DNA of 64,000 nt from positions 124,001-188,000 of the forward strand of contig NISF01000006.1 of the NCBI GenBank assembly GCA_002270295.1, written 5' to 3'. Shown here in pieces: positions 1-64,000 of this stretch (position 1 is the first letter of the stretch; each line of letters opens with the position of its first letter). This DNA comes from Enterobacter sp. 10-1 (GTDB lineage Bacteria > Pseudomonadota > Gammaproteobacteria > Enterobacterales > Enterobacteriaceae). Both the position numbers and the translations under genes were made by a program. Under the pieces are notes generated by a model. That model searched no databases, was not told the origin of the DNA, and saw nothing but the letters and a program-made list of their open reading frames with translations.

Positions 1-63
1 CCGGGGATTTTTGTCCAGCGCGTCTTCTCGCTGGAAAAAGCCATTACCGCACAGAGCGCCTGA
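1..63 (+). CDS. pcaI: 3-oxoadipate CoA-transferase subunit A, 3' end only
   Basis: Frame 1 is open from the window edge to a TGA at 61-63 and encodes the last 20 residues of a protein. A new start codon follows 10 bases later, for the B subunit of 3-oxoadipate CoA-transferase. In pca operons the A subunit gene lies directly upstream of the B subunit gene, so this is taken as the PcaI C-terminus. The identification is by position; the visible tail is too short to prove it. Confidence 0.75.
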   Translation, partial: PGIFVQRVFSLEKAITAQSA

Positions 64-73
64 GGAGCCAACG

Positions 74-730
74 ATGCAAAAATTAACTCGTGATGAAATG
101 GCCCAGCGCGTGGCTCTCGATATTCCGGAAGGGGCCTATGTGAACCTCGGTATCGGCTTACCGACCCGCATCGCCAACTATCTGCCGGCGGATAAAGAAG
201 TGTTCCTGCACAGCGAAAACGGCCTGCTGGGAATGGGGGGCAGGCCGCAGCCGGGCGAAGAGGACCCGGAGCTGATTAACGCCGGGAAAGAGTACGTCAC
301 GCTGCTGAAAGGCGGCTGTTTCTTCCACCACGGCGACTCCTTCGCCATGATGCGCGGCGGCCATCTTGATATCTGCGTGCTGGGAGCCTATCAGGTCTCT
401 GCCTGCGGCGACCTCGCCAACTGGAGCACCGGCGCGCCGGACTCGATTCCAGCCGTCGGCGGGGCGATGGATCTGGCCATCGGCGCGCGGCAGGTCTTCG
501 TGATGATGGATCATCTGACCCGCGACGGCGAGTGCAAGCTGGTCGAACGCTGCAGCTATCCGCTGACCGGCGTTGGCTGCGTCAGCCGCATCTACACCGA
601 CCTTGCGGTTATCGATATCACCCCCGGCGGCCCGGTGGTGCGGGAAATCTTCAACGGCCTCTCTTTTGAGGAGCTGCAGCGCATCACTCCGGTGGCGTTG
701 ACCTTCGAACATCTGGCGAAAAGCGCGTAA
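74..730 (+). CDS. pcaJ: 3-oxoadipate CoA-transferase subunit B
   Basis: Transfers CoA from succinyl-CoA to 3-oxoadipate together with PcaI, in the beta-ketoadipate pathway in the cytoplasm. The protein (218 aa) has the class I CoA-transferase B-subunit signature: an ENG motif at about residues 46-48 containing the catalytic glutamate, and a GLPTRIANY segment near residue 29. The start at 74 follows GGAGCC with good spacing; the longer upstream reading would overlap pcaI. It is followed 10 bp later by the thiolase pcaF, so the two last pathway steps are adjacent. Confidence 0.93.
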   Translation: MQKLTRDEMAQRVALDIPEGAYVNLGIGLPTRIANYLPADKEVFLHSENGLLGMGGRPQPGEEDPELINAGKEYVTLLKGGCFFHHGDSFAMMRGGHLDICVLGAYQVSACGDLANWSTGAPDSIPAVGGAMDLAIGARQVFVMMDHLTRDGECKLVERCSYPLTGVGCVSRIYTDLAVIDITPGGPVVREIFNGLSFEELQRITPVALTFEHLAKSA

Positions 731-740
731 GGAACCTATG

Positions 741-1943
741 ATGAATCAGGCATTTATCTGTGATGCGGTACGTACACCCTTCGGTCGCTTTGCGGGCGCT
801 CTGGCGCCGATGCGCGCCGACGATTTAGGCGCGCTGCCGCTAAAAGCGCTGCTGGAGCGCAATCCGGGGCTGGATCCTTCACGCATCGATGACGTGATTT
901 ACGGCTGCGCCAACCAGGCCGGTGAGGATAACCGCAACGTCGCGCGCATGGCGCTGCTGCTGGCCGGCCTTCCGGAAACGGTTCCCGGAAGCACCATTAA
1001 CCGTCTGTGCGGCTCGAGCCTTGATGCGATCGGCGTCGCAGCGCGGGCGATTAAAAGCGGCGAGACTCAGCTGATGATCGCCGGCGGGGTAGAGAGCATG
1101 TCGCGCGCGCCCTTTGTCATGGGTAAAGCTGAAAACGCCTATAGCCGCAGCATGCAGATTGAAGATACCACTATCGGCTGGCGCTTTATCAACGCGCGGA
1201 TGAAGGCGCTGTATGGCGTCGATTCGATGCCGGCAACCGCCGAAAACGTGGCCGCTGATTTCGCGATTTCGCGCGCAGACCAGGACGCTTTCGCCCTGCG
1301 CAGCCAGCGGCGAACCGCAGAGGCGCAGGAGGCCGGGCGCTTTGCCGATGAGCTCATAGCGGTCTCGATCCCGCAGCGTAAGGGCGAGCCGCTGCTGTTC
1401 ACCCGCGATGAGCACCCGCGCAGCACCTCGCTGGAGGCGCTGGCGAAGCTAAAAGGCGTGGTGCGTGCCGACGGCTCGGTGACCGCCGGCAACGCTTCGG
1501 GGGTCAACGACGGGGCCTGCGCGCTGCTGCTGGCAAGCGAACAGGCGCTGATGGCGAACGACCTGCAGCCGCTGGCGCGCGTTGTCGGCGTGGCGACGGC
1601 TGGGGTCGCGCCAAGAATTATGGGCTTCGGCCCGGCTCCGGCAGTGCGCAAGGTGCTGGCATTGACCGGGCTGACGCTGGCGCAGATGGATGTTATTGAA
1701 CTCAACGAAGCCTTTGCCGCGCAGGCGCTGGCGGTGACGCGCGATTTAGGCCTCCCGGACGCCGCCGCACACGTTAACCCTAACGGCGGGGCGATTGCCT
1801 TAGGCCATCCGCTGGGCGCATCCGGCGGGCGGCTGGCGATGACCGCCGCCTATCAGCTACGGCGCACCGGCGGCCGCTACGCGCTGTGCACCATGTGCAT
1901 CGGCGTCGGCCAGGGAATTGCGCTGATTATTGAACGTGTTTAA
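741..1943 (+). CDS. pcaF: beta-ketoadipyl-CoA thiolase
   Basis: Cleaves beta-ketoadipyl-CoA to acetyl-CoA and succinyl-CoA, the last step of the pathway. The 400-aa thiolase has the active-site cysteine in NRLCGSSLDA (about residue 90), the second-half NPNGGAIALGHPLGASG motif, and the C-terminal CMCIGVGQG motif with the second catalytic cysteine. Two ATGs are adjacent (738 and 741). The second is preferred because AAGGA at 729-733 then sits about 7 bp upstream. PaaJ is a close paralogue family, but the pca context favours PcaF. Confidence 0.93.
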   Translation: MNQAFICDAVRTPFGRFAGALAPMRADDLGALPLKALLERNPGLDPSRIDDVIYGCANQAGEDNRNVARMALLLAGLPETVPGSTINRLCGSSLDAIGVAARAIKSGETQLMIAGGVESMSRAPFVMGKAENAYSRSMQIEDTTIGWRFINARMKALYGVDSMPATAENVAADFAISRADQDAFALRSQRRTAEAQEAGRFADELIAVSIPQRKGEPLLFTRDEHPRSTSLEALAKLKGVVRADGSVTAGNASGVNDGACALLLASEQALMANDLQPLARVVGVATAGVAPRIMGFGPAPAVRKVLALTGLTLAQMDVIELNEAFAAQALAVTRDLGLPDAAAHVNPNGGAIALGHPLGASGGRLAMTAAYQLRRTGGRYALCTMCIGVGQGIALIIERV

Positions 1944-1952
1944 GGAGCCAAA

Positions 1953-3305
1953 ATGAGTTTGCTGACCCCGATGATGCGCACCAGCCCGCTAACCGCCTGG
2001 TTTAGCGATGCGCAGCGGGTACAGGGGATGCTGGATTTTGAAGCCGCGCTGGTTCGTGCCCAGGCCGCCTGTGGCATTGTGCCGCAGTTCGCCGTCGCGC
2101 CGGTGGTCAACGCCTGCCGCCATTCGCAGATCGATTTTTCCGCTCTGGGACAGGCGGCGACCCGCGCCGGTAACCTGGCGATCCCGCTGGTCAAACAGCT
2201 CACCGCCTGCGTTAACGCCGCGGACCCGCAGGCCGCTCGCTACGTGCACTGGGGAGCCACCAGCCAGGATGCTATCGACAGCGGTCTGGTTCTGCAGCTG
2301 CGCGGCGCGCTGGCGGAGACCGACTTGCTGCTGCAGCGCCTGACGGCTGAGTTTGCGCTGCAGGCGCAGCGGCATCAGCATACGGTCATGCCGGGGCGCA
2401 CCTGGATGCAGCACGCGCTGCCGGTGACCTTTGGCCTCAAGCTTGCGGGCACCCTCGATGCGCTGCTGCGCTGGCAGCTGCGGCTGCGAGAAATGCGCGC
2501 CCGCGTCCTGGTGCTGCAGTTTGGCGGCGCGGCGGGCACGCTGGACGCGTTAAAAGGGCGCGGGCCGGAGGTCGCCGGGCAGCTGGCGACCGAGCTTGGC
2601 CTGGCGCTGCCGGACGCCCCGTGGCACAGCCAGCGCGATCGGCTGCTGGAAGTGGGCGCCTGGTACGCCGGGGTCTGCGGGACGTTGGGAAAATTTGCCA
2701 ACGACTTTTCGCTGCTGATGCAAACGGAAGTTGCCGAAGTTGCGGAGCCGGTAGGGGAAGGCCGCGGCGGCTCGTCGACGATGCCGCACAAGCGTAATCC
2801 GATCGCCTGCGCGGCGATTCTGACGGCGGCCCAGCACACGCCGGGCCTGGTGGCCTGCCTGTATGCCGGCCAGGTTCAGCAGCACGAGCGCGCGCTCGGC
2901 GGCTGGCAGGCGGAGTGGGAAACGCTGCCGGAGCTGATTACCCTCGTCGGCGGCGCGCTGCAACAAAGCGTCGATCTGGTGCGCGATATGCAGGTTTTCC
3001 CGCAAAAAATGCGCGCCGATCTCGATATGACCCACGGCCTGATTATGGCTGAAGCGGTCACTCTGGCGCTGGCGGAGTTTATCGGTAAGGCCGACGCCCA
3101 TCATCGGGTAGAGGCGCTGTGCCGTCAGGCGATTGACCAGTCGCGCCCGCTGCTGGCGCTGCTGGAAAGCGATCCTCTGGTGAGCCAGCACCTTAGCGCA
3201 AGCCGTTTAACCCAGCTGCTGGACCCGACAACGGCGACCGGCAGTGCGGAAATTTTTGTGCGCCAGGTCGTGGCGCGTTACAAGGAACAACGTGATGAAC
3301 CTTGA
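1953..3305 (+). CDS. pcaB: 3-carboxy-cis,cis-muconate cycloisomerase
   Basis: Cyclises 3-carboxy-cis,cis-muconate to 4-carboxymuconolactone. It belongs to the fumarase/aspartase superfamily. The 450-aa protein carries the superfamily signature GSSTMPHKRNP at about residues 272-282 and an HWGATSQD segment near residue 98. The start follows AAGGAG at good spacing. It lies 9 bp after pcaF and overlaps pcaD by 11 bp, which suggests translational coupling. Confidence 0.93.
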   Translation: MSLLTPMMRTSPLTAWFSDAQRVQGMLDFEAALVRAQAACGIVPQFAVAPVVNACRHSQIDFSALGQAATRAGNLAIPLVKQLTACVNAADPQAARYVHWGATSQDAIDSGLVLQLRGALAETDLLLQRLTAEFALQAQRHQHTVMPGRTWMQHALPVTFGLKLAGTLDALLRWQLRLREMRARVLVLQFGGAAGTLDALKGRGPEVAGQLATELGLALPDAPWHSQRDRLLEVGAWYAGVCGTLGKFANDFSLLMQTEVAEVAEPVGEGRGGSSTMPHKRNPIACAAILTAAQHTPGLVACLYAGQVQQHERALGGWQAEWETLPELITLVGGALQQSVDLVRDMQVFPQKMRADLDMTHGLIMAEAVTLALAEFIGKADAHHRVEALCRQAIDQSRPLLALLESDPLVSQHLSASRLTQLLDPTTATGSAEIFVRQVVARYKEQRDEP

Positions 3306-4059
3306 TTACCAGATTGACGGGCCGGAAGGTGCGCCGGTTATCGTTCTGTCCAACTCGCTGGGTACCACCCGATCGATGTGGCAGCCGCAGCTGGCAGCCC
3401 TAACCGCGCAGTTTCGCGTACTGCGTTACGACACCCACGGTCATGGTCAAACCGCTAAAAGCGGTAAAGTGACCCTCGCCCAGCTTGGTGAAGACGTTAT
3501 TGCGCTGCTCGATCATCTGCAAATTGAGAAAGCCTGGTTTTGCGGGATTTCGATGGGCGGGCTGACCGGACTATGGCTGGGACGCTTTGCCCCGGAACGA
3601 TTTTACGCCATCGCGGTGGCCAATACCGCCGCGCGGATTGGCGACCAGGCCAGCTGGCTCTCGCGGGCGCGGGCCGTCCGTCAGGAGGGGATGGATGTCG
3701 TCGCCGCCGGCGCGGCGGATCGCTGGTTTACCCACGCCTTTCGTCAGAAAGCGCCGGAGGTGGTGGAGTCGCTATGCCATCAGCTGACCCATAGCGATGC
3801 CGAAGGGTATGCCGCCTGTTGTGAAGCGCTGGCGGCGGCCGACCTGCGTAGCGAAGTGGGGCACATTAGTCTTCCAACCCTGATTATCGCCGGGGAAAGT
3901 GACCCTGTCACGACGGTGGCGGATGCTAACTTTTTGCATCAGCAGATCCCCGCCTCGCAGGTGGTGGTAGTGGCCGCATCGCATCTGTCTAATATCGAAG
4001 CGGCGGGGGTATTCAGCGCCGCATTGCTGGGGTTCTTCCGGGGGGAACGGCATGGATGA
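3295..4059 (+). CDS. pcaD: 3-oxoadipate enol-lactonase
   Basis: Hydrolyses 3-oxoadipate enol-lactone to 3-oxoadipate. The alpha/beta hydrolase (254 aa) has the nucleophile elbow GISMGG at about residues 83-88, an acid residue in the GESDPVT segment, and a C-terminal histidine in the ASHLSNIE segment. The ATG at 3295 starts the conserved NLDYQIDG beginning; a longer reading from 3244 lies wholly inside pcaB. It overlaps pcaB at its start and pcaC (8 bp) at its end. Confidence 0.92.
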   Translation: MNLDYQIDGPEGAPVIVLSNSLGTTRSMWQPQLAALTAQFRVLRYDTHGHGQTAKSGKVTLAQLGEDVIALLDHLQIEKAWFCGISMGGLTGLWLGRFAPERFYAIAVANTAARIGDQASWLSRARAVRQEGMDVVAAGAADRWFTHAFRQKAPEVVESLCHQLTHSDAEGYAACCEALAAADLRSEVGHISLPTLIIAGESDPVTTVADANFLHQQIPASQVVVVAASHLSNIEAAGVFSAALLGFFRGERHG

Positions 4060-4441
4060 TAAAGCGCGTTATCAGGAGGGAATGGGCGTACGGCGCAAGG
4101 TGCTGGGCGATGCGCACGTCGACCGCACGCTGGACAAGCTGACCCCGCTTAATACCGAGTTTCAGGATTTTATTACCCGCTACGCATGGGGCGAAACCTG
4201 GACCCGGCCGGGGCTGGATCACCATACTCGCAGTATGATCACCATCGCGATGCTGATAGCGCTTAACCGCGAAGCGGAGCTCAAAATGCATCTGCGCGCT
4301 GCGTTTAATAACGGCGTGACCCGCGATGAGCTCAAGGAGTTGATTATGCACTCCGCGCTCTACTGCGGTCTGCCTGCGGCCAACGCCACGATGCACCTGG
4401 CGCAGCAGGCGTTTGACGAGCTGGACGCGCAGCAGGCGTAA
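4052..4441 (+). CDS. pcaC: 4-carboxymuconolactone decarboxylase
   Basis: Decarboxylates 4-carboxymuconolactone to the enol-lactone used by PcaD. The 129-aa protein is of normal length for the family and has the conserved YAWGETW and RSMITIAMLIAL segments, followed by the NGVTRDELKELI and ALYCGLPAANA helices. The ATG lies in the last codons of pcaD and follows a GGGGGGAA stretch. It is the last gene of the pca run; a hairpin terminator begins 15 bp after the stop. Confidence 0.94.
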   Translation: MDDKARYQEGMGVRRKVLGDAHVDRTLDKLTPLNTEFQDFITRYAWGETWTRPGLDHHTRSMITIAMLIALNREAELKMHLRAAFNNGVTRDELKELIMHSALYCGLPAANATMHLAQQAFDELDAQQA

Positions 4442-4455
4442 GCAAGCGTTCTCGG

Positions 4456-4478
4456 GCCGGGCGTTTGCGCCCGGCTTT
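4456..4478 (+). terminator. rho-independent terminator after pcaC
   Basis: A perfect 8-bp GC stem (GCCGGGCG, loop TTTG, CGCCCGGC) is followed by a short TTT tract. It sits just after the pcaC stop and before the promoter of the MarR-type regulator, so it closes the pca operon. Confidence 0.75.
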
Positions 4479-4567
4479 CCTCGCGTTAACCCTCTATTTT
4501 GTTGACCTCTTCCGGCGCAACCGTCGGCGCTCGTCCTGACAAAATGTGCGATCTTCTTGACACGGCG

Positions 4568-4619
4568 TTGACAAATAGATGCCTGGTCAGTAATTTCATC
4601 TGCAATTACTGACCAGGCA
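4568..4619 (+). promoter_or_regulatory. marR-emrAB promoter with long palindromic operator
   Basis: TTGACA at 4568-4573 and TAATTT at 4591-4596 are separated by exactly 17 bp, a near-consensus sigma-70 promoter. A perfect inverted repeat with 16-bp arms (4580-4595 and 4604-4619, 8-bp spacer) covers the spacer end, the -10 and the start region. MarR proteins usually repress their own operons from such sites, so this is inferred to be the autorepressor operator. A second TTGACA lies at 4557-4562. Confidence 0.8.
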
Positions 4620-4625
4620 AATATC

Positions 4626-5081
4626 ATGAGTAACCATCCGGGTATTATCAATAACAAGTTCCACTTGGGTTTATTAATTCATCTGGCAAACCAGTATAAA
4701 GACCAGCTAATCAGCCAGTACTTCTCCGGCATGGATATTACTGCCGCCCAGTTTAAGGTGCTGATCAGCATCTATAAGGGCGTCACCAGTCCGGTTGAGA
4801 TCAGCAAAAATCTGGTCATGGATGCCGGGGCGATGAGCCGCATGGTGGATCGCATGGTTAAGCGCGATCTCATAAGCCGTTCGCCTAATCCGCAGGATAA
4901 GCGGCAGGTCGTGCTGGCGCTGACCGGCAAAGGCGAGCTGATTTGCGAGCGCTTTGTTAATGAAGCGCTGGCGTCAATCATCAGCGACCTTACCGCCCGA
5001 CTGACCCCCGACGAGTCTCGTTTACTGGTAGAGCTAATGACAAAAATGCTGCCAGACGAAATTGTTGCCCCTCATCGCTAA
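4626..5081 (+). CDS. MarR-family transcriptional regulator
   Basis: The protein (151 aa) is a typical winged-helix MarR repressor. A helix-turn-helix is visible around residues 50-75 (TAAQFKVLISIYKG, then SPVEISKNLVMDAGAMSRMV), and the wing has the DKRQVVLALTGKG pattern with the conserved D-x-R. It is the first gene of an apparent three-gene operon with an EmrA-like and an EmrB-like protein, the same layout as mprA-emrAB. It probably represses the operon until a phenolic or lipophilic ligand binds; the ligand is unknown. Confidence 0.88.
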   Translation: MSNHPGIINNKFHLGLLIHLANQYKDQLISQYFSGMDITAAQFKVLISIYKGVTSPVEISKNLVMDAGAMSRMVDRMVKRDLISRSPNPQDKRQVVLALTGKGELICERFVNEALASIISDLTARLTPDESRLLVELMTKMLPDEIVAPHR

Positions 5082-5105
5082 CGTATTCAAGAAGGTCCGG
5101 ACAAG

Positions 5106-6284
5106 ATGGAAACCACACCTGCACAGCACGCCGAGCGCGGCAGCAAGCGCAAACGCAACTTTATTATTTTACTGATTATTCTGCTGCTTGCCGCCGCAGG
5201 CGGCCTGGCATGGTACCTGCTGTACGCCCGCTACTATGAATCGACCGACGATGCCTACGTCAACGGCAACCAGGTAACGCTGACCCCGCAAATCGGCGGT
5301 ACGGTGACCCAGGTTACGGTGGATGAGGGCGACTTTGTGCAGAAGGGGCAGCCGCTGGTGCTGCTCGATCCGAGCGATACCGAAATTGCGCTGCAGCAGG
5401 CGGAAGCCAATCTGGCCAACACCGTGCGTCAGGTTCGCGGACTCTACAGCACGGCGGATAACTACCGTGCCCAGGTCGCGGCGAAAAGGGTTGCCCTGCA
5501 GACGGCGCAAAACGACTACGCCCGGCGGCAGAAAATCTTCCAGAGCGGCGCCATCGCGGCGGAAGATCTCTCCCACTATCGGGATGCGGTCACCAGCGCG
5601 CAGAGCGACTTAGCCGCCGCTCAGGAGGCGTTACGCACCAACACGGCGATGGTTGATGACACGGTTATCGACAGTCATCCCGAAATCAAAAGCGCGGTGG
5701 CCACGCTGCGTCAGCGCTATCTGGATAATTCGCGCAGCACCATCGTTGCGCCGGTCAGCGGCTTTGTAGCCAAACGCGCGGTCCAGCTCGGCATGCGCGT
5801 CGATTCGGGGACCACCCTGATGGCTATCGTGCCGCTGAATGAGGTTTGGGTCGACGCCAACTTCAAAGAGAGTCAGATGAACGCGATGCGCCTGGGGCAG
5901 AAAGTGACGCTCAGCGCGGATCTTTACGGCGACGACGTGGAATATCACGGCACCATTGAAAGCCTGGGCATTGGCACCGGCAGCGCGTTCTCGCTGCTCC
6001 CCGCGCAGAACGCCAGCGGCAACTGGATCAAAATCGTCCAGCGTCTGCCGGTACGCATCACGCTGGACCCGCACGATATGCAGAAAAACCCGCTGCGGGT
6101 GGGGCTGTCGATGAACGTTCGCGTTGATATTCGCGATACCGATGGCCATCTGCTGCCGCAGCAAACCGTTAGCGCCCCGCGTTTCACCACGGATGTGTAT
6201 CAGAACCCGCTGGAACAGGCGGACCAGCTGGTGGCTAAAATCCTTCATGACAACAGCAAAGCGGTAGCCGCCGGCGCCCGTTAA
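5106..6284 (+). CDS. EmrA-like membrane fusion protein of a drug efflux pump
   Basis: HlyD-family periplasmic adaptor of 392 aa. A basic cytoplasmic N-terminus (SKRKRN, about residues 13-18) precedes one membrane segment (about 19-40). A biotinyl-lipoyl-like domain (TDDAYVNGNQVTLTPQIGG...) follows, then a coiled-coil hairpin and the second lipoyl half (STIVAPVSGFVAKRAVQLG). It should link the EmrB-like transporter next to it to an outer-membrane channel, probably TolC. It lies 24 bp after the MarR gene and 10 bp before the transporter. It looks like a paralogue of emrA rather than canonical emrA. Confidence 0.88.
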   Translation: METTPAQHAERGSKRKRNFIILLIILLLAAAGGLAWYLLYARYYESTDDAYVNGNQVTLTPQIGGTVTQVTVDEGDFVQKGQPLVLLDPSDTEIALQQAEANLANTVRQVRGLYSTADNYRAQVAAKRVALQTAQNDYARRQKIFQSGAIAAEDLSHYRDAVTSAQSDLAAAQEALRTNTAMVDDTVIDSHPEIKSAVATLRQRYLDNSRSTIVAPVSGFVAKRAVQLGMRVDSGTTLMAIVPLNEVWVDANFKESQMNAMRLGQKVTLSADLYGDDVEYHGTIESLGIGTGSAFSLLPAQNASGNWIKIVQRLPVRITLDPHDMQKNPLRVGLSMNVRVDIRDTDGHLLPQQTVSAPRFTTDVYQNPLEQADQLVAKILHDNSKAVAAGAR

Positions 6285-6294
6285 GAGAGACGTT

Positions 6295-7830
6295 ATGCAA
6301 GATAAGGCCGCATTTACGCCGCCCAATATGTGGCTGGCGGTGCTCGCGCTGTCGCTGGCCACGTTTATGCAGGTGCTGGACTCCACTATTGCCAACGTGG
6401 CGCTGCCGACGATTGCCGGCAACCTCGGGGTGAGCGCCGATCAGGGGACCTGGGTTATCACCTCCTTTGCGGTGTGTAACGCCATTGCGCTGCCGCTGAC
6501 CGGCTGGTTTACCCGGCGCTTCGGCCAGCTAAAGCTGTTTATCGGCTCGGTGGTGCTGTTTACCCTGACGTCGTTCCTGTGCGGCTTTGCCCACAGCATG
6601 AGCGAGCTGATTATCTTTCGCGCCCTGCAGGGTTTTTTCGCCGGACCGATGTTCCCGATGTGCCAGACGCTGCTGCTGGTTATCTTCCCGTCGAGCAAGC
6701 GCAGCATGGCGCTCGCGCTGCTGTCGATGGTGACGGTGGTGGCGCCGATTGTCGGGCCTATAACCGGCGGCTGGATCACCGATAACTACTCCTGGCCGTG
6801 GATTTTCTACATCAACGTGCCGATCGGCATCTTCGCCGCGATCGTCGTCTGGACGCAGATGCGCGCGCGGGAAGAGACCACCACCCATGCGCCGATTGAC
6901 TACATCGGCATTGCGCTGTTGGTGCTTGGCGTCGGGCTGCTGCAGGTGGTGCTGGACAAAGGCAACGATCTCGACTGGTTCGCCTCAATTCACATCGTTG
7001 TGATGTCGACGATTTCGGCGATTTCGCTGGTTGCGTTTGTCATCTGGGAGCTGGGCGAGCGCCATCCGATCGTCAACCTGCGCCTGTTTAAGGACCGTAA
7101 CTTTGCTATCGGTACGCTTTCGCTGACCCTGGGCTATGCGGCGTTCTTTGCCATCAATATTATTTTGCCGCAGTGGCTGCAAACGCAGATGGGCTATACC
7201 GCCATTTGGGCCGGGCTTGCCGCCGCGCCGATGGGCGTGCTGCCGCTGGTGATGACGCCGGTTATTGGCCGCTACGCCAATAATTTCGACCTGCGTATTC
7301 TGGCTTCGCTCTCGTTCCTGACGATGGGGGCTTCCTGCCTTATTCGCGCGCAGTTCAACACCGACGTCGATTTTTGCACTATCGCCGAAGTGCAGCTGTT
7401 TATGGGGATTGGCGTCGCGTTTTTCTTTATGCCGATCACCACTATCGTGCTGTCGAACCTCAGCGGGGCGGAGGTGGCGGAAGGCTCCGGTCTGGCGACC
7501 TTCTTCCGCGTGCTGGGCGGCTCGTTTGCGTCTTCGCTGACCACCTGGATCTGGTCGCGGCGGGAGGTGTTCCACCATGCCAACCTGACCGAAAGCGTCT
7601 CTGCTTATAATCCGGCGGCGGTGGACTACGTGGAGAAGATGGGCGGAGCGACCCAGCAGCATATGGCGCTGATCGATAAAACCATTGAGCAGCAGGCCTA
7701 TATGATGTCGACCATCGACTACTTCTGGGTTTTAGGCTGGGGCTTTATGGCGCTGATTGTGGTTATCTGGTTTGCCCGTCCGCCGTTCAGCCGCGCCGGA
7801 GCGCCGGGCGCGCCCTCGGCCGGTCACTAG
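6295..7830 (+). CDS. EmrB-like DHA2-family multidrug efflux transporter
   Basis: Inner-membrane major facilitator protein of 511 aa with about 14 hydrophobic segments, matching the DHA2 (14-TM) drug:H+ antiporters. The N-terminus has the family motif LDSTIANVALPTIAG (about residues 25-39). Antiporter motif C is seen in VVAPIVGPITGGWI (about residues 146-159). With the preceding adaptor it forms an EmrAB-type efflux system. Being next to the pca operon suggests aromatic compounds as possible substrates, but that is only inference. The gene ends just before a structured non-coding element. Confidence 0.88.
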   Translation: MQDKAAFTPPNMWLAVLALSLATFMQVLDSTIANVALPTIAGNLGVSADQGTWVITSFAVCNAIALPLTGWFTRRFGQLKLFIGSVVLFTLTSFLCGFAHSMSELIIFRALQGFFAGPMFPMCQTLLLVIFPSSKRSMALALLSMVTVVAPIVGPITGGWITDNYSWPWIFYINVPIGIFAAIVVWTQMRAREETTTHAPIDYIGIALLVLGVGLLQVVLDKGNDLDWFASIHIVVMSTISAISLVAFVIWELGERHPIVNLRLFKDRNFAIGTLSLTLGYAAFFAINIILPQWLQTQMGYTAIWAGLAAAPMGVLPLVMTPVIGRYANNFDLRILASLSFLTMGASCLIRAQFNTDVDFCTIAEVQLFMGIGVAFFFMPITTIVLSNLSGAEVAEGSGLATFFRVLGGSFASSLTTWIWSRREVFHHANLTESVSAYNPAAVDYVEKMGGATQQHMALIDKTIEQQAYMMSTIDYFWVLGWGFMALIVVIWFARPPFSRAGAPGAPSAGH

Positions 7831-8285
7831 CCGCGAGGTGATAAAAAACGTGCCCGAGCTGCGCCTGTCAATTCGATCGTTGCCTGCTTTTTCCTCGATC
7901 GTTGTTGCTCTCCGCAGTGATGGACATTTTGGGATGAAAAGGCGTGCAGCGGGGCCCTGGACCCCGCTGAAATCGGCGAACCGAAGGCCGGAAGACAAGG
8001 GCTGGCCGCCAGGGATGGCGGCAAGAGGCGAATCGAGACAGGAGCGAGCCCCGGAACGGGCGAGCAGGTCGAGTTGAGCCGACCGCAGGCTGCAGGCCGG
8101 GAGGTGAGCGCAGTGCGCAGCACCGATTTCCGTGCGGGACCGCGGGGATTGTTAAGGGGAAGATGGTTATCTTCCCCTTAACCCGGTCACTTCGCACTGA
8201 GGCCGCATGTTCTGCCTGACGTAGGGTGAACGGAATACCTCTTAGCTAAATGATACCACGCAGCGCCCGGCTTTAGCCGGCAACA
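7831..8285. repeat. structured, GC-rich non-coding element between convergent genes
   Basis: This 455-bp gap lies between the efflux transporter and the fumarase, which converge. It contains several clean inverted repeats: CAGCGGGG/CCCCGCTG at 7947-7969, GCCGCC/GGCGGC at 8005-8022, and a perfect 14-bp-arm hairpin with a 4-base loop at 8151-8182. A small CCGGCT/AGCCGG stem at 8267-8280 lies just past the fumarase stop and may terminate it. Apparent reading frames here look like non-protein composition. I suspect a dispersed repeat or structured RNA but cannot name a family. Confidence 0.5.
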
Positions 8286-9935
8286 TTACCGCTGGGCACA
8301 GCCGTTACACTGCTGGTTCTGGATCTGCTGGAAGAAGTCGTTGCCTTTATCATCCACCAGAATAAACGCCGGGAAGTCTTCCACCTCGATTTTCCAGATA
8401 GCCTCCATTCCCAGCTCCGGATAAGCCACGCACTCAAGGCTCTTAATACTCTGCTGCGCCAGCACCGCCGCCGGCCCGCCGATGCTGCCGAGATAGAAGC
8501 CGCCGTGCTTATGGCAGGCATCGGTCACCTGCTGGCTGCGGTTGCCTTTCGCCAGCATCACCATGCTCGCGCCGTGGGACTGCAGCAGATCGACGTAGGA
8601 GTCCATCCTTCCGGCGGTGGTCGGCCCCAGCGAACCTGACGCATAACCCTCCGGCGTTTTCGCCGGACCGGCGTAGTAGATCGGGTGATCTTTCACATAC
8701 TGCGGCAGCGCTTCACCGTTATCCAGCAGCTCCTTGAGCTTAGCGTGGGCGATATCGCGGGCGACGATAATCGTGCCGTTCAGCGTCAGGCGGGTTGAAA
8801 CCGGATGGGCCGAAAGCTGCTTGAGGATATCGTTCATCGGCTGATTGAGGTCAATGCTGACGACCTGGCCTTCACCCTGTCGGCGCAGCGCTTCCGGGAT
8901 GTACTGGCCGGGGTTGCTCTCCAGTTTCTCAATCCAGATCCCGTGACGGTTGATCTTCGCCTTGATGTTGCGGTCGGCGGAGCAGGAAACCCCCATCCCG
9001 ACCGGGCAGGAGGCGCCGTGGCGCGGCAGGCGAATCACGCGGATGTCGTGGGCAAAGTACTTGCCGCCAAACTGCGCACCGAAGCCGAGATCCTGCGCGG
9101 CCAGCAGCAGCTCCTGCTCCAGCTGCACGTCGCGGAACGCCTGGCCGTGCTCGTTGCCTTCGGTTGGCAGGTCGTCGTAATAGTGGGTGGAGGCCAGCTT
9201 AACGGTTTTCAGCGTCGATTCCGCAGAGGTCCCGCCGATAACAAAAGCAATGTGGTACGGCGGGCAGGCGGCGGTGCCGAGGGTACGCATCTTCTCGACG
9301 AGGTAGTTTTTCAGCTTCGCCGGGGTAATCAGCGCCTTGGTTTCCTGATAGAGATAGGTTTTGTTGGCCGAACCGCCGCCTTTTGCCATGCACAAGAATT
9401 TGTATTCGTCGCCGTCAACGCTGTACAGATCGATCTGCGCCGGCAGGTTGGTGCCGGTGTTGACCTCTTTATACATATCCAGCGCGGCGTTTTGCGAATA
9501 GCGCAGGTTATCTTCGGTATAGGTGTTGTAGACGCCGCGCGCCAGCGCCGCTTCGTCGCCGCCGCCGGTCCACACCCGCTGGCCTTTCTTGCCCATGATG
9601 ATGGCGGTGCCGGTGTCCTGACAGGTGGGCAGAATGCCCTTGGCGGCAATCTCTGAGTTACGCAGGAACTGCAGGGCGACGTACTTGTCGTTTTCGCTGG
9701 CCTCGGGATCGAGCAGAATGGCCGCTACCTGCTGCTGGTGGGAAACGCGCAGCATAAAGGCCGCGTCGTGAAATGCCTGCTGGGCCAGCAGGGTGAGCGC
9801 TTCAGGCGCAACCTTGAGAATTTCCTCGCCCTCGAACCCGGCGACGCTGACGTGCTCTTTGCTCAGCAGATAGTATTCAGTCTTATCTTTCGCCAGCGGA
9901 AAAGCTTCCTGATAAACAAACGGTTTAGTCGACAT
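8286..9935 (-). CDS. class I (iron-sulphur) fumarate hydratase
   Basis: Interconverts fumarate and malate. The 549-aa protein closely follows the FumA/FumB type over its whole length. The three cysteines expected to bind the [4Fe-4S] cluster are seen in PTCQDTGT (about residue 105), TAACPPYH (about 224) and SCPVGMGVS (about 318). The C-terminus has [16 protein letters not shown]. It sits 53 bp downstream of the antiporter gene on the same strand, so the two are probably cotranscribed. In E. coli fumB is next to dcuB and dcuSR, so by context this is the anaerobic, FumB-like role, but sequence alone does not separate A from B. Confidence 0.93.
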
Positions 9936-9988
9936 TGTTTAAGCTCCCTAAGAGTAAAACCGCCGGGAGTGACCCCGACGGTTGTGAA

Positions 9989-11500
9989 TCAGAACATCAT
10001 GGACATCCACGGATAACCAATCAGCAGCAGGGCGGCCAGGAAGATGGCGCCGAAGATGGTGCCGAGGCGCCAGTAGTCTTTGGTCGGCAGATAGCCGCTG
10101 CCGTAGTAGATCGGGCTGGGGCCGGTACCGTACGGGGTGATGATCCCCATAATGCCCAGCGAAGTGACCATCAGCAGTACGAATACCTGCATATTCATAC
10201 CCGGAATGGTGGAGGCGATGGTCAGCATGGCCGGCAGCAGCGCGGTGGTATGGGCGGTGGTGCTGGCAAACAGGTAGTGCAGCAGGTAGAACGCCAGCAG
10301 CAGCAAGATGGTGGCGACTCCCGGAGAGATACCGCTCATCAGCGCGCCGCCTTCTTTACCCAGCCAGGCGATAAAGCCGGTGGAGGAGAGGCCATCCGCC
10401 AGCGCCACCAGGGTGGCGAACCAGACGAAGGTATTCCACGCCGCTTTATTATTGGTGATATCGCTCCATGACAGAACGCCGGTCCACAGCATCAGGACGA
10501 TGACCAGCAGCGCCGCCAGCGCCGGTTCAATCCACTCGGCGGCGAAGATCCACATCGTCAGCGCGAAGCAGACGAACACCAGCAGCAGAATTTCATTACG
10601 CGACAGCCGACCCAGTTTTTCCAGCTCACGCGCGGCCCACAGCGGCACCTCATCATTCACCTTCACCTCCGGCGGATAGAACCAGTAGGCCAGCAGCGGC
10701 ATCACCAGAATCAGCAGCACGCCCACCGGCAGGAAGGCGATAAACCAGGTGCCCCAGGAGATATTGATACCGACAATACTTTTCACCAGCGCGAGGGCCA
10801 GCAGGTTAGGCGCCAGCGCCGAGAGGAACATCGAGCTGGTAATACAGGCGGCGGTAATAGCCACCCACATCAGATAGGAACCGATCCGCCGGGCGCTAGG
10901 GTCGTTAGGCTTAGAGCCATACAGCGGCGGCAGGTTGGCGATAATCGGGTAAATCGTCCCGCCGCTACGGGCGGTATTCGACGGAGTGAAGGGGGCCAGC
11001 AGCAGGTCGGCAAAGGTGATGGCGTAGCCCAACGTCAGGCTGCGGCGGCCGAGGTATTTTACCAGAATCAGCGCCAGACGGCGTCCAAACTGGGTTTTGT
11101 CGTAGCCAGCGGCAAACATAAAGGCGCCGAAAATCAGCCACACGGTAGAGTTACCAAAGCCGCTTACCGCCCACTTAAACGAGGCGCCGGCAAGCTTGAA
11201 TTTGGGGTCCGCCAGCTGCGCCGGATCGAATAGCAGCCACTGGCTGCACAGGGCGATAACCACCACCCCGGTGATCCCGATCACCGCCCCGGGAAGGGGT
11301 TCGAAAATCAGACCGACGATCACGCCGACGAAAATGGCAAAGTAGTGCCAGGCATATGGCGGCAGGCCATCAGGCACCGGGATGAAAAGTAGCAGTACGG
11401 CCACGATAATGGGCAGCGCCATCATCAGCAGACGACTTTTATCAACAGCCTTAGGACTGGCTGCACCGGCAGGCGGCGTGGTTGTCTTTTTCTCTTTCAT
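9989..11500 (-). CDS. DASS-family dicarboxylate/succinate antiporter (CitT/TtdT-like)
   Basis: Inner-membrane transporter of about 503 aa with 11-13 hydrophobic segments. It resembles the TtdT/CitT group of divalent anion:Na+ symporter family antiporters: APFTPSNTARSGGTIYPI near residue 160 and a C-terminal GTGPSPIYYGSGYLPTKDYWRLG block. These proteins swap a C4 or C6 acid for succinate. Beside fumarase and fumarate reductase it most likely imports malate or fumarate and exports succinate. The ATG at 11500 is chosen; an upstream TTG at 11515 is possible. A perfect FNR box lies about 190 bp upstream. Confidence 0.88.
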   Translation of the reverse strand: MKEKKTTTPPAGAASPKAVDKSRLLMMALPIIVAVLLLFIPVPDGLPPYAWHYFAIFVGVIVGLIFEPLPGAVIGITGVVVIALCSQWLLFDPAQLADPKFKLAGASFKWAVSGFGNSTVWLIFGAFMFAAGYDKTQFGRRLALILVKYLGRRSLTLGYAITFADLLLAPFTPSNTARSGGTIYPIIANLPPLYGSKPNDPSARRIGSYLMWVAITAACITSSMFLSALAPNLLALALVKSIVGINISWGTWFIAFLPVGVLLILVMPLLAYWFYPPEVKVNDEVPLWAARELEKLGRLSRNEILLLVFVCFALTMWIFAAEWIEPALAALLVIVLMLWTGVLSWSDITNNKAAWNTFVWFATLVALADGLSSTGFIAWLGKEGGALMSGISPGVATILLLLAFYLLHYLFASTTAHTTALLPAMLTIASTIPGMNMQVFVLLMVTSLGIMGIITPYGTGPSPIYYGSGYLPTKDYWRLGTIFGAIFLAALLLIGYPWMSMMF

Positions 11501-12134
11501 AATGAGTATCTGCAAGTAGTTAAAAATAAGGTTTAGTCATCGGTGACTTCTGATTTCTTTAATTTCAAAACTTTCTTTAGTTATTAATCATTGGCTTTTA
11601 TTATCACCGCGACGGTTATTTAACGCATTTTTTAGGGCGCTAAATTAAATCTGTTGGTTATTTATATATTGCTCTTTGATGTCGAATTGCAATTGATTGA
11701 GATCAATAAATCCAGGGGTGTGGCGTTTTTTTTACTTCGCGCAATAACCCTGCGGGAGAGGGTGGTTATTTGTGCGAAATATCGCTAAATGTTAAAAATA
11801 AGTCGGTTTTTAGAGTCTTGATGAAACGGGATTATCTTTTAACGTGTTGATTTTTATTGGTTGAAATATTTACGATCATTTTATTGCTTATTAACAAAAG
11901 TATCTTATTTGTTATCGATATTATGCTTTGTGTAAACGTTGTATTTTAAAAAAATAATACGATGGAGGTAGTGATGTTATTGTTGGTATTAAATAGTTTT
12001 TTAACTAACGTAAGTGATTTGGTAACTAAAAAATTCGCTATATTATTAGCATGACAACAGGAATTAAAAGCACAACTAAAAATAAATTCCTTACCGAATT
12101 CTGAATTTCAATATTTAAAATCTGGAGTATTACT
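11501..12134. promoter_or_regulatory. divergent control region of the fumarate module
   Basis: This 634-bp AT-rich gap separates the antiporter (minus) from the fumarate reductase (plus). Beyond the FNR box it has an inverted repeat AATAACC/GGTTATT at 11743-11770. A possible promoter for the reductase is TTGGTA at 12019-12024 with TATTAT at 12041-12046 (16-bp gap). No open frame of note is present. DcuR targets are expected here, but I cannot point to a defensible DcuR site. Confidence 0.55.
11693..11706. promoter_or_regulatory. FNR box (perfect match) upstream of the antiporter-fumarase genes
   Basis: TTGAT-TGAG-ATCAA matches the FNR consensus TTGAT-N4-ATCAA at every fixed position. On the minus strand TATATA/TATAAA (11661-11668) lies where a -10 should be if the site is centred near -41.5, the class II activator position. 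This predicts anaerobic activation of the antiporter and fumarase. It is about 430 bp from the reductase start, so its effect there is less certain. Confidence 0.75.
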
Positions 12135-14912
12135 ATGACCAGTAATCAACGTATTTTTCAGCCCTTTACCTTACCAAACGGAACTGAGCTAAAAAACCGC
12201 CTGTTTATGGCACCGATGACCACCTGCACCGGCTATTTTGACGGCTCCGTCACCAGCGAGCTGGTGGAGTACTACCGCGCCCGAGCGGGCAGCATCGGTA
12301 CCATTATCGTCGAGTGCTGCTTTATCGATGACTATGGCCTGGCTTTCCCTGGCGCCATAGGCATCGACAATGATGACAAAATTGCCGGCCTGGCCAAAAT
12401 TGCCGAAGCCATCCAGGCGGAAGGGTCGAAAGCCGTTTTGCAGATCTATCACGGCGGCCGCATGGTCGACCCGCAGCTTATCGGCGGCCGACAGCCGGTA
12501 GCGCCGAGCGCGCTGGCCGCTCCGCGCGACGGCGCCGCGATGCCGCGCGCGCTAAGCGCTGAGGAAGTAGAGGAGACGATCGCGAAATTTGGTGACGGCG
12601 TCCGCCGCGCGATTCAGGCCGGTTTTGACGGGGTCGAAATTCACGGCGCCAATACCTATCTTATCCAGCAGTTCTATTCCCCGAACTCTAACCAGCGTGA
12701 CGACTGCTGGGGCGGCAGCCGCGATAATCGCGCCAGATTCCCGCTGGCGGTGCTGGATATCACCCATAAAATGGTCAGCCAGTACGCGGACGACGCTTTT
12801 ATTATCGGCTACCGTTTCTCGCCGGAAGAGCTGGAAGAGCCGGGCATCCGCTTTGACGACACCCTCTACCTGCTGGAAAAACTGGCGGCGCGGGGCCTCG
12901 ACTATCTGCACTTCTCGGTAGGCGCCTCGCTGCGCCCCTCCATCGTCGATACCTGCGATCCGACGCCGCTGATTGAAAAATACTGCGCGCTGCGCTCCGC
13001 TAACCTCGCGCAGGTTCCGGTGATGGGCGTTGGCGGGATCGTTAACGCCGCAGATGCCGAGCAGGGGCTGGATCGCGGCTACGATCTGATCGCCGTTGGG
13101 CGGGCCTGCATTGCCTATCCTGACTGGACCGACCGCGTTGCCGATGGCGAAAATCTGGAGCTGTTTATCGACAGCACCCGGCGTGAAGCCCTGCATATTC
13201 CGGAGCCGCTGTGGCGCTTCTCGCTGGTGGAAGCGATGATCCGCGATATGAGCATGGGCGATGCGAAGTTTAAGCCCGGCGTCTTTGTTGAAACCGTACA
13301 GGACGAGGCCAGCGAGCTGGTTATCCACGTCAGCCTTGAGAGCGATCGCATTGCCGACGTGGAGCTGGCCTCCAGCGCGGTACAGACCGTGGAGTTCACC
13401 ACCAGCTTTGAAGAGATCCGCGAGCGCATTTTGACCGCCAATACTCCGCACGTTGACGCCATATCCGGCGCCACCAGCCAAAGCGAGGCGGTGAAAAAAG
13501 CGGTATCCAAAGCGATGCTGAAATCCAGCAAAGCGCTGGCGATTGAAGAGGGCGGCGACGATCGCGCGGTGAAAAGCTACGACGTGGTGGTGGTGGGCAG
13601 CGGCGGTGCGGGTCTGGCGGCGGCGATTCAGGCCCATGATGAAGGCGCCAGCGTGCTGCTCGTTGAAAAAATGCCGACTATCGGCGGCAATACCATTAAA
13701 GCCTCCGCCGGGATGAACGCCGCGGAAACGCGCTTCCAGCGGGTAAAAGGGATCGTGGACAGCAAAGAACTGTTCTATCAGGAAAGCCTGAAGGGTGGGC
13801 ATAACAAAAACAACCCTGAGCTGCTGCGCCGCTTTGTCGAAAACGCCCCGGAGGCGATTGAGTGGCTGGCCCGCCGCGGGATCATGCTTAACGATATCAC
13901 CACCACCGGCGGGATGAGCATTGATCGTACCCACCGTCCGCGCGACGGGTCGGCGGTCGGCGGCTATCTGATTAGCGGCCTGGTGCGCAATATCAGCAAA
14001 CGCGGGATTGACGTGATGCTGGACACCTCGGTCAAAGAGATCCTGATGGCAAACGACGAAGTGAGCGGCGTACGTCTGCTCAACGATGAGCAGGAGCGCT
14101 TCGACGTGCAGACGAAGAGCATCGTGGTCGCCACCGGCGGCTTCAGCGCCAACAGCGCGATGGTGGTGAAGTACCGTCCGGATCTCGCCGGTTTTGTCAC
14201 CACCAACCATAAAGGGGCGACCGGCGGCGGCATCGCGCTGCTGGAACGCATCGGCGCCGGCACCGTGGATATGGGCGAAATCCAGATCCACCCGACCGTT
14301 GAACAGAAGACTTCATACCTGATTTCGGAGTCGATTCGCGGCGGCGGAGCCATTCTGGTGAGCCAGCAGGGGCGGCGCTTCTTTAACGAAATGGCGACCC
14401 GCGATAAAGTATCGGCGGCGATTATCGCGCTGCCGGAGCAGTACGCCTGGATCGTCTTTGACGAGCATGTGCGGGCAAAAAACAAAGCGGCAGATGAATA
14501 TATCGCCAAAGGCCTGGCCACCAGCGCCAGCTCCCCGCGCGAACTGGCGGAGACGCTGGGGATGGATTACCATGCCTTCCTTGCCACCCTCGAACGCTAC
14601 AACGGCTTTGTTGAAAACCAGCGTGACGATGATTTTGGCCGGACCACCGCGCTGCGGGCGCCGATTAACGAAGGGCCGTTCCATGCGATCCGCATCGCCC
14701 CGGGCGTTCACCACACTATGGGCGGGGTGACGATTAATACCGCGACCGCAGTGTTAAATACCGCTCAGCAGCCGATTCCCGGCGCCTATGCCGCCGGGGA
14801 AGTGGTCGGCGGCATCCACGGCGGCAACCGTATCGGCGGCAATGCGGTGGCGGATATCATTATCTTTGGCACCCTGGCGGGCCATGAGGCGGCAAAACGC
14901 GCCAGAGGATAA
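12135..14912 (+). CDS. soluble NADH-dependent fumarate reductase (OYE + FMN-bind + FAD domains)
   Basis: A 925-aa single-chain enzyme with three flavin domains. Residues 1-360 are an old-yellow-enzyme NADH:FMN oxidoreductase. Residues about 375-465 are an FMN-binding domain with the flavinylation motif D-A-I-S-G-A-T; Thr447 is the expected FMN ester site. Residues about 480-925 are a flavocytochrome-c-type fumarate reductase with an FAD motif (GSGGAG, 488-493). Its active-site residues match H719, R756, H859/H860 and R899. There is no signal peptide or haem motif, so it is cytoplasmic. A homologous enzyme is characterised in Klebsiella pneumoniae as NADH:fumarate oxidoreductase. The start follows TGGAG. 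ApbE is encoded 54 bp downstream. Confidence 0.93.
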   Translation: MTSNQRIFQPFTLPNGTELKNRLFMAPMTTCTGYFDGSVTSELVEYYRARAGSIGTIIVECCFIDDYGLAFPGAIGIDNDDKIAGLAKIAEAIQAEGSKAVLQIYHGGRMVDPQLIGGRQPVAPSALAAPRDGAAMPRALSAEEVEETIAKFGDGVRRAIQAGFDGVEIHGANTYLIQQFYSPNSNQRDDCWGGSRDNRARFPLAVLDITHKMVSQYADDAFIIGYRFSPEELEEPGIRFDDTLYLLEKLAARGLDYLHFSVGASLRPSIVDTCDPTPLIEKYCALRSANLAQVPVMGVGGIVNAADAEQGLDRGYDLIAVGRACIAYPDWTDRVADGENLELFIDSTRREALHIPEPLWRFSLVEAMIRDMSMGDAKFKPGVFVETVQDEASELVIHVSLESDRIADVELASSAVQTVEFTTSFEEIRERILTANTPHVDAISGATSQSEAVKKAVSKAMLKSSKALAIEEGGDDRAVKSYDVVVVGSGGAGLAAAIQAHDEGASVLLVEKMPTIGGNTIKASAGMNAAETRFQRVKGIVDSKELFYQESLKGGHNKNNPELLRRFVENAPEAIEWLARRGIMLNDITTTGGMSIDRTHRPRDGSAVGGYLISGLVRNISKRGIDVMLDTSVKEILMANDEVSGVRLLNDEQERFDVQTKSIVVATGGFSANSAMVVKYRPDLAGFVTTNHKGATGGGIALLERIGAGTVDMGEIQIHPTVEQKTSYLISESIRGGGAILVSQQGRRFFNEMATRDKVSAAIIALPEQYAWIVFDEHVRAKNKAADEYIAKGLATSASSPRELAETLGMDYHAFLATLERYNGFVENQRDDDFGRTTALRAPINEGPFHAIRIAPGVHHTMGGVTINTATAVLNTAQQPIPGAYAAGEVVGGIHGGNRIGGNAVADIIIFGTLAGHEAAKRARG

Positions 14913-14966
14913 CCCTTCGCGATATACCCCGGCCGCAAGCCGGGGTCATCCACAGGAGCTGCAACC

Positions 14967-15920
14967 ATGTCTGACGATAGTCGCGTTTATAGCTACTCCG
15001 CCGTTTTAATGGGTTCGCCCATTTTGCTTAAACTGTTCCGTCACGATGACGCGCTCGCCTCCCGCACCTTCCAGCTGATTAAACGCTACGAAGATCTGCT
15101 TACCGTAAACCGCGCGCGCTCGCAGGTGATGGATATTAACCATGCCGCCGGTCGCCATGCGGTGGCCGTCAGCCGTCCGGTGTATCAGCTGATCAAATGC
15201 GCAAAAGCCGCCAGCATGGTGCGGGATAGCGCGTTCAACCTGGCGATTGGCCCGCTGGTAAAGCTCTGGCGCATCGGCTTTCAGGGGCGCAGCGTTCCGG
15301 CGGCGGCAGAGATTGCCGCCCGCCTGCCGCTGATCCGGCCGCAGGATGTGATCCTTGATGAGGCGGCGGGCAGCGTGTTTCTTGCTCAGCCGGGTATGGA
15401 GATCGACCTTGGCGCCATTGCCAAAGGCTACATTGCCGATCGGGTGCGCGATGACCTGCGGCGGCAGGGCGTCGACGCGGCGCTGATTAATCTCGGGGGA
15501 AACGTGCATACCCTCGGGGAGTGGTCCATTGGTCTGAAAAAACCGTTTGCCGCCGCCGACGAGCTGGTCGGCACGATTGCGGTTACCGGCCAGTCGGTGG
15601 TGACCTCCGGCGTCTATGAGCGCTATTTTGAGCAGGACGGCAGGCGCTGGCACCATATTCTCGACCCGCGCAGCGGCTATCCGTTGGATAACGAGCTGGA
15701 GAGCGTGACCATCATTTCTGATGACTCTCTCGACGGTGATATCTGGACCACCCTGATCTACGGCCTGGGCGTTGAGAAAGGGCGCGCAGCGCTGCGTCAA
15801 CGTGAGGATATTGAAGCGATTTTTGTGACTAAAAATCGCGAAGTGATCCTCTCATCGCAGCGCCGCTTTCGTTTTCAGCTGCTGGATAGCGGCTATCGGC
15901 TTACTGACTGTACTGCTTGA
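14967..15920 (+). CDS. apbE: ApbE-type FAD:protein FMN transferase, cytoplasmic
   Basis: Attaches FMN through a phosphoester bond to Ser/Thr of DxxSGAT motifs. The 317-aa protein has family features: EIDLGAIAKGYIAD (about residues 145-158), NLGGNVHTLGEW (about 175-186), and the HHILDPRSGYPLDN block (about 229-242). It has no lipoprotein signal or leader, unlike periplasmic ApbE, which fits a cytoplasmic target. The target is almost certainly the fumarate reductase 54 bp upstream. The start is set by AGGAG 8 bp before the ATG. Its 3' end overlaps the convergent dcuR by 20 bp. Confidence 0.93.
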   Translation: MSDDSRVYSYSAVLMGSPILLKLFRHDDALASRTFQLIKRYEDLLTVNRARSQVMDINHAAGRHAVAVSRPVYQLIKCAKAASMVRDSAFNLAIGPLVKLWRIGFQGRSVPAAAEIAARLPLIRPQDVILDEAAGSVFLAQPGMEIDLGAIAKGYIADRVRDDLRRQGVDAALINLGGNVHTLGEWSIGLKKPFAAADELVGTIAVTGQSVVTSGVYERYFEQDGRRWHHILDPRSGYPLDNELESVTIISDDSLDGDIWTTLIYGLGVEKGRAALRQREDIEAIFVTKNREVILSSQRRFRFQLLDSGYRLTDCTA

Positions 15921-16620
15921 GCAGGCTGTACTGCTCCGCCACCAGCCGATAGCGATAGACCGGCCGGCCGGTGGCGCCGTAGTGAATGCTGGTGTAGAGG
16001 ATATTAATCTGCGCCAGCCAAATCAGATATTTGCGGCAGGAGACGCGGGAAATGTTCACCGCGACCGCCAGCTCGTCGGTGGAGAACTCGGTCGCCGGGT
16101 GCGCATCGATCCACTGGCAGAGCGTGCGCAGCGTTTGCGAGGTGAGCCCCTTCGGCAGCTTACGCGCGTCGGTTGCTTCCGGCGCGTCGCCGTGCAGCAG
16201 GCGGTCAACGTCCGCCTGCTCATAATAAGTCTGTCCGGTCATCAGCTTTCTTTTCTCGCGCCAGGCGGTTAACGCCTCCTCAAAACGCGGGAACTGGAAG
16301 GGCTTAATCAGATAATCGACAACGCCGTAGTGCATCGACGTTTGTACGGTGGCGGCATCGGCGGCGGAGGTGATCATAATCACGTCGATGGCGCGGCCGG
16401 AGGCGCGGATGGTCGGCAGCAGATCCAGCCCGCTATCGTGCTGCATATAGACGTCGAGCAGTACCAGATCGATCTCCAGCTCGTCGTCGTTAATCATCTC
16501 CCGGGCCTTATTCAGCGTAGATGCGGTGCCGCAGCAGCTGAAGCCGGAAATCCGCGCCACGTACAGGCGGTTCAGTTCGGCTACCATGGCATCGTCATCA
16601 ACAATTAATACATTTATCAC
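15901..16620 (-). CDS. dcuR: response regulator DcuR of the C4-dicarboxylate two-component system
   Basis: A 239-aa CitB/DcuR-family regulator. The receiver domain (1-120) begins INVLIVDDDAMVAELN and has the phospho-acceptor aspartate in LVLLDVYMQ near residue 57 and Lys in LIKPFQ. The C-terminal part has a helix-turn-helix (FSTDELAVAVNISRVSCRKYL). It follows E. coli DcuR along its length. The gene overlaps dcuS by 4 bp (ATGA), so the pair is translationally coupled. It converges on apbE, and its likely targets are the fumarate genes next door. Confidence 0.92.
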   Translation of the reverse strand: MINVLIVDDDAMVAELNRLYVARISGFSCCGTASTLNKAREMINDDELEIDLVLLDVYMQHDSGLDLLPTIRASGRAIDVIMITSAADAATVQTSMHYGVVDYLIKPFQFPRFEEALTAWREKRKLMTGQTYYEQADVDRLLHGDAPEATDARKLPKGLTSQTLRTLCQWIDAHPATEFSTDELAVAVNISRVSCRKYLIWLAQINILYTSIHYGATGRPVYRYRLVAEQYSLLKQYSQ

Positions 16621-18236
16621 GCACTGTTCCTTTTACTATCCCAGGGTAGGTGGACAAAAAATTGGGTAAATACGCCGGGTTCGGACTCGACGGCAAGCGT
16701 CCCGCCCAGTTCGCGCAGCTGCTGGCTGGCAAGAAACAGGCCAACGCCGCGATTCTCGCCTTTGGTGGAGAAGCCTTTATTAAAGATCGCATCGATATTC
16801 GCCTCCGGGATCCCCGGGCCGTCGTCGCTCACTTCGCCGCTTAGCCAGCCATTTTGATAGTGTAACAGCAGGCTGACTTCACCCTCGTGCTGCTCGTGCA
16901 TGGCGTCGAGCGCATTCTCAATCAAATTGCCCAGTACGGTGACCAGGACGGTAATCTGCTTTTCGTTGGGGCAGTCGGGGACGAGGCTCTCCTCCGCGAG
17001 GTTAAGGCTAAACCCACGCTCTTTCGCACGCTGGATTTTACCAATCAAAAAGCCGGCTACCACCGGCGATTTTATGCGGTGCTGGATTTCGCCGATGTCG
17101 GCCTGATAGGTATGGGCGGTTTGTAGCACGTACTCCTCAAGCTTGTCATAGCTTTTCATATTCAGCAGGCCGAGGATGACGTGCAGCTTATTCATAAACT
17201 CGTGGGAAGTGGTACGCAGCGCATCCACATAGTTGACCATGCCGTCGAGTCGCTGCAGCAGCTGGCTGACCTCGGTCTTGTCGCGGAAGGTGCTGATGGC
17301 GCCGACGGTGGCGTTCTGGCTGCGCACCGGTACGGTATTGCTGATAAGCAGCAGACCGTTGCAGCCGAGCTCGCGGTCGTAAATTGGCGTCCCGGTGCGC
17401 AGGACCTCCTGTAAATCGGCGAGCAGCGGCGTATGGCCGAGGGTTTTATCGGGGCCGCTGAACAAAATTTCGCGCGCGGCCGGATTGATAAGGGTCACTT
17501 GCCCTTCGGTATCGACCGCCACCACGCCCTCTTTTAACGAGTGCAGCATCGCCTGGCGCTGCTGGTACTGGGTGGAGATCTCCTGCGGCTCCAGGCCGAG
17601 CAGCACGCGCTTGAGGCCGCGAACCAGGCTCCAGGTTCCGAGACCGCAGACCAGGGCGCTGAATAGCACGGTAAAGAGGACGTCCCAGCGGCTGTTGGCG
17701 ATCTGGGTATCCACCTTGCTAAGCGAAATACCGATTGCCACGACGCCAATTTGCCGGTGGTTAGCGTCAAAGACCGGCGTAAAGGCGCGCAGGGCCGGGG
17801 CCAGCACGCCGTGGTTGACGGCAACGTTCTCCTTTCCCTGCAGCGTGGGGTTAATGTCATCGCCAATAAACCGCTTGCCGATAATCTGGCTGTTGGGGTG
17901 CGAGTAGCGAATACCCTGCATATCGGTGACCACCGCAAACAGCAGATCGTTGCGCCGGACGATCGCCTGCGCCAGCGGCTGAATAATATCGCTGTCCGCC
18001 GGCTGGGTCAGGCCGCGCTTCATTTCCGGCATATCGGCAAGCGTCCGCGCCACCGCCAGGGCGGTGTCTTTCAGCCCGTCGCGGGTGGTATCACTGATTT
18101 GGATAAACCACAGCGCGTAGACAAGCAGCAGTACCGAACCCAGCACGCTGCCAATCATCAGCGTCACGGCGGTACTCAGCTTCATGCTCTTACGGCGTTT
18201 GCGCGCGGGCGGTTCCTGCTCCGCTAACTCATTCAT
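16617..18236 (-). CDS. dcuS: sensor histidine kinase DcuS for C4-dicarboxylates
   Basis: Membrane kinase of 539 aa. One membrane segment (about 20-42) is followed by a periplasmic PAS domain with the IRYSHPN and LRAFTPVFD segments that correspond to the fumarate-binding pocket of DcuS. A second membrane segment lies near 185-205, then a cytoplasmic PAS domain, a dimerisation helix with the phospho-acceptor histidine in the SHEFMNKLHV motif, and an ATPase with N-box NLIENALDAM and DDGPGI. It resembles E. coli DcuS throughout. Transport partners such as DcuB normally modulate DcuS; here the nearby DASS antiporter might do so, which is inference. Confidence 0.92.
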   Translation of the reverse strand: MNELAEQEPPARKRRKSMKLSTAVTLMIGSVLGSVLLLVYALWFIQISDTTRDGLKDTALAVARTLADMPEMKRGLTQPADSDIIQPLAQAIVRRNDLLFAVVTDMQGIRYSHPNSQIIGKRFIGDDINPTLQGKENVAVNHGVLAPALRAFTPVFDANHRQIGVVAIGISLSKVDTQIANSRWDVLFTVLFSALVCGLGTWSLVRGLKRVLLGLEPQEISTQYQQRQAMLHSLKEGVVAVDTEGQVTLINPAAREILFSGPDKTLGHTPLLADLQEVLRTGTPIYDRELGCNGLLLISNTVPVRSQNATVGAISTFRDKTEVSQLLQRLDGMVNYVDALRTTSHEFMNKLHVILGLLNMKSYDKLEEYVLQTAHTYQADIGEIQHRIKSPVVAGFLIGKIQRAKERGFSLNLAEESLVPDCPNEKQITVLVTVLGNLIENALDAMHEQHEGEVSLLLHYQNGWLSGEVSDDGPGIPEANIDAIFNKGFSTKGENRGVGLFLASQQLRELGGTLAVESEPGVFTQFFVHLPWDSKRNSA

Positions 18237-18410
18237 AACAACCCCAGGGTAAACAGCGAAGGCCTATTATCGCTGATGGTGTGAATTTCTTAAAGGCATG
18301 TAAAAAAGCAATAAACGATTCGCCGGGAACCGGGAAGCGTGACCCCACTCGCAGGAGACGGCGGTAAATATCCCTATAGTGAATGCGGAGTTATTTAAAT
18401 GGAGGTTTTT

Positions 18411-19331
18411 ATGAGCAGTAAGCCAACCGCTTCAATGACGGAACGACGCCACCCTGATACCCGCCGCATCGATAGTCTCACCACCTACGACATGCTGACG
18501 ATGCTGCACGCAGACGGTCGGCAGATTGCCAACGCCATCGACGCCTGCCTGCCGGAAATGACCCGCCTGGTCGATAACGCCGCGGCGACCCTTAGCCGAG
18601 GAGGGCGGCTGGTGATTGTCGGCGCCGGCGCATCCGGACGCGCGGCCCTGCAGGCCGTCAACGAGTTTGCGCCTGAGGAGAAACATTCGCTGGTGGGGCT
18701 CATCGCCGGTGGGCCAGCGGCGGCGCTGCAGGAGATGGAAACGGCCGCCAACGACTACGATCTTGGCGCTTGCGAGCTGCAGGCGCTGCGCTTTAGCAAT
18801 AACGATATGCTGCTGGCGCTGACGGTCAGCGGCAAAACGCCGTGGGTATGGGGAGCGATGCGCCACGCCTGGTCGCTCGGCGCGCCGGTCGCGGTGCTGA
18901 CCCAGCAGGCGGATAGCGAAGCGGCGCAGCTGGCGGACATTATCGTTGCGCCGCAAACCGGTCCGGAAGCGGTCGCGGGGTTTGGTAACCCGAAAGCCCA
19001 GCTGGCGCAGCGGCAGCTCCTCAGCATGCTGACCACCGGGCTGGCCATTCGCGGCGGCAGGGTCTTCAGCAACCTGCGCGTCGATCTGCAGGCCACCAGC
19101 CCGCGCTGGGCTGAACGCCAAATCGCCATCGTAATGGAGGCCGCCGGCTGTTCGCGCAGTGAGGCGAAAGCCGCGCTTGCCGGCTGCAATCAGCACTGCC
19201 GGACGGCGATTTTGATGCTGCTTAGCGGGCTTGACGCATGGCGGGCGCGCGAGCTGCTGATGGAAAATAACGATCATCTGCGCATTGCGTTACAGGATAA
19301 AACGCATCAGCTGGCAGGGTCGCAGAGTTAA
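18411..19331 (+). CDS. MurQ-like SIS-domain protein (putative sugar-phosphate etherase)
   Basis: A 306-aa protein of the MurQ/glucokinase-regulator SIS family. It has the phosphosugar-binding GAGASGR at 71-77 and SGKTPW near 143. The C-terminal helix region resembles MurQ. The residue corresponding to MurQ Glu83 is kept (E85 in VNEFAPEE). The second catalytic glutamate (Glu114 in E. coli MurQ) seems replaced by Ala or Asn in ETAAND. It may therefore act on another substrate or be regulatory. GGAGG sits 5 bp before the ATG at 18411, which decides the start over 18399. No sugar PTS or kinase gene is adjacent. Confidence 0.75.
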   Translation: MSSKPTASMTERRHPDTRRIDSLTTYDMLTMLHADGRQIANAIDACLPEMTRLVDNAAATLSRGGRLVIVGAGASGRAALQAVNEFAPEEKHSLVGLIAGGPAAALQEMETAANDYDLGACELQALRFSNNDMLLALTVSGKTPWVWGAMRHAWSLGAPVAVLTQQADSEAAQLADIIVAPQTGPEAVAGFGNPKAQLAQRQLLSMLTTGLAIRGGRVFSNLRVDLQATSPRWAERQIAIVMEAAGCSRSEAKAALAGCNQHCRTAILMLLSGLDAWRARELLMENNDHLRIALQDKTHQLAGSQS

Positions 19332-19337
19332 TTCCCG

Positions 19338-19370
19338 GCGGCGCGCCATATTCCCGCGCGCCGCTGCTTT
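19338..19370 (+). terminator. hairpin terminator after the MurQ-like gene
   Basis: GCGGCGCGC and GCGCGCCGC form a perfect 9-bp stem around a 9-base loop, followed by TGCTTTTA. It begins 7 bp after the stop codon. Confidence 0.65.
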
Positions 19371-19576
19371 TACCTTATGTAACTAAAGAAACCGGCGGGG
19401 AGCGCCGTCAGCCCTTTAATTATCGCTATACGTTGACGCATTTTAATTTTATTAATCACTTTTCACTTTTTTAAGTTAAAAAAGTAAATTCAAATAATTG
19501 ATTAACTGTGCGGAAAATGTAAATGATATTTTAAAATATAATGAAAGTGCGTTAACATGTTGGCACTTATTTCATT

Positions 19577-21250
19577 ATGCTATGCGATAATTCTATTATG
19601 CCTGCAATAAAAAACTCGATCTTATCCGTGACCGCATTGGCGCTGTTCGTCAGTACGGCAACCTACGCAAATACCGACGCCGCAAAGAAAACCGATTTTC
19701 TGCTGATTGGCGGCGGGATCATGAGCGCCTCGCTCGGCACCTGGCTGCAGGAATTACAGCCGGACTGGAAGCAGGTGATGGTAGAGAAGCTTGACGGCGT
19801 TGCGCTGGAGTCCTCTAACGGCTGGAACAATGCCGGTACGGGCCACTCGGCAAACATGGAGCTGAACTACACGCCAGAGCGTGCGGACGGCTCTATTGAC
19901 GTCAGTAAGGCGCTGGATATCAACGAGCAGTTTATGATTTCCCGTCAGTTCTGGACGGCGCAGGTAAAGCGCGGCATTTTGCATGACCCGCACTCATTTA
20001 TTAATTCCACCCCGCATATGAGCTTTGTCTGGGGCGATAACATTGATTATCTGCAAAAACGTTATACCGCTCTGCAGCAAACCACACTATTCCAGGGGAT
20101 GAAATTCTCCACCGACCATGCGCAAATTAAACAGTGGGCGCCGCTGGTGATGGAAGGGCGCGATCCGCAGCAAAAAGTGGCGGCCACCTGGACCCCGGTC
20201 GGGACCGACGTCAACTACGGCGAAATAACCCGTCAGCTGATCGGCAGCCTGAAGAAAAATAATAACTTCTCGCTGCAAACCTCCTCTGAGGTAACCGCAT
20301 TTAAGCGTAATGCCGATAATTCGTGGCACGTGACGATTAAAAACGTCAATAGCGGCGACGAGCAGACGATTGACGCGAAATATGTCTTTATCGGCGCCGG
20401 CGGCGGCGCGCTGAAATTACTGCAAAAGACCGGTATTCCGGAAGCCGACAACTATGCGGGCTTCCCGGTGGGCGGCTCCTTCCTGATGACCGAAAACCCG
20501 GCGGTGACTAAAGAGCATCTGCAAAAAGTCTACGGCCAGGCTTCGGTCGGCGCGCCGCCGATGTCGGTTCCGCATCTTGACGCCCGCTTCCTTGACGGCA
20601 AGCGCGTGGTGCTGTTCGGGCCGTTCGCGACCTTCTCGACGAAGTTCCTCAAAAATGGTTCTATCTTCGACCTGCTGAGCACTACCACCACCGATAACGT
20701 TCTGCCGATGACCCACGTCGGTCTCGACAACTTCGATCTGGTCAAATACCTGGTGAGCCAGGTGATGCTCAGCGACGATGACCGCTTTGCGGCGCTGAAA
20801 GAGTACTATCCGGACGCGCGTAAAGAGGACTGGAAGCTGATTCAGGCCGGCCAGCGCGTGCAGATCATTAAAAGAGACGCCGATAAGGGCGGAGTGCTGA
20901 AGCTGGGGACCGAAGTGGTGGTCGACGAGCAGAAAACCATCTCCGCGCTGCTTGGGGCCTCTCCGGGCGCCTCTACCGCCGCGCCGATTACCCTGAACGT
21001 ACTGAAGCAGATGTTCCCGCAGCAGTTCAGCTCCGCGGAGTGGCAGAGCCGCATCCACGCGATCGTTCCGAGCTATGGCCAGAAGCTGAACGATAGCCCG
21101 GCGCTGACCCAGCAGGTGTGGGACGACACCGCCGCGACGCTGCAGCTGACCAAACCGCCGGTGATTAATATGAGCGGCACGAAGCCTGCCGCCGCGCCGT
21201 CCGCGGAACTCAAGCCTGCGGACTCTCCGCAGCACGATATGGCGCTGTAG
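19577..21250 (+). CDS. mqo: malate:quinone oxidoreductase
   Basis: FAD enzyme that oxidises malate to oxaloacetate and passes electrons to quinone at the membrane. The protein has a hydrophobic leader-like stretch (about residues 14-32), the FAD motif [33 protein letters not shown] near residue 76, and GFPVGGSFL. It matches E. coli Mqo over its length. The start is uncertain: ATG at 19577 or 19598; neither has a strong ribosome site. TATAAT at 19537-19542 is a possible -10. A strong terminator follows. Confidence 0.92.
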
Positions 21251-21279
21251 TCGCCGTATTAACCCCGCCCGCGTGCGTA

Positions 21280-21316
21280 ATGCCGGTCAGCTCAGCAGCT
21301 GACCGGCATTTTTTTT
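21280..21316 (+). terminator. rho-independent terminator after mqo
   Basis: ATGCCGGTCAGCT and AGCTGACCGGCAT form a 13-bp stem with the loop CAGC, followed immediately by eight T residues. Confidence 0.93.
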
Positions 21317-21465
21317 GCCTATCCGCTATTGCGCTGCTCCCTGATGCCCGACAGCACCGGCTGGTTCCTTGCGTTGCGTTAAAACATTTACCGGCGTTAC
21401 GGTTATACTGGCTTGAATTCACACAAGAAATAACGAGCCGCGGCGGAAAGAGGGAGTGCAGCGCC

Positions 21466-22392
21466 ATGAAAGACGACATTAACCAGGATATTACCTTCCG
21501 TAAGCTGGCGGTATTTATGATGTTTATGACCAAAGGCAATATCGCCAGAACCGCCGAAGCGATGCAGCTCAGCGGCGTCAGCGTCCACCGGGCCCTGCAT
21601 ACCCTGGAAGAGGGGGTGGGCTGCCCGCTGTTTGTCCATAAGGGACGCAACCTGCTGCCGCTGCCGGCGGCCTGGACGCTGCTGGAGTATTGTCAGGACG
21701 TCACCACCCTGATGGCGCGCGGGCTGGAGGCGACGCGAAAGGTCGCCGGCGTCGGCCAGGGGCGACTGCGGATCGGCACGCTCTATTCGCTCACGCTGGA
21801 GACCGTCCCGCGGATCATCATGGGGATGAAGCTGCGGCGGCCGGAGCTGGAGCTGGATCTGACGATGGGCTCCAACCAGATGCTGCTGGATATGCTGGAA
21901 GACGACGCCCTGGACGCGATCCTGATCGCCACCAACGCAGGGGAGTTCAGCAACTCGGCGTTTGACGTGGTGCCGCTGTTTGAAGACGACATTTTTCTCG
22001 CCGCTCCGGCGGCTGAACAGCTGGATACGACAAAACCCGCCGACCTTCGCGACTACGCCGACCGTAAATTCGTTTCGCTGGCGGAAGGCTTCGCGACCTA
22101 CGCGGGCTTCCGAGAAGCTTTTCAGGTGGCCGACTTCGAGCCTGAAATTGTCACCAGGGTCAACGATATCTTTTCGATGATCAGCCTGGTGCAGGCCGGG
22201 GTCGGCTTCGCGCTGCTGCCCGGCCGGATGAAAAAGGTCTACGAAAACGACGTGCAGCTGTTAAAGCTGGCGGAGCCGTATCAGATGCGTCAGCTGATTT
22301 CGATCGTCTATTCCCACCATCGCGAACGCGATGCGGACCTGCTGGCGCTGGCGGCAGAAGGGCGGATGTACGCCCGCAGCCTTAACGGCTGA
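21466..22392 (+). CDS. mdcR: LysR-type regulator of the malonate decarboxylase operon
   Basis: LysR-family protein of 308 aa with an N-terminal helix-turn-helix (GNIARTAEAMQLSGVSVHRALHTLE, in two parts near residues 24-48) and a substrate-binding domain. It converges on mdcH with an 11-bp overlap at the 3' ends, the position of mdcR in Klebsiella malonate clusters, where it activates mdc genes in response to malonate. AGGGAG lies about 9 bp before the ATG at 21466. A longer reading from 21280 would start inside the mqo terminator and is rejected. Confidence 0.88.
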   Translation: MKDDINQDITFRKLAVFMMFMTKGNIARTAEAMQLSGVSVHRALHTLEEGVGCPLFVHKGRNLLPLPAAWTLLEYCQDVTTLMARGLEATRKVAGVGQGRLRIGTLYSLTLETVPRIIMGMKLRRPELELDLTMGSNQMLLDMLEDDALDAILIATNAGEFSNSAFDVVPLFEDDIFLAAPAAEQLDTTKPADLRDYADRKFVSLAEGFATYAGFREAFQVADFEPEIVTRVNDIFSMISLVQAGVGFALLPGRMKKVYENDVQLLKLAEPYQMRQLISIVYSHHRERDADLLALAAEGRMYARSLNG

Positions 22393-23287
22393 GGCGCTTC
22401 GCCAGATGCTGTGCTACTTCAACACTGTTACGCTCCATGCAGATGGCATCGCCCTGCCAGCCTGCGAGGTGCGTCAACCCGGTCAGCACGCTACCGGGCG
22501 GCATCTCAATCGCCAGCCGCGCATCGCGCTGATTGGCGGAAACCATTGCGTCCTGCCACTGTACCGTCCGCGCCATGTTGAAGGCTAAATCTTCGGCGAT
22601 TTTCTGCGCTTCCCACAGCACACGACCGGTCGATCCGCTAAGGTAGGCTAGCAAAGGACGTGACAATGTCACTGATTCAAACGCCTGAGCTAATTCTGCC
22701 GCCGGTTTATCCAGCAAAGCACAGTGCGACGGCACGCTTACCGCAAGCCGGGCAGCCTTGTTGGCTCCGGCAGCCAGCGCTTTTCTCGCGACCTCCGCCA
22801 TATCCTCATCCCGGCCGGCAATCACTATCTGCGTTTCGGCATTAAGGTTGGCGATGTAAGTGCCGCTACCTGTCATCAGCTTTTCAACCTGATTCAGCGT
22901 GAGGCCGACAATCGCCGTCAGGCCGTAGCCGTGGGGATACGCCTGCTCCATTAAATCGCCGCGCAGGGCCACCAGCCGCAGCGCGTCGCGAAAATCCAGC
23001 GCGCCAGCCACCACCGCCGCAGGGTAAGCGCCAATCGACAGGCCGCTGACGATATCGGGCGTCACGCCGTTACGCATCAGTTCACGTGCCCACGCCACGC
23101 CCGCAATAAGCAGGCAAAGCTGCACCGCGCGGGTGTGCTTCAGCGCATCGGGCGCGTCGAGCGTATTGGCTTCGTCGCCAAGCACCGCGCGGACTTCAGT
23201 AAGAACGGCATCGCCGTCGGGCAGGTTTTGCAGCATTCCCGGGCGCTGGGTGCCCTGGCCGGGAAAGGTAAAGAGGATTTTCATCAT
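22382..23287 (-). CDS. mdcH: malonyl-CoA:acyl carrier protein transacylase of malonate decarboxylase
   Basis: Loads malonyl groups from malonyl-CoA onto the acetylated carrier protein and so starts the decarboxylase cycle. The protein (about 301 aa) is FabD-like, with FTFPGQGTQRPGM at the start and the nucleophile motif GLSIGAYPA near residue 90. The ATG at 23287 (or the next one at 23284) overlaps the mdcG stop, showing translational coupling. It is the last gene of the mdc operon. Confidence 0.92.
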   Translation of the reverse strand: MMKILFTFPGQGTQRPGMLQNLPDGDAVLTEVRAVLGDEANTLDAPDALKHTRAVQLCLLIAGVAWARELMRNGVTPDIVSGLSIGAYPAAVVAGALDFRDALRLVALRGDLMEQAYPHGYGLTAIVGLTLNQVEKLMTGSGTYIANLNAETQIVIAGRDEDMAEVARKALAAGANKAARLAVSVPSHCALLDKPAAELAQAFESVTLSRPLLAYLSGSTGRVLWEAQKIAEDLAFNMARTVQWQDAMVSANQRDARLAIEMPPGSVLTGLTHLAGWQGDAICMERNSVEVAQHLAKRLSR

Positions 23288-23901
23288 GACTCCCTGTGCC
23301 ACGGCGTCGCGGTGAGCTGCGGCCCGGTGGCGGTTTTCAGCAGAACGCGTCCTTCGCGCAGCCATTCGTTGAGCGCAAACGCGCCAAAGGGCGTTTCAAT
23401 CTGGGTGTCGGCGCGGCACGGCAGCTTTTCCACCTGCGCCTGCCACTGCCGCAGTTCGTCATCGGTCAGCGGTTCAGGGGCGCGAATCAGTAGATCGAGA
23501 TCGCTGTCGGCGTGCAGGACGGGAATTTCGGTGGCGAGGGCGTAGGCCGTGCTGCCGGTAATGCCCCAGATCCACGGCCACGCAAAGGTGGTCAGCAAAA
23601 TAGCCGCCTGAACGGGCGGCTGGGAAACAAACGGCGAGTGCAGCAGGCGCTGGCGCTCGACCAGCGCTTCCGGCGTGATAATGCGGGAAACGGCCTCGGC
23701 CTTAACCCATCCGGCGGCGCGCTGTTCGCGCTTTATGCCGCGCACGCCTACCGGAATATCGCCATTGTCATTCACGTCACGCCGCACGACCACGGGCAGA
23801 CCCGGCTGCCACTGGCTGGCTACCCACGCCTCCTCAACGTTGAGCAGGGCGTCGCGGCTTTTCAGCCACAGTAAATCGTGAGGGCGCGAAGTGAATGTCA
23901 T
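23284..23901 (-). CDS. mdcG: phosphoribosyl-dephospho-CoA transferase (holo-ACP synthase of malonate decarboxylase)
   Basis: Transfers the 2'-(5''-phosphoribosyl)-3'-dephospho-CoA group to the MdcC serine. The protein has 205 aa, the usual length, and a nucleotidyltransferase-like motif HADSDLDLLIRAP near residues 128-140, with two aspartates of the expected pattern. It lies 1 bp after mdcF and overlaps mdcH. Confidence 0.92.
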   Translation of the reverse strand: MTFTSRPHDLLWLKSRDALLNVEEAWVASQWQPGLPVVVRRDVNDNGDIPVGVRGIKREQRAAGWVKAEAVSRIITPEALVERQRLLHSPFVSQPPVQAAILLTTFAWPWIWGITGSTAYALATEIPVLHADSDLDLLIRAPEPLTDDELRQWQAQVEKLPCRADTQIETPFGAFALNEWLREGRVLLKTATGPQLTATPWHRES

Positions 23902-23902
23902 A

Positions 23903-24862
23903 TCAGATACCTGAAGTTAAGGTGATGAACAGCGGCAGCGACAGGATACACAGAACCGAGCTTAACAACAGCACCGCTTCCGCATCCGGCGACTGCACGC
24001 CAAAGCGGTTGCCGAACACCACGCCGAAGAAACCGGCAGACAGCGCAATCATCAGGATAGCGGTGATCGCCACGGAGCCGTGCAGGCCGAAAGCCAGAAC
24101 GATAGCCCAGGCGATAAACGGCTGGATCAGCAGTTTGGCAATGGTCGCAATGCTTACCATCGCGTTCAGCTGCAGCTTACGCGCGGAGAGGATCACCCCG
24201 GTCAGGAACAGCGCCGCCGCGGTGGCTGAAAGACCGAGCGGTTTGATTGCCGCCAGCAGCAGCTCCGGCATTTTGATGCCGATAGCGGAGAGCACCACGC
24301 CGAGCAGCGGACCCCAGACAATAGGTTTTTTCACCGAACGCCACATCAGAACCGGCAGCATCGCCAGCGTTGAACCGCTGTTTTCACCGGCGGCGCGCGC
24401 TTTTTCACGCTCCAGAATCAGCAGACAGAACGGCGTCATCAGCACCGAACCGCAGGCGATGGAGACGGCGACGGAGAGAGACGTCGCGGAGCTTTCACCC
24501 AGTACGCTACCGAGAATCGGCAGGCCTAGCGCGGCATAGTTCGGCAGCGCCACGGTGAGGGTCAGCACGGCGGCATCCTGCGGGGACTTTTTAAACACGC
24601 TGGTGGCGAGGAAGTAGATCGCCGCGTAGGTGATCCACATCGCGCCCGTCAGCACTACAATCAGCGGCGACTGGGCAACAATACCGGCCCACGGCGTCTG
24701 CACGGTGGCGCTAAACAGCGCGGCGGGCAGGGCAAAGTCCATCACAAAAATATTAAGCAAAGAGACGTTTTTGTTATCAACCATTTTGGCTTTGCCGGCC
24801 CAGAAGCCCAGCAGCATGATGAGAAAAATCGGCGCAAGGGCATGAACAATTACATAAGTCAT
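23903..24862 (-). CDS. mdcF: malonate transporter MdcF, auxin-efflux-carrier family
   Basis: Inner-membrane protein of 319 aa with about ten hydrophobic segments, beginning TYVIVHALAPIFLIMLLGFWAGK. It belongs to the AEC family. In Klebsiella mdc clusters mdcF encodes the malonate carrier and lies between mdcE and mdcG, as here. Its ribosome site is AGGTGA. It is separated from mdcE by 341 bp that contain an ERIC repeat, so it may be less tightly coupled to the upstream genes than usual. Confidence 0.9.
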   Translation of the reverse strand: MTYVIVHALAPIFLIMLLGFWAGKAKMVDNKNVSLLNIFVMDFALPAALFSATVQTPWAGIVAQSPLIVVLTGAMWITYAAIYFLATSVFKKSPQDAAVLTLTVALPNYAALGLPILGSVLGESSATSLSVAVSIACGSVLMTPFCLLILEREKARAAGENSGSTLAMLPVLMWRSVKKPIVWGPLLGVVLSAIGIKMPELLLAAIKPLGLSATAAALFLTGVILSARKLQLNAMVSIATIAKLLIQPFIAWAIVLAFGLHGSVAITAILMIALSAGFFGVVFGNRFGVQSPDAEAVLLLSSVLCILSLPLFITLTSGI

Positions 24863-24889
24863 AGATCACCTGTAGTAAGAAAAAGAAAT

Positions 24890-25082
24890 ACGCGTCATCC
24901 TTCAAGCTGCCTCTGCGTTGGCTGCCTTCCTTATTCGGCTCATCCGTGAGCCTCACCCTTATCAGGGCCGCTGCGAGCAGCGTTCAAATCTGTTCCTGAC
25001 AGATTTGTCCCCCCAGTCACTTACTTAAGTAAGCTCCTGGGAATTCACTCAGTTGCCGCCTTGATCCAACTTGAATGATTTA
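24890..25082 (-). repeat. ERIC element with internal insertion
   Basis: The ends and core match the enterobacterial repetitive intergenic consensus: CATCCTTCAAGCTGCCTCTG at 24896-24915, and the central palindrome CAGTCACTTACTTAAGTAAG with CTCCTGGGAATTCACT after it (25014 onwards), ending TTGATCCAACTTGAATGATT. Classical ERIC is about 127 bp; this one is about 190 bp. The extra roughly 70 bp lies between the left part and the core (about 24935-25005). It sits between mdcE and mdcF. The rest of the gap to 25203 holds a short GGGCGC/GCGCCC stem at 25134-25151. Confidence 0.9.
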
Positions 25083-25203
25083 GCGTATTGGGCTAATTGC
25101 GATGTTTTTATTTTTCTAAAAGCAGCGATCCGTGGGCGCTATGCTGCGCCCGACGGTTGCCGCTTTCGGCAGGTCTTTTTTTACGTACTTCTGATGTTGC
25201 CCG

Positions 25204-26007
25204 TTACCAGCTGGCGCGCATCCGTTCGCGTACCAGGGCAGAGCTGCGGCGATTCTCCGCGCCGAGACGGTTTTTCAGGCTTGGGTCTTTACGTGCATCC
25301 GAGATGGCCTTCTGCACGGTGAGTTCCACCAGCGCCAGATCGGCATCGGACGGCGCGTCCGGGTTGCTGAGGTTCAGCAGGTCGGAGAGCAGGCCGAGGG
25401 TGGCGTAGTTGCTGACGTCATAGGCCATTGGCGGAATGGTCGCCGCCAGTTTTTCCAGCGCATCGACGGTACGCAGAGTGATACGGGCGGCGGACTCTTT
25501 GCCCATCGCGTGCACCAGCACGCCTTTATCGTTGATGGCAATCAGTCGGTTGGCCTGATAACCGTGGGCGAGAAACGCCCCGGACATCGCCTTGCCGACG
25601 ATCAGCCCGATTACCGGATGGCCCGCCAGGCGCGCTTTCGCGTAAGCCCCTGCGGCTCCGGCCAGCGCCTGGTGAATGCCGAACGCTTCTTCCCGACGAC
25701 CATAGGCCTGGCTTGGGACGTCGATGACCGCCACAATCGGGCGCTTTACGTCGCTGTTCGCGTCGGCATCGATGGTTTCATTCACCACTTTTGCCAGCGT
25801 CCAGCCTTCCAGCAGGCCCACTTCGCCTTTAGCGGCGCGCGGGTAGTGGTTATTGGCATCCGCCACCACGGCGATGAAGCGCACGCTCTCGCCGTTCAGT
25901 TCACCGTCGGCGACCTGTACTGAAGGACACAGGCCGTTCATGCGCGGCGCATTTGGCGCCAGTTTTTCCAGCCACAGGGCTCCACGGCTATTGGACTGAG
26001 TCATCAT
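25204..26007 (-). CDS. mdcE: malonate decarboxylase gamma subunit
   Basis: Forms the decarboxylase with MdcD and removes CO2 from malonyl-S-ACP. The 267-aa protein is of the carboxyltransferase (crotonase-like) fold with AVIDVPSQAYGRREE near residues 93-107 and GKAMSGAFLAHGYQAN near 136-151. Two ATGs are adjacent at 26007 and 26004; GGAGG lies 4 and 7 bp upstream respectively. The start overlaps the mdcD stop. An ERIC repeat lies between this gene and mdcF. Confidence 0.92.
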   Translation of the reverse strand: MMTQSNSRGALWLEKLAPNAPRMNGLCPSVQVADGELNGESVRFIAVVADANNHYPRAAKGEVGLLEGWTLAKVVNETIDADANSDVKRPIVAVIDVPSQAYGRREEAFGIHQALAGAAGAYAKARLAGHPVIGLIVGKAMSGAFLAHGYQANRLIAINDKGVLVHAMGKESAARITLRTVDALEKLAATIPPMAYDVSNYATLGLLSDLLNLSNPDAPSDADLALVELTVQKAISDARKDPSLKNRLGAENRRSSALVRERMRASW

Positions 26008-26837
26008 TTCACCTCCCCGGCGAAAAGCCGTTTAATCTGCGCGGTATCGGCCTGCTGACGAGTGTCAAAGTTGCTCAGACGGGTCAGGAAGTCGGCATAT
26101 TTGTCGCTGCGATGCTGGGCCGGAACGCCTTTGGCGATGGCGTCGTTCATGGCGGTTTTTACGGCGTTGACGCCGTCGTTGACCAGCGCATCAACCAGGC
26201 CGCTCTCATAGCGGATCTCGCCGCCGGTCATGCTCCAGATAAACGGCCGGTTACGCGAGTCGTACTCTTCAATTCCCGCCTCCTGCTCGATGACCTGCGG
26301 GCCGTTGAGCCCAAGGCGCGCTTCGCGGGTGACGATCAGGTAGCTGCAAAGGGCAGCGGCAATCGACATCCCGCCAAAGCAGCCCACGGTGCCGGAGACA
26401 ATGCCGACCACCGGGGTATAGCGACGCAGGTCGACAATCGCGGCGTGGATGTCGGCAATCGCCGCCAGGCCGAGGTTGGCTTCCTGCAGGCGCACGCCGC
26501 CGGTTTCCAGGCACAGCACCGCCTGGGTCGGGATGCCGTTGCGGTTATCTTCTGCCGCCAGCTCCAGCGCGGCGGCCATTTTGGCGCCGGAGACTTCGCC
26601 CATGCTGCCGCCCTGGAAGGTGCCTTCGATGGCGATGACCACCGCCGGCTGACCGTTAATGGTGCCTTTCGCCACCACCATGCCGTCATCGGACTGCGGG
26701 ACGATGCCCTGGGCGCCTAGCCACGGCGACATGATTCCTTCGAACGGGTCCAGCAGCTCGCGGTAGCTGCCGTCATCCAGCAGCGTGCGGGCGCGTTCAC
26801 GGGCGCGGAGTTCGATAAAGCTGCGATCGTTACGCAT
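26004..26837 (-). CDS. mdcD: malonate decarboxylase beta subunit
   Basis: Decarboxylates malonyl-S-ACP together with MdcE. The 277-aa protein is of the biotin-independent carboxyltransferase type, with VAIEGTFQGGSMGEVSGAKM near residue 77 and GTVGCFGGMSIAAAL near 152. The ATG at 26837 has GGAGG about 8 bp upstream and lies inside the mdcC 3' end (8-bp overlap). A longer reading from 26903 is not needed. Confidence 0.92.
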   Translation of the reverse strand: MRNDRSFIELRARERARTLLDDGSYRELLDPFEGIMSPWLGAQGIVPQSDDGMVVAKGTINGQPAVVIAIEGTFQGGSMGEVSGAKMAAALELAAEDNRNGIPTQAVLCLETGGVRLQEANLGLAAIADIHAAIVDLRRYTPVVGIVSGTVGCFGGMSIAAALCSYLIVTREARLGLNGPQVIEQEAGIEEYDSRNRPFIWSMTGGEIRYESGLVDALVNDGVNAVKTAMNDAIAKGVPAQHRSDKYADFLTRLSNFDTRQQADTAQIKRLFAGEVK

Positions 26838-27129
26838 GGGCGGCCTCCTCAAAAACCTGTTCGATGCGAATACGTGCGACGCCCGGCGTGGCGCCAAAAT
26901 CATGAATGAACAGCCGTCCGGCGGGCAGGCCGTTGATTAGATTGAGCCGCTCAAACAGCGCGGTCCAGCGCGCCTGGCTGTTGTCCACCGAGGTGGTGAT
27001 ATCAACCTCAAGCGTGGCGTTTTGCCCGGCGGTATAGAGCACTTCCATATCGCCGGAGCCTACTACGCCTGCCAGGGCTTTGCCGCTGAGGGCGCGGTTG
27101 GCAGGGAATGACAAATTAATCTGTTCCAT
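26830..27129 (-). CDS. mdcC: malonate decarboxylase acyl carrier protein (delta subunit)
   Basis: Small carrier (99 aa) to which a CoA-derived prosthetic group is attached. The attachment motif VVGSGDMEV places the serine at residue 25, the known site in the Klebsiella protein. The arm carries acetyl and malonyl groups between MdcA and MdcDE. It lies 17 bp after mdcB and overlaps mdcD. Confidence 0.94.
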   Translation of the reverse strand: MEQINLSFPANRALSGKALAGVVGSGDMEVLYTAGQNATLEVDITTSVDNSQARWTALFERLNLINGLPAGRLFIHDFGATPGVARIRIEQVFEEAAHA

Positions 27130-27146
27130 AACATCCTCTGAATGCG

Positions 27147-27989
27147 TTAGCCGGCAACCCGGTCGAGAAACAGGGTGGCGGCAAGAAGATCGGCGGCGCC
27201 GCCCGGCGAGGCGTTTTGCGCCAGCATCTGCGCGTCAAGCTGCGCCAGCGCCCGGCGTCCGCACGCCGTGGCGCAACCGCCGGCGGCCAGCACCCGGCGG
27301 GCGCCGTGCTGCATGGCCTCAAGGCCGGACATACCGGCGCGGGAAAGCACGCAGGTGTCGCTCAGCGAGGTCATGATCGCCATCAGCGCGTCGAGGCGGG
27401 CCTCGTCTTCGCTGGCGCCCTCGGTCCGGCTGCGCCGCAGCTGCGGTAGCGCAAGGGTGGTGATATGCGGAAACGCGCGCTGCGCCTCTTCGCGAGCGCC
27501 CGGCACCTGCCAGCGGCGGCTGGCGCGCAGGCCTTTACTGAAGGTTTTGGGCGCCGCGGCGTCCGGCAGGGCGGCGAGAAGCGCGGCGGTCTCCGCTATC
27601 GACCGTGAATGACCCGTCCCGCCCAGCATCGCCGCGGCGCTAACCAGCAGGCCTAGCGCCCAAATTGCTCCGCGATGGGTATTCACCCCATCGGTAGCCA
27701 GCATCATCTGCCGCTCGCCTTCCCGGCCCAGGCGGCCGATGGTTTCGCGCAGCGCAATATCCGCCGGCCGCTGCCAGCTCTGCTCGGCGAGCACCTGAAA
27801 GGTGGGGAGCAGGCTGCGGGCCGAACGCTCCATCAGCGCAAGGCTTAAATCGAGATGCGCGCCGTTACCGCGGCTGTCGACCAGCCCCGGTTTGGGGCTG
27901 AGCCGCGCTTCGTCAATCAGGCACTCGCTGGCGGTGCGGGCAAGCCAGCCGGTTTGCGCTTCAGCGCGCCGGGGGGAGAGTCGTTTCAT
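27147..27989 (-). CDS. mdcB: triphosphoribosyl-dephospho-CoA synthase
   Basis: Makes the prosthetic group precursor 2'-(5''-triphosphoribosyl)-3'-dephospho-CoA from ATP and dephospho-CoA. The 280-aa protein is of the CitG/MdcB family, with EARLSPKPGLVDSRGNGAH near residues 27-45 and DGVNTHRGAIWALGLL near 99-114. The ATG overlaps the mdcA stop by one base (TAATG), indicating coupled translation. Confidence 0.93.
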   Translation of the reverse strand: MKRLSPRRAEAQTGWLARTASECLIDEARLSPKPGLVDSRGNGAHLDLSLALMERSARSLLPTFQVLAEQSWQRPADIALRETIGRLGREGERQMMLATDGVNTHRGAIWALGLLVSAAAMLGGTGHSRSIAETAALLAALPDAAAPKTFSKGLRASRRWQVPGAREEAQRAFPHITTLALPQLRRSRTEGASEDEARLDALMAIMTSLSDTCVLSRAGMSGLEAMQHGARRVLAAGGCATACGRRALAQLDAQMLAQNASPGGAADLLAATLFLDRVAG

Positions 27990-29644
27990 TACCAGCTCCG
28001 GAATTTTGCCGGTGGGTTATAGAGTCCGTCGGACCACTCCACCAGATCGGCTACGCTGCCGGCGGCCAGCAGAGAGCGGGTCGCATCGCTACGGCGGATG
28101 CCGATATCTTCCGGATAAACCACCTTGCCGCTCTGGCGCAGCGCGGCAACGCGCTTAGCGTCGACGCCAAGGCCGATATCGGTGATCCCGGCCACCGCGG
28201 CGACCATCGCCCGGCGCTCTTCCAGGCTTTCAGCGCGGTAGAGGTAGGCGATCCCTTCTTCGGTGAGCACGTGGGTGACGTCATCGCCGTAGATCATCAC
28301 CGGCGCGAGCGGCATGCCGGAGGCTTTCGCCACCTCGATCGCATCGAGTTTTTCGACGAAGGTGGGCTTCACGCCGGCCTGGAAGGTTTCGACCATCTGC
28401 ACTACCAGCTTTTTACCGCGCTGCATCGGGTCGGGCTCGGTTATCATGTTCAGCCAGGCCGGAGTCGCGTGGCGGCGGCCGTGCGGATCGTGGCCCATGT
28501 TGGGCGCGCCGCCGAAGCCTGACAGCCGGCCGCGGGTCACCGTGGACGAGTTTGCCAGGCCGTCAACCTGCAGGGTCGAGCCGATAAACATATCGACCGC
28601 ATATTGCCCCGCCAGCTGGCAGAAGGCGCGGTTCGAGCGCATTGAACCGTCGACGCCGGTGAAGAACACGTCCGGACGCGCGCGAATGTACTCCTCCATC
28701 CCCAGCTCGCCGCCGAAGCAGTGCACGCTTTCCACCCAACCGCTTTCAATGGCGGGAATAAGCGTCGGGTGCGGGTTTAGCGTCCAGTGTTTACAAATTT
28801 TGCCCTTCAGGCCGAGCTGCTCGCCGTAGGTGGGCAGCAGCAGCTCGATGGCGGCGGTGTTAAAACCGATACCGTGGTTAAGAGACTGCACCTGATGCTC
28901 GGCGTAGATGCCTTTAATCGCCATCATCGCCATCAGGATATGCTCCTGCTTGATCAGCCGCGGGTCGCGGGTAAACAGCGGCTCAATAAAGAACGGCTTA
29001 TCGGCGACCACCACGTAATCGATCCACGAACCCGGAATATCAACGCGGGGCAGGTCGCACTCGTCGTCGACAAGCTCATTAACCTGGGCAATAACGATAC
29101 CGTCGTGGAAGGCCGCAGCCTCAACCAGCGCCGGGGTATCTTCGGTACTCGGTCCGGTATAGAGGTTGCCTTTGCGATCCGCTTTGTAGCCGGCAATCAG
29201 CGCGACGTTCGGCGAAAGATCGACGTACAGGCGGGAGTAGAGCTCGATATAGGTGTGAATCGCGCCGATTTCCAGCAGGCCGTCCTCCAGCAGCTGCGAA
29301 ATACGCAGGCTCTGGGTGCCGGAAAAGGAGAAGTCGAGCTTGCGGGCGATACCCTTTTCAAAGAGGTCCAGATGTTCGCTGCGTCCGACGCTCGGCATGA
29401 TCATATGCAGATCGTGGACTTTTTGCGGGTTCACTTCCGCCAGCATGCGGGAGAGGAAGTCAGCCTGCTTTTGGTTGTTGCCTTCCAGCACCACGCGATC
29501 GCCGGGGGCGAGCAGATGTTCCAGCGCGTCCACCAGCTGTGCGGTGGGGATAACCTTACCGGAGACGTTGGCGGCGGTCAGTCGCCGCTGCTTTTCCGTA
29601 CGGCGGCGGTTCCAGACCCGTCCCGTCGTTTGTTCGGCATTCAT
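27989..29644 (-). CDS. mdcA: malonate decarboxylase alpha subunit (acetyl-S-ACP:malonate ACP transferase)
   Basis: First gene of the mdc operon (551 aa). It exchanges the acetyl group on MdcC for malonate, releasing acetate. The sequence has the DRVVLEGNNQKQADFL region near residue 46 and GVDGSMRSNRAFCQLAGQY near residue 330. The ATG at 29644 follows AGGAGG at 7-bp spacing, which settles the start over a longer reading. The 205-bp upstream gap to tqsA should hold the MdcR-controlled promoter. Confidence 0.93.
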   Translation of the reverse strand: MNAEQTTGRVWNRRRTEKQRRLTAANVSGKVIPTAQLVDALEHLLAPGDRVVLEGNNQKQADFLSRMLAEVNPQKVHDLHMIMPSVGRSEHLDLFEKGIARKLDFSFSGTQSLRISQLLEDGLLEIGAIHTYIELYSRLYVDLSPNVALIAGYKADRKGNLYTGPSTEDTPALVEAAAFHDGIVIAQVNELVDDECDLPRVDIPGSWIDYVVVADKPFFIEPLFTRDPRLIKQEHILMAMMAIKGIYAEHQVQSLNHGIGFNTAAIELLLPTYGEQLGLKGKICKHWTLNPHPTLIPAIESGWVESVHCFGGELGMEEYIRARPDVFFTGVDGSMRSNRAFCQLAGQYAVDMFIGSTLQVDGLANSSTVTRGRLSGFGGAPNMGHDPHGRRHATPAWLNMITEPDPMQRGKKLVVQMVETFQAGVKPTFVEKLDAIEVAKASGMPLAPVMIYGDDVTHVLTEEGIAYLYRAESLEERRAMVAAVAGITDIGLGVDAKRVAALRQSGKVVYPEDIGIRRSDATRSLLAAGSVADLVEWSDGLYNPPAKFRSW

Positions 29645-29813
29645 TATTAACCTCCTGATTCGACAAATCGTTTTGACTGTCATGGTGTGGAAGTTAGTGT
29701 GCGACGCGAGGCGCAGGGCATCAATTAAGCCCGCGGGCAGATTGTTAGCTTCAGAGTAATGAATGACGGACGTGAGATGTGACGAGGATCAATAATGCCA
29801 AAGGAGTAGTGGT

Positions 29814-29835
29814 CTACGGGCCGGTTAGCCCGTAG
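29814..29835 (-). terminator. hairpin downstream of tqsA
   Basis: CTACGGGC and GCCCGTAG form an 8-bp stem with a 6-base loop, 15 bp past the tqsA stop. There is no T run, so it is only a possible terminator. Confidence 0.4.
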
Positions 29836-29849
29836 TGGGGAGTCGGGAG

Positions 29850-30884
29850 CTAATCCTTGCTGAGGTCGCTAAGCAGGAAGGCGATGCTCTGTCCGCTCTC
29901 GCTCTGTTCAAGGGCAATTTTAACGATGATGGTCAGCGGCACCGAAAGTAGCATCCCCACCGGTCCCAGCAGCCAGCCCCAAAAAATCAGCGACAGGAAC
30001 ACCACCAGCGTCGAGAGCCCGAGCCCGCGCCCCATAATCCGCGGTTCGAGGATATTGCCGAACAGCAGATTGATCACCAGATAGCCCGCGAGCACGATCA
30101 GCGCGTCATACAGGCCGCCGAATACCAGCACCTGCAAAATAGGCGGAATGGCCGCCAGCACCGAGCCGATATTGGGAATATAGTTGAGTGCGAAAGCCAG
30201 CAGCCCCCACATAAAGGCAAAGCGCACGTCCAGCAGTACCAGCATGCCCCAGACCACCAGCCCGGTAACCAGGCTAATGGCGGTTTTTAGCACCAGGTAG
30301 TGCGAGACGCTGTCGAGCGCGCGCTGGATTGCGCCCATGCCCTCAACCGGGCGGGTCATCAGCTGCTGCAGCTTGGCCGGCAGCTGCGGAACCTCCAGCA
30401 GCATAAATACCACCGTCAGCAGCAGCAGGAAGATCGAGGACATGGCGTTCGAGAGCTGGGTAAGCAGGCCGGTCACCATCGTCATGACCGCGTTGGGGTC
30501 TATATATTTGTTCAGCTCGACGACGGAAACGGTAAAGCCGAATCTCTGCAGCCACGGGGTGATGGTCTGCACCGGCTCTGATAACGACGCGCGATACTGC
30601 GGCAGGGTGCGCGCCAGCTCGTTCAGGGAGGTGCCCAGCGAGGCCAGCAGAACCACCGCCAGCATAACGATGGCGCTGATCAGTAGCGAGATCGCCAGCA
30701 CGCGCGGCACCCGACAGCGCACCAGCAGCTGCACCAGAGGGTTAAGGACCACCGCGAGAAACAGCGCCAGAACAAAAGGTACGATGATATCCGCGGCGAA
30801 GCGGATGCCGGTAAGGATGATGACCAGCATGCCCAGCATGATGACAATCTTTAATCCGTTAAGAGTGATGATGGGTTTGGCCAT
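29850..30884 (-). CDS. tqsA: AI-2 exporter TqsA (AI-2E family)
   Basis: Inner-membrane protein of 344 aa, starting [20 protein letters not shown] like E. coli TqsA. It has about eight hydrophobic segments and the conserved [18 protein letters not shown] and [20 protein letters not shown] blocks. In E. coli it exports autoinducer-2 and affects biofilm. The ATG at 30884 gives the same length as E. coli; an upstream reading adds 48 unrelated residues. It is divergent from mdtJI, as in E. coli. Confidence 0.93.
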
Positions 30885-31122
30885 ACGAATCCCTGAAAAT
30901 AGAGCCTGGTTTTCCTCACAGTGTAGACGCAGATGCGGATAAAAAATCACGACTTTTTTGCGTGCAGACCGTGGAGTAATTGTTCGCCATGCTTCTGTCG
31001 GTGGCGATAAAATCATCACGCGACCCAATTAAAATAATGACGCGTAATCATAATGGCGATCGGCATCAGAAAAAGCTAATCCAAATCAAATAGTCGAAGT
31101 AAAGAAATGCAAAGGCTTTGAG

Positions 31123-31144
31123 TATAATGTAGCATTATGCTACA
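31123..31144 (+). promoter_or_regulatory. candidate mdtJI promoter with overlapping palindrome
   Basis: A perfect TATAAT (31123-31128) is directly followed by a 17-bp palindrome (TGTAGCAT-T-ATGCTACA, 31128-31144) covering the expected transcription start. No good -35 hexamer is seen at 17 bp. The palindrome could be an operator for an unknown regulator. Confidence 0.5.
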
Positions 31145-31185
31145 AATTAACTGTGTATAACTACCGAGGACAATTTTCATCCGCA

Positions 31186-31320
31186 ATGACGAGAAGCAAT
31201 ACCGCGGATAATTGTAATTTTATGGACAATCAGTTCAGTATGTATATTTCTAATCACCCTGCATTTTCCCGCACAAACTCCCGCTTTGTTGGCGAACAGC
31301 ACTGGCGCTCGGCGCTTTAG
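31186..31320 (+). CDS. candidate leader peptide ORF (mdtU-like) upstream of mdtJI
   Basis: An open frame of 44 codons in the 5' leader of mdtJI, ending ...VGEQHWRSAL, with an in-frame second ATG at 31222 that would give 32 aa. In E. coli a leader ORF called mdtU precedes mdtJI and takes part in spermidine-responsive expression. Position and size fit, but the ribosome site is poor for both ATGs (GAGGA is 15 bp from the first). I have not been able to compare its sequence with mdtU. Confidence 0.45.
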   Translation: MTRSNTADNCNFMDNQFSMYISNHPAFSRTNSRFVGEQHWRSAL

Positions 31321-31440
31321 ACCCTCTCTCTCTGCCTGAGCTGGCGCAGCATGCGCACGGCTAAATCTACGTCAGAATTTTTTCGGTTTACCTTTGCTGT
31401 AGGCCGTCATGGATTATATTCTCAAGCAGGAGAAGGGATC

Positions 31441-31803
31441 ATGTTTTATTGGGTTTTATTAGCCCTGGCCATCATTGCAGAAATTACCGGGACCCTTTCG
31501 ATGAAATGGGCGAGCGTCAGCGGCGGCCATACAGGTTTTATTTTGATGCTGGCAATGATTGCGCTTTCATATATTTTTCTGGCCTTCGCGGTTAAAAAGA
31601 TTGCCCTTGGGGTGGCCTACGCTCTGTGGGAAGGTATCGGTATTTTGCTGATCACTCTGTTCAGCGTGCTGCTGTTTGATGAGACGCTCTCGGTGGTCAA
31701 AATGGCGGGTCTGGCGACGCTGGTGGTCGGGATTGTCTTAATCAAGTCCGGGACCCAGAAGGCGGTAAAGCAGCCTGAAGAGAGGACCCATGCAGCAGTT
31801 TGA
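31441..31803 (+). CDS. mdtJ: spermidine exporter subunit MdtJ (SMR family)
   Basis: Small multidrug resistance protein of 120 aa with four membrane segments and the early-helix glutamate ([11 protein letters not shown]14). Together with MdtI it exports spermidine in E. coli. The ATG at 31441 follows AGGAGAAGG; a longer reading from 31351 is rejected. It overlaps mdtI by 14 bp. Confidence 0.94.
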
Positions 31804-32119
31804 GTGGGTTCATGCGGCCTGGCTGGCGCTGGCCATCGTGCTGGAAATTGTCGCTAACGTCTTTTTAAAGTTTTCCGATGGTTTTCGTCGCAAGATCTAC
31901 GGCGTGATGTCACTGCTCGCCGTGCTGGGCGCGTTCAGCGCGCTATCGCAGGCGGTGAAGGGGATTGAGCTGTCGGTGGCCTACGCCCTCTGGGGCGGCT
32001 TCGGCATCGCGGCAACCATAACCGCCGGTTGGGTACTGTTCGGCCAGCGTTTGAATAGTAAAGGCTGGATCGGCGTGATGCTGTTGATCATCGGAATGGT
32101 GTTAATAAAACTGGCCTGA
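31790..32119 (+). CDS. mdtI: spermidine exporter subunit MdtI (SMR family)
   Basis: Partner of MdtJ in a heteromeric SMR pump. The 109-aa protein has four membrane segments and the membrane glutamate in [17 protein letters not shown] (E19). The start lies within the end of mdtJ, so translation is probably coupled. speG, encoding spermidine acetyltransferase, is about 18 kb away in the same window. Confidence 0.94.
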
Positions 32120-32224
32120 TCTAACGCCGCCTGCGTCCGCGGGCGGCAAAATCTGTTCTCTGTATTACTCTTTAAAAAAGAGTATATTCGGTGCGTTTTT
32201 CCCCAGCCGCGATGAGGATAGATA

Positions 32225-34381
32225 ATGGTTAATTTGCCTGGTTGGCGTCATCTTCCTTCGGCCAAAACGCTTTCGGTCATTATTCTCCTGGCCGGGATGG
32301 GCCTGATCGCTTCCGTTATTTCTCTGCTTTATCTGTCGCAGCACCTGATTGGCATCAAGGCGAATGAGATCGATCGCCATCGCTCGGTACTGTCGGTTAA
32401 CGGCGCGGTGCAGACCTCGGTGAACCGCGTGATGTCGCTGGTGCTGGATAACTCCATCTGGGACGACGCCGTGAAGCAGACCTACGCGCCAACGCTGGAT
32501 AGCAAATGGCTGTTTGATTCCTGGGGTTCGGGGTTCAAAATAAATAACCTCTACGACGGTACCTTTGTCCTCGATCAGCACTACCGGGTGCTGTGGGGAT
32601 CGTTTCGTAGTCAGTCCTTTAATGAAACGGATATCCGCTTTTTCGGCAGCGGCCTGCAGACAATGATCGCTCAGCACGCCGAAGCGCTGCGTAGCGGAAA
32701 AAGCGCCTACGCCGGGATCACCCGTACCCGGGAGGGCATTGCTTTTATTGGTATTGGCCTGATTCGCCCGACTATGGGCCGCCTGCAGGTGTACGACGAT
32801 ACGCGGCGCTATCTGGTCATTACCCGGCACATTAACCCCGATATGCTGCAAAAGCTCGGGGATACGTTTCAAATTCGTCATCTGCATACCAGCGAAACCC
32901 GCGACGACTATAGCGTGGCGCTGCGCACCAACGCCGGTGAGACTATTAGCTATCTAAGCTGGCAGCCGCGGCTGCCGGGGGTGGAAGCGGCTCAGGCGGC
33001 CTCCGGCAGCATTCGCCTGATCGCGCTGGTGGCTGCCAGCCTGATCCTGCTGTTCATCCTCTTTAGCTGCCTTGGGCTGTATAAGCTGGCGCGCGGCGAG
33101 AAGCTGGCGCGTAAAATCGCCATGACCGACTGGCTGAGCCAGCTGCCCAACCGGCGGGCGCTGATTGAGCGGCTCAACGCGCTGTGCGAGCGTTCGCAGC
33201 ACCAGATGCAGAGCGTGGTGTTTATCGACCTCGATGGCTTTAAAGATGTTAATGACAACTATGGGCATGACGTCGGCGATGCGCTGATTACCCATATAGC
33301 CCGCGAGCTGCAGGAGAGGGTGCCCGTCGGGGGAATGCTGGCGCGGATGGGCGGCGATGAGTTTGCCATGACCGTCGGCGGCGAGCAGGCGGTAAGTCAG
33401 GCGTCGGCGTTCGCATGGGCGGTGCTGGAAATGCTGAAATCACCGATTGACCTGAACGATCGCAAAATCTATATCAGCGCCAGCCTGGGGATCGCCAGCG
33501 GAACGCCGGCGGCCTGCTCCAGCACCGAGCTTTTTCGCCGCGCCGATATCGCCATGTATCATTCGAAGAAGACCGGAAAGGGGCGCACGACCTGGTACGA
33601 CGAGGCGCTGAGCGACGCCAGGCAATATCAGCTGAATCTGGAAAACGGCATCCGTCAGGGGCTGGAAAATGATGAGTTTGACGTCTGGTATCAGCCGATA
33701 GTCAACGCCGGGACGCTGACCATCGAAGGCGTGGAGGCGCTGATACGCTGGCCGCGGCGGCCCCAGGGCGCGCTGCCGCCGGACGCGTTTATCAGCATCG
33801 CCGAGAGCAGCGGCCTGATTTACGCGCTCGGTCAGTTTGTGCTCCATCGCGCCTGCTGCGACCTGCAGCCGATGGGGGATCTGATGCTGTCGGTGAATAT
33901 CTCGCCGGCGCAGTTTCGCGACCCGGAGTTCGAGTCGCGGGTGGTGCAGGTGCTCGCCCGCTGCCATTTCCCGGCCCGCCGCCTGCAGATTGAAGTGACC
34001 GAAAGCTACGTGATGGAGAACCCCGATCGCGCCCGCGCGGCCATTGAAAACCTGAAGGCGCTGGGTACGGCCGTTGTGCTGGATGATTTCGGCATCGGTT
34101 ACTCAAGTATCGGCTATCTGCGCAGCTTCAGTTTTGACAGTCTGAAGATTGATAAATCGTTGGCCGGGCTGGTAGATACCGATCCGCAGGCGGCGGAGCT
34201 GGTGCGCGGTACCGTGCGCATTGCCGGCGCGCTGGGAATGACGGTGGTGGCGGAAGGGGTGGAGAATCAGCAGCAGCTGGCGCTACTGCGTCGTGCGGGA
34301 TGCGACAAGCTGCAGGGCTACTATTTCAGCGAGCCCATGCCGATTGCCTCTTTGCTTCTGCTGCGCCAGCAGCAGGGCTAA
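32225..34381 (+). CDS. membrane GGDEF-EAL protein with periplasmic sensor (CHASE4-like)
   Basis: A 718-aa c-di-GMP enzyme. A membrane segment (about 17-38) is followed by a periplasmic domain of about 220 residues that resembles CHASE4 (NSIWDDAVKQ, GIGLIRPTMG), then a second membrane segment (about 258-280). The cyclase domain has an intact GGDEF at 376-380, and the phosphodiesterase domain an intact EAL at 504-506 with later DDFGIGYSS. The inhibitory RxxD site before GGDEF is absent. It may both make and break c-di-GMP. It lies between mdtI and ydgD, where E. coli has no such gene. It starts after GAGGA. Confidence 0.9.
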   Translation: MVNLPGWRHLPSAKTLSVIILLAGMGLIASVISLLYLSQHLIGIKANEIDRHRSVLSVNGAVQTSVNRVMSLVLDNSIWDDAVKQTYAPTLDSKWLFDSWGSGFKINNLYDGTFVLDQHYRVLWGSFRSQSFNETDIRFFGSGLQTMIAQHAEALRSGKSAYAGITRTREGIAFIGIGLIRPTMGRLQVYDDTRRYLVITRHINPDMLQKLGDTFQIRHLHTSETRDDYSVALRTNAGETISYLSWQPRLPGVEAAQAASGSIRLIALVAASLILLFILFSCLGLYKLARGEKLARKIAMTDWLSQLPNRRALIERLNALCERSQHQMQSVVFIDLDGFKDVNDNYGHDVGDALITHIARELQERVPVGGMLARMGGDEFAMTVGGEQAVSQASAFAWAVLEMLKSPIDLNDRKIYISASLGIASGTPAACSSTELFRRADIAMYHSKKTGKGRTTWYDEALSDARQYQLNLENGIRQGLENDEFDVWYQPIVNAGTLTIEGVEALIRWPRRPQGALPPDAFISIAESSGLIYALGQFVLHRACCDLQPMGDLMLSVNISPAQFRDPEFESRVVQVLARCHFPARRLQIEVTESYVMENPDRARAAIENLKALGTAVVLDDFGIGYSSIGYLRSFSFDSLKIDKSLAGLVDTDPQAAELVRGTVRIAGALGMTVVAEGVENQQQLALLRRAGCDKLQGYYFSEPMPIASLLLLRQQQG

Positions 34382-34384
34382 CGG

Positions 34385-35197
34385 TTACTCGCTGGCAAGC
34401 GTCTCCAGCTTGTCACGAAAACCGGTCACCGAAATGGCCCGATTATCCGCGCGCCAGCGATCTTTCGGCCCCGGAGCCGAGCTTTGGACGGCAATCACCT
34501 GCCAGCCGCTATCGGTTTTTAACAGCAGCGGCGAACCGCTATCGCCGGGTAAGGTATCGCACTGGTGTGACAGAACCGAGGTCTGCGCCCAGCCGGTAAC
34601 GATGCAGTCCTGATGGTTGTACAGATTATCGAGGTGATCTTCCGGGTAGCCGGACTGGGTCACCTTGCGCTCGGCGACCTTTAGCGCGGCGGTCAGGTCG
34701 GCCTTACTGCCGGGAAACACGGGGATCGGGTCGATTCCCGAAGGCGCGTAGCGCAGCACCACTAAACCAAAGTCCGAGGGCGCTGCGGCGGAGGGGACGA
34801 TCCAGCCGTCGCCGTCGGCCTTCAGGCGCTTGCCTAACGACGGGTCTACGCGACCCTCGACGCCGTGAATTTCGTAAACCCAGCCGTTTTTGCGCGAGAT
34901 AAAGCGCAGCGCAACGACCTTATCCGGTTTACCCTTCGGCGGCGTCAGCAGGCAGTGCCCGGCGGTTAGCGCCAGGTTGGGGGAGATCAGGGTGGCGGTG
35001 CACAAATTGCCGCTGGCCGTTTCCAGCTGGCCGATGGCGTCCCAAGGGGCTTCGGCGGGGTTGCTTACCGGCTTGCGGTCATCATGACCAAAAAACAGGG
35101 TCTTGATATCTTTCGCGCTCATGCCGTCATCGTCAGCGTGCGCAAACAGAGGAAACAGGCAAAATGAACACAGTAATAACAGTACGTCTCTACGCAT
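34385..35197 (-). CDS. ydgD: trypsin-like serine protease YdgD, exported
   Basis: A 270-aa protein with a cleavable signal peptide ([20 protein letters not shown], cut near residue 20) and an S1 protease domain. The triad is visible: His in LTAGHCL, Asp in SDFGLVVL, Ser in PGDSGSPLL. Cysteines in LCTATL/GHCLL and the C-terminal half suggest disulphides and a periplasmic location. E. coli YdgD has the same position relative to mdtIJ and asr; its substrate is unknown. It converges on the GGDEF-EAL gene with a 3-bp gap. Confidence 0.88.
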
Positions 35198-35728
35198 ATC
35201 ACTCTCTGAGGAGATAATTATACTCACCATCCTGCAGGACACCTTAGTGAGCGCGGCGGGGATGATTTTGGCTATATTGAAAGTAGCAGGAGATTTAAGT
35301 TTATGAAAGTTAACAGTAATTTTAATTAAACCAGCAGGCCGTCAGCATTCAGTAAAAGTCCCTTTTTTCACGCAAAGAAGGTCGATAACTCAACCAGTTA
35401 GCGCGCATTTCTTGCTGCTGTCATTTCCGCAGAAACCGGCTCCGGAAGCAACAGATATCGGGTTACAGAAAGTACCAAAAAGAGGACGCCGTGTACGCAA
35501 GGGCATGATGCGTTTTGCCAGCGTTTGTTCATGATAATTAGTCAACTAATGTCATAGAAAACAAACAACTTCACAAAAACCCGCCCATTTTTACACCATT
35601 TGTGCTTACTTGCAAAACGAAACATTTTCTCACTCAAAATGCTGTTATTGATAGCTGCCGTTGAGCAAGCAGAGATGTTGTCCCCGCGATGATATCGGTG
35701 ATTTCTGGTTCCTGTCTCGGGAGGACAT
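35198..35728. other. 531-bp intergenic region
   Basis: No gene was recognised. A short perfect palindrome, ATTAGT-CA-ACTAAT, lies at 35537-35550 and resembles operators of MarR-type proteins. It is about 180 bp upstream of the small membrane ORF at 35729. The rest is moderately AT-rich. Confidence 0.5.
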
Positions 35729-35833
35729 ATGTCAAAAAAAGGTATTCGTGCGTTGGTTTATGTTTCCGTTGTCTCCGTCTTTATCTGGGGGGCTGCGGGG
35801 TATCTGGTGGCGCAGGCGGTTAGCGTTTTGTAA
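35729..35833 (+). CDS. small single-pass membrane protein, unrecognised
   Basis: A 34-codon frame with a strong GGGAGG ribosome site 4 bp before the ATG. The product starts with a basic MSKKGIR and then has one clear hydrophobic helix (ALVYVSVVSVFIWGAAGYLV, residues 8-27), so an inner-membrane mini-protein is likely. It is followed 27 bp later by a 20-bp-arm hairpin that might terminate it. I do not recognise a family, and coding is inferred from the ribosome site and hydrophobic pattern. Confidence 0.5.
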   Translation: MSKKGIRALVYVSVVSVFIWGAAGYLVAQAVSVL

Positions 35834-35856
35834 ACCACCGCCCCAATCGCGGCACG

Positions 35857-36774
35857 TTATCGCGGCACCTTTCCCCGACGAAGGACCCCGTCGGGGAAAG
35901 GTGCCGCGAGGTGAGCGAGTAAAAACGCCTGCAGCAGGGCGATGGGCTGCGGGCTGAGCGTATTTGCGGACCACACCAGATAGTATCCCTCACCGGTCGC
36001 GACGGCCTGCCTGAACGGTAGCGTCAGCAATCCCGCCTGCAGCGCCTGTTGGCTAAGCAGCAGATCCCCCACCGAAACGCCGTGGCCGCTCATGGCCGCC
36101 ATATTGCCCTGTTCAAGGCTATCGAAAACCAGCCCCTGGGCAAGATCTACCGCCGGCTGCTGCCCGCTATGCTGCAGCCAGCGCCGCCAGTCCCGGCGAT
36201 CGGTGGTCGGATGAATCAGCGGGCAGGAGGCTAAGTCTTCACGCGCCGCTGAGGCCATTGCCGGCGAACAGACCGGGATCAGCCACTCCGCGAACAGCAG
36301 CGTCTGGCGCTTATCCGCGCCAAAATTCCCGTCGCCGAGGAGGATGGCGCAGTCGTACGGTTCCAGAGCAAAATCCACGCTATCCTTGTCCATCCACACG
36401 CTGCTGAGCTCGATTTCAGGGCGCTGATGCTGCTGGCGAAATTGCCGCAGTACGTCCAGCAGCCAGCGCATGGTTAGCGTGGACGGGGCCTTCAGCCGCA
36501 GTTTTCCCGCCTGTCGGCGCAGCGTATGACAGGCTCTGTCGATAGCCGAAAAGCTCTCCTCCAGCGCGTTTGCCAGCTGCCGCCCGGCATCGGTGATGAT
36601 CACTTTTGGCCCCTGGCGAATAAAAAGTCGGCATTCGAACCAGGCTTCCAGGGTGCTGATATGCCGGCTGACGGCGCCGGGGGTAACGTGCAGCGCGGCG
36701 GCGGCCTGGCTAAATGAACCCAGCCGCGCGGCGGTCTCAAACGCGCGCAGAGCATACAGCGGAGGCGTTGACAT
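35857..36774 (-). CDS. LysR-family regulator (GcvA-like)
   Basis: A 305-aa regulator with an N-terminal helix-turn-helix (LGSFSQAAAALHVTPGAVSRH, residues about 18-38) and a GcvA-like effector domain. It is divergent from a LysE-family exporter, the usual arrangement for a regulator and its amino-acid exporter target. The last 16 residues (AAPFPDGVLRRGKVPR) are encoded by the palindromic repeat at 35861-35908, so the natural C-terminus has probably been replaced. This tail is likely not important for function. Confidence 0.85.
   Translation of the reverse strand: MSTPPLYALRAFETAARLGSFSQAAAALHVTPGAVSRHISTLEAWFECRLFIRQGPKVIITDAGRQLANALEESFSAIDRACHTLRRQAGKLRLKAPSTLTMRWLLDVLRQFRQQHQRPEIELSSVWMDKDSVDFALEPYDCAILLGDGNFGADKRQTLLFAEWLIPVCSPAMASAAREDLASCPLIHPTTDRRDWRRWLQHSGQQPAVDLAQGLVFDSLEQGNMAAMSGHGVSVGDLLLSQQALQAGLLTLPFRQAVATGEGYYLVWSANTLSPQPIALLQAFLLAHLAAPFPDGVLRRGKVPR
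35861..35908. repeat. perfect 20-bp-arm inverted repeat at the LysR 3' end
   Basis: The arms at 35861-35880 and 35889-35908 are exact reverse complements around an 8-base loop (AAGGACCC). A partial copy of the left end (CGCGGCAC) also occurs at 35848-35855. The repeat is inside the last codons of the LysR gene on the minus strand and supplies its terminal residues. There is no T tract on either side, so it is not a standard terminator. Confidence 0.85.
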
Positions 36775-36790
36775 CGTTATGGATCTCTAT

Positions 36791-36819
36791 GGTGAGTAAT
36801 ACTCACATTCAAACTCACC
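36791..36819. promoter_or_regulatory. candidate LysR operator in the divergent promoter
   Basis: GTGAGT-AAT-ACTCAC (36792-36806) is a perfect inverted repeat, and another ACTCACC half follows at 36813-36819. A further GTGAGT lies near the LysE start. Repeated half-sites between a LysR gene and its divergent target suggest its binding region. Confidence 0.5.
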
Positions 36820-36890
36820 ATTTCTCGTTTTTCAACCAGGAAATCAAAGGACAGAATGCATCAATCTGAATAATTGAGTGAGTTATTGTC

Positions 36891-37505
36891 ATGAACTACG
36901 TGCTGGTGGCGGGATATTGTCTGACGGTTGTGGCCCTGATTGCGACTCCGGGTCCGGTGGTGCTGCTGGTGACCGGTACGGCAGCGCGGGAGGGCTACGC
37001 CCGCGCGGTACGTACGATGGTCGGCGGAAATCTGGCCTCGCTGCTGCTGATTGCCGTAGCGGCGGCAATGCTGACCGGCGCGCTGCACCTCGACCCGCAG
37101 GCGCTGGCGCTGGTGGCTATCGGCGGATCGCTGTACATTGCCTTTCTGGCGATAGGGATGCTGCGCGCAACCTCAGCCGCTCACCCGGCGGCCCGCCGCA
37201 GTGGTGGGCTGGCGGTGGGATTTATCACCGCGCTGGCTAATCCAAAAGATATCCTGTTTTTTGTCGCGTTTTTTCCGCAGTTTATTCATATCACCGCTGA
37301 TACCGGCGTAAGCCTTGGGATACTCACCGCGCTCTGGGTCGTTATCGACCTCAGCGTACTCTCACTTTATATTCTCGCCATTCATCGCTGGCTGACGCTG
37401 GCGCATACCCGGCGTTTGACGACGATTTCAGCCGCTTTTTTGCTGGCCCTGGCCCTTTACGGTTTTGGTTACAATCTCTGGCAGCTAATCGGTAGCCGGG
37501 TATAA
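36891..37505 (+). CDS. LysE/RhtB-family amino-acid exporter
   Basis: Inner-membrane protein of 204 aa with about six hydrophobic segments. The N-terminal VALIATPGPVVLLVTGTAAREG (about residues 13-34, with the family PGP motif) and GFITALANPKDILFFVAFFPQF (about 113-134) are typical of the family. Substrate is unknown. It is divergent from the LysR gene, which probably controls it. Confidence 0.87.
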   Translation: MNYVLVAGYCLTVVALIATPGPVVLLVTGTAAREGYARAVRTMVGGNLASLLLIAVAAAMLTGALHLDPQALALVAIGGSLYIAFLAIGMLRATSAAHPAARRSGGLAVGFITALANPKDILFFVAFFPQFIHITADTGVSLGILTALWVVIDLSVLSLYILAIHRWLTLAHTRRLTTISAAFLLALALYGFGYNLWQLIGSRV

Positions 37506-37541
37506 GAAAGCGGCTATGCTCGAAAGAGAGGAGAAAAAACG

Positions 37542-37796
37542 ATGATAGAGAACGACGCGCTTCGCGCAGCTGCGAACGGTGAAAGAGACGATATTGCGCC
37601 TGCGGTATTCGCCGCCGGGCTCCTGGCTGCCAGGGAGAGAATTACGCATCTCGAACGGCAGCTGGCAACGCCGGTCAGGCTGCCCGTCTGTTGTGCGAGT
37701 CCGGTATGTGAAATTGAAGCGGGCTATGCGGCAGGGGTCAGCGATTGTCGAAATGCGATCCGCCTGGCGGGTTATCCGATCGAAGGGGATGATTAA
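37542..37796 (+). CDS. hypothetical protein, 84 aa
   Basis: Soluble, mostly charged protein with three cysteines in its centre (CCASPVCEIE) and a helix-rich N-terminus. GAGGAG lies about 9 bp before the ATG, and codon use fits the neighbours. I do not recognise a family. It follows the exporter by 36 bp and may share its transcript. Confidence 0.6.
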   Translation: MIENDALRAAANGERDDIAPAVFAAGLLAARERITHLERQLATPVRLPVCCASPVCEIEAGYAAGVSDCRNAIRLAGYPIEGDD

Positions 37797-37807
37797 GCGG
37801 TGCCGCG

Positions 37808-37891
37808 TTAGTAGAGGAAAAAGCGCGTCGCAACCAGCGCACAGATAATCAGCAGGATCAGAATAAGCTCGAAACGGTAGCGCCGCAGCAT
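37808..37891 (-). CDS. ydgU: small membrane protein YdgU
   Basis: A 27-aa frame preceded by GGAGG at 5-6 bp. The product has a basic start (MLRRYRFE) and one hydrophobic helix (LILILLIICALVATRFFL). The RYRFE...CAL..ARF-like pattern and its position next to asr match E. coli YdgU. It lies just downstream of the asr terminator on the same strand, so read-through from asr could express it. Function is unknown. Confidence 0.75.
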   Translation of the reverse strand: MLRRYRFELILILLIICALVATRFFLY

Positions 37892-37903
37892 AGTATCCTC
37901 CAG

Positions 37904-37929
37904 AAAAAAACGGCGCTGAAGCAGCGCCG
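37904..37929 (-). terminator. rho-independent terminator of asr
   Basis: On the minus strand CGGCGCTG, loop CTT, CAGCGCCG is followed by seven T residues. It lies between asr and ydgU. Confidence 0.92.
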
Positions 37930-37960
37930 ATTTATTACGATACCAGACTAACCGGGGTAA

Positions 37961-38386
37961 TTATGCAGCCGGCTGTGCAGCTGGTTTAGCCGCAGCGTGG
38001 TGCTTGGTAGTTTTGTGGTGTTTTTTAGCAGCCTGAGCTTTCTGCGCTACCGGTTTAGCAGCGGCTTTGTGGTGTTTCTTTGCGGCCTGGGCTTTCTGAG
38101 CAGCGGCTGGTTTAGCTGCAGCTTTGTGGTGTTTCTTAGCGGCCTGGGCTTTCTGAGCGGCAGCCGGTTTAGCTTCAGCTTTTTTGTGTTTTTTCACAGC
38201 CTGAGCTTTCTGCTCTGCGGCCGGTTTAGCGGCGGCTTTGTGATGTTTTTTGTGATGAGTGGTCCTGGCAACGGTGCTGTGAGTTGCAGCAGCCGGAGCC
38301 TGAGTGGTGCTTACCGCGTCAGCGGCGAAAGCAGCAGAAGACAGACCCATAGCAGCGGCAACGACCAGAGCTAATACTTTTTTCAT
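37961..38386 (-). CDS. asr: acid shock protein Asr
   Basis: Exported basic protein of 141 aa. A signal peptide ([21 protein letters not shown], in which the last residues form the AFA cleavage site) is followed by a Lys/His/Ala-rich region made of repeated [18 protein letters not shown]-type units, about four copies. The charge suits a periplasmic acid-protective role. E. coli Asr is about 102 aa, so this one has extra repeats. An RstA-like box and a -10 lie upstream; a terminator follows. The ATG at 38386 follows GAGGA. Confidence 0.92.
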
Positions 38387-38443
38387 TCTGATATCCTCGA
38401 AAAGGTTTTTTTCATTCAACCCCACTGCGGGGCCGGTGAAAGA

Positions 38444-38505
38444 ACTATATGCTTCTCTTTTCGAGCTTTCCGTGAGTGTTTGGTATCGGCGTGTAACCGA
38501 ATGTA
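38444..38505 (-). promoter_or_regulatory. asr promoter with RstA box
   Basis: On the minus strand TACATTCGGTTACA (38505-38492) agrees with the RstA consensus TACATNTNGTTACA at all but one fixed position. TATAGT at 38449-38444 is a good -10, about 43 bp downstream of the box. RstA is known to activate asr in E. coli under acid conditions. Confidence 0.7.
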
Positions 38506-38546
38506 CGGTGGGGATAACGCGCCGGGACGCCGCCCGGCGCGGAGGC

Positions 38547-40034
38547 TTACAGATAGCGGGAGGTCAGATGCTGGCGGAAGTAGTCGCTGTTCAGGTCTTC
38601 CCCGGTGGCGTTGTGGATCAGCTGGGAGGTCGTGAAACGGCTGCCGTGCTGCCAGATATTCTGCTGCAGCCAGCCGAACAGGCTGGAGAAATCACCGCTG
38701 GCAATCTGTCTCTCCAGCTGCGGTAAAGCGCGTCTGGCGGCCGCCATCAGCTGCGCCGCGTACATCGCCCCCAGCGTGTAGGAAGGGAAGTAGCCAAAGC
38801 CGCCGTCGGTCCAGTGAATATCCTGCATACAGCCGTTGCGATAGTTACCGGTGGTGGACAGGCCCAGCCAGCTTTGCATTTTTTCATCCCAAAGCGCCGG
38901 AATATCCTCAACCTCGATGTCGCCGTCAATCAGCGCCCGCTCAATCTCATAGCGCAGAATAACGTGCGCCGGATAGCTGACCTCATCGGCATCCACGCGA
39001 ATAAACCCAGGCTTGACGCGCTGATTCCAGGCGATGAAATTGTCGCTGCCGAACGCCGGCTGCTCGCCGAAACGCTGGCGAATGGCAGGCAGCAGACGGT
39101 TTAAAAACGCGTCGCTGCGGCCCAGCTGCATTTCGAAAAACAGGCTTTGTGATTCGTGGATCGCCGTTGAGCGGGCGAGGGCGACCGGCTGGTCGAGCCA
39201 TTTGCGCGGTAAATTCTGCTCATAGCGGGCGTGACCCGTTTCGTGGATAACGCCAAACAGCGCGCTCAGCAGATCGCTTTCGTTGTAGCGGGTGGTGATG
39301 CGCACGTCCTGCGGCACGCCGCCGCAGAATGGATGGGCGCTGATATCCAGACGCCCGGCGTTGAAGTCAAAGCCCAGTACGCGCATCGCTTCCAGCCCCA
39401 GCTCGCGCTGGTCGGCGATGGGGAACGGGCCCTGCGGCTCGATTAGCGGATGCTGCGCCTGTTTTTCAACGACGTTAGCCAGCAGCGACGGCAGCCAGGA
39501 TTTGAGGTCGGCAAACAGCACGTCCAGCCGGGCGCTGGTCATATCGGGCTCGAAAATATCCAGCAGGGCGTCGTACGGCGAACAGCCCTTAGCTTCGGCG
39601 CGCAGGGCTGCCTCCTGGCGGCTGAGCCTGACGACTTCGCGCAGGTTTTCGGCGAAGCCCTCCCAGTCATTGGCCGGTCGCTGGCTGCGCCAGGCGTGTT
39701 CGCAGCGGCTGCCGGCCAGAGATTTAGCCTCAACAAGGCTCTCCGGCAGCAGGGCCGCCTGGGCGTGCTGGCGGGTCATTTCGCGCAGGTTGGCCTGCTC
39801 AACATCGTTAAGATCTTCCTGACGGGCGTCCTGGAGCGCCTGAGCCACGCTCTTATCGGTCAGGATTTGGTGCTGCAGCACGCCCAGCTCCGCCAGCGCC
39901 TCGCCGCGCGCCGCGCTGCCGCCCGGCGGCATCATGGCGAACATATCCCATCCGGCGATGGCGCCAAGATGCGAAAAGCGCGACAGACGTTGGAAAGTAC
40001 GGGTAAGCTGCTGATAGTTTTTATTTTCTGCCAT
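38547..40034 (-). CDS. M32-family metallocarboxypeptidase
   Basis: A 495-aa zinc carboxypeptidase of the Taq/YpwA family. The HETGH zinc motif is in [14 protein letters not shown] near residue 266, and the family blocks [17 protein letters not shown] and [13 protein letters not shown] are present. The ATG at 40034 begins [17 protein letters not shown], giving normal length; a longer upstream reading is dismissed. It is cytoplasmic, with no signal peptide. It lies between asr and ynfM, where E. coli has no such gene. Confidence 0.92.
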
Positions 40035-40446
40035 AGTAAATTCGGACCTGTTGCAAGTGAACGAAAGGTATAGCCTGTTGACTCCTACACTATCCTGATC
40101 CTCCGCACGGGTCGAGTGATGCGCGTGAATTGCCTCCCGGGATAAGCGCGGCGACGGCCTGCCGCTGCGGCAACTGAAACCACCGGGGCGTCCGCCTACG
40201 ACCCGCATCGCCGCGGCGGTCAGTCATCATAATGTCATCGTGATGTGGCCAGGATAGCAGATTCTTTCTGAGCCAGCGGCTAAACTCATCAAGAGCCAGG
40301 GCCGCTGCTGCGGGGTAAATATGAATCCGTTCACCTTGCTGTTTATCGCACTACTTTCAATCGATGCCGTCAGGGAGCTGCTGGGGGCGTCATCGGTGCT
40401 AGGAATGTGGTGAGCAGCGTGGCCGTGAAGGCCACGTGATGACTTG
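40035..40446. other. intergenic region between M32 peptidase and ynfM
   Basis: Apart from the small frame at 40321-40413, it holds a CGTGGCC/GGCCACG stem at 40418-40436 just past the ynfM stop, a weak terminator candidate. The part from 40100 to 40240 is GC-rich with no gene seen. Confidence 0.5.
40321..40413 (+). CDS. possible 30-aa hydrophobic peptide
   Basis: The frame starts at an ATG five bases after GGGG and encodes MNPFTLLFIALLSIDAVREL plus ten more residues ending GMW. One hydrophobic helix (residues 3-17) is apparent. No family is recognised. Coding is supported only by the ribosome-like site and the membrane-like pattern. Confidence 0.35.
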   Translation: MNPFTLLFIALLSIDAVRELLGASSVLGMW

Positions 40447-41697
40447 CTATTTGAGACGGTTGTGCAAACAAGCGCCGGTAATGAGTGCTGCCGTTAACAT
40501 CAGGGCGATAAAGCCGCCAACGCCATTCCAGCCGTAGTTATGCCAGAACACTCCGCCTAAGGTCCCGGCAATACTTGACCCCAGATAATAGCTAAACAGA
40601 TACAGCGACGATGCCTGCCCGCGGGCGCGTCGGGCGCGTGGGCCAATCCAGCTGCTGGCGACCGAGTGCGCGGCAAAAAAACCGGCCGAAAAGAGCAGCA
40701 TGCCGCTGAATATCAGCCACAGCGAGGCGAAAAGCGTCAGCAGCAGGCCGCCAAGCATTACCGAGATGGAGAGCAGCATCACCGGGCCGCGCCCGTAGCG
40801 GGCGGTCATTGCCCCGGCCTTCGGCGAGCTCCATGTTCCGGTCAAATAGGCGACCGAGAGCAGGCCGACCACCGCCTGATTCAGCGACCACGGCGACATC
40901 ATCAGACGATAGCCGATGTAGTTAAACAGCGTCACGAAAGACCCCATCAGCAGGAACCCTTCGAGAAAGAGCAGCGGCAGACCGCGATCGCGCCAGTGCA
41001 GGCGGAAGTTAATCAGCAAGGATTTTGGCCGCAGCGAGGTCGGGCGGAAATGGCGCGACTCCGGCAAAATTCGCCAGAACATAATGGCTGACGCGAGGGC
41101 AAAACAGCCGATCGCCGCCAGCGCCACGCGCCAGCCGAAGAAATCGGTAAACACCCCGGTGAGCAAACGTCCGCTCATCCCGCCAATAGAGTTGCCGCTG
41201 ATGTACAGCCCCATCGAGAAGGCCACCACGCTGGGGTGGATCTCCTCGCTCAGGTAGGTCATGCCGACGGCCGCTACGCCGCTGAGCGACAGGCCGATCA
41301 GCGCGCGCATGATAAGGATCCCGTGCCAGGTGGTCATTACCGTTGACAGCAGGGCGCAGCAGGAAGCCAGTACCAGCGCGGTGACCATCACCTTTTTACG
41401 CCCGATGGCGTCGGAGACAGGACCGGTAAACAGCAGCCCGACGGCGAGCATGGCGGTGGAGATCGATAGCGATACGCTGCTGCTGGCCGGGGTGATGCCG
41501 AACTCGCTCGACAGCACGGGAAGGATCGGTTGAACGCAATAGAGCAGGGCAAAGGTTGCGAGACCGGCAGAGAAGAGCGCCAGGGTGACGCGCATAAACT
41601 GAGGGGTACCGCGTTTGATGAACTGATTTGGCTGGGATACGACATTGTCGATGACCTCGCTTGCCGGCGCGGTGTCAACGGTAGTTGTGCGACTCAC
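40447..41697 (-). CDS. ynfM: MFS transporter YnfM
   Basis: Major facilitator protein of 416 aa with 12 hydrophobic segments. GPVSDAIGRKKVM is the loop 2-3 motif, and the protein follows E. coli YnfM (QFIKRGTPQFMRVTLALFSA and so on). A GTG at 41697 gives the conserved SRTTTVD N-terminus with an AAGGAT site upstream; the ATG at 41739 would add 14 residues. Substrate is not established here. It is divergent from ynfL. Confidence 0.88.
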   Translation of the reverse strand: MSRTTTVDTAPASEVIDNVVSQPNQFIKRGTPQFMRVTLALFSAGLATFALLYCVQPILPVLSSEFGITPASSSVSLSISTAMLAVGLLFTGPVSDAIGRKKVMVTALVLASCCALLSTVMTTWHGILIMRALIGLSLSGVAAVGMTYLSEEIHPSVVAFSMGLYISGNSIGGMSGRLLTGVFTDFFGWRVALAAIGCFALASAIMFWRILPESRHFRPTSLRPKSLLINFRLHWRDRGLPLLFLEGFLLMGSFVTLFNYIGYRLMMSPWSLNQAVVGLLSVAYLTGTWSSPKAGAMTARYGRGPVMLLSISVMLGGLLLTLFASLWLIFSGMLLFSAGFFAAHSVASSWIGPRARRARGQASSLYLFSYYLGSSIAGTLGGVFWHNYGWNGVGGFIALMLTAALITGACLHNRLK

Positions 41698-41815
41698 GGA
41701 AAATCCTTGCTGAGAAACTCGGGGGTTATGTGACCTCACAGATCACATTTTTAGGGTATGAAAATGTAAATATTCTGTCTAATATATTAATAATCTCAAA
41801 TAAGACGTTTTAAAT

Positions 41816-42718
41816 ATGAATGTCGAGCTGCGCCACCTGCGCTACTTTATTGCCGTTGCCGAAGAGCTCCACTTTGGTCATGCGGCGGCGCGGCTGAATA
41901 TCTCTCAGCCGCCGCTCAGCCAGCAGATTCAGATCCTTGAGCAGCAGATCGGCGCCCGGCTTTTTGCCCGTACCAACCGCAGCGTAAGCCTGACGGCGGC
42001 GGGAAAACAGTTTCTTGCCGATAGCCGCCAGATCCTCACCCAGGTTGAGGATGCCGCCGCGCGGGCGGGGCGTCTGCACCACGGCGAAACCGGCGAGCTG
42101 CATATCGGCTTTACCTCCTCGGCGCCGTTTATTAAGGCCGTCTCCGATACCCTGTCGACCTTTCGCCGCCGCTATCCGGACGTGCACATCCAGACCCGGG
42201 AAACCAATACCCGGGAACAGATTGTGCCGCTTAACGAAGGGGCGCTCGACCTGGGGCTGATGCGCAACACCCAGCTGCCGGAAACGCTGGTGTGGCAGTG
42301 CATTCTGCGCGAACCGCTGCTGGCAATGGTGCCCAGCGATCATCCCCTGGCGCGCCAGGATGCCGTCAGCCTGGCGGAGCTGGCGCGTCAGCCGTTTGTC
42401 TTCTTCGACCCGCACGTGGGCACCGGGCTGTACGACGATATTCTGGGGCTGATGCGCCGCTATGGCTTAACGCCGACGATAGCTCAGGAAGTGGGCGAGG
42501 CGATGACGATTATTGGTCTGGTGTCGTCCGGGCTTGGCGTATCCATTCTGCCAGCCTCATTTAAGCGGGTTCAGCTCAATGAAATGCGCTGGCTGCCGAT
42601 CGTCGAGCAGGATGCTGTGTCCGAAATGTGGCTGGTCTGGTCAAAGCATCGCGAGCAGGGGCAGGCGGCACAGCGCTTCCGGGAACAGCTTCTTCACGCC
42701 GCCGTAAGGCATAATTAG
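41816..42718 (+). CDS. ynfL: LysR-family regulator YnfL
   Basis: A 300-aa regulator with an N-terminal helix-turn-helix (FGHAAARLNISQPPLSQQI, about residues 20-38) and an effector domain. Position and sequence match E. coli ynfL. The 118-bp AT-rich gap to the divergent ynfM probably holds its binding sites. Confidence 0.9.
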   Translation: MNVELRHLRYFIAVAEELHFGHAAARLNISQPPLSQQIQILEQQIGARLFARTNRSVSLTAAGKQFLADSRQILTQVEDAAARAGRLHHGETGELHIGFTSSAPFIKAVSDTLSTFRRRYPDVHIQTRETNTREQIVPLNEGALDLGLMRNTQLPETLVWQCILREPLLAMVPSDHPLARQDAVSLAELARQPFVFFDPHVGTGLYDDILGLMRRYGLTPTIAQEVGEAMTIIGLVSSGLGVSILPASFKRVQLNEMRWLPIVEQDAVSEMWLVWSKHREQGQAAQRFREQLLHAAVRHN

Positions 42719-42737
42719 GACAAAATCAGCTCAAAAT

Positions 42738-42753
42738 TGTGCAGTAAATCACA
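42738..42753. promoter_or_regulatory. CRP site upstream of mlc
   Basis: TGTGC-N6-TCACA differs from the CRP consensus by one base in the left half and has the correct 6-bp gap. E. coli mlc is also under CRP control. Confidence 0.65.
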
Positions 42754-42808
42754 AGGCTAAGCAAAAATTTGACGTGCACCGTCGAAGTGCTTCACCATAG
42801 CTGAAAGT

Positions 42809-42830
42809 TTATTTCGAAGCGCGAAAATAA
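42809..42830. promoter_or_regulatory. Mlc autoregulatory operator
   Basis: TTATTTCGAAG-CGCGAAAATAA has the paired TTATTTCG/CGAAAATAA arms of Mlc sites. It ends 9 bp before the mlc start codon, as expected for autorepression. Confidence 0.8.
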
Positions 42831-42839
42831 AGGGAGTCA

Positions 42840-44063
42840 ATGGTGGTAGCGGATAGTCAGCCTGGCCATATCGATCAAATAAAGCAGACCAATGCAGGAG
42901 CAGTGTATCGCCTGATTGATCAGCTTGGCCCGGTATCGCGCATCGATCTCTCCCGTTTTGCTCAGCTGGCCCCCGCCAGTATTACCAAAATTGTCCGCGA
43001 GATGCTGGAAGCGCATCTGGTGCAGGAAACGGAAATCCAGGACCCGGGCAGCCGCGGGCGCCCGGCGGTGGGCCTGATGGTTGAAACCGAGGCCTGGCAC
43101 TATCTTTCCGTGCGCATCAGCCGGGGAGAGATTCACCTCGCGCTGCGGGACTTAAGCAGCAAGCTGGTGGTCGAAGAGCAGCTCGAGCTGGCGCTGCAGC
43201 ATGAGCAGCCTTTTCTGACGCGGGTCGTTGAGCATATCGATCGTTTTTTTATCCGCCATCAAAAGAAACTGGAACGCCTGACCGCGATTGCCGTCACCAT
43301 GCCGGGAATTATCGATACCGAAAATGGCATCATTCATCGGATGCCGTTTTATGATGACGTGAAGGATCTGCCGCTCGGCGAAGTGCTGGCCAACCATACC
43401 GGGGTTTCGGTTTATATTCAGCACGATATCAGCGCCTGGACTATGGCGGAATCGCTGTTTGGCGCCTCCAGAGGGGCGAGGGACGTGATTCAGGTGGTTA
43501 TCGACCACAACGTCGGCGCCGGGGTGATTACCGACGGTCGCCTGCTGCATGCCGGGAGCAGCAGCCTGGTGGAAATAGGTCATACTCAGGTCGACCCTTA
43601 TGGCAAACGCTGCTACTGCGGCAACCACGGCTGTCTGGAAACCATTGCCAGCGTGGAGAGCGTGCTGGAACTCACCCAGGTGCGGATGACCAAATCGATG
43701 AGCTCAATGCTGCACCAGCAGCCGCTGAGCGTTGAGTGGCTCTGTCAGGCCGCGCTGCAGGGGGATTTGCTGGCCCGGGATATTATCAGCGGCGTTGGTC
43801 AGCACGTAGGACGGATTCTGGCGATCATGGTTAACCTCTTCAATCCGCAAAAAATTCTTATCGGCTCCCCGTTTAGCCTCGCGGCGGATATTCTGTTTCC
43901 GGCTATTTCTGACTGTATTCGTCAACAGTCGCTGCCAGCCTATAGCCGACATATTACCGTCGAAAGCACCCAGTTCTCCAACCGCGGAACCATGGCCGGT
44001 GCCGCGCTGGTCAAAGATGCCCTCTATAACGGATCGCTGCTGATACGACTGTTACAGGGTTAA
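42840..44063 (+). CDS. mlc: global sugar repressor Mlc
   Basis: ROK-family repressor of 407 aa. The DNA-binding helix-turn-helix lies near residues 33-55 (SRIDLSRFAQLAPASITKIV). The zinc-binding motif GKRCYCGNHGCLE is near residues 254-266. Mlc represses pts and other sugar-uptake genes and is captured by unphosphorylated EIICB-Glc at the membrane. It closely follows E. coli Mlc. CRP and Mlc sites lie upstream. GGGAG precedes the ATG. Confidence 0.95.
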   Translation: MVVADSQPGHIDQIKQTNAGAVYRLIDQLGPVSRIDLSRFAQLAPASITKIVREMLEAHLVQETEIQDPGSRGRPAVGLMVETEAWHYLSVRISRGEIHLALRDLSSKLVVEEQLELALQHEQPFLTRVVEHIDRFFIRHQKKLERLTAIAVTMPGIIDTENGIIHRMPFYDDVKDLPLGEVLANHTGVSVYIQHDISAWTMAESLFGASRGARDVIQVVIDHNVGAGVITDGRLLHAGSSSLVEIGHTQVDPYGKRCYCGNHGCLETIASVESVLELTQVRMTKSMSSMLHQQPLSVEWLCQAALQGDLLARDIISGVGQHVGRILAIMVNLFNPQKILIGSPFSLAADILFPAISDCIRQQSLPAYSRHITVESTQFSNRGTMAGAALVKDALYNGSLLIRLLQG

Positions 44064-44313
44064 CATTTTTTCATAGTCACACTAAAAATTGCGCTATCTC
44101 AAGCTGGCATTCATCGGCTTCGCGTAGACTTTTCCCACAGTTTAGTATCCATTTTCTGTATATATCCGCAAAAATCACGCAGCAGGAAGGCCGCCACGCA
44201 GGGAATCCCGACCCTTACTCCGGTAAGCGTCCAGGGGGAGCGAGGACGCTAACCGCAATGCCGCCTGAGGGCTGACGGATATATATTTCATCAATATAAC
44301 TGTGGGGTTAGTG

Positions 44314-45009
44314 ATGTTTAAGCGTTTCTTTATAACAGGTACTGACACTGCCGTCGGGAAGACGGTGGTTTCGCGTGCGCTGCTGCAGGCTCTGGCCGCT
44401 GATGGCAAAAGCGTAGCCGGGTATAAACCTGTGGCGAAGGGCAGCAAAGAGACGCCGGACGGATTGCGTAACAAAGACGCGCTGATTTTACAAAGCGTGT
44501 CGACGCTGGCGTTACCCTATGATGCTGTCAATCCCATAGCGTTAAGCGAAGATGAAAGTAGCGTGGCGCACAGTGGCCCGATCAACTACGGGCTGCTGAC
44601 TGACGGCCTGCAGCGCCTGAGCGGTCAGGTTGACCACGTGGTCGTTGAAGGGACCGGCGGCTGGCGCAGCCTGATGAACGATCTGCGTCCGCTTTCCGAA
44701 TGGGTGGTGCAGGAGCAGCTACCGGTACTGATGGTGGTGGGCATTCAGGAAGGCTGCATCAACCACGCTCTGCTGACCGCCCAGGCCATCGCCAATGACG
44801 GCCTGCCGCTTATCGGCTGGGTCGCCAACCGCATTAATCCGGGGCTGGCGCACTACGCTGAAATCATCGACGTATTAAGCAAAAAGCTGCCGGGGCCGCT
44901 GATTGGCGAACTGCCCTATCTGCCGCGCCCCGAGCAGCGCGAGCTGAGCCAGTATATTGACCTGGCGCGGCTAGGCGAGGTGATGGCGGTAGATCGAGTC
45001 CTGGCGTAG
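44314..45009 (+). CDS. bioD2: dethiobiotin synthetase homologue BioD2
   Basis: A 231-aa ATP-dependent enzyme with the P-loop [12 protein letters not shown] near residues 9-20 and the [15 protein letters not shown] block. It parallels E. coli YnfK/BioD2, the second dethiobiotin synthetase. The ATG at 44314 gives the family start [11 protein letters not shown]. The last 39 bases overlap the end of the clcB remnant on the other strand. Confidence 0.93.
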
Positions 45010-45297
45010 CGTCCGGGAAAGCACCGATGCCAGCACGCTGGCCTTCAACAAACCGGGCAGGAGCGCATATTGCCCGGTCATTTCACAAATCATCAGGGTC
45101 GACATAATCGGGGGCATGCCTTGTTGCCGCCAGAAACGTCGCCATTCCAGCCAGACCCAGCATAATTGCCGCTGCAGAGCTATGCCGCCACAGGCCGCTG
45201 AAGCTGGCGAACAGCATCCCATTGCCAGCCCGACGAACAGCGTCGGCGTAAACACGCCGCCAGGCGCTTCCGAGCCGCCACCACCGGGGGAGATGGA
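44971..45297 (-). pseudogene. clcB: remnant of chloride channel gene clcB
   Basis: Only the C-terminal quarter of ClcB remains. [18 protein letters not shown] is in one frame; [13 protein letters not shown] is in another; then [20 protein letters not shown] and [13 protein letters not shown] return to the first. The breaks fit one lost G near 45218-45220 and one extra C near 45110-45114. The roughly 300 residues before this, including most membrane helices, are gone, because dmsD begins just beyond. Gene order (bioD2, clcB, dmsD) is the E. coli order. Confidence 0.88.
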
Positions 45298-45330
45298 AAG
45301 TTTTTATGTGACGTTGTCACTCATGGGTTG

Positions 45331-45355
45331 ACCATGCCGAGGTCGTCGGCATGGT
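45331..45355. terminator. hairpin between dmsD and the clcB remnant
   Basis: ACCATGCCGA and TCGGCATGGT form a perfect 10-bp stem with loop GGTCG, 8 bp past the dmsD stop. No T run follows on the minus strand, so termination is unproven. Confidence 0.45.
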
Positions 45356-45362
45356 CATAAGG

Positions 45363-45977
45363 CTAGCGATACAGCGGTTTATCGGCGACGGCAAGAGTCA
45401 GCGCGTTTTGCCATTCCGCCAGCGTTGCCTGGCTTAGCTGACCCAGGGCCTGGTAGAAAGGATGTCCGGCTTCGCTGACGAAAACCTCCAGGAAGCGGCC
45501 CGACCAGGGCAGCAGATGCCGGGCCAGCAGCTGCGAAAAGGCCTCGTCCTGCCCGGACTCACATAGCCAGGCGGCCAGCAGCAGAAGGGTGCCGAAACTA
45601 TCTTCCGGCTCGTTATTCTGCGCGGCGCGGGCGATGCCGTTCAGCCGCATCCACTCCCTGAGCTCCAGCGTCGAGTCGCCAAACAGGACGTTTTCTTTAT
45701 CCAGCCAGACGGAACCCCACGGCGGCGCCGGCAGGGCCCAGGGGCCGATAAACAGGCGCTGCCACGCCTCGGCTAGCGGCTCGTCGTTTTCTTCAGCGAA
45801 CCGGGCAACCAGCGTAGCGGGCACCGTATAGGGCCACTGGCTCTGCCAGCTTCCGTCGCGCAGGGCGTTGACCAGCGGGGCGGCCTGCTCGCTCTGCGGG
45901 GCAAATGAAAATAGCGAGCCCAGAGTGCGGGCGCTCAGCGCGACTGCGTCGCGGAATGGGGGTTGCATCATGCTCAT
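45363..45977 (-). CDS. dmsD: Tat proofreading chaperone DmsD
   Basis: A 204-aa TorD/DmsD-family chaperone that binds the twin-arginine signal of DMSO-reductase-type catalytic subunits during cofactor insertion. It has the family blocks RLFIGPWALPAPPWGSVWLD near residue 83 and NEPEDSFGTLLLLAAWL near 128. AAGGAA lies 4 bp before the ATG at 45977. It is the last gene after ynfH. The nearby YnfE/F-type protein is its likely client. Confidence 0.92.
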   Translation of the reverse strand: MSMMQPPFRDAVALSARTLGSLFSFAPQSEQAAPLVNALRDGSWQSQWPYTVPATLVARFAEENDEPLAEAWQRLFIGPWALPAPPWGSVWLDKENVLFGDSTLELREWMRLNGIARAAQNNEPEDSFGTLLLLAAWLCESGQDEAFSQLLARHLLPWSGRFLEVFVSEAGHPFYQALGQLSQATLAEWQNALTLAVADKPLYR

Positions 45978-45996
45978 GTTCCTTACGCGCGAAAAA

Positions 45997-46854
45997 TTAA
46001 CCGGCAACCGCCGTGCCGACGGTCATATGCAGGCCATAAAACAGCCCGCGGCCAATCAGCTCTCCGGCCAGTACCAGCAGCAGCCCGAGGGATAACCCGC
46101 CGATACGCGGGCGGGTACGTCGGATCAGCGGGCACAGCCAGCAGCCCAGGCCAAGAGCCAGCAGCGCGATGCGCCAGATTTGCCAGCTCCCGTACCCGGG
46201 AACCAAGGCGTCGGCGCGCTGCACCGGGCTCTGAATATCGCCGAGGCCAAAACCTTGCAGCACGACGATGGCGATGCTGGCCAGCAGCGCCAGAACGCTC
46301 AGCGAGGCGAAGACGCGGCCGTCAAACTCCACGTTGGCGGCGCGCAGCAGCAGCGCGGCAAACAGCGGGCCGCAGAGCAGCATGGTCAGAAAAAAGGCGC
46401 AGGTGGTATAGCCATTATACCATGTCGGGACGGTATCAATCTGGTAAACCCGGGTCATCGCAAAGACAAAAATGCCCCCCAGCAGCATGCTCGCGGCCAG
46501 CCATATCGTGCTCAACGCGACGGGCATTTTTTGCGTTATTGCCAGCAGCCACCACAGGCCGCCGACGGCAAAGAAGAGCATCCCGCTTGCGATTTCGTTA
46601 CTCAGCGCCGACTCGCCGAGGCGATTGAGCGAATTGAGCGCCCGCAGCGGTGAGCCGAGGTGCAGCGTGGAGGCGAGAAACCCGACCCCCATCAGCAGCC
46701 AGATATAAAACATGCTGCGCACCAGGCGCTGCCGGGCCTCGGAGTTATTTTTCAGCGACAGCCAGCCCAGACTGCTCACAATAAGCGCCCCCGCGGCGCA
46801 TTGCCCCAGCACCGTAAACAGCACCAGCGGCCATTCATGCCATCCGTTTCCCAT
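45997..46854 (-). CDS. ynfH: DMSO reductase-type membrane anchor subunit YnfH
   Basis: DmsC-family anchor of 285 aa with eight hydrophobic segments. WHEWPLVLFTVLGQCAAGAL at the start and TLHLGSPLRALNSLNRLGES near residue 63 are typical. It should carry quinol electrons to an iron-sulphur subunit. That subunit (YnfG) is missing here: ynfH lies only 11 bp after the catalytic subunit gene. Confidence 0.92.
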   Translation of the reverse strand: MGNGWHEWPLVLFTVLGQCAAGALIVSSLGWLSLKNNSEARQRLVRSMFYIWLLMGVGFLASTLHLGSPLRALNSLNRLGESALSNEIASGMLFFAVGGLWWLLAITQKMPVALSTIWLAASMLLGGIFVFAMTRVYQIDTVPTWYNGYTTCAFFLTMLLCGPLFAALLLRAANVEFDGRVFASLSVLALLASIAIVVLQGFGLGDIQSPVQRADALVPGYGSWQIWRIALLALGLGCWLCPLIRRTRPRIGGLSLGLLLVLAGELIGRGLFYGLHMTVGTAVAG

Positions 46855-46865
46855 ACTCGTCCTCC

Positions 46866-49301
46866 TCAGACTTTGGCGATTTCAACCAGGTTGGTGTGCT
46901 GCGGATTACCTTTCGCCAGCGGCGACGGACGATGGGTGGTCAGCGTATTAATGCAGGCGCCGCGGTCGATACGATCGCCGAGCATGTTGGCGTCATGCCA
47001 CGCGCCCTGACCCATTGCCGATACGCCGGGCATAATGCGCGGCGTCACTTTCGCCGGAATGCGCAGCTCGCCGCGCTGGTTAAAGACGCGTACCAGATCG
47101 CCGTTTTTAATCCCGCGCGGTTCCGCGTCCAGCGGGTTAATCCACACCTCCTGGCGGCAGGCGGCCTGGAGAATATCGACATTGCCGTAGCTTGAGTGGG
47201 TACGTGCCTTATAGTGGAAGCCAAAAAGCTGCAGCGGAAACTGGCTGCGCAGCGGGTCATCCCAGCCTTCAAAGGTGGAGGCGTACATCGGCAGCGGACT
47301 GATGGTTTCATCCGCCGCCAGCTGCCAGCTGGCGGCGATGTCGGCCAGCCGGCTGGAGTAGATCTCAATTTTACCGGAAGGCGTCTTGAGCGGATTGGCG
47401 AGCGGGTCGCGGCGGAAATCCCGGTAGGCGACAAAATGTCCTGCGGGATCCTTACGCTTATAGATCCCCATTGCTTTGAGTTCGTCGTAGCCGGGCAGCG
47501 CGGGGTCTTTCGCCAGCATCAGGGCGTAAAGGTGCTGCAGCCACTGCTCCTGGGTTCGTCCTTCGGTAAACTTTTGCAGGACATCATCGCCAAGGCGTTT
47601 TGCCACTTCGCTGAGGATCCAGTAAATCGGTTTTCGCTCAAACTTCGGCGACGTGGCGGGCTGAATAAAGATCAGGTAGCCCATATTACCGGCGTAATCG
47701 TTAGGAATAATGTCCTCCTGCTCGACGGTCATCAGGTCCGGAAGCAGGATATCGGCATACTTAGCCGATGAGGTCATAAAGTTATCAATCACCACGATGG
47801 TTTCGCACTTTGTCGTGTCCTGCAGAATCTCGTGGGTCCTGTTGATGTCAGAGTGCTGATTGACGAGGGTATTCCCGGCGTAGTTCCACAGGAACTTGAT
47901 CGGGACGTCCAGATTATCCTTCCCGCGTACGCCGTCGCGCAGGGCGGTCATTTCCGGCCCGCGCTCGATGGCGTCGGTCCAGCTGAAGCAGGAGATGGCG
48001 GTTTTCACCGGGTTAGTCAGCACCGGCAGGCGCTCGATGGTGATGGTATAGGTTGATTCACGCGCGCCGCTGCCGCCGCCACTAATCCCGACGTTACCGG
48101 TCAGAATCGGCAGCATGGCGATCGCCCTTGCGGTCAGCTCGCCGTTGGCCTGGCGCTGCGGTCCCCAGCCCTGACAAATACAGGCCGGTTTGGTGCTGCC
48201 GATTTCTCGCGCCAGCTTGACGATACGATCGACCGGAACGCCGCAAATCAGCGACGCCCAGTGCGGCGTTTTAGCGGTTCCGTCATCACCTTCGCCAAGG
48301 ATGTAGGCCTTATAATGGCTATTTGCCGGCGCGCCTGCGGGCAGCGTTTTTTCATCGTAGCCCACGCAGCAGGTATCAAGGAACGGCTGGTCGACAAGGT
48401 TTTCAGTAATCAGCACCCAGGCGATACCGGCCACCAGCGCCGCATCGGTTCCGGGACGAATGGGTATCCATTCGTCTTCACGCCCGGCGGCGGTATCGAT
48501 ATAGCGCGGATCGATAACGATCATTCTGGCGTTGGAGCGCTCGCGGGCCTGTTCGAGATAATAGGTTATCCCGCCGCCGCTCATGCGGGTTTCCGCCGGG
48601 TTATTGCCGAACATCACCACCAGCTTGCTGTTCTCGATGTCGGAGGTGCTGTTGCCTTCGTTGGTGCCGTAGGTGTAGGGCATGGCGCAGGCAATTTGGG
48701 CGGTACTGTAGGTTCCGTACTGGTTTAACGAGCCGCCGTAGCAGTTCATCAGGCGGGTCACCGGGGAAGCGGAGGGCGACGAGCGGGTCATATTGCCGCC
48801 GACGATCCCGGAAGAGTAGTTGATATAGACCGCCTCGTTACCGTACTCCTTAACGATCCGCTGCAGGCTGCTCGCCAGGGTGTCCAGCGCTTCGTCCCAG
48901 CTGATGCGTGCAAACTTTCCTTCGCCGCGTTTACCGACTCGTTTCATCGGATAGTTCAGGCGGTCAGGGTGGTTGATGCGCCGGCGGATAGAGCGGCCGC
49001 GCAGACAGGCACGCACCTGATGATCGCCATAAATATCCTGCCCGGTGTTATCGGTCTCAACCCACACCACTTCGTCATCGCGGACGTGCAGACGCAGGGC
49101 GCAGCGGCTGCCGCAGTTAACCGAGCAGGCTCCCCACACCACCCGCTCTTCGCCCTGGGCGGCCTGCTGAACGGCCGCCGCCGCGCCGCGCAGGCTAAAC
49201 GGAAGCGACAGTCCGCCGGCCGCTAATGCCAGTGAACCGATCGCTGAGGATTTTATTAGGGTACGACGGCTGAGGCCGCCATCATATTCCGGATCAGACA
49301 T
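46866..49301 (-). CDS. ynfE: molybdoenzyme catalytic subunit of the YnfE/YnfF (DMSO/selenate reductase) type
   Basis: Exported molybdopterin oxidoreductase of 811 aa. A twin-arginine signal (SRRTLIKSSAIGSLALAAGG, residues 11-30) is followed by a [4Fe-4S] site (CSVNCGSRC...ACLRG), then the Mo-bis-PGD domains. The Mo ligand serine is probably the one in QYGTYSTAQIA. It corresponds to E. coli YnfE or YnfF, implicated in selenate reduction; only one copy is present. The start follows GGGAG. Downstream are ynfH and dmsD, but no FeS subunit gene. Confidence 0.88.
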   Translation of the reverse strand: MSDPEYDGGLSRRTLIKSSAIGSLALAAGGLSLPFSLRGAAAAVQQAAQGEERVVWGACSVNCGSRCALRLHVRDDEVVWVETDNTGQDIYGDHQVRACLRGRSIRRRINHPDRLNYPMKRVGKRGEGKFARISWDEALDTLASSLQRIVKEYGNEAVYINYSSGIVGGNMTRSSPSASPVTRLMNCYGGSLNQYGTYSTAQIACAMPYTYGTNEGNSTSDIENSKLVVMFGNNPAETRMSGGGITYYLEQARERSNARMIVIDPRYIDTAAGREDEWIPIRPGTDAALVAGIAWVLITENLVDQPFLDTCCVGYDEKTLPAGAPANSHYKAYILGEGDDGTAKTPHWASLICGVPVDRIVKLAREIGSTKPACICQGWGPQRQANGELTARAIAMLPILTGNVGISGGGSGARESTYTITIERLPVLTNPVKTAISCFSWTDAIERGPEMTALRDGVRGKDNLDVPIKFLWNYAGNTLVNQHSDINRTHEILQDTTKCETIVVIDNFMTSSAKYADILLPDLMTVEQEDIIPNDYAGNMGYLIFIQPATSPKFERKPIYWILSEVAKRLGDDVLQKFTEGRTQEQWLQHLYALMLAKDPALPGYDELKAMGIYKRKDPAGHFVAYRDFRRDPLANPLKTPSGKIEIYSSRLADIAASWQLAADETISPLPMYASTFEGWDDPLRSQFPLQLFGFHYKARTHSSYGNVDILQAACRQEVWINPLDAEPRGIKNGDLVRVFNQRGELRIPAKVTPRIMPGVSAMGQGAWHDANMLGDRIDRGACINTLTTHRPSPLAKGNPQHTNLVEIAKV

Positions 49302-49393
49302 TACTCACTCCCTGATTGTTATTATGATGAAATTCCGCCGGTGGCTTAATTCGTGCGGACGGGAGAGTAATAATACTTATATAGAGGTAGGTG

Positions 49394-49426
49394 GATATTA
49401 TCCCTGGTCAACCCAGGGATAATATC
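49394..49426. terminator. strong hairpin between ynfD and ynfE
   Basis: GATATTATCCCTGG and CCAGGGATAATATC form a perfect 14-bp stem around TCAAC, 23 bp beyond the ynfD stop on the minus strand. There is no T run. It could be a terminator for ynfD or an attenuator ahead of ynfE. Confidence 0.5.
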
Positions 49427-49448
49427 TTTCACTTGAAGCAGCGGAGAG

Positions 49449-49712
49449 CTACTGCGCTTCGCTGTCGGTACCGGCGCCGCGGGTATAGGTAATTTTATAG
49501 GCGTCGTTGGCGCAATGTCCGACAACCTGGGCGCCGGGCTGGTCAGGCTGGTCGCTGGGGACAATGCTCAGGCTAAAGCCCGTCGCCGGTACGCCGTTAT
49601 TGATAATTTTCTGCTGAATATCGTTTTTTACGCGTTCGCAGGAATCCGGTGCGGCAAGCGCTGATGTCGAACCCAGCAGCAGAGCCGCGCATAGCCAGGG
49701 TGATATTTTCAT
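49449..49712 (-). CDS. ynfD: YnfD, small exported DUF1161 protein
   Basis: An 87-aa protein with a signal peptide (KISPWLCAALLLGSTSALA) and the DUF1161 core SCERVKNDIQQKIINNGVPA and QVVGHCANDAYKI, containing two cysteines that may pair. Function is unknown. The ATG at 49712 has GGAG 6 bp upstream. It is divergent from ynfC. Confidence 0.87.
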   Translation of the reverse strand: MKISPWLCAALLLGSTSALAAPDSCERVKNDIQQKIINNGVPATGFSLSIVPSDQPDQPGAQVVGHCANDAYKITYTRGAGTDSEAQ

Positions 49713-49815
49713 CATAAACTCCTTATTAACGTCATCCAGATCTAAGCATAGCAGAACTGGTGTAAACAATTGTATTTGCTAATATGATTGCATATGTACA
49801 CAGAAGGAACCGGGC

Positions 49816-50526
49816 GTGAACAAACTGTTTTTACTGGTACTGGCGGCCGTGGCGCTCAGCGCCTGCGACAATAAATCCGCGCCGCAGGCTTTTACGCCTG
49901 AAATGGCGAGTTTCTCCAACGAATTTGAATTTGATCCGCTGCGTGGCCCGGTGAAAGATTTCAGCCAGACGCTGCTCGATGAACATGATGAAGTGGTGAA
50001 ACAGGTCAGCGGACGATTATCCAGCGAGGGCTGCTTCGATCTGCTGGCTTTCCAGGATCGCGAAAACAACACCGGCGCGACGCTGCTGCTTGACGCGAAC
50101 TACTATCTCGATGCGCAAACGCGGGAAAAGCGCCTGCGTCTGCAGGGTAAGTGTCAGCTTGCCGAAATGCCGTCGGCGGGGATGAGCTGGGAAACGGATG
50201 ATAATGGCTTCGTGGTGACCGCGCGAGGCAAAGAGACCACGGCCAGCTACCGGTACGATGACGAAGGCTATCCGCTAGGCAAAACCACCACCGCCAAAGA
50301 TCAGCGCTTTACGGTGGTCTCAACGCCGGCGGCCGATCCGCGTAAAAAGCTGGACTACACGGCGGTGAGCACCTTTAACGATCGTGAGCTTGGCAGCGTG
50401 CGGCAGACCTGCGACTACGATGGTCACGACAACCCGGTGAAGTGCGAGCTGCAGGTTGTCGATGAAAGCGTGCAGCCGCCGTTAACGCGCCGCTACACCA
50501 TCAAAAATAGCATCGAATACTACTGA
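49816..50526 (+). CDS. ynfC: lipoprotein YnfC (UPF0257)
   Basis: A 236-aa lipoprotein; the signal peptide ends in the lipobox VALSAC with the lipidated cysteine at residue 17. The body matches E. coli YnfC, including [20 protein letters not shown] and [12 protein letters not shown]. It starts at GTG (49816) with AAGGAA upstream. The 3' end overlaps the convergent speG by 7 bp. Function is unknown. Confidence 0.9.
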
Positions 50527-51080
50527 GCGGTTGGCTTCAGCAGCGTCGGGCCCGGCGTGCGGTGTTCGCTGAGATACTGGTGCTGGAACAGGCACATCCG
50601 AATGGTATTACGATATTCGCCGTTAATGAAGAACTCGTGAATGAGTTCGCCTTCCACCATAAACCCAAGCTTGCGGTAGATGTGGATCGCTTTTTCATTT
50701 TCACTGTCGACGATGAGGTACAGCTTATAGAGGTTGAGTACCGTAAAGCCGTAGTCCATCGCCAGCTTAGCGGCGCGGGTAGCAAGACCTCGCCCCTGAT
50801 AATCCGGGGAGATAATAATCTGAAACTCGGCGCGGCGGTGGACGTGGTTAATTTCAACCAGCTCGACCAGTCCGGCTTTTTCACCGTCGCACTCAATCAC
50901 AAACCGGCGTTCGCTCTGATCGTGAATATGCTTGTCATAGAGGTCCGAGAGCTCGACAAAGGCCTCATACGGCTCTTCAAACCAGTAGCGCATGACGCTG
51001 GCGTTGTTATCGAGCTGGTGAACAAAACGGAGGTCTTCGCGCTCTAGCGGGCGCAGCTTGACGGTATGAGCGTCAGTCAT
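50520..51080 (-). CDS. speG: spermidine N1-acetyltransferase
   Basis: GNAT enzyme of 186 aa that acetylates spermidine and spermine, detoxifying excess polyamine. It is near-identical in pattern to E. coli Spe[21 protein letters not shown], the acetyl-CoA loop [12 protein letters not shown] near residue 96, and [15 protein letters not shown]. The ATG at 51080 gives the E. coli length; GGGAG(T) lies just upstream. It pairs functionally with the spermidine exporter mdtJI in this window. Confidence 0.95.
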
Positions 51081-51150
51081 GGGAGTTCCTGTGCAGCAAT
51101 GCTGGAGATAATAGTGGATTATGGCGCCCGCAGGCGCCATGCGTGACGGG

Positions 51151-51492
51151 TTACGGTGCTACCGCGCGGCCGGTGCGGCGATCGAGGCAGCGCAGGGTGT
51201 TCGGCTCCCAGTACGCGTTGACGTTCGCGCTTTTCTGGCAGTTATCCTGGGCATCAAAAGCGACGTCGGCCTTATCCCATTCTTTCTCGGTGCGGGTGTT
51301 GACCTTATGGCGTAAAGAGCGGGTATCGTTCCACTGCTCTTTTTCCATGGCGGCGTGCTGACGGCTCTGCGCGCTATCGCCGGATTCAATCACCAGCGTG
51401 TCAGTTTTGGCAAAAGACGATGCGGTGTAAGCCGCGGCGCTCAGCGCCAGCATGGCGGTCAGGCACCAGCGTTTATTCAGTGTCATTTTCAT
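51151..51492 (-). CDS. ynfB: YnfB, exported UPF0482 protein
   Basis: A 113-aa protein with a signal peptide ([18 protein letters not shown]) and a hydrophilic body with [16 protein letters not shown] and two cysteines, matching E. coli YnfB. AAGGAA precedes the ATG at 51492. Function is unknown. It is divergent from ynfA. Confidence 0.9.
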
Positions 51493-51640
51493 CACGGTTT
51501 CCTTTGAGTGATAAAAAGGGTTAGCCCTTAATATGAGTTTACTACATCTCTTTTCTACGGCATACCCGGCAAAAGGAAGTGGGAGCGGAGCAATTATCGC
51601 GTAGAATGGCGCCATTCTCTGCGCTATTTACGTATCTTTA

Positions 51641-51967
51641 ATGCTTAAAACCACGCTGCTCTTTTTTGCGACCGCCCTGTGCGAAATCCTCGGCTGCTAT
51701 TTACCCTGGCTCTGGATAAAGCGGGGCGCCACGCCGCTGCTGCTGCTCCCCGCCGGGCTCGCGCTGGTTATGTTCGTCTGGCTGCTGACCCTGCACCCGG
51801 CGGCGAGCGGGCGCGTTTACGCCGCCTACGGCGGAGTATATGTCTGCACCGCGCTGCTGTGGCTGCGCTTCGTTGACGGCGTTAAGCTCAGCCATTATGA
51901 CTGGGCCGGCGCCGTTATTGCGCTGTGCGGAATGCTGATTATCGTCGCCGGGTGGGGCCGCGCCTAG
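51641..51967 (+). CDS. ynfA: YnfA, four-helix membrane protein (UPF0060)
   Basis: A 108-aa protein with four hydrophobic helices and the motifs [12 protein letters not shown] and [15 protein letters not shown]. It is SMR-like in size and fold, and related proteins have been linked to efflux of toxic compounds. A GCCGCGC/GCGCGGC stem at 51998-52016 lies 30 bp after the stop and may terminate it. Confidence 0.9.
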
Positions 51968-52116
51968 CCCAACCGTCAGCTGCGGCGTCGGGCAAACGCC
52001 GCGCCGTTCGCGCGGCATTGTGCCCGTTTCCTCCTCTGTTTTCCGCCTTTCTTTCGCAAATGACCGCCGCGTCACGCCCGGGCATTAATGTGATCGATGA
52101 CATCTTTTTCGATCAT

Positions 52117-52128
52117 CATACTTGTATG
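52117..52128. promoter_or_regulatory. candidate RspR operator upstream of rspA
   Basis: CATAC-TT-GTATG is a perfect short palindrome 61 bp before the rspA start. GntR/FadR-family repressors use such sites. RspR is encoded in this window and its E. coli orthologue represses rspAB, so this is a reasonable but unproven target. Confidence 0.45.
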
Positions 52129-52189
52129 GTAGTAGGTCTGGTGATTTAATTTTATTCACTAACCGCAGAGATGTAAGGAATAAAAAAAG

Positions 52190-53404
52190 ATGAAGATCGT
52201 TGCCGCTGAAGTTTTCGTCACCTGTCCCGGACGTAACTTTGTCACGCTAAAAATTACGACCGATGACGGGATCGTCGGGCTGGGGGATGCCACCTTAAAC
52301 GGCCGTGAGCTGTCCGTCGCATCGTACCTGCAGGATCACCTCTGCCCGCAGCTTATCGGCCGCGATGCCCAGCGTATCGAAGATATCTGGCAGTTCTTCT
52401 ACAAGGGAGCCTACTGGCGCCGCGGCCCGGTGACCATGTCGGCCATCTCCGCCGTCGATATGGCCCTGTGGGATATTAAAGCGAAGGCGGCGGGGATGCC
52501 GCTGTATCAGCTGCTGGGCGGGGCATCCCGTGAAGGGGTAATGGTTTACTGCCACACCACGGGCCACTCCATTGACGAAGTTTTGGATGATTATGCCCGC
52601 CACAAAGAGATGGGCTTTAAGGCCATCCGCGTGCAGTGCGGTATTCCGGGAATGAAGACCACCTACGGGATGGCAAAAGGTAAAGGGCAGGCCTACGAGC
52701 CGGCGACCAAGGGCCTGTGGCCGGAAGAGCAGCTGTGGTCGACGGAGAAGTATCTTGATTTTACCCCGCAGCTGTTCGCCGCCGTGCGCGAAAGATTTGG
52801 CTTCAATGAACACCTGTTACATGACATGCACCATCGCCTGACGCCGATCGAAGCCGCGCGCTTTGGCAAGAGCATCGAGGAGTATCGCCTGTTCTGGATG
52901 GAGGACCCGACTCCGGCAGAAAACCAGGAGTGCTTCCGCCTGATCCGCCAGCATACCGTGACGCCCATTGCGGTGGGGGAAGTCTTTAACAGCATCTGGG
53001 ACTGCAAGCAGCTGATAGAGGAGCAGCTGATTGATTATATCCGTACCACCGTGACCCACGCCGGCGGGATCACCGGCATGCGCCGTATCGCCGATTTTGC
53101 TTCACTCTATCAGGTGCGCACCGGCTCCCACGGGCCGTCCGACCTGTCGCCAGTCTGTATGGCGGCGGCGCTGCACTTCGACCTGTGGGTACCGAACTTT
53201 GGCGTGCAGGAGTACATGGGCTACTCCGAGCAGATGCTCGACGTTTTCCCTCATAGCTGGACGTTCGACAGTGGCTATATGCACCCAGGGGAAAAGCCGG
53301 GGCTGGGAATTGAGTTTGACGAGAAGCTGGCGGCGAAATATCCCTACGATCCGGCCTGCCTGCCGGTTGCCCGGTTAGAAGACGGCACATTGTGGAACTG
53401 GTAA
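52190..53404 (+). CDS. rspA: RspA, mannonate dehydratase family of the enolase superfamily
   Basis: A 404-aa enolase-superfamily protein, near-identical in pattern to E. coli RspA. The metal-binding acids are in [22 protein letters not shown] and VGEVFNS. E. coli RspA was first named for starvation sensing and has weak D-mannonate dehydratase activity. It is the first gene of rspA-rspB-ydfJ. AAGGAA precedes the ATG. A decayed copy of its 3' end lies at 55958-56182. Confidence 0.94.
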
Positions 53405-53414
53405 GGAGAATAAA

Positions 53415-54419
53415 ATGAAAAGTATCGTTATTCGCCAGCCAAATGAGCTGGTTATCGAAGAGCGCACGCTTCCACAGCCTGCCGCAGGGGAAGTTCGGGT
53501 CAAAGTGCAGCTGGCGGGAATATGCGGTTCGGATAGCCATATCTATCGCGGCCACAACCCCTTTGCAAAATACCCGCGCGTTATCGGCCATGAGTTTTTC
53601 GGCATTATCGATGCCGTCGGCGCCGATGTGGCGGATAAAGCCATAGGTCAGCGGGTGTGCGTGGACCCGGTTATCAGCTGCGGGCACTGCTATCCCTGCT
53701 CGGTAGGCAAACCGAACGTCTGCACCTCTTTGGTGGTGCTCGGCGTGCATCGGGACGGCGGCTTCAGCGAGTATGCGGTGGTGCCGGCGAAAAACGCCTG
53801 GCGGGTGCCGGACAGCGTTCCGGACAGGTATGCGGTGATGGTTGAACCCTTCACTATCGCCGCCAACGTGACCGGGCAAGTGACGCCGACCGGGCAGGAT
53901 GTGGCGCTGGTTTACGGCGCCGGCCCGATGGGCTTAACCACCATCCAGGTACTCAAGCAGGTGTACAAAGTCGGCCAGGTCATTGTGGTTGACCGAATCG
54001 AAGAGCGTTTGCAGATGGCAAAACGTAACGGCGCGGACCGCGCGATCAATAACGGCGAAGCGTCATTAGCTGAGGTATTACAGGTGAAGCCAACGCTGAT
54101 TATCGACGCCGCCTGCCACCCGACAATTCTCCAGGAGGCGGTTACGCTGGCGTCGCCGGCGGCCAGAATTGTCCTGATGGGGTTCTCCACTGAACCGTCC
54201 CATGTGGCGCAACAGGGTATTACCGGTAAAGAGCTGTCGATATTTTCCTCGCGGCTTAACGCCAATAAATTCCCGGTTGTTCTGCAATGGCTGGAGCAGG
54301 GGCTCATTAATCCAGAGATGTTAATTACCCATGCCTTTGACTATCAACAGGTCGCTGAGGCAATTGAGTTATTTGAAAATGACAGGAAGAGCTGCTGTAA
54401 GGTTTTATTAACCTTCTGA
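53415..54419 (+). CDS. rspB: RspB, zinc-dependent alcohol dehydrogenase family
   Basis: Medium-chain zinc dehydrogenase of 334 aa. Catalytic zinc ligands are in GICGSDSH (about residue 37) and GHEFFG (about 59). A structural zinc-type cysteine run is in CGHCYPCSVGKPNVC, and the NAD-binding GAGPMG is near residue 171. It is probably a sugar-acid or polyol dehydrogenase. It lies 10 bp after rspA and 51 bp before ydfJ. Confidence 0.93.
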   Translation: MKSIVIRQPNELVIEERTLPQPAAGEVRVKVQLAGICGSDSHIYRGHNPFAKYPRVIGHEFFGIIDAVGADVADKAIGQRVCVDPVISCGHCYPCSVGKPNVCTSLVVLGVHRDGGFSEYAVVPAKNAWRVPDSVPDRYAVMVEPFTIAANVTGQVTPTGQDVALVYGAGPMGLTTIQVLKQVYKVGQVIVVDRIEERLQMAKRNGADRAINNGEASLAEVLQVKPTLIIDAACHPTILQEAVTLASPAARIVLMGFSTEPSHVAQQGITGKELSIFSSRLNANKFPVVLQWLEQGLINPEMLITHAFDYQQVAEAIELFENDRKSCCKVLLTF

Positions 54420-54470
54420 CACTCAATACAACGCCAGACTCTATATCCTACACAATTAGAGATTATAAAG

Positions 54471-55847
54471 ATGACGACAGTAAAGAATGAGAGAACAACC
54501 TCCGATCTCATCCGCGCGGCTGTATCCGGCTGGTTAGGCACCGCGCTGGAGTTTATGGATTTCCAGCTTTACTCTTTAGGCGCCGCGCTGGTATTCCATG
54601 AAATATTCTTCCCCGAGCAATCCGCGGCGATGGCGCTGATTTTAGCGATGGGGACCTACGGCGCAGGATATGTTGCCCGCATCGTCGGGGCGTTTATTTT
54701 CGGCAAAATGGGCGATAGCATCGGCCGGAAGAAAGTGCTTTTTATTACGATCACCATGATGGGCATATGTACGACGCTAATCGGCGTTTTGCCGACCTAT
54801 GCCCAGGTGGGGATCCTGGCACCGGTGCTGCTGGTTACCCTGCGCGTGATTCAGGGGCTGGGGGCCGGAGCGGAAATATCCGGGGCCGGCACGATGCTGG
54901 CAGAATATGCGCCGAAAGGTAAGCGCGGGATTATCTCCTCGCTGGTGGCGATGGGAACCAACTGCGGCACCCTCAGCGCCACGGCTATCTGGGCGGTGAT
55001 GTTCTTCCTGCTCGACCGCGAGCAGCTGGTGGCGTGGGGCTGGCGCGTTCCGTTCCTTGCCAGCGTGGTGGTGATGATCTTCGCCATCTGGCTGCGTTTA
55101 AACCTCAAAGAAAGCCCGGTATTCGAAAAAGTCGCCGAGGGCGGCAGCCGGCAGAGCGCCGCCAGCATCCAGGAGAATACCTTCGGCGCGATGCTGAAGA
55201 GTAAATCGTTCTGGCTGGCAACGGGCCTGCGCTTCGGCCAGGCGGGCAACTCGGGGCTGATTCAAACCTTTCTTGCGGGCTATCTGGTGCAAACCCTGCT
55301 GTTTGATAAAGCGATCCCAACAGATGCGTTAATGATTAGTTCGGTGATTGGTTTTATCACTATTCCGCTGCTGGGCTGGCTTTCAGATAAGGTAGGGCGG
55401 CGCATTCCATATATTATCGTGAATATCTCCGCGATTATTTTAGCCTATCCGATGCTGGCGATTATCATGGATAAAAGCCACAGCGTGAGCACCATTATGG
55501 CCTCGTTGGTTGTGATCCATAACGTGGCGGTGCTGGGTCTGTTTGCGCTCGAAAATATTACGATGGCCGAGCTGTTTGGATCGCGCAATCGCTTCACCAG
55601 AATGGCTATCTCAAAAGAGATGGGGGGACTGGTTGCCGTTGGCTTCGGCCCGGTGCTGGCGGGTATTCTCTGTAATATGACCGACTCGTGGCTGCCCATC
55701 GTGGTGATGCTGGTGAGTTATTCGGTTATCGGCCTGCTTGCCGCATCCCTGATGCCGGAAGTACGCGACCGCGATCTGAGCCTGGCTAACGATGCGGCTG
55801 ATACTGCCCTGTTGCGTGAAGAACAGAAATCCGGTCAGTATATTTAA
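54471..55847 (+). CDS. ydfJ: MHS-family MFS transporter YdfJ
   Basis: Metabolite:H+ symporter of 458 aa with 12 hydrophobic segments and the MFS loop GKMGDSIGRKKVL near residue 80. It matches E. coli YdfJ (EFMDFQLYSLGAALVFHEIFF). With rspAB it probably takes up a sugar acid. It is followed by 398 bp holding a decayed rspA copy. Confidence 0.9.
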   Translation: MTTVKNERTTSDLIRAAVSGWLGTALEFMDFQLYSLGAALVFHEIFFPEQSAAMALILAMGTYGAGYVARIVGAFIFGKMGDSIGRKKVLFITITMMGICTTLIGVLPTYAQVGILAPVLLVTLRVIQGLGAGAEISGAGTMLAEYAPKGKRGIISSLVAMGTNCGTLSATAIWAVMFFLLDREQLVAWGWRVPFLASVVVMIFAIWLRLNLKESPVFEKVAEGGSRQSAASIQENTFGAMLKSKSFWLATGLRFGQAGNSGLIQTFLAGYLVQTLLFDKAIPTDALMISSVIGFITIPLLGWLSDKVGRRIPYIIVNISAIILAYPMLAIIMDKSHSVSTIMASLVVIHNVAVLGLFALENITMAELFGSRNRFTRMAISKEMGGLVAVGFGPVLAGILCNMTDSWLPIVVMLVSYSVIGLLAASLMPEVRDRDLSLANDAADTALLREEQKSGQYI

Positions 55848-55957
55848 ATAACAGCCTTTAGTTCGGCGCTATTATTTTCTGGTTTTATATCTGAAAAGTG
55901 ATTATTGATATTAACCATGGCCTCCCGGTCGTAGAACGCACTTCGCCTAAGGCTAAT

Positions 55958-56182
55958 TTGACCTGTGGGTACCGAACTTTGGCTTCCGGGAGTACAAGCG
56001 CTATTCCGAACAGATGCTCGACGTTTTTCCCCGTAGTTAAACCTTAGATAATGGCTGTACGCACCTTAGTGACATCCGGGCTGAGTAATAAGTTTGACGA
56101 GTGCTGAGGGAAAAATACCCGCCCGACCCGGACTGTCTACCGATTACCCGGATAGGAGACGGCACCTTGGGAAACGGGTAAG
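55958..56182 (+). pseudogene. decayed duplicate of the rspA 3' end
   Basis: This region aligns with rspA 53189-53405: GACCTGTGGGTACCGAACTT and CAGATGCTCGACGTTTT recur, and GAGACGGCACCTTG...TAA matches the rspA stop region. Stop codons (GTAGTTAA, GAGTAATAAG, GAGTGCTGAG) break the frame. The intact gene is 2.8 kb upstream. It is a remnant of a tandem rspA or of an ancestral second rsp cluster. The rest of the 55848-56245 gap is AT-rich and shows nothing else. Confidence 0.88.
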
Positions 56183-56245
56183 CATAATGTGTACGCACGA
56201 AAGATGTTGATTAACCCAATACCCTATAAAAGGTAAAAAAAACCT

Positions 56246-57580
56246 ATGGTTAGTTCAGTCGAAGTTAAAAGTGGTGCAGGTAATAAAACTATTATTCGCC
56301 GAGTAGCCAGTGCATCTGCAATTGGGACCGCTGCAGAATATTATGACTTTTTTGCATACGGAACGGCAGCGGTACTCTTTTTTGGACATCTATTTTTCCC
56401 AAGTGACGATCCTTTAATTAGTACTCTTGCAGCTTTTGCAACATATGCAGTTGGTTTCTTAGCGCGGCCATTAGGTGGAATTGTTTTTGGTCATATCGGC
56501 GATAAGGTTGGCCGTAAAAAAGCGCTGGTGATTACAATATTAATTGTAGGGTTAGGTACGTTTTGTATTGGGCTGTTACCGACGTATGAAAAAATTGGTA
56601 TTTGGGCTCCAGCATTGCTTATCTTTATTCGTGTGTTACAAGGCTTTGGTGTTGGCGGTGAGCAGGCCGGTGCGGTATTGATGACAGCTGAATATTCTGA
56701 ACCAAAGCATCGTGGATTCTTCTCCAGTTGGGTTCAAATCGGTGCACCAGTTGGTTTTCTGCTTCCATTAGCTCTGTTTGCTTTATTGAATGCCACGCTC
56801 TCTCCAGAGGCGATGATGGACTACGGGTGGCGTATACCGTTCCTGTTAAGTCTGCTACTGGTTATTGTAGGGTTGTTTATTCGTTTAAAAATTGATGAAT
56901 CGCCAGTGTTCGCTCAAATTCGTGAGACCAAGGCTGAAGAATCTCGCCCATTGGTTGAAGTTATTCGTGATTTCCCCGGAATTGTTGTAAAGGGAGTGTG
57001 CGCAAAATTGATCGAAGCGTGTACATTTGCGATGTTTACAGTCATTGTTTTGGCCTATGGTAAGGCAAATAATCTCGATGCTAATATTTTGATGGAAGCA
57101 ATGATTGTTGCTGTAATAATAGAAATTATTGCAATACCGCTGATGGGATCGCTATGTGATAAAATCGGGCGCAAACCAGTTTATATTATTGGGGCGTTGA
57201 TTCAAGTTATTATGATTGTTCCATTCTTCCTTGCTATTAATCAGGATAGTTTCTGGCTTACTCAGTTAGTGATGATTTTGGTTCTGAGCGTAGGGCACAG
57301 TATGTGTTATGCCCCACAGGCATCATATTTCCCTGAACTGTTCCCGACCCATATTCGTTGTAGCGGTATTGCATTGATTTGGCAGATGGGATCTCTTATT
57401 GGTAGCGGGATCCTTGGCCTGGTGGCGGTGAAGATTCTGCAAGTTACAGGTGGCCATTATTACGGACTTGCAACCTACGTCATTGTTTTGGGTGTTATCT
57501 CAATAATTGGCTTGCTGATGATGCCAGAAACTGCACCACAGCGGCTCAAGCGTGAATACCAGCAGTGGCAAAAACACTAA
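56246..57580 (+). CDS. second MHS-family MFS transporter, AT-rich
   Basis: A 444-aa metabolite:H+ symporter with 12 hydrophobic segments. It has ASAIGTAAEYYDFFAYGTAA at about 23-42 and the loop GHIGDKVGRKKAL. It is not close to the adjacent YdfJ. The base composition is clearly more AT-rich than neighbouring genes, and codons such as ATT, TTA and GGT are common, which suggests acquisition from elsewhere. It lies between the decayed rspA copy and ydfI, so it may serve the same pathway. The substrate is unknown. Confidence 0.88.
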   Translation: MVSSVEVKSGAGNKTIIRRVASASAIGTAAEYYDFFAYGTAAVLFFGHLFFPSDDPLISTLAAFATYAVGFLARPLGGIVFGHIGDKVGRKKALVITILIVGLGTFCIGLLPTYEKIGIWAPALLIFIRVLQGFGVGGEQAGAVLMTAEYSEPKHRGFFSSWVQIGAPVGFLLPLALFALLNATLSPEAMMDYGWRIPFLLSLLLVIVGLFIRLKIDESPVFAQIRETKAEESRPLVEVIRDFPGIVVKGVCAKLIEACTFAMFTVIVLAYGKANNLDANILMEAMIVAVIIEIIAIPLMGSLCDKIGRKPVYIIGALIQVIMIVPFFLAINQDSFWLTQLVMILVLSVGHSMCYAPQASYFPELFPTHIRCSGIALIWQMGSLIGSGILGLVAVKILQVTGGHYYGLATYVIVLGVISIIGLLMMPETAPQRLKREYQQWQKH

Positions 57581-57587
57581 CAATCCC

Positions 57588-57607
57588 TGGCGGCTTCAAT
57601 GCCGCCA
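57588..57607. terminator. small hairpin after the AT-rich transporter
   Basis: TGGCGGC and GCCGCCA form a 7-bp stem with loop TTCAAT, 8 bp past the stop. On the plus strand A residues follow, so it is a weak terminator candidate. Confidence 0.35.
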
Positions 57608-57741
57608 AAACCTCTCCGTGTGGTACATAACTTCAAAATGATGTCATACCAATACTGCAAAACTTAATTCAAATCAAAACATACAACCATACAGGCGTTA
57701 CTCTGAGACAGTCCTGATTTCATTTATAAGTAGGTTATATA

Positions 57742-59205
57742 ATGCAAAACAAGCTATTGGCGGCAAAGGCTGCACTTCCTGACTACGATCGTACAAAACT
57801 GATTTCCCGTATTGTGCACCTCGGTTTCGGCGCCTTTCACCGCGCGCACCAGGCGGTTTATGCCGATATTCTGGCCGCGGAACATGGCAGCGACTGGGGA
57901 TATACCGAAGTAAACCTGATTGGCGGCGAGCAGCAAATTGCCGATTTGCAACAGCAGGACCTGCTGTATACCGTCGCCGAAATGTCGGCGGATGCCTGGA
58001 CGGCGCGGGTGGTTGGCGTCGTTAAGCAGGCGATGCACGCCCAGGTCGAGGGGCTGGAAAGCGTGCTGGCAAAAATGTGTGAGCCGCAGGTGGCGATTGT
58101 TTCGCTGACCATCACGGAAAAGGGCTACTGTCATTCGCCGGCCACCGGTGAGCTGCAGCTGGATCATCCGCTGATTGTCGCCGATGTCCAAAACCCGCAT
58201 CAGCCGAAGTCTGCGCCCGGCGTTATTGTTGAAGCGCTGGCGCGGCGTAAAGCCGCCGGTTTACCGGCATTCAGCGTGATGTCCTGTGACAATATGCCGG
58301 AAAACGGCCACGTATTGCGCAACGTCGTCTGCGCCCTGGCGCGGGCGATTGATGGCGAGCTTGCCGACTGGATCGCCGCTAACGTGACCTTCCCGTCAAC
58401 GATGGTCGATCGTATTGTTCCTGCGGTGACCCCCGCGACCCTGGATAAAATCGAACAGCTGACCGGCGTGCGCGATCCGGCCGGCGTCGCCTGCGAACCG
58501 TTCCGCCAGTGGGTGATTGAAGATAATTTCGTCGCCGGTCGCCCGGAATGGGAAAAGGCCGGCGCGGAGCTGGTGGCGGACGTTGTGCCGTTTGAAGAGA
58601 TGAAGCTGCGCATGCTCAACGGCAGCCACTCTTTCCTTGCCTACCTCGGCTACCTGGCCGGATATCAGCACATTAACGACTGTATGCAGGACCAAAACTA
58701 TCGTCGCGCCGCCCGCAGCCTGATGCTGGATGAACAGGCGCCGACGCTGAAAGTGCAGGGCGTTGACCTGGCTCGCTACGCCGGGCTGCTGATCGATCGT
58801 TATAGCAATCCGGCGCTTCAGCACCGGACGTGGCAGATTGCGATGGACGGTAGCCAGAAGCTGCCGCAGAGGATGCTGGATTCGGTACGCTGGCATCTGG
58901 CGCAGCAGAGCGACTTTAGCCTGCTGGCGCTGGGCGTGGCCGGCTGGATGCGCTACGTCAGCGGCGTCGACGACCGGGGAGAGGCGATTGAGATTTGCGA
59001 CCCGCTGCTGCCGGTGATCCAGCAGGCAGTGCGCGAGAGCGCCGATGGCGAAGCGCGGGTGAACGCGCTGCTCGGCATCGAGGCGATTTTCGGCGCCAGC
59101 CTGGCGCTGGATGCGCGCTTTGTCGACGCGGTGACTCAGGCCTATCTTTCGCTGCAGCGTCAGGGAGCTAAAGCGACCGTTGCGGCCTGGGCGCTGGCGC
59201 AGTAA
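57742..59205 (+). CDS. ydfI: YdfI, mannitol dehydrogenase/fructuronate reductase family
   Basis: A 487-aa polyol dehydrogenase of the UxuB/MtlD long-chain family. The nucleotide-binding N-terminus is [20 protein letters not shown]; the catalytic lysine region is [17 protein letters not shown] near residue 288. E. coli ydfI is near rspAB and is thought to oxidise a sugar acid such as D-mannonate. A role next to RspA is consistent with mannonate use. A hairpin follows. Confidence 0.9.
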
Positions 59206-59214
59206 CCGCTCTTC

Positions 59215-59238
59215 AATGCCGCCGGCTCCGGCGGCATT
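59215..59238 (+). terminator. hairpin terminator after ydfI
   Basis: AATGCCGCCGG and CCGGCGGCATT form a perfect 11-bp stem with a 2-base loop, 9 bp after the stop. There is no T run. A second imperfect ACGGGTAA/TTACCCGT stem follows near 59247-59281. Confidence 0.55.
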
Positions 59239-59497
59239 AACGCTGCTACGGGTAATAGAGCCGGCCGGCGCCTCTTACCCGTACGTAATTCTGCCGATCT
59301 TCACTCTTTCTGCAATAAATATGATCGAGACCATTGAATATACATAACTATAGCTATCCATAACTAAATAAATATAATTTGCATCTGTTTTAATGGATTA
59401 AATATTTATTCGGCGGATTGTTTGTTCTCCATTTAGGATAGTTATGTCATAGTGAGGCTACTGAAATACACTTCCTCGGGAAAAAGGAGAGCGGGCT

Positions 59498-59929
59498 ATG
59501 TACAAAAAAATTTTATTGCCTGTAGATGTTTTTGAAATGGATTTAAGCGATAAGGCCGTACGTCACGCTGAATTTTTAGCATCAGCGGAAAACGGCGAAA
59601 TTACGTTATTAAACGTTCTGCCAAACAGCAGTCGCTCTATTTTGCGCGGTTTTGCGGCAGATATTCATAAATTCGAAGCGTTTATGAAAGAGGAGTCTGA
59701 GAAGAAAATGAAGACCTTGTCGCGTCTGTTTTCAATTCCGCCAGAGCGTCTTCATACCCGGGTCGTGTTTGGCAACGTGCGTGATGAAATATTAGCTATC
59801 AGCAATAGCGATGAGTATGACGTGATTGTTGTCGGCTCGCGCAAACCGGGTATTTCCACCCATCTGCTGGGCTCTAACGCCGAGTCTATTTTACGCTACG
59901 CTAAAATACCGGTGCTGGTGGTTCGATAA
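59498..59929 (+). CDS. universal stress protein (UspF-like)
   Basis: A 143-aa Usp-domain protein. It has the N-terminal KKILLPVDV strand and a nucleotide-binding loop VVGSRKPGISTHLLGSNAES (about residues 112-131), ending KIPVLVV. UspF/G-type proteins bind ATP and affect adhesion and stress. The 292-bp upstream region is AT-rich and presumably holds its promoter. AAGGAG precedes the ATG. It does not look linked functionally to ydfI or rspR. Confidence 0.87.
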   Translation: MYKKILLPVDVFEMDLSDKAVRHAEFLASAENGEITLLNVLPNSSRSILRGFAADIHKFEAFMKEESEKKMKTLSRLFSIPPERLHTRVVFGNVRDEILAISNSDEYDVIVVGSRKPGISTHLLGSNAESILRYAKIPVLVVR

Positions 59930-59981
59930 CGGCCCGGTCTGCATCTTTCGCGGCAGGAGAGTGCGCCTGCCGCTAGCGCAA

Positions 59982-60668
59982 CTACTCCTCGCTAAACCAG
60001 TCGCGGTTTTCCTGGCGAATTAATAGTACCGACTCGCTTATTTCGTGCAGGTGCAGATGCATCGCCGCGTCTACCGCGTCGGCATCGCGATTTTCCAGCG
60101 CCTTGAATATTTGGTGATGCTGACGCAGCAGCATTTCCGGCGAGCTGATGTGATCGAGACTCATATAGCGCACCCGGTCAATCGTCGCCTTAATATTCTC
60201 CACGGTGTCCCAGGCAAGCTGGCAGTCGGCAATGAGCGACAGCTTCTGATGAAACTCATCGTCCAGCTGGAAGAAATCATTGAGCTGCTGGCGTTCAACC
60301 GCCGTGCGCTGCTGATTAAGATTTTGCTCAAGCTGATAAATTTGCTCGCTGTTCACCATTCCCGCCGCCCGACGAACCACCGCGCACTCGATGGCCTGGC
60401 GCACGAAGCAGCCGTTGCGGACCTGCGAAAGGGATATTTTATTGACGTAGCTGCCGCGCTGGGGGCGAATTTGGATCAGACCATTTTCCGCCAGCTTAAT
60501 AAACGCCTCGCGCACCGGCTGACGGGAAACGTCAAAGCGCACGGAGACTTCCTTTTCAGACAGCGGCGTGCCGGGTGGGATCAGACAATGGACGATATCC
60601 CGGCGAAGGATCCGATAAATTTGCTGATTTACAGGCTGTGTTGGATTGAGCTGTGATTCTGCGGCCAT
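59982..60668 (-). CDS. rspR: GntR-family repressor RspR
   Basis: FadR-subfamily GntR regulator of 228 aa. The N-terminal winged helix ([21 protein letters not shown], in parts) is at residues 36-60, and an FCD effector domain follows. It matches E. coli YdfH/RspR, which represses rspAB. Here it likely controls rspAB-ydfJ and perhaps ydfI. It is convergent with the usp gene. Confidence 0.9.
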
Positions 60669-60731
60669 TGATGATTACTTTTTAATGGATTATGTGCGCT
60701 ATTTTACGCGTTTTTTGCCTTTGCGCCCATA

Positions 60732-60749
60732 CCCGGCCCGCAGGCCGGG
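60732..60749. terminator. hairpin between rspR and ydfG
   Basis: CCCGGCC, loop CGCA, GGCCGGG, a perfect 7-bp GC stem 8 bp beyond the ydfG stop on the minus strand. There is no T run. Confidence 0.45.
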
Positions 60750-60757
60750 CAACGGGA

Positions 60758-61507
60758 TTAGCCCTGGCGGTGCACGCTTAGGCCGGCGAAGCTTTGGCTG
60801 ACCGGCATCATTTCCAGCGTGTTGATATTGACGTGCTGGGGCAGGTTGGCGACCCACCACACGGCTTCCGTCACGTCATCCGGCGTCAGCGCCTGGGTAT
60901 TTTCATAGGCTTTACCGGCTTTGGCGTCGTCGCCTTTAAAGCGGACGTTGGAAAACTCGGTCCCGCCCACCAGCCCAGGCTCGATGTCGGTTACGCGAAT
61001 CGCCGTGCCGTGCAGGTCGGTACGCAGGTTGAGGCTAAACTGGCGAACGAAGGCCTTGGTCGCCCCGTAGACGTTACCGCCCGCATAGGGCCAACGGCCG
61101 GCGGTTGAACCGATATTGATAATATGACCGCGGTTGCGCTCAACCATTCCCGGCAGCACGGCGCGGGTCATATAGACCAGCCCTTTGTTGTTGGTATCGA
61201 TCATATCTTCCCAGTCCTCAACGCTGGCCTTGTGCGCAGGCTCCAGCCCCAGCGCCAGACCGGCGTTATTGACCAGCACGTCGATGGCCTGCCATTCCGC
61301 GGGCAGACCGGCGATCATCTCTTCGATGGCCGCGCGATTACGCACGTCGAGCCGGGCGGTGTAAATGCCGTCGCCGAGCTCATCTTTCAGCGTTTGCAGA
61401 CGTTCGTCACGACGTCCGGTGGCGATCACTTTATGACCATTCGCGACAAAGCGGCGGGTCATGCTTTCACCAAAACCTGCTGTTGCTCCGGTAACCAGGA
61501 TAATCAT
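60758..61507 (-). CDS. ydfG: short-chain dehydrogenase YdfG
   Basis: Classical SDR of 249 aa. The NADP motif is TGATAGFG near residues 6-13; NNAG is near 83; the catalytic Ser and YxxxK are in INIGSTAG and VYGATKAFV. E. coli YdfG oxidises L-allo-threonine and 3-hydroxy acids and reduces malonic semialdehyde. The ATG at 61507 gives the E. coli start MIILVTGATAGFGE. It is divergent from dcp, as in E. coli. Confidence 0.94.
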   Translation of the reverse strand: MIILVTGATAGFGESMTRRFVANGHKVIATGRRDERLQTLKDELGDGIYTARLDVRNRAAIEEMIAGLPAEWQAIDVLVNNAGLALGLEPAHKASVEDWEDMIDTNNKGLVYMTRAVLPGMVERNRGHIINIGSTAGRWPYAGGNVYGATKAFVRQFSLNLRTDLHGTAIRVTDIEPGLVGGTEFSNVRFKGDDAKAGKAYENTQALTPDDVTEAVWWVANLPQHVNINTLEMMPVSQSFAGLSVHRQG

Positions 61508-61701
61508 CTTACTGTTCCTCAACGCTTTTGTGTCGTCATACCATAGCATGCGTTAACGAGGACCGGTAACGGAAATCATTGCGCCTGATGCGGTTAGCGA
61601 CGATGAAAAATGAGGCGCGGCCAGGCGCCTCCGCGATAAATGATTGCGGTCAATCAATGAGTTGCCTAATCTAACCTGATGCCCGCTGCCTGGAGATAAT
61701 A

Positions 61702-63747
61702 ATGTCGGAAAATAACCCCTTTTTAAGCGTCAGCCTGCTGCCTTATCAGGCGCCGCATTTCGATCTGATCAAGGATGAACACTACCGTCCGGCCTTCGAT
61801 GAAGGGATGCGGCGCCAGCGCGAAGAGATTGCCGCGATAGTGAATAATCCGGCGCCCGCGGATTTTGCCAATACGCTGGTGGCGCTGGAGCTGAGCGGAC
61901 AGCTGCTGTCGCGCGTGACCCGGGTCTTTTTTGCGATGGCCGGGGCGCATACCAATCCGCTTCTGCAGCAGCTTGACGAGCAGTTTTCCGCCGAGCTTGC
62001 GCAGGCAGGCAACGATATCTGGCTTAACACGGCGCTGTTTGAACGCGTGAAACGCGTGTGGGAGGAGCGCGATAATCTGCGCATTGATGCAGAATCCCGG
62101 CGCCTGCTGGAGGTCACCTGGCAGCGGTTTATGCTGGCGGGGGCGCGGTTAGCGGAGGAGCAAAAATCGGTGCTGCGGGGGCTGAATACCCAGGCCGCAG
62201 CGCTACAGAGCCAGTTCCAGCAGCGGCTCCTGAGCGCGGCAAAATCCGGCGGGCTGGTGATTGATTATCTGCACCAGCTGGACGGGCTCAGCGCGGAGGA
62301 GATTAGCGAGGCCGCAAACGCGGCTGCTGAAAAGGGCCTCCGCGATTGCTGGCTGCTGCCGCTGCTCAACACCACCCAGCAGCCGGCGCTGCTCTCACTG
62401 CGCAGTCGCCAGACCCGTGAGAACCTCTTTGCCGCAGGCTGGACGCGCAATCAGAAGGGGGATGCTAACGATACCCGCGAACTGCTGCTGCGGCTGGTGG
62501 CGATCCGGGCGCAGAAAGCGGAGCTGCTGGGGGCCGCTGACTATGCCAGCTGGTCAATGGCCGATCAGATGGCGGGCGCGCCCGAGCAGGCCTTGGCGTT
62601 TATGCGCCGAATTGCTCCGGCGGCGCGCGCCAGAGCGGAGCAGGAGCTGGCGGATATTCAGCAGGTTATTGATGATGAAGGCGAGAATTTCACCGCCGCC
62701 GCCTGGGACTGGCCCTATTATGCCGAACAGGTGCGGCGCGCCAGGTTTGCTATCGATGAGGCGCAGCTCAGGCCCTATTTTGCCCTCGATCGCGTGCTGC
62801 AGGATGGCGTATTCTGGGCCGCATCGCAGCTGTTTGGTCTGCGCTTCGTCGAGCGTTTCGATATTCCGCTCTATCATCCGGATGTGCGGGTGTGGGAAAT
62901 TTTCGACGCTAACGGCGCCGGTATTGCGCTATTTTACGGCGACTATTACGCGCGAGATTCGAAAAGCGGCGGCGCGTGGATGGACGTATTCGTTGAGCAA
63001 TCCACGCTGCTGAAGCAGCAGCCGGTTATCTACAACGTCTGTAACTATCAAAAGCCCGCTGCGGGCCACAGCGCGCTCCTGTCGTGGGATGAAACCATCA
63101 CCTTATTCCACGAATTCGGCCACGCGCTGCACGGGCTGTTCGCCAGCCAGCGCTATGCCAGCCTGTCGGGAACCAATACGCCGCGTGATTTTGTCGAGTT
63201 TCCGTCGCAAATCTTTGAGCACTGGGCCAGCGAGCCGCAGGTATTCGCCCGCTACGCGCGCCATTATCAAACCGGCGAAGCGATGCCCGACGCGCTGCGT
63301 GAGAGCATGTACCGTGCGGCGAAGTTTAACAAAGGCTACGACATGAGCGAACTGCTGGCGGCGGCGATGCTGGATATGCACTGGCATAGCCTGTCGTCGG
63401 CGAACGTCCCGCAGGATGTTGATGCGTTTGAGGCTGCGGCCCTGCGCGCGGAGCGTTGCGATCTTGCCGCCGTACCGCCGCGCTATCGCAGCAGCTTCTT
63501 TTCACATATTTTCGGCGGCGGCTACGCCGCGGGCTATTACGCCTATCTGTGGACGCAGATGCTGGCGGACGACGGCTATCAGTGGTTTGTTGAACAGGGC
63601 GGCCTGACCCGCGAAAACGGCCAGCGCTTCCGCGAGGCTATTTTGTCGCGCGGCAACAGCACTGATTTAGCTGAACTGTATCGCCAGTGGCGCGGGCACG
63701 ATCCAAAGATTGAACCGATGCTGGCGAATCGCGGGTTGAGTGCCTAG
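61702..63747 (+). CDS. dcp: peptidyl-dipeptidase Dcp (M3 family)
   Basis: Zinc metallopeptidase of 681 aa that removes C-terminal dipeptides. The zinc motif is HEFGH at 470-474 with the third ligand glutamate in VEFPSQIFEHW about 25 residues on. Near the end, SSFFSHIFGGGYAAGYYAYLW is the family block. Length matches E. coli Dcp. A hairpin follows the stop. Confidence 0.95.
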   Translation: MSENNPFLSVSLLPYQAPHFDLIKDEHYRPAFDEGMRRQREEIAAIVNNPAPADFANTLVALELSGQLLSRVTRVFFAMAGAHTNPLLQQLDEQFSAELAQAGNDIWLNTALFERVKRVWEERDNLRIDAESRRLLEVTWQRFMLAGARLAEEQKSVLRGLNTQAAALQSQFQQRLLSAAKSGGLVIDYLHQLDGLSAEEISEAANAAAEKGLRDCWLLPLLNTTQQPALLSLRSRQTRENLFAAGWTRNQKGDANDTRELLLRLVAIRAQKAELLGAADYASWSMADQMAGAPEQALAFMRRIAPAARARAEQELADIQQVIDDEGENFTAAAWDWPYYAEQVRRARFAIDEAQLRPYFALDRVLQDGVFWAASQLFGLRFVERFDIPLYHPDVRVWEIFDANGAGIALFYGDYYARDSKSGGAWMDVFVEQSTLLKQQPVIYNVCNYQKPAAGHSALLSWDETITLFHEFGHALHGLFASQRYASLSGTNTPRDFVEFPSQIFEHWASEPQVFARYARHYQTGEAMPDALRESMYRAAKFNKGYDMSELLAAAMLDMHWHSLSSANVPQDVDAFEAAALRAERCDLAAVPPRYRSSFFSHIFGGGYAAGYYAYLWTQMLADDGYQWFVEQGGLTRENGQRFREAILSRGNSTDLAELYRQWRGHDPKIEPMLANRGLSA

Positions 63748-63772
63748 GGCCACCGGGAATCCTTCAACCGTC

Positions 63773-63801
63773 CATCATTGCACTGTTAAGGTGCAATGAT
63801 G
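63773..63801 (+). terminator. hairpin after dcp
   Basis: CATCATTGCAC and GTGCAATGATG form an 11-bp perfect stem with a 7-base loop, 25 bp after the dcp stop. There is no T tract. Confidence 0.5.
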
Positions 63802-63943
63802 CGCACCCCGAACCGTTCGCAGATCGTCAAGGGAACGCAGTAAGTCAATTCATCGCTCCAAACCCCGCAGCCATTCTCTGGGGGGTTATTGTCTAAATGA
63901 CGTACGGAGCAATCTTATCGGCAGGGCGAAAAACAGGATTGTT

Positions 63944-64000
63944 CTAGCCCCATTTCTCTGTGGGCGGGGCGTTGAGTTTTTCTTTCATATATTCGTATAA
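63944..64000 (-). CDS. 3' end of an unidentified minus-strand gene
   Basis: Reading inward from the window edge, one frame is open to a TAG at 63946-63944, giving the last 18 residues LYEYMKEKLNAPPTEKWG. The hydrophilic, protein-like tail and the gap to dcp suggest the end of a convergent gene. It is too short to identify, and the frame could be chance. Confidence 0.3.
   Translation of the reverse strand, partial: LYEYMKEKLNAPPTEKWG

What the first reader, a model, noticed from the sequence alone, without database searches (positions are those of the whole stretch)
8286..18236. Self-contained soluble fumarate-reduction module with its own cofactor enzyme, transporter and two-component sensor
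Seen: class I fumarase, DASS antiporter, a 925-aa reductase with OYE, FMN-bind and FAD/fumarate-reductase domains, an ApbE without leader, and dcuSR, all contiguous. Known: homologous Klebsiella NADH:fumarate reductase carries covalent FMN added by ApbE, and DcuSR senses C4-dicarboxylates. Inference: the unit recycles NADH by turning imported malate or fumarate into succinate without the membrane FrdABCD enzyme, independently of quinones. Having the sensor next to the reductase, not next to dcuB, suggests DcuSR was recruited to control it.
Basis: partly seen in the sequence, partly recalled or inferred. Interest (0 to 1): 0.8.

Follow-up and report, generated by a model that had tools for sequence, protein, structure and literature searches.

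The report
Soluble fumarate reductase locus with DcuSR
A block of genes shared by many gut and plant bacteria lets cells dump spare electrons onto fumarate without oxygen, and its control DNA carries a conserved oxygen switch plus a repeat that tends to go with the neighbouring fumarate sensor.

Summary
The six genes are as described (one start codon shifts). The enzyme is an orthologue (90% identical in a K. pneumoniae genome) of the soluble Klebsiella fumarate reductase already in print, so this is not a new system. The order fum–DASS–FRD–apbE–dcuR–dcuS is complete in 64 of 68 testable loci from several Enterobacterales families. The genome also has the membrane fumarate reductase, dcuB, dctA and fumAC, so the unit adds to the membrane route; this is the only DcuS found in the genome. 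New is the 634-bp DASS–FRD intergenic region: a perfect FNR box in 71 of 76, and an AT-rich tandem repeat (TAACTAA, 21 bp apart) ending 9 nt before a TATATT. A profile trained on close relatives found the repeat in 19 of 19 held-out loci with adjacent dcuSR and in 0 of 5 from genomes without DcuS, all five keeping a perfect FNR box. A weaker relative lies after dcuR in 7 of 7 E. coli-type loci, in the same orientation. I read it as the DcuR operator; binding is unproven. Late 'recruitment' of DcuSR is doubtful: FRD-linked DcuS is widespread, E. coli-type DcuS is one clade, though the root is unresolved.

The parts
8286..9935 (-). class I [4Fe-4S] fumarase (FumA/FumB type): malate <-> fumarate
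   Evidence: NCBIfam NF011920/NF011919 above cut-off; a second class I fumarase beside fumC is 89% identical
9989..11500 (-). DASS-family transporter, probably a fumarate or malate/succinate exchanger; ATG start at 11500
   Evidence: TIGR00785; best annotated E. coli DNA matches among the 4 rows shown are ttdT, L-tartrate/succinate antiporter; closest solved sequence 6wu1. Substrate not tested
11559..11583 (-). tandem TAACTAA-type repeat reading toward DASS (18-bp step), second copy of the putative DcuR operator
   Evidence: 61 of 76 reach the score used
11664..11669 (-). conserved TATATA, putative -10 of a leftward DASS-fum promoter, at +31 to +36 from the FNR-box centre
   Evidence: logo over the 71 intergenic regions with a perfect box
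11693..11706 (.). perfect FNR box TTGAT-N4-ATCAA
   Evidence: perfect in 71 of 76 intergenic regions (75 relatives and the window), one mismatch in 3; the 4-bp spacer has 15 different sequences; 3 of 1520 Markov sequences have one
11988..12032 (+). 45-bp putative DcuR operator of the FRD promoter (TAACTAA at 12002 and 12023)
12039..12044 (+). putative -10 TATATT of the FRD-apbE promoter, 9 nt after the second repeat
   Evidence: same distance in 67 of 76
12135..14912 (+). soluble NADH:fumarate reductase (OYE + covalent-FMN + FAD/fumarate reductase domains)
   Evidence: 90% identical to the K. pneumoniae ATCC 13883 protein
14967..15920 (+). cytoplasmic ApbE, FAD:protein FMN transferase
   Evidence: PF02424, 2.2e-78; below the cut-off of the one NCBIfam ApbE equivalog hit (121 of 498 bits)
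15901..16620 (-). DcuR response regulator
   Evidence: NF007750 equivalog, 440 bits (cut-off 262)
16617..18236 (-). DcuS C4-dicarboxylate sensor kinase; the only DcuS found in the genome
   Evidence: NF008298 above cut-off; next best genome matches 29-30% identical; 60% identical to E. coli DcuS

Best explanation
An anaerobic, C4-dicarboxylate-induced unit for disposing of NADH. The DASS carrier brings in fumarate or malate, probably against succinate; the class I fumarase turns malate into fumarate; the soluble FRD, matured by its own cytoplasmic ApbE (FMN on Thr447), passes electrons from NADH to fumarate without quinone; succinate leaves. Transcription is set by two signals: FNR (no oxygen) at the box in the DASS-FRD intergenic region, placed like a class II site for a leftward DASS-fum promoter, and phosphorylated DcuR (C4-dicarboxylate outside, sensed by the adjacent DcuS) at tandem repeats on both sides. 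Shown here: genes, conserved residues, conserved order, conserved FNR box and repeat, co-occurrence of the FRD-side repeat with dcuSR. Taken from literature: a soluble fumarate reductase and its ApbE dependence in K. pneumoniae (passages); NADH as donor is recalled. Inferred: DASS substrate and direction, FNR and DcuR binding, direction of flux.
For: Complete order in 64 of 68 testable loci. Seven Fcc3 active-site positions and the FMN threonine kept in 90 of 90. FNR box perfect in 71 of 76 with a freely varying spacer and a conserved TATATA at about class II distance on the DASS side only. Repeat with TATATT at a fixed distance in 67 of 76; a 45-bp profile trained on 53 loci scored above the 95% level of shuffles in 19 of 19 held-out dcuSR-adjacent loci (17 above every one of 100 shuffles) and in 0 of 5 loci from genomes without DcuS, all five with a perfect FNR box. 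Two of the only 3 places of the strict tandem pattern in the 6.1-Mb genome are here. A weaker match lies at the same relative place and orientation after dcuR in 7 of 7 distinct E. coli-type loci (p 0.002 to 0.03). The DcuS ligand residues of E. coli (recalled: R107, H110, F120, R147, F149) fall on columns identical here.
Against: No binding or expression data. The one DcuR footprint I could read (EHEC LEE1 promoter; PMC10636207, passages) is AT-rich but not clearly the TAACTAA repeat. The 45-bp profile finds nothing above the 95% level of shuffles upstream of dctA, frdA or dcuB in this genome, though E. coli dctA, dcuB and frdA are DcuR targets (recalled); a half-site profile gave p about 0.025 at this dcuB but at an unlike place, and p about 0.19 at E. 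coli dcuB. On the DASS side the repeat lies downstream of the start inferred from the FNR box (about +74 to +98), so that promoter map needs a second start or is wrong. The FNR box lies about 350 bp upstream of the inferred FRD start, too far for simple class II activation. Relatedness was not corrected for: the DcuS-less loci are among the more divergent (FRD 64-73% identical), though dcuSR-adjacent loci at 72-73% (L090, L092, L094, L150, L151) still score. The seven E. coli-type loci were grouped after I had seen the block in an alignment. The reversed control pattern occurs 4 times in the genome against 3 for the real one.
Confidence: 0.7

Rival explanations
1. The repeat is bound by another regulator, for instance ArcA (AT-rich direct repeats, recalled), and DcuSR only lies beside the unit.
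For: GTTAGTTAA on one strand of the FRD repeat and GTTAATTAA in the E. coli dcuB block resemble the recalled ArcA box; the single readable DcuR footprint is not clearly the same motif; no match at dctA, frdA or dcuB of this genome.
Against: ArcA is expected throughout the order (recalled, not searched), yet the repeat is absent in 5 of 5 DcuS-less loci that keep the FNR box and present in 19 of 19 held-out dcuSR-adjacent loci; it recurs after dcuR in E. coli-type loci.
Confidence: 0.18
2. The real physiological substrate is another enoate taken up by the DASS carrier; fumarate reduction is secondary.
For: The carrier's best annotated E. coli relative is TtdT, a tartrate/succinate antiporter; reductases of related architecture act on other substrates (recalled).
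Against: Seven Fcc3 fumarate-site positions kept in 90 of 90; a fumarase is next door in 66 of 68 testable loci; the K. pneumoniae enzyme is described as a soluble fumarate reductase.
Confidence: 0.08
3. DcuSR was recruited late to the FRD unit.
For: The core fum-DASS-FRD-apbE exists without dcuSR (L190-L192), and 18 of 38 DcuS-bearing genomes in the family sample have no FRD at the limit used.
Against: Linkage spans four families, and E. coli-type DcuS forms a single clade (100/100) among FRD-linked lineages; one genome of the window's genus has dcuSR beside what reads as a 3' remnant of apbE, so the unit was lost there.
Confidence: 0.25

Closest known systems
Cytoplasmic fumarate reductase of Klebsiella pneumoniae (KPK_2907) with its cytoplasmic ApbE
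   Same: Same domains, covalent FMN motif, adjacent apbE; 90% identity to the K. pneumoniae ATCC 13883 protein, whose locus has the same six-gene order (L020).
   Different: No difference in the enzyme found. Added here: the neighbourhood as a conserved unit and its shared control region.
E. coli fumB-dcuB-dcuR-dcuS locus
   Same: Class I fumarase, C4-dicarboxylate carrier, dcuR, dcuS in the same order and strand; a related 45-bp block between dcuR and the carrier.
   Different: DcuB in place of the DASS carrier, and no FRD-apbE between carrier and dcuR; by DNA search 0 of 5426 complete E. coli genomes hold 80% of the FRD gene.
Shewanella flavocytochrome c3 fumarate reductase
   Same: FAD/fumarate reductase domain and active-site residues
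   Different: Periplasmic, haem-fed (recalled); here an OYE domain and covalent FMN precede the FAD domain

Membership tests
Klebsiella-type soluble NADH:fumarate reductase (FRD) | OYE + FMN_bind + FAD_binding_2 in one chain | tested here: met
Klebsiella-type soluble NADH:fumarate reductase (FRD) | flavinylation motif D-x-x-[ST]-G-A-[ST] | tested here: met
   DAISGAT 441-447; threonine kept in 90 of 90; motif as given in PMC12052999
Klebsiella-type soluble NADH:fumarate reductase (FRD) | fumarate active-site residues | tested here: met
   Q363 H365 E378 R381 R402 H504 R544 of Fcc3 (roles recalled) aligned and kept in 90 of 90
Klebsiella-type soluble NADH:fumarate reductase (FRD) | NADH:fumarate activity, covalent FMN | not testable with these tools
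   needs protein
DcuSR two-component system | DcuS/DcuR curated models above cut-off | tested here: met
   NF007750, NF008298
DcuSR two-component system | C4-dicarboxylate ligand residues in the periplasmic domain | tested here: met
   RYSH, F and RxF columns identical to E. coli DcuS; residue roles recalled
DASS exchangers | DASS model above cut-off | tested here: met
   TIGR00785, 500 bits
DASS exchangers | exchange of C4-dicarboxylates | not testable with these tools
   needs transport assay
FNR-activated promoter | TTGAT-N4-ATCAA at about class II distance from a -10 | tested here: met
   DASS side only; class II distance recalled; binding not tested
DcuR operator | sequence match to a proven DcuR site | tested here: inconclusive
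   readable LEE1 footprint not clearly alike; own dctA, frdA and dcuB upstream regions no match; E. coli-type loci match

The most novel reading that the evidence does not exclude
The textbook E. coli fumB-dcuB-dcuR-dcuS locus is a reduced descendant of this unit: FRD-apbE was lost and DASS replaced by DcuB, and the conserved block between dcuR and dcuB, which points away from dcuB toward dcuR, is the relic of the FRD operator now acting on dcuB from a distance.
Probability: 0.35. Interest if true: 0.6.

Novelty: new member of a known kind. Interest (0 to 1): 0.42.

Why it matters
It gives concrete, testable DNA sites for how a soluble fumarate reductase would be switched on by two signals, no oxygen and external C4-dicarboxylate, in many Enterobacterales where fumarate reduction is usually discussed through FrdABCD alone. 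One example: an Enterobacter succinate-producer paper lists only a four-gene fumarate reductase, and separately a fumarase and dcuRS whose locus numbers (18775, 18795, 18800) leave room for the three genes of this unit between them (PMC7402333, passages; the fit is my inference). It also offers a comparative handle on the DcuR binding sequence and on the origin of the E. coli dcuB-dcuSR arrangement.

Tried and rejected
Half-site profile with variable spacing: in E. coli, L172, L173 and L174 the best hit falls in the conserved block but is not significant (p about 0.12-0.19); in L176, L177 and L178 it falls elsewhere (p about 0.13, 0.02, 0.07); at this genome's dcuB p about 0.025 at a place unlike the block. 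The 45-bp profile was used instead; both are reported. dctA, frdA and dcuB of this genome lack the operator by that profile; kept as evidence against.

Rows dropped: first grouped 12 loci as 'no DcuSR', of which 6 had a perfect FNR box. Of these 12, L152, L154, L155 and L157 (none with the DASS gene divergent upstream of FRD; two mismatches to the FNR box; 9-10 of 14 to the repeat consensus) were left out, and L155's genome does have a more distant DcuS elsewhere. L153 and L156 were not scored. L075 and L078 are shown apart as of unknown status; L093 and L096 apart as second copies. Five of the 80 loci (L042, L064, L065, L081, L084) have no DASS on the contig and so are not among the 76 intergenic regions.

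E. coli-type group: dcuB itself was seen in 3 of the 7 (L126, L172, and L194, which is the genome of L174); in L173, L176, L177 and L178 the fetched stretch ends too soon. L194 and L174 are one genome, so the count is 7, not 8. Mislabelled rows in the DcuS tree: L195-L198 were labelled 'other' but are refetches of FRD-linked L056, L090, L089 and L094, which inflates the change counts of the FRD and other groups, not of the E. coli-type group.

'Replaces FrdABCD' and 'self-contained' rejected. Fumarase phylogeny considered and not run. Structure prediction not run: homology was decisive. Papers on the K. pneumoniae enzyme (10.1093/femsle/fnaa175), on E. coli DcuR footprinting (PMC355966) and on dctA (PMC94081) are not held. 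None of the listings or passages I saw (passages) describes control of the soluble reductase by DcuSR or FNR; this covers only the held open-access library.
Full report
Observation. The six genes are present, contiguous and of the named families. Corrections: the DASS gene most likely starts at the ATG at 11500; apbE and dcuR overlap by 20 bp at their 3' ends. The window lies in a 6.1-Mb genome whose closest named FRD matches are from Raoultella and Klebsiella, with one Enterobacter-titled record among them.

What else the genome has. frdA, frdB and frdC score above equivalog cut-offs; the 119-aa ORF after frdC sits where frdD should be but had no hit at the 1e-60 limit I used. Another DcuA/DcuB-family carrier lies about 10 kb from frd, and a carrier 95% identical to E. 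coli DcuB lies alone near thiC and thiH. A second class I fumarase lies beside fumC, and dctA is present. DcuS is single: the next best matches are 29-30% identical; DcuR was not searched for separately. So the unit adds a soluble route to an organism that also has the membrane one, and its DcuS is unlikely to serve it alone.

Enzyme. The FAD domain aligns to Shewanella Fcc3; seven active-site positions (roles recalled) are identical, and these plus the FMN-bearing threonine are identical in 90 of 90 relatives examined. The soluble Klebsiella enzyme KPK_2907 and the need for the signal-less ApbE are in print (PMC4348036 passages; PMC12052999 passages). From memory, a 2020 paper reports NADH as donor and induction only without oxygen and with fumarate or malate; that paper is not held, so this is a lead only, but it is what the control region predicts.

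How common. Of 80 loci kept (of 194 relatives found), 70 have the whole order, 64 of the 68 with at least 5 kb on both sides. The four exceptions with room: L078 and L095 lack dcuSR; L093 and L096, second FRD copies in Pantoea sp. BAV 3049 and Winslowiella arboricola, lack fum, apbE and dcuSR. In E. coli, dcuSR-like DNA is in 5365 of 5426 genomes and 80% of the FRD gene in none (DNA search). In a family-wide sample of 119 genomes (118 genera; the window's own included), 38 have DcuS, 25 have FRD and 20 have both; in 16 of these 20 the two are adjacent (my reading of the coordinates). Not adjacent: G032, G247, G263 and G266, the last with FRD at a contig end. Five have FRD without DcuS at the limit used (G177, G219, G236, G248, G268); in the three I looked at, fum-DASS-FRD-apbE is intact (L190-L192). 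In the wider order sample FRD was in 10 of 140 and DcuS in 5 of 140 at strict limits, so the unit is common only in part of the order. Among 19 relatives of the window's genus, 17 have a full-length FRD. One of the other two, G005, keeps dcuSR (DcuS 84% identical) and genes further out on both sides, but shows no match to the genes between about 4.5 and 15.9 kb of the window, an emrB-type gene included, nor to the MurQ-like gene; just beside dcuR its DNA still encodes what I read by eye as the last residues of ApbE. The unit was lost there.

Control region. The 634 bp between DASS and FRD are 30% GC. The FNR box at 11693-11706 is perfect in 71 of 76 intergenic regions (75 relatives and the window) and has one mismatch in 3; the two without are L093 and L096. 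The 4-bp spacer takes 15 forms, so the conservation is not mere relatedness. The other window matches have a mismatch. Anchored on the box, a TATATA at +31 to +36 toward DASS is nearly invariant, close to class II geometry (about 32 expected, recalled); nothing like it lies on the FRD side. Before FRD there is a second conserved block, TTAAATAGTTTTTTAACTAACGTAA...GTAACTAAAAA, with TAACTAA copies 21 bp apart and TATATT after 9 further bases in 67 of 76. A related repeat with an 18-bp step reads toward DASS (61 of 76 reach the score used); it lies downstream of the start that the FNR box implies, which I cannot explain without a second start. In the whole genome the strict tandem pattern occurs three times, two being these; the reversed control pattern occurs four times.

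Is it DcuR's? A 45-bp profile from 53 close relatives was run on loci left out of training. All 19 with dcuSR adjacent score above the 95% level of shuffled sequence, 17 above all 100 shuffles (L089 and L094 not); several of the 19 are near copies (Rahnella, Mangrovibacter). All 5 from genomes without DcuS (L095, L158, L190, L191, L192) score below that level, though each keeps a perfect FNR box; both second copies score below it; L078 and L075, of unknown status, lie above it. In 7 of 7 distinct E. coli-type loci the best hit is the same block, 150-265 bases after dcuR, on the strand pointing to dcuR, p from 0.002 to 0.03 (L173 weakest). The seven were grouped after I saw the block in an alignment, and dcuB itself was seen in three; they are also one DcuS clade. 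Five other loci with dcuSR (L175, L179, L181, L182, L184) show nothing in the 570 bases after dcuR. Those five count against a simple rule that dcuSR always has the operator beside it, as do the missing matches at dctA, frdA and dcuB of this genome.

Evolution. In a tree of 65 DcuS rows (57 different) E. coli-type DcuS is one clade (100/100) while FRD-linked DcuS is spread over several lineages and four families. The root, set by two distant CitA-like rows, is not resolved. This argues against late recruitment to FRD and for a derived E. coli arrangement, without proving it. Erwinia mallotivora, E. psidii and Pantoea BAV 3049 DcuS fall with Cedecea (100/97), which suggests that the locus also moves between families.

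Verdict. A known enzyme in a common, well-kept locus. The new part is a conserved two-signal control region with a candidate DcuR operator.

Noticed in passing
L093, L096: Second DASS-FRD copies in Pantoea sp. BAV 3049 and Winslowiella arboricola lack apbE, fum, dcuSR, the FNR box and the repeat nearby, yet keep the FMN threonine.
   Followed up: partly
   Followed up: no
window 18399-19331: MurQ-like SIS-domain protein divergent from dcuS: above a MurQ subfamily cut-off, below the etherase equivalog (217 of 302 bits), and beside dcuS in many of the loci.
   Followed up: no
window 56001-58000: GC drops to 0.447 against 0.52-0.66 in the other 2-kb steps; ORFs there read by eye as an MFS transporter and a mannitol/fructuronate-type dehydrogenase.
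   Followed up: no
L078 (Brenneria sp. 4F2): Keeps a perfect FNR box and a weaker TAACTAA tandem repeat with no dcuSR within 9 kb; its genome could not be searched.
   Followed up: partly
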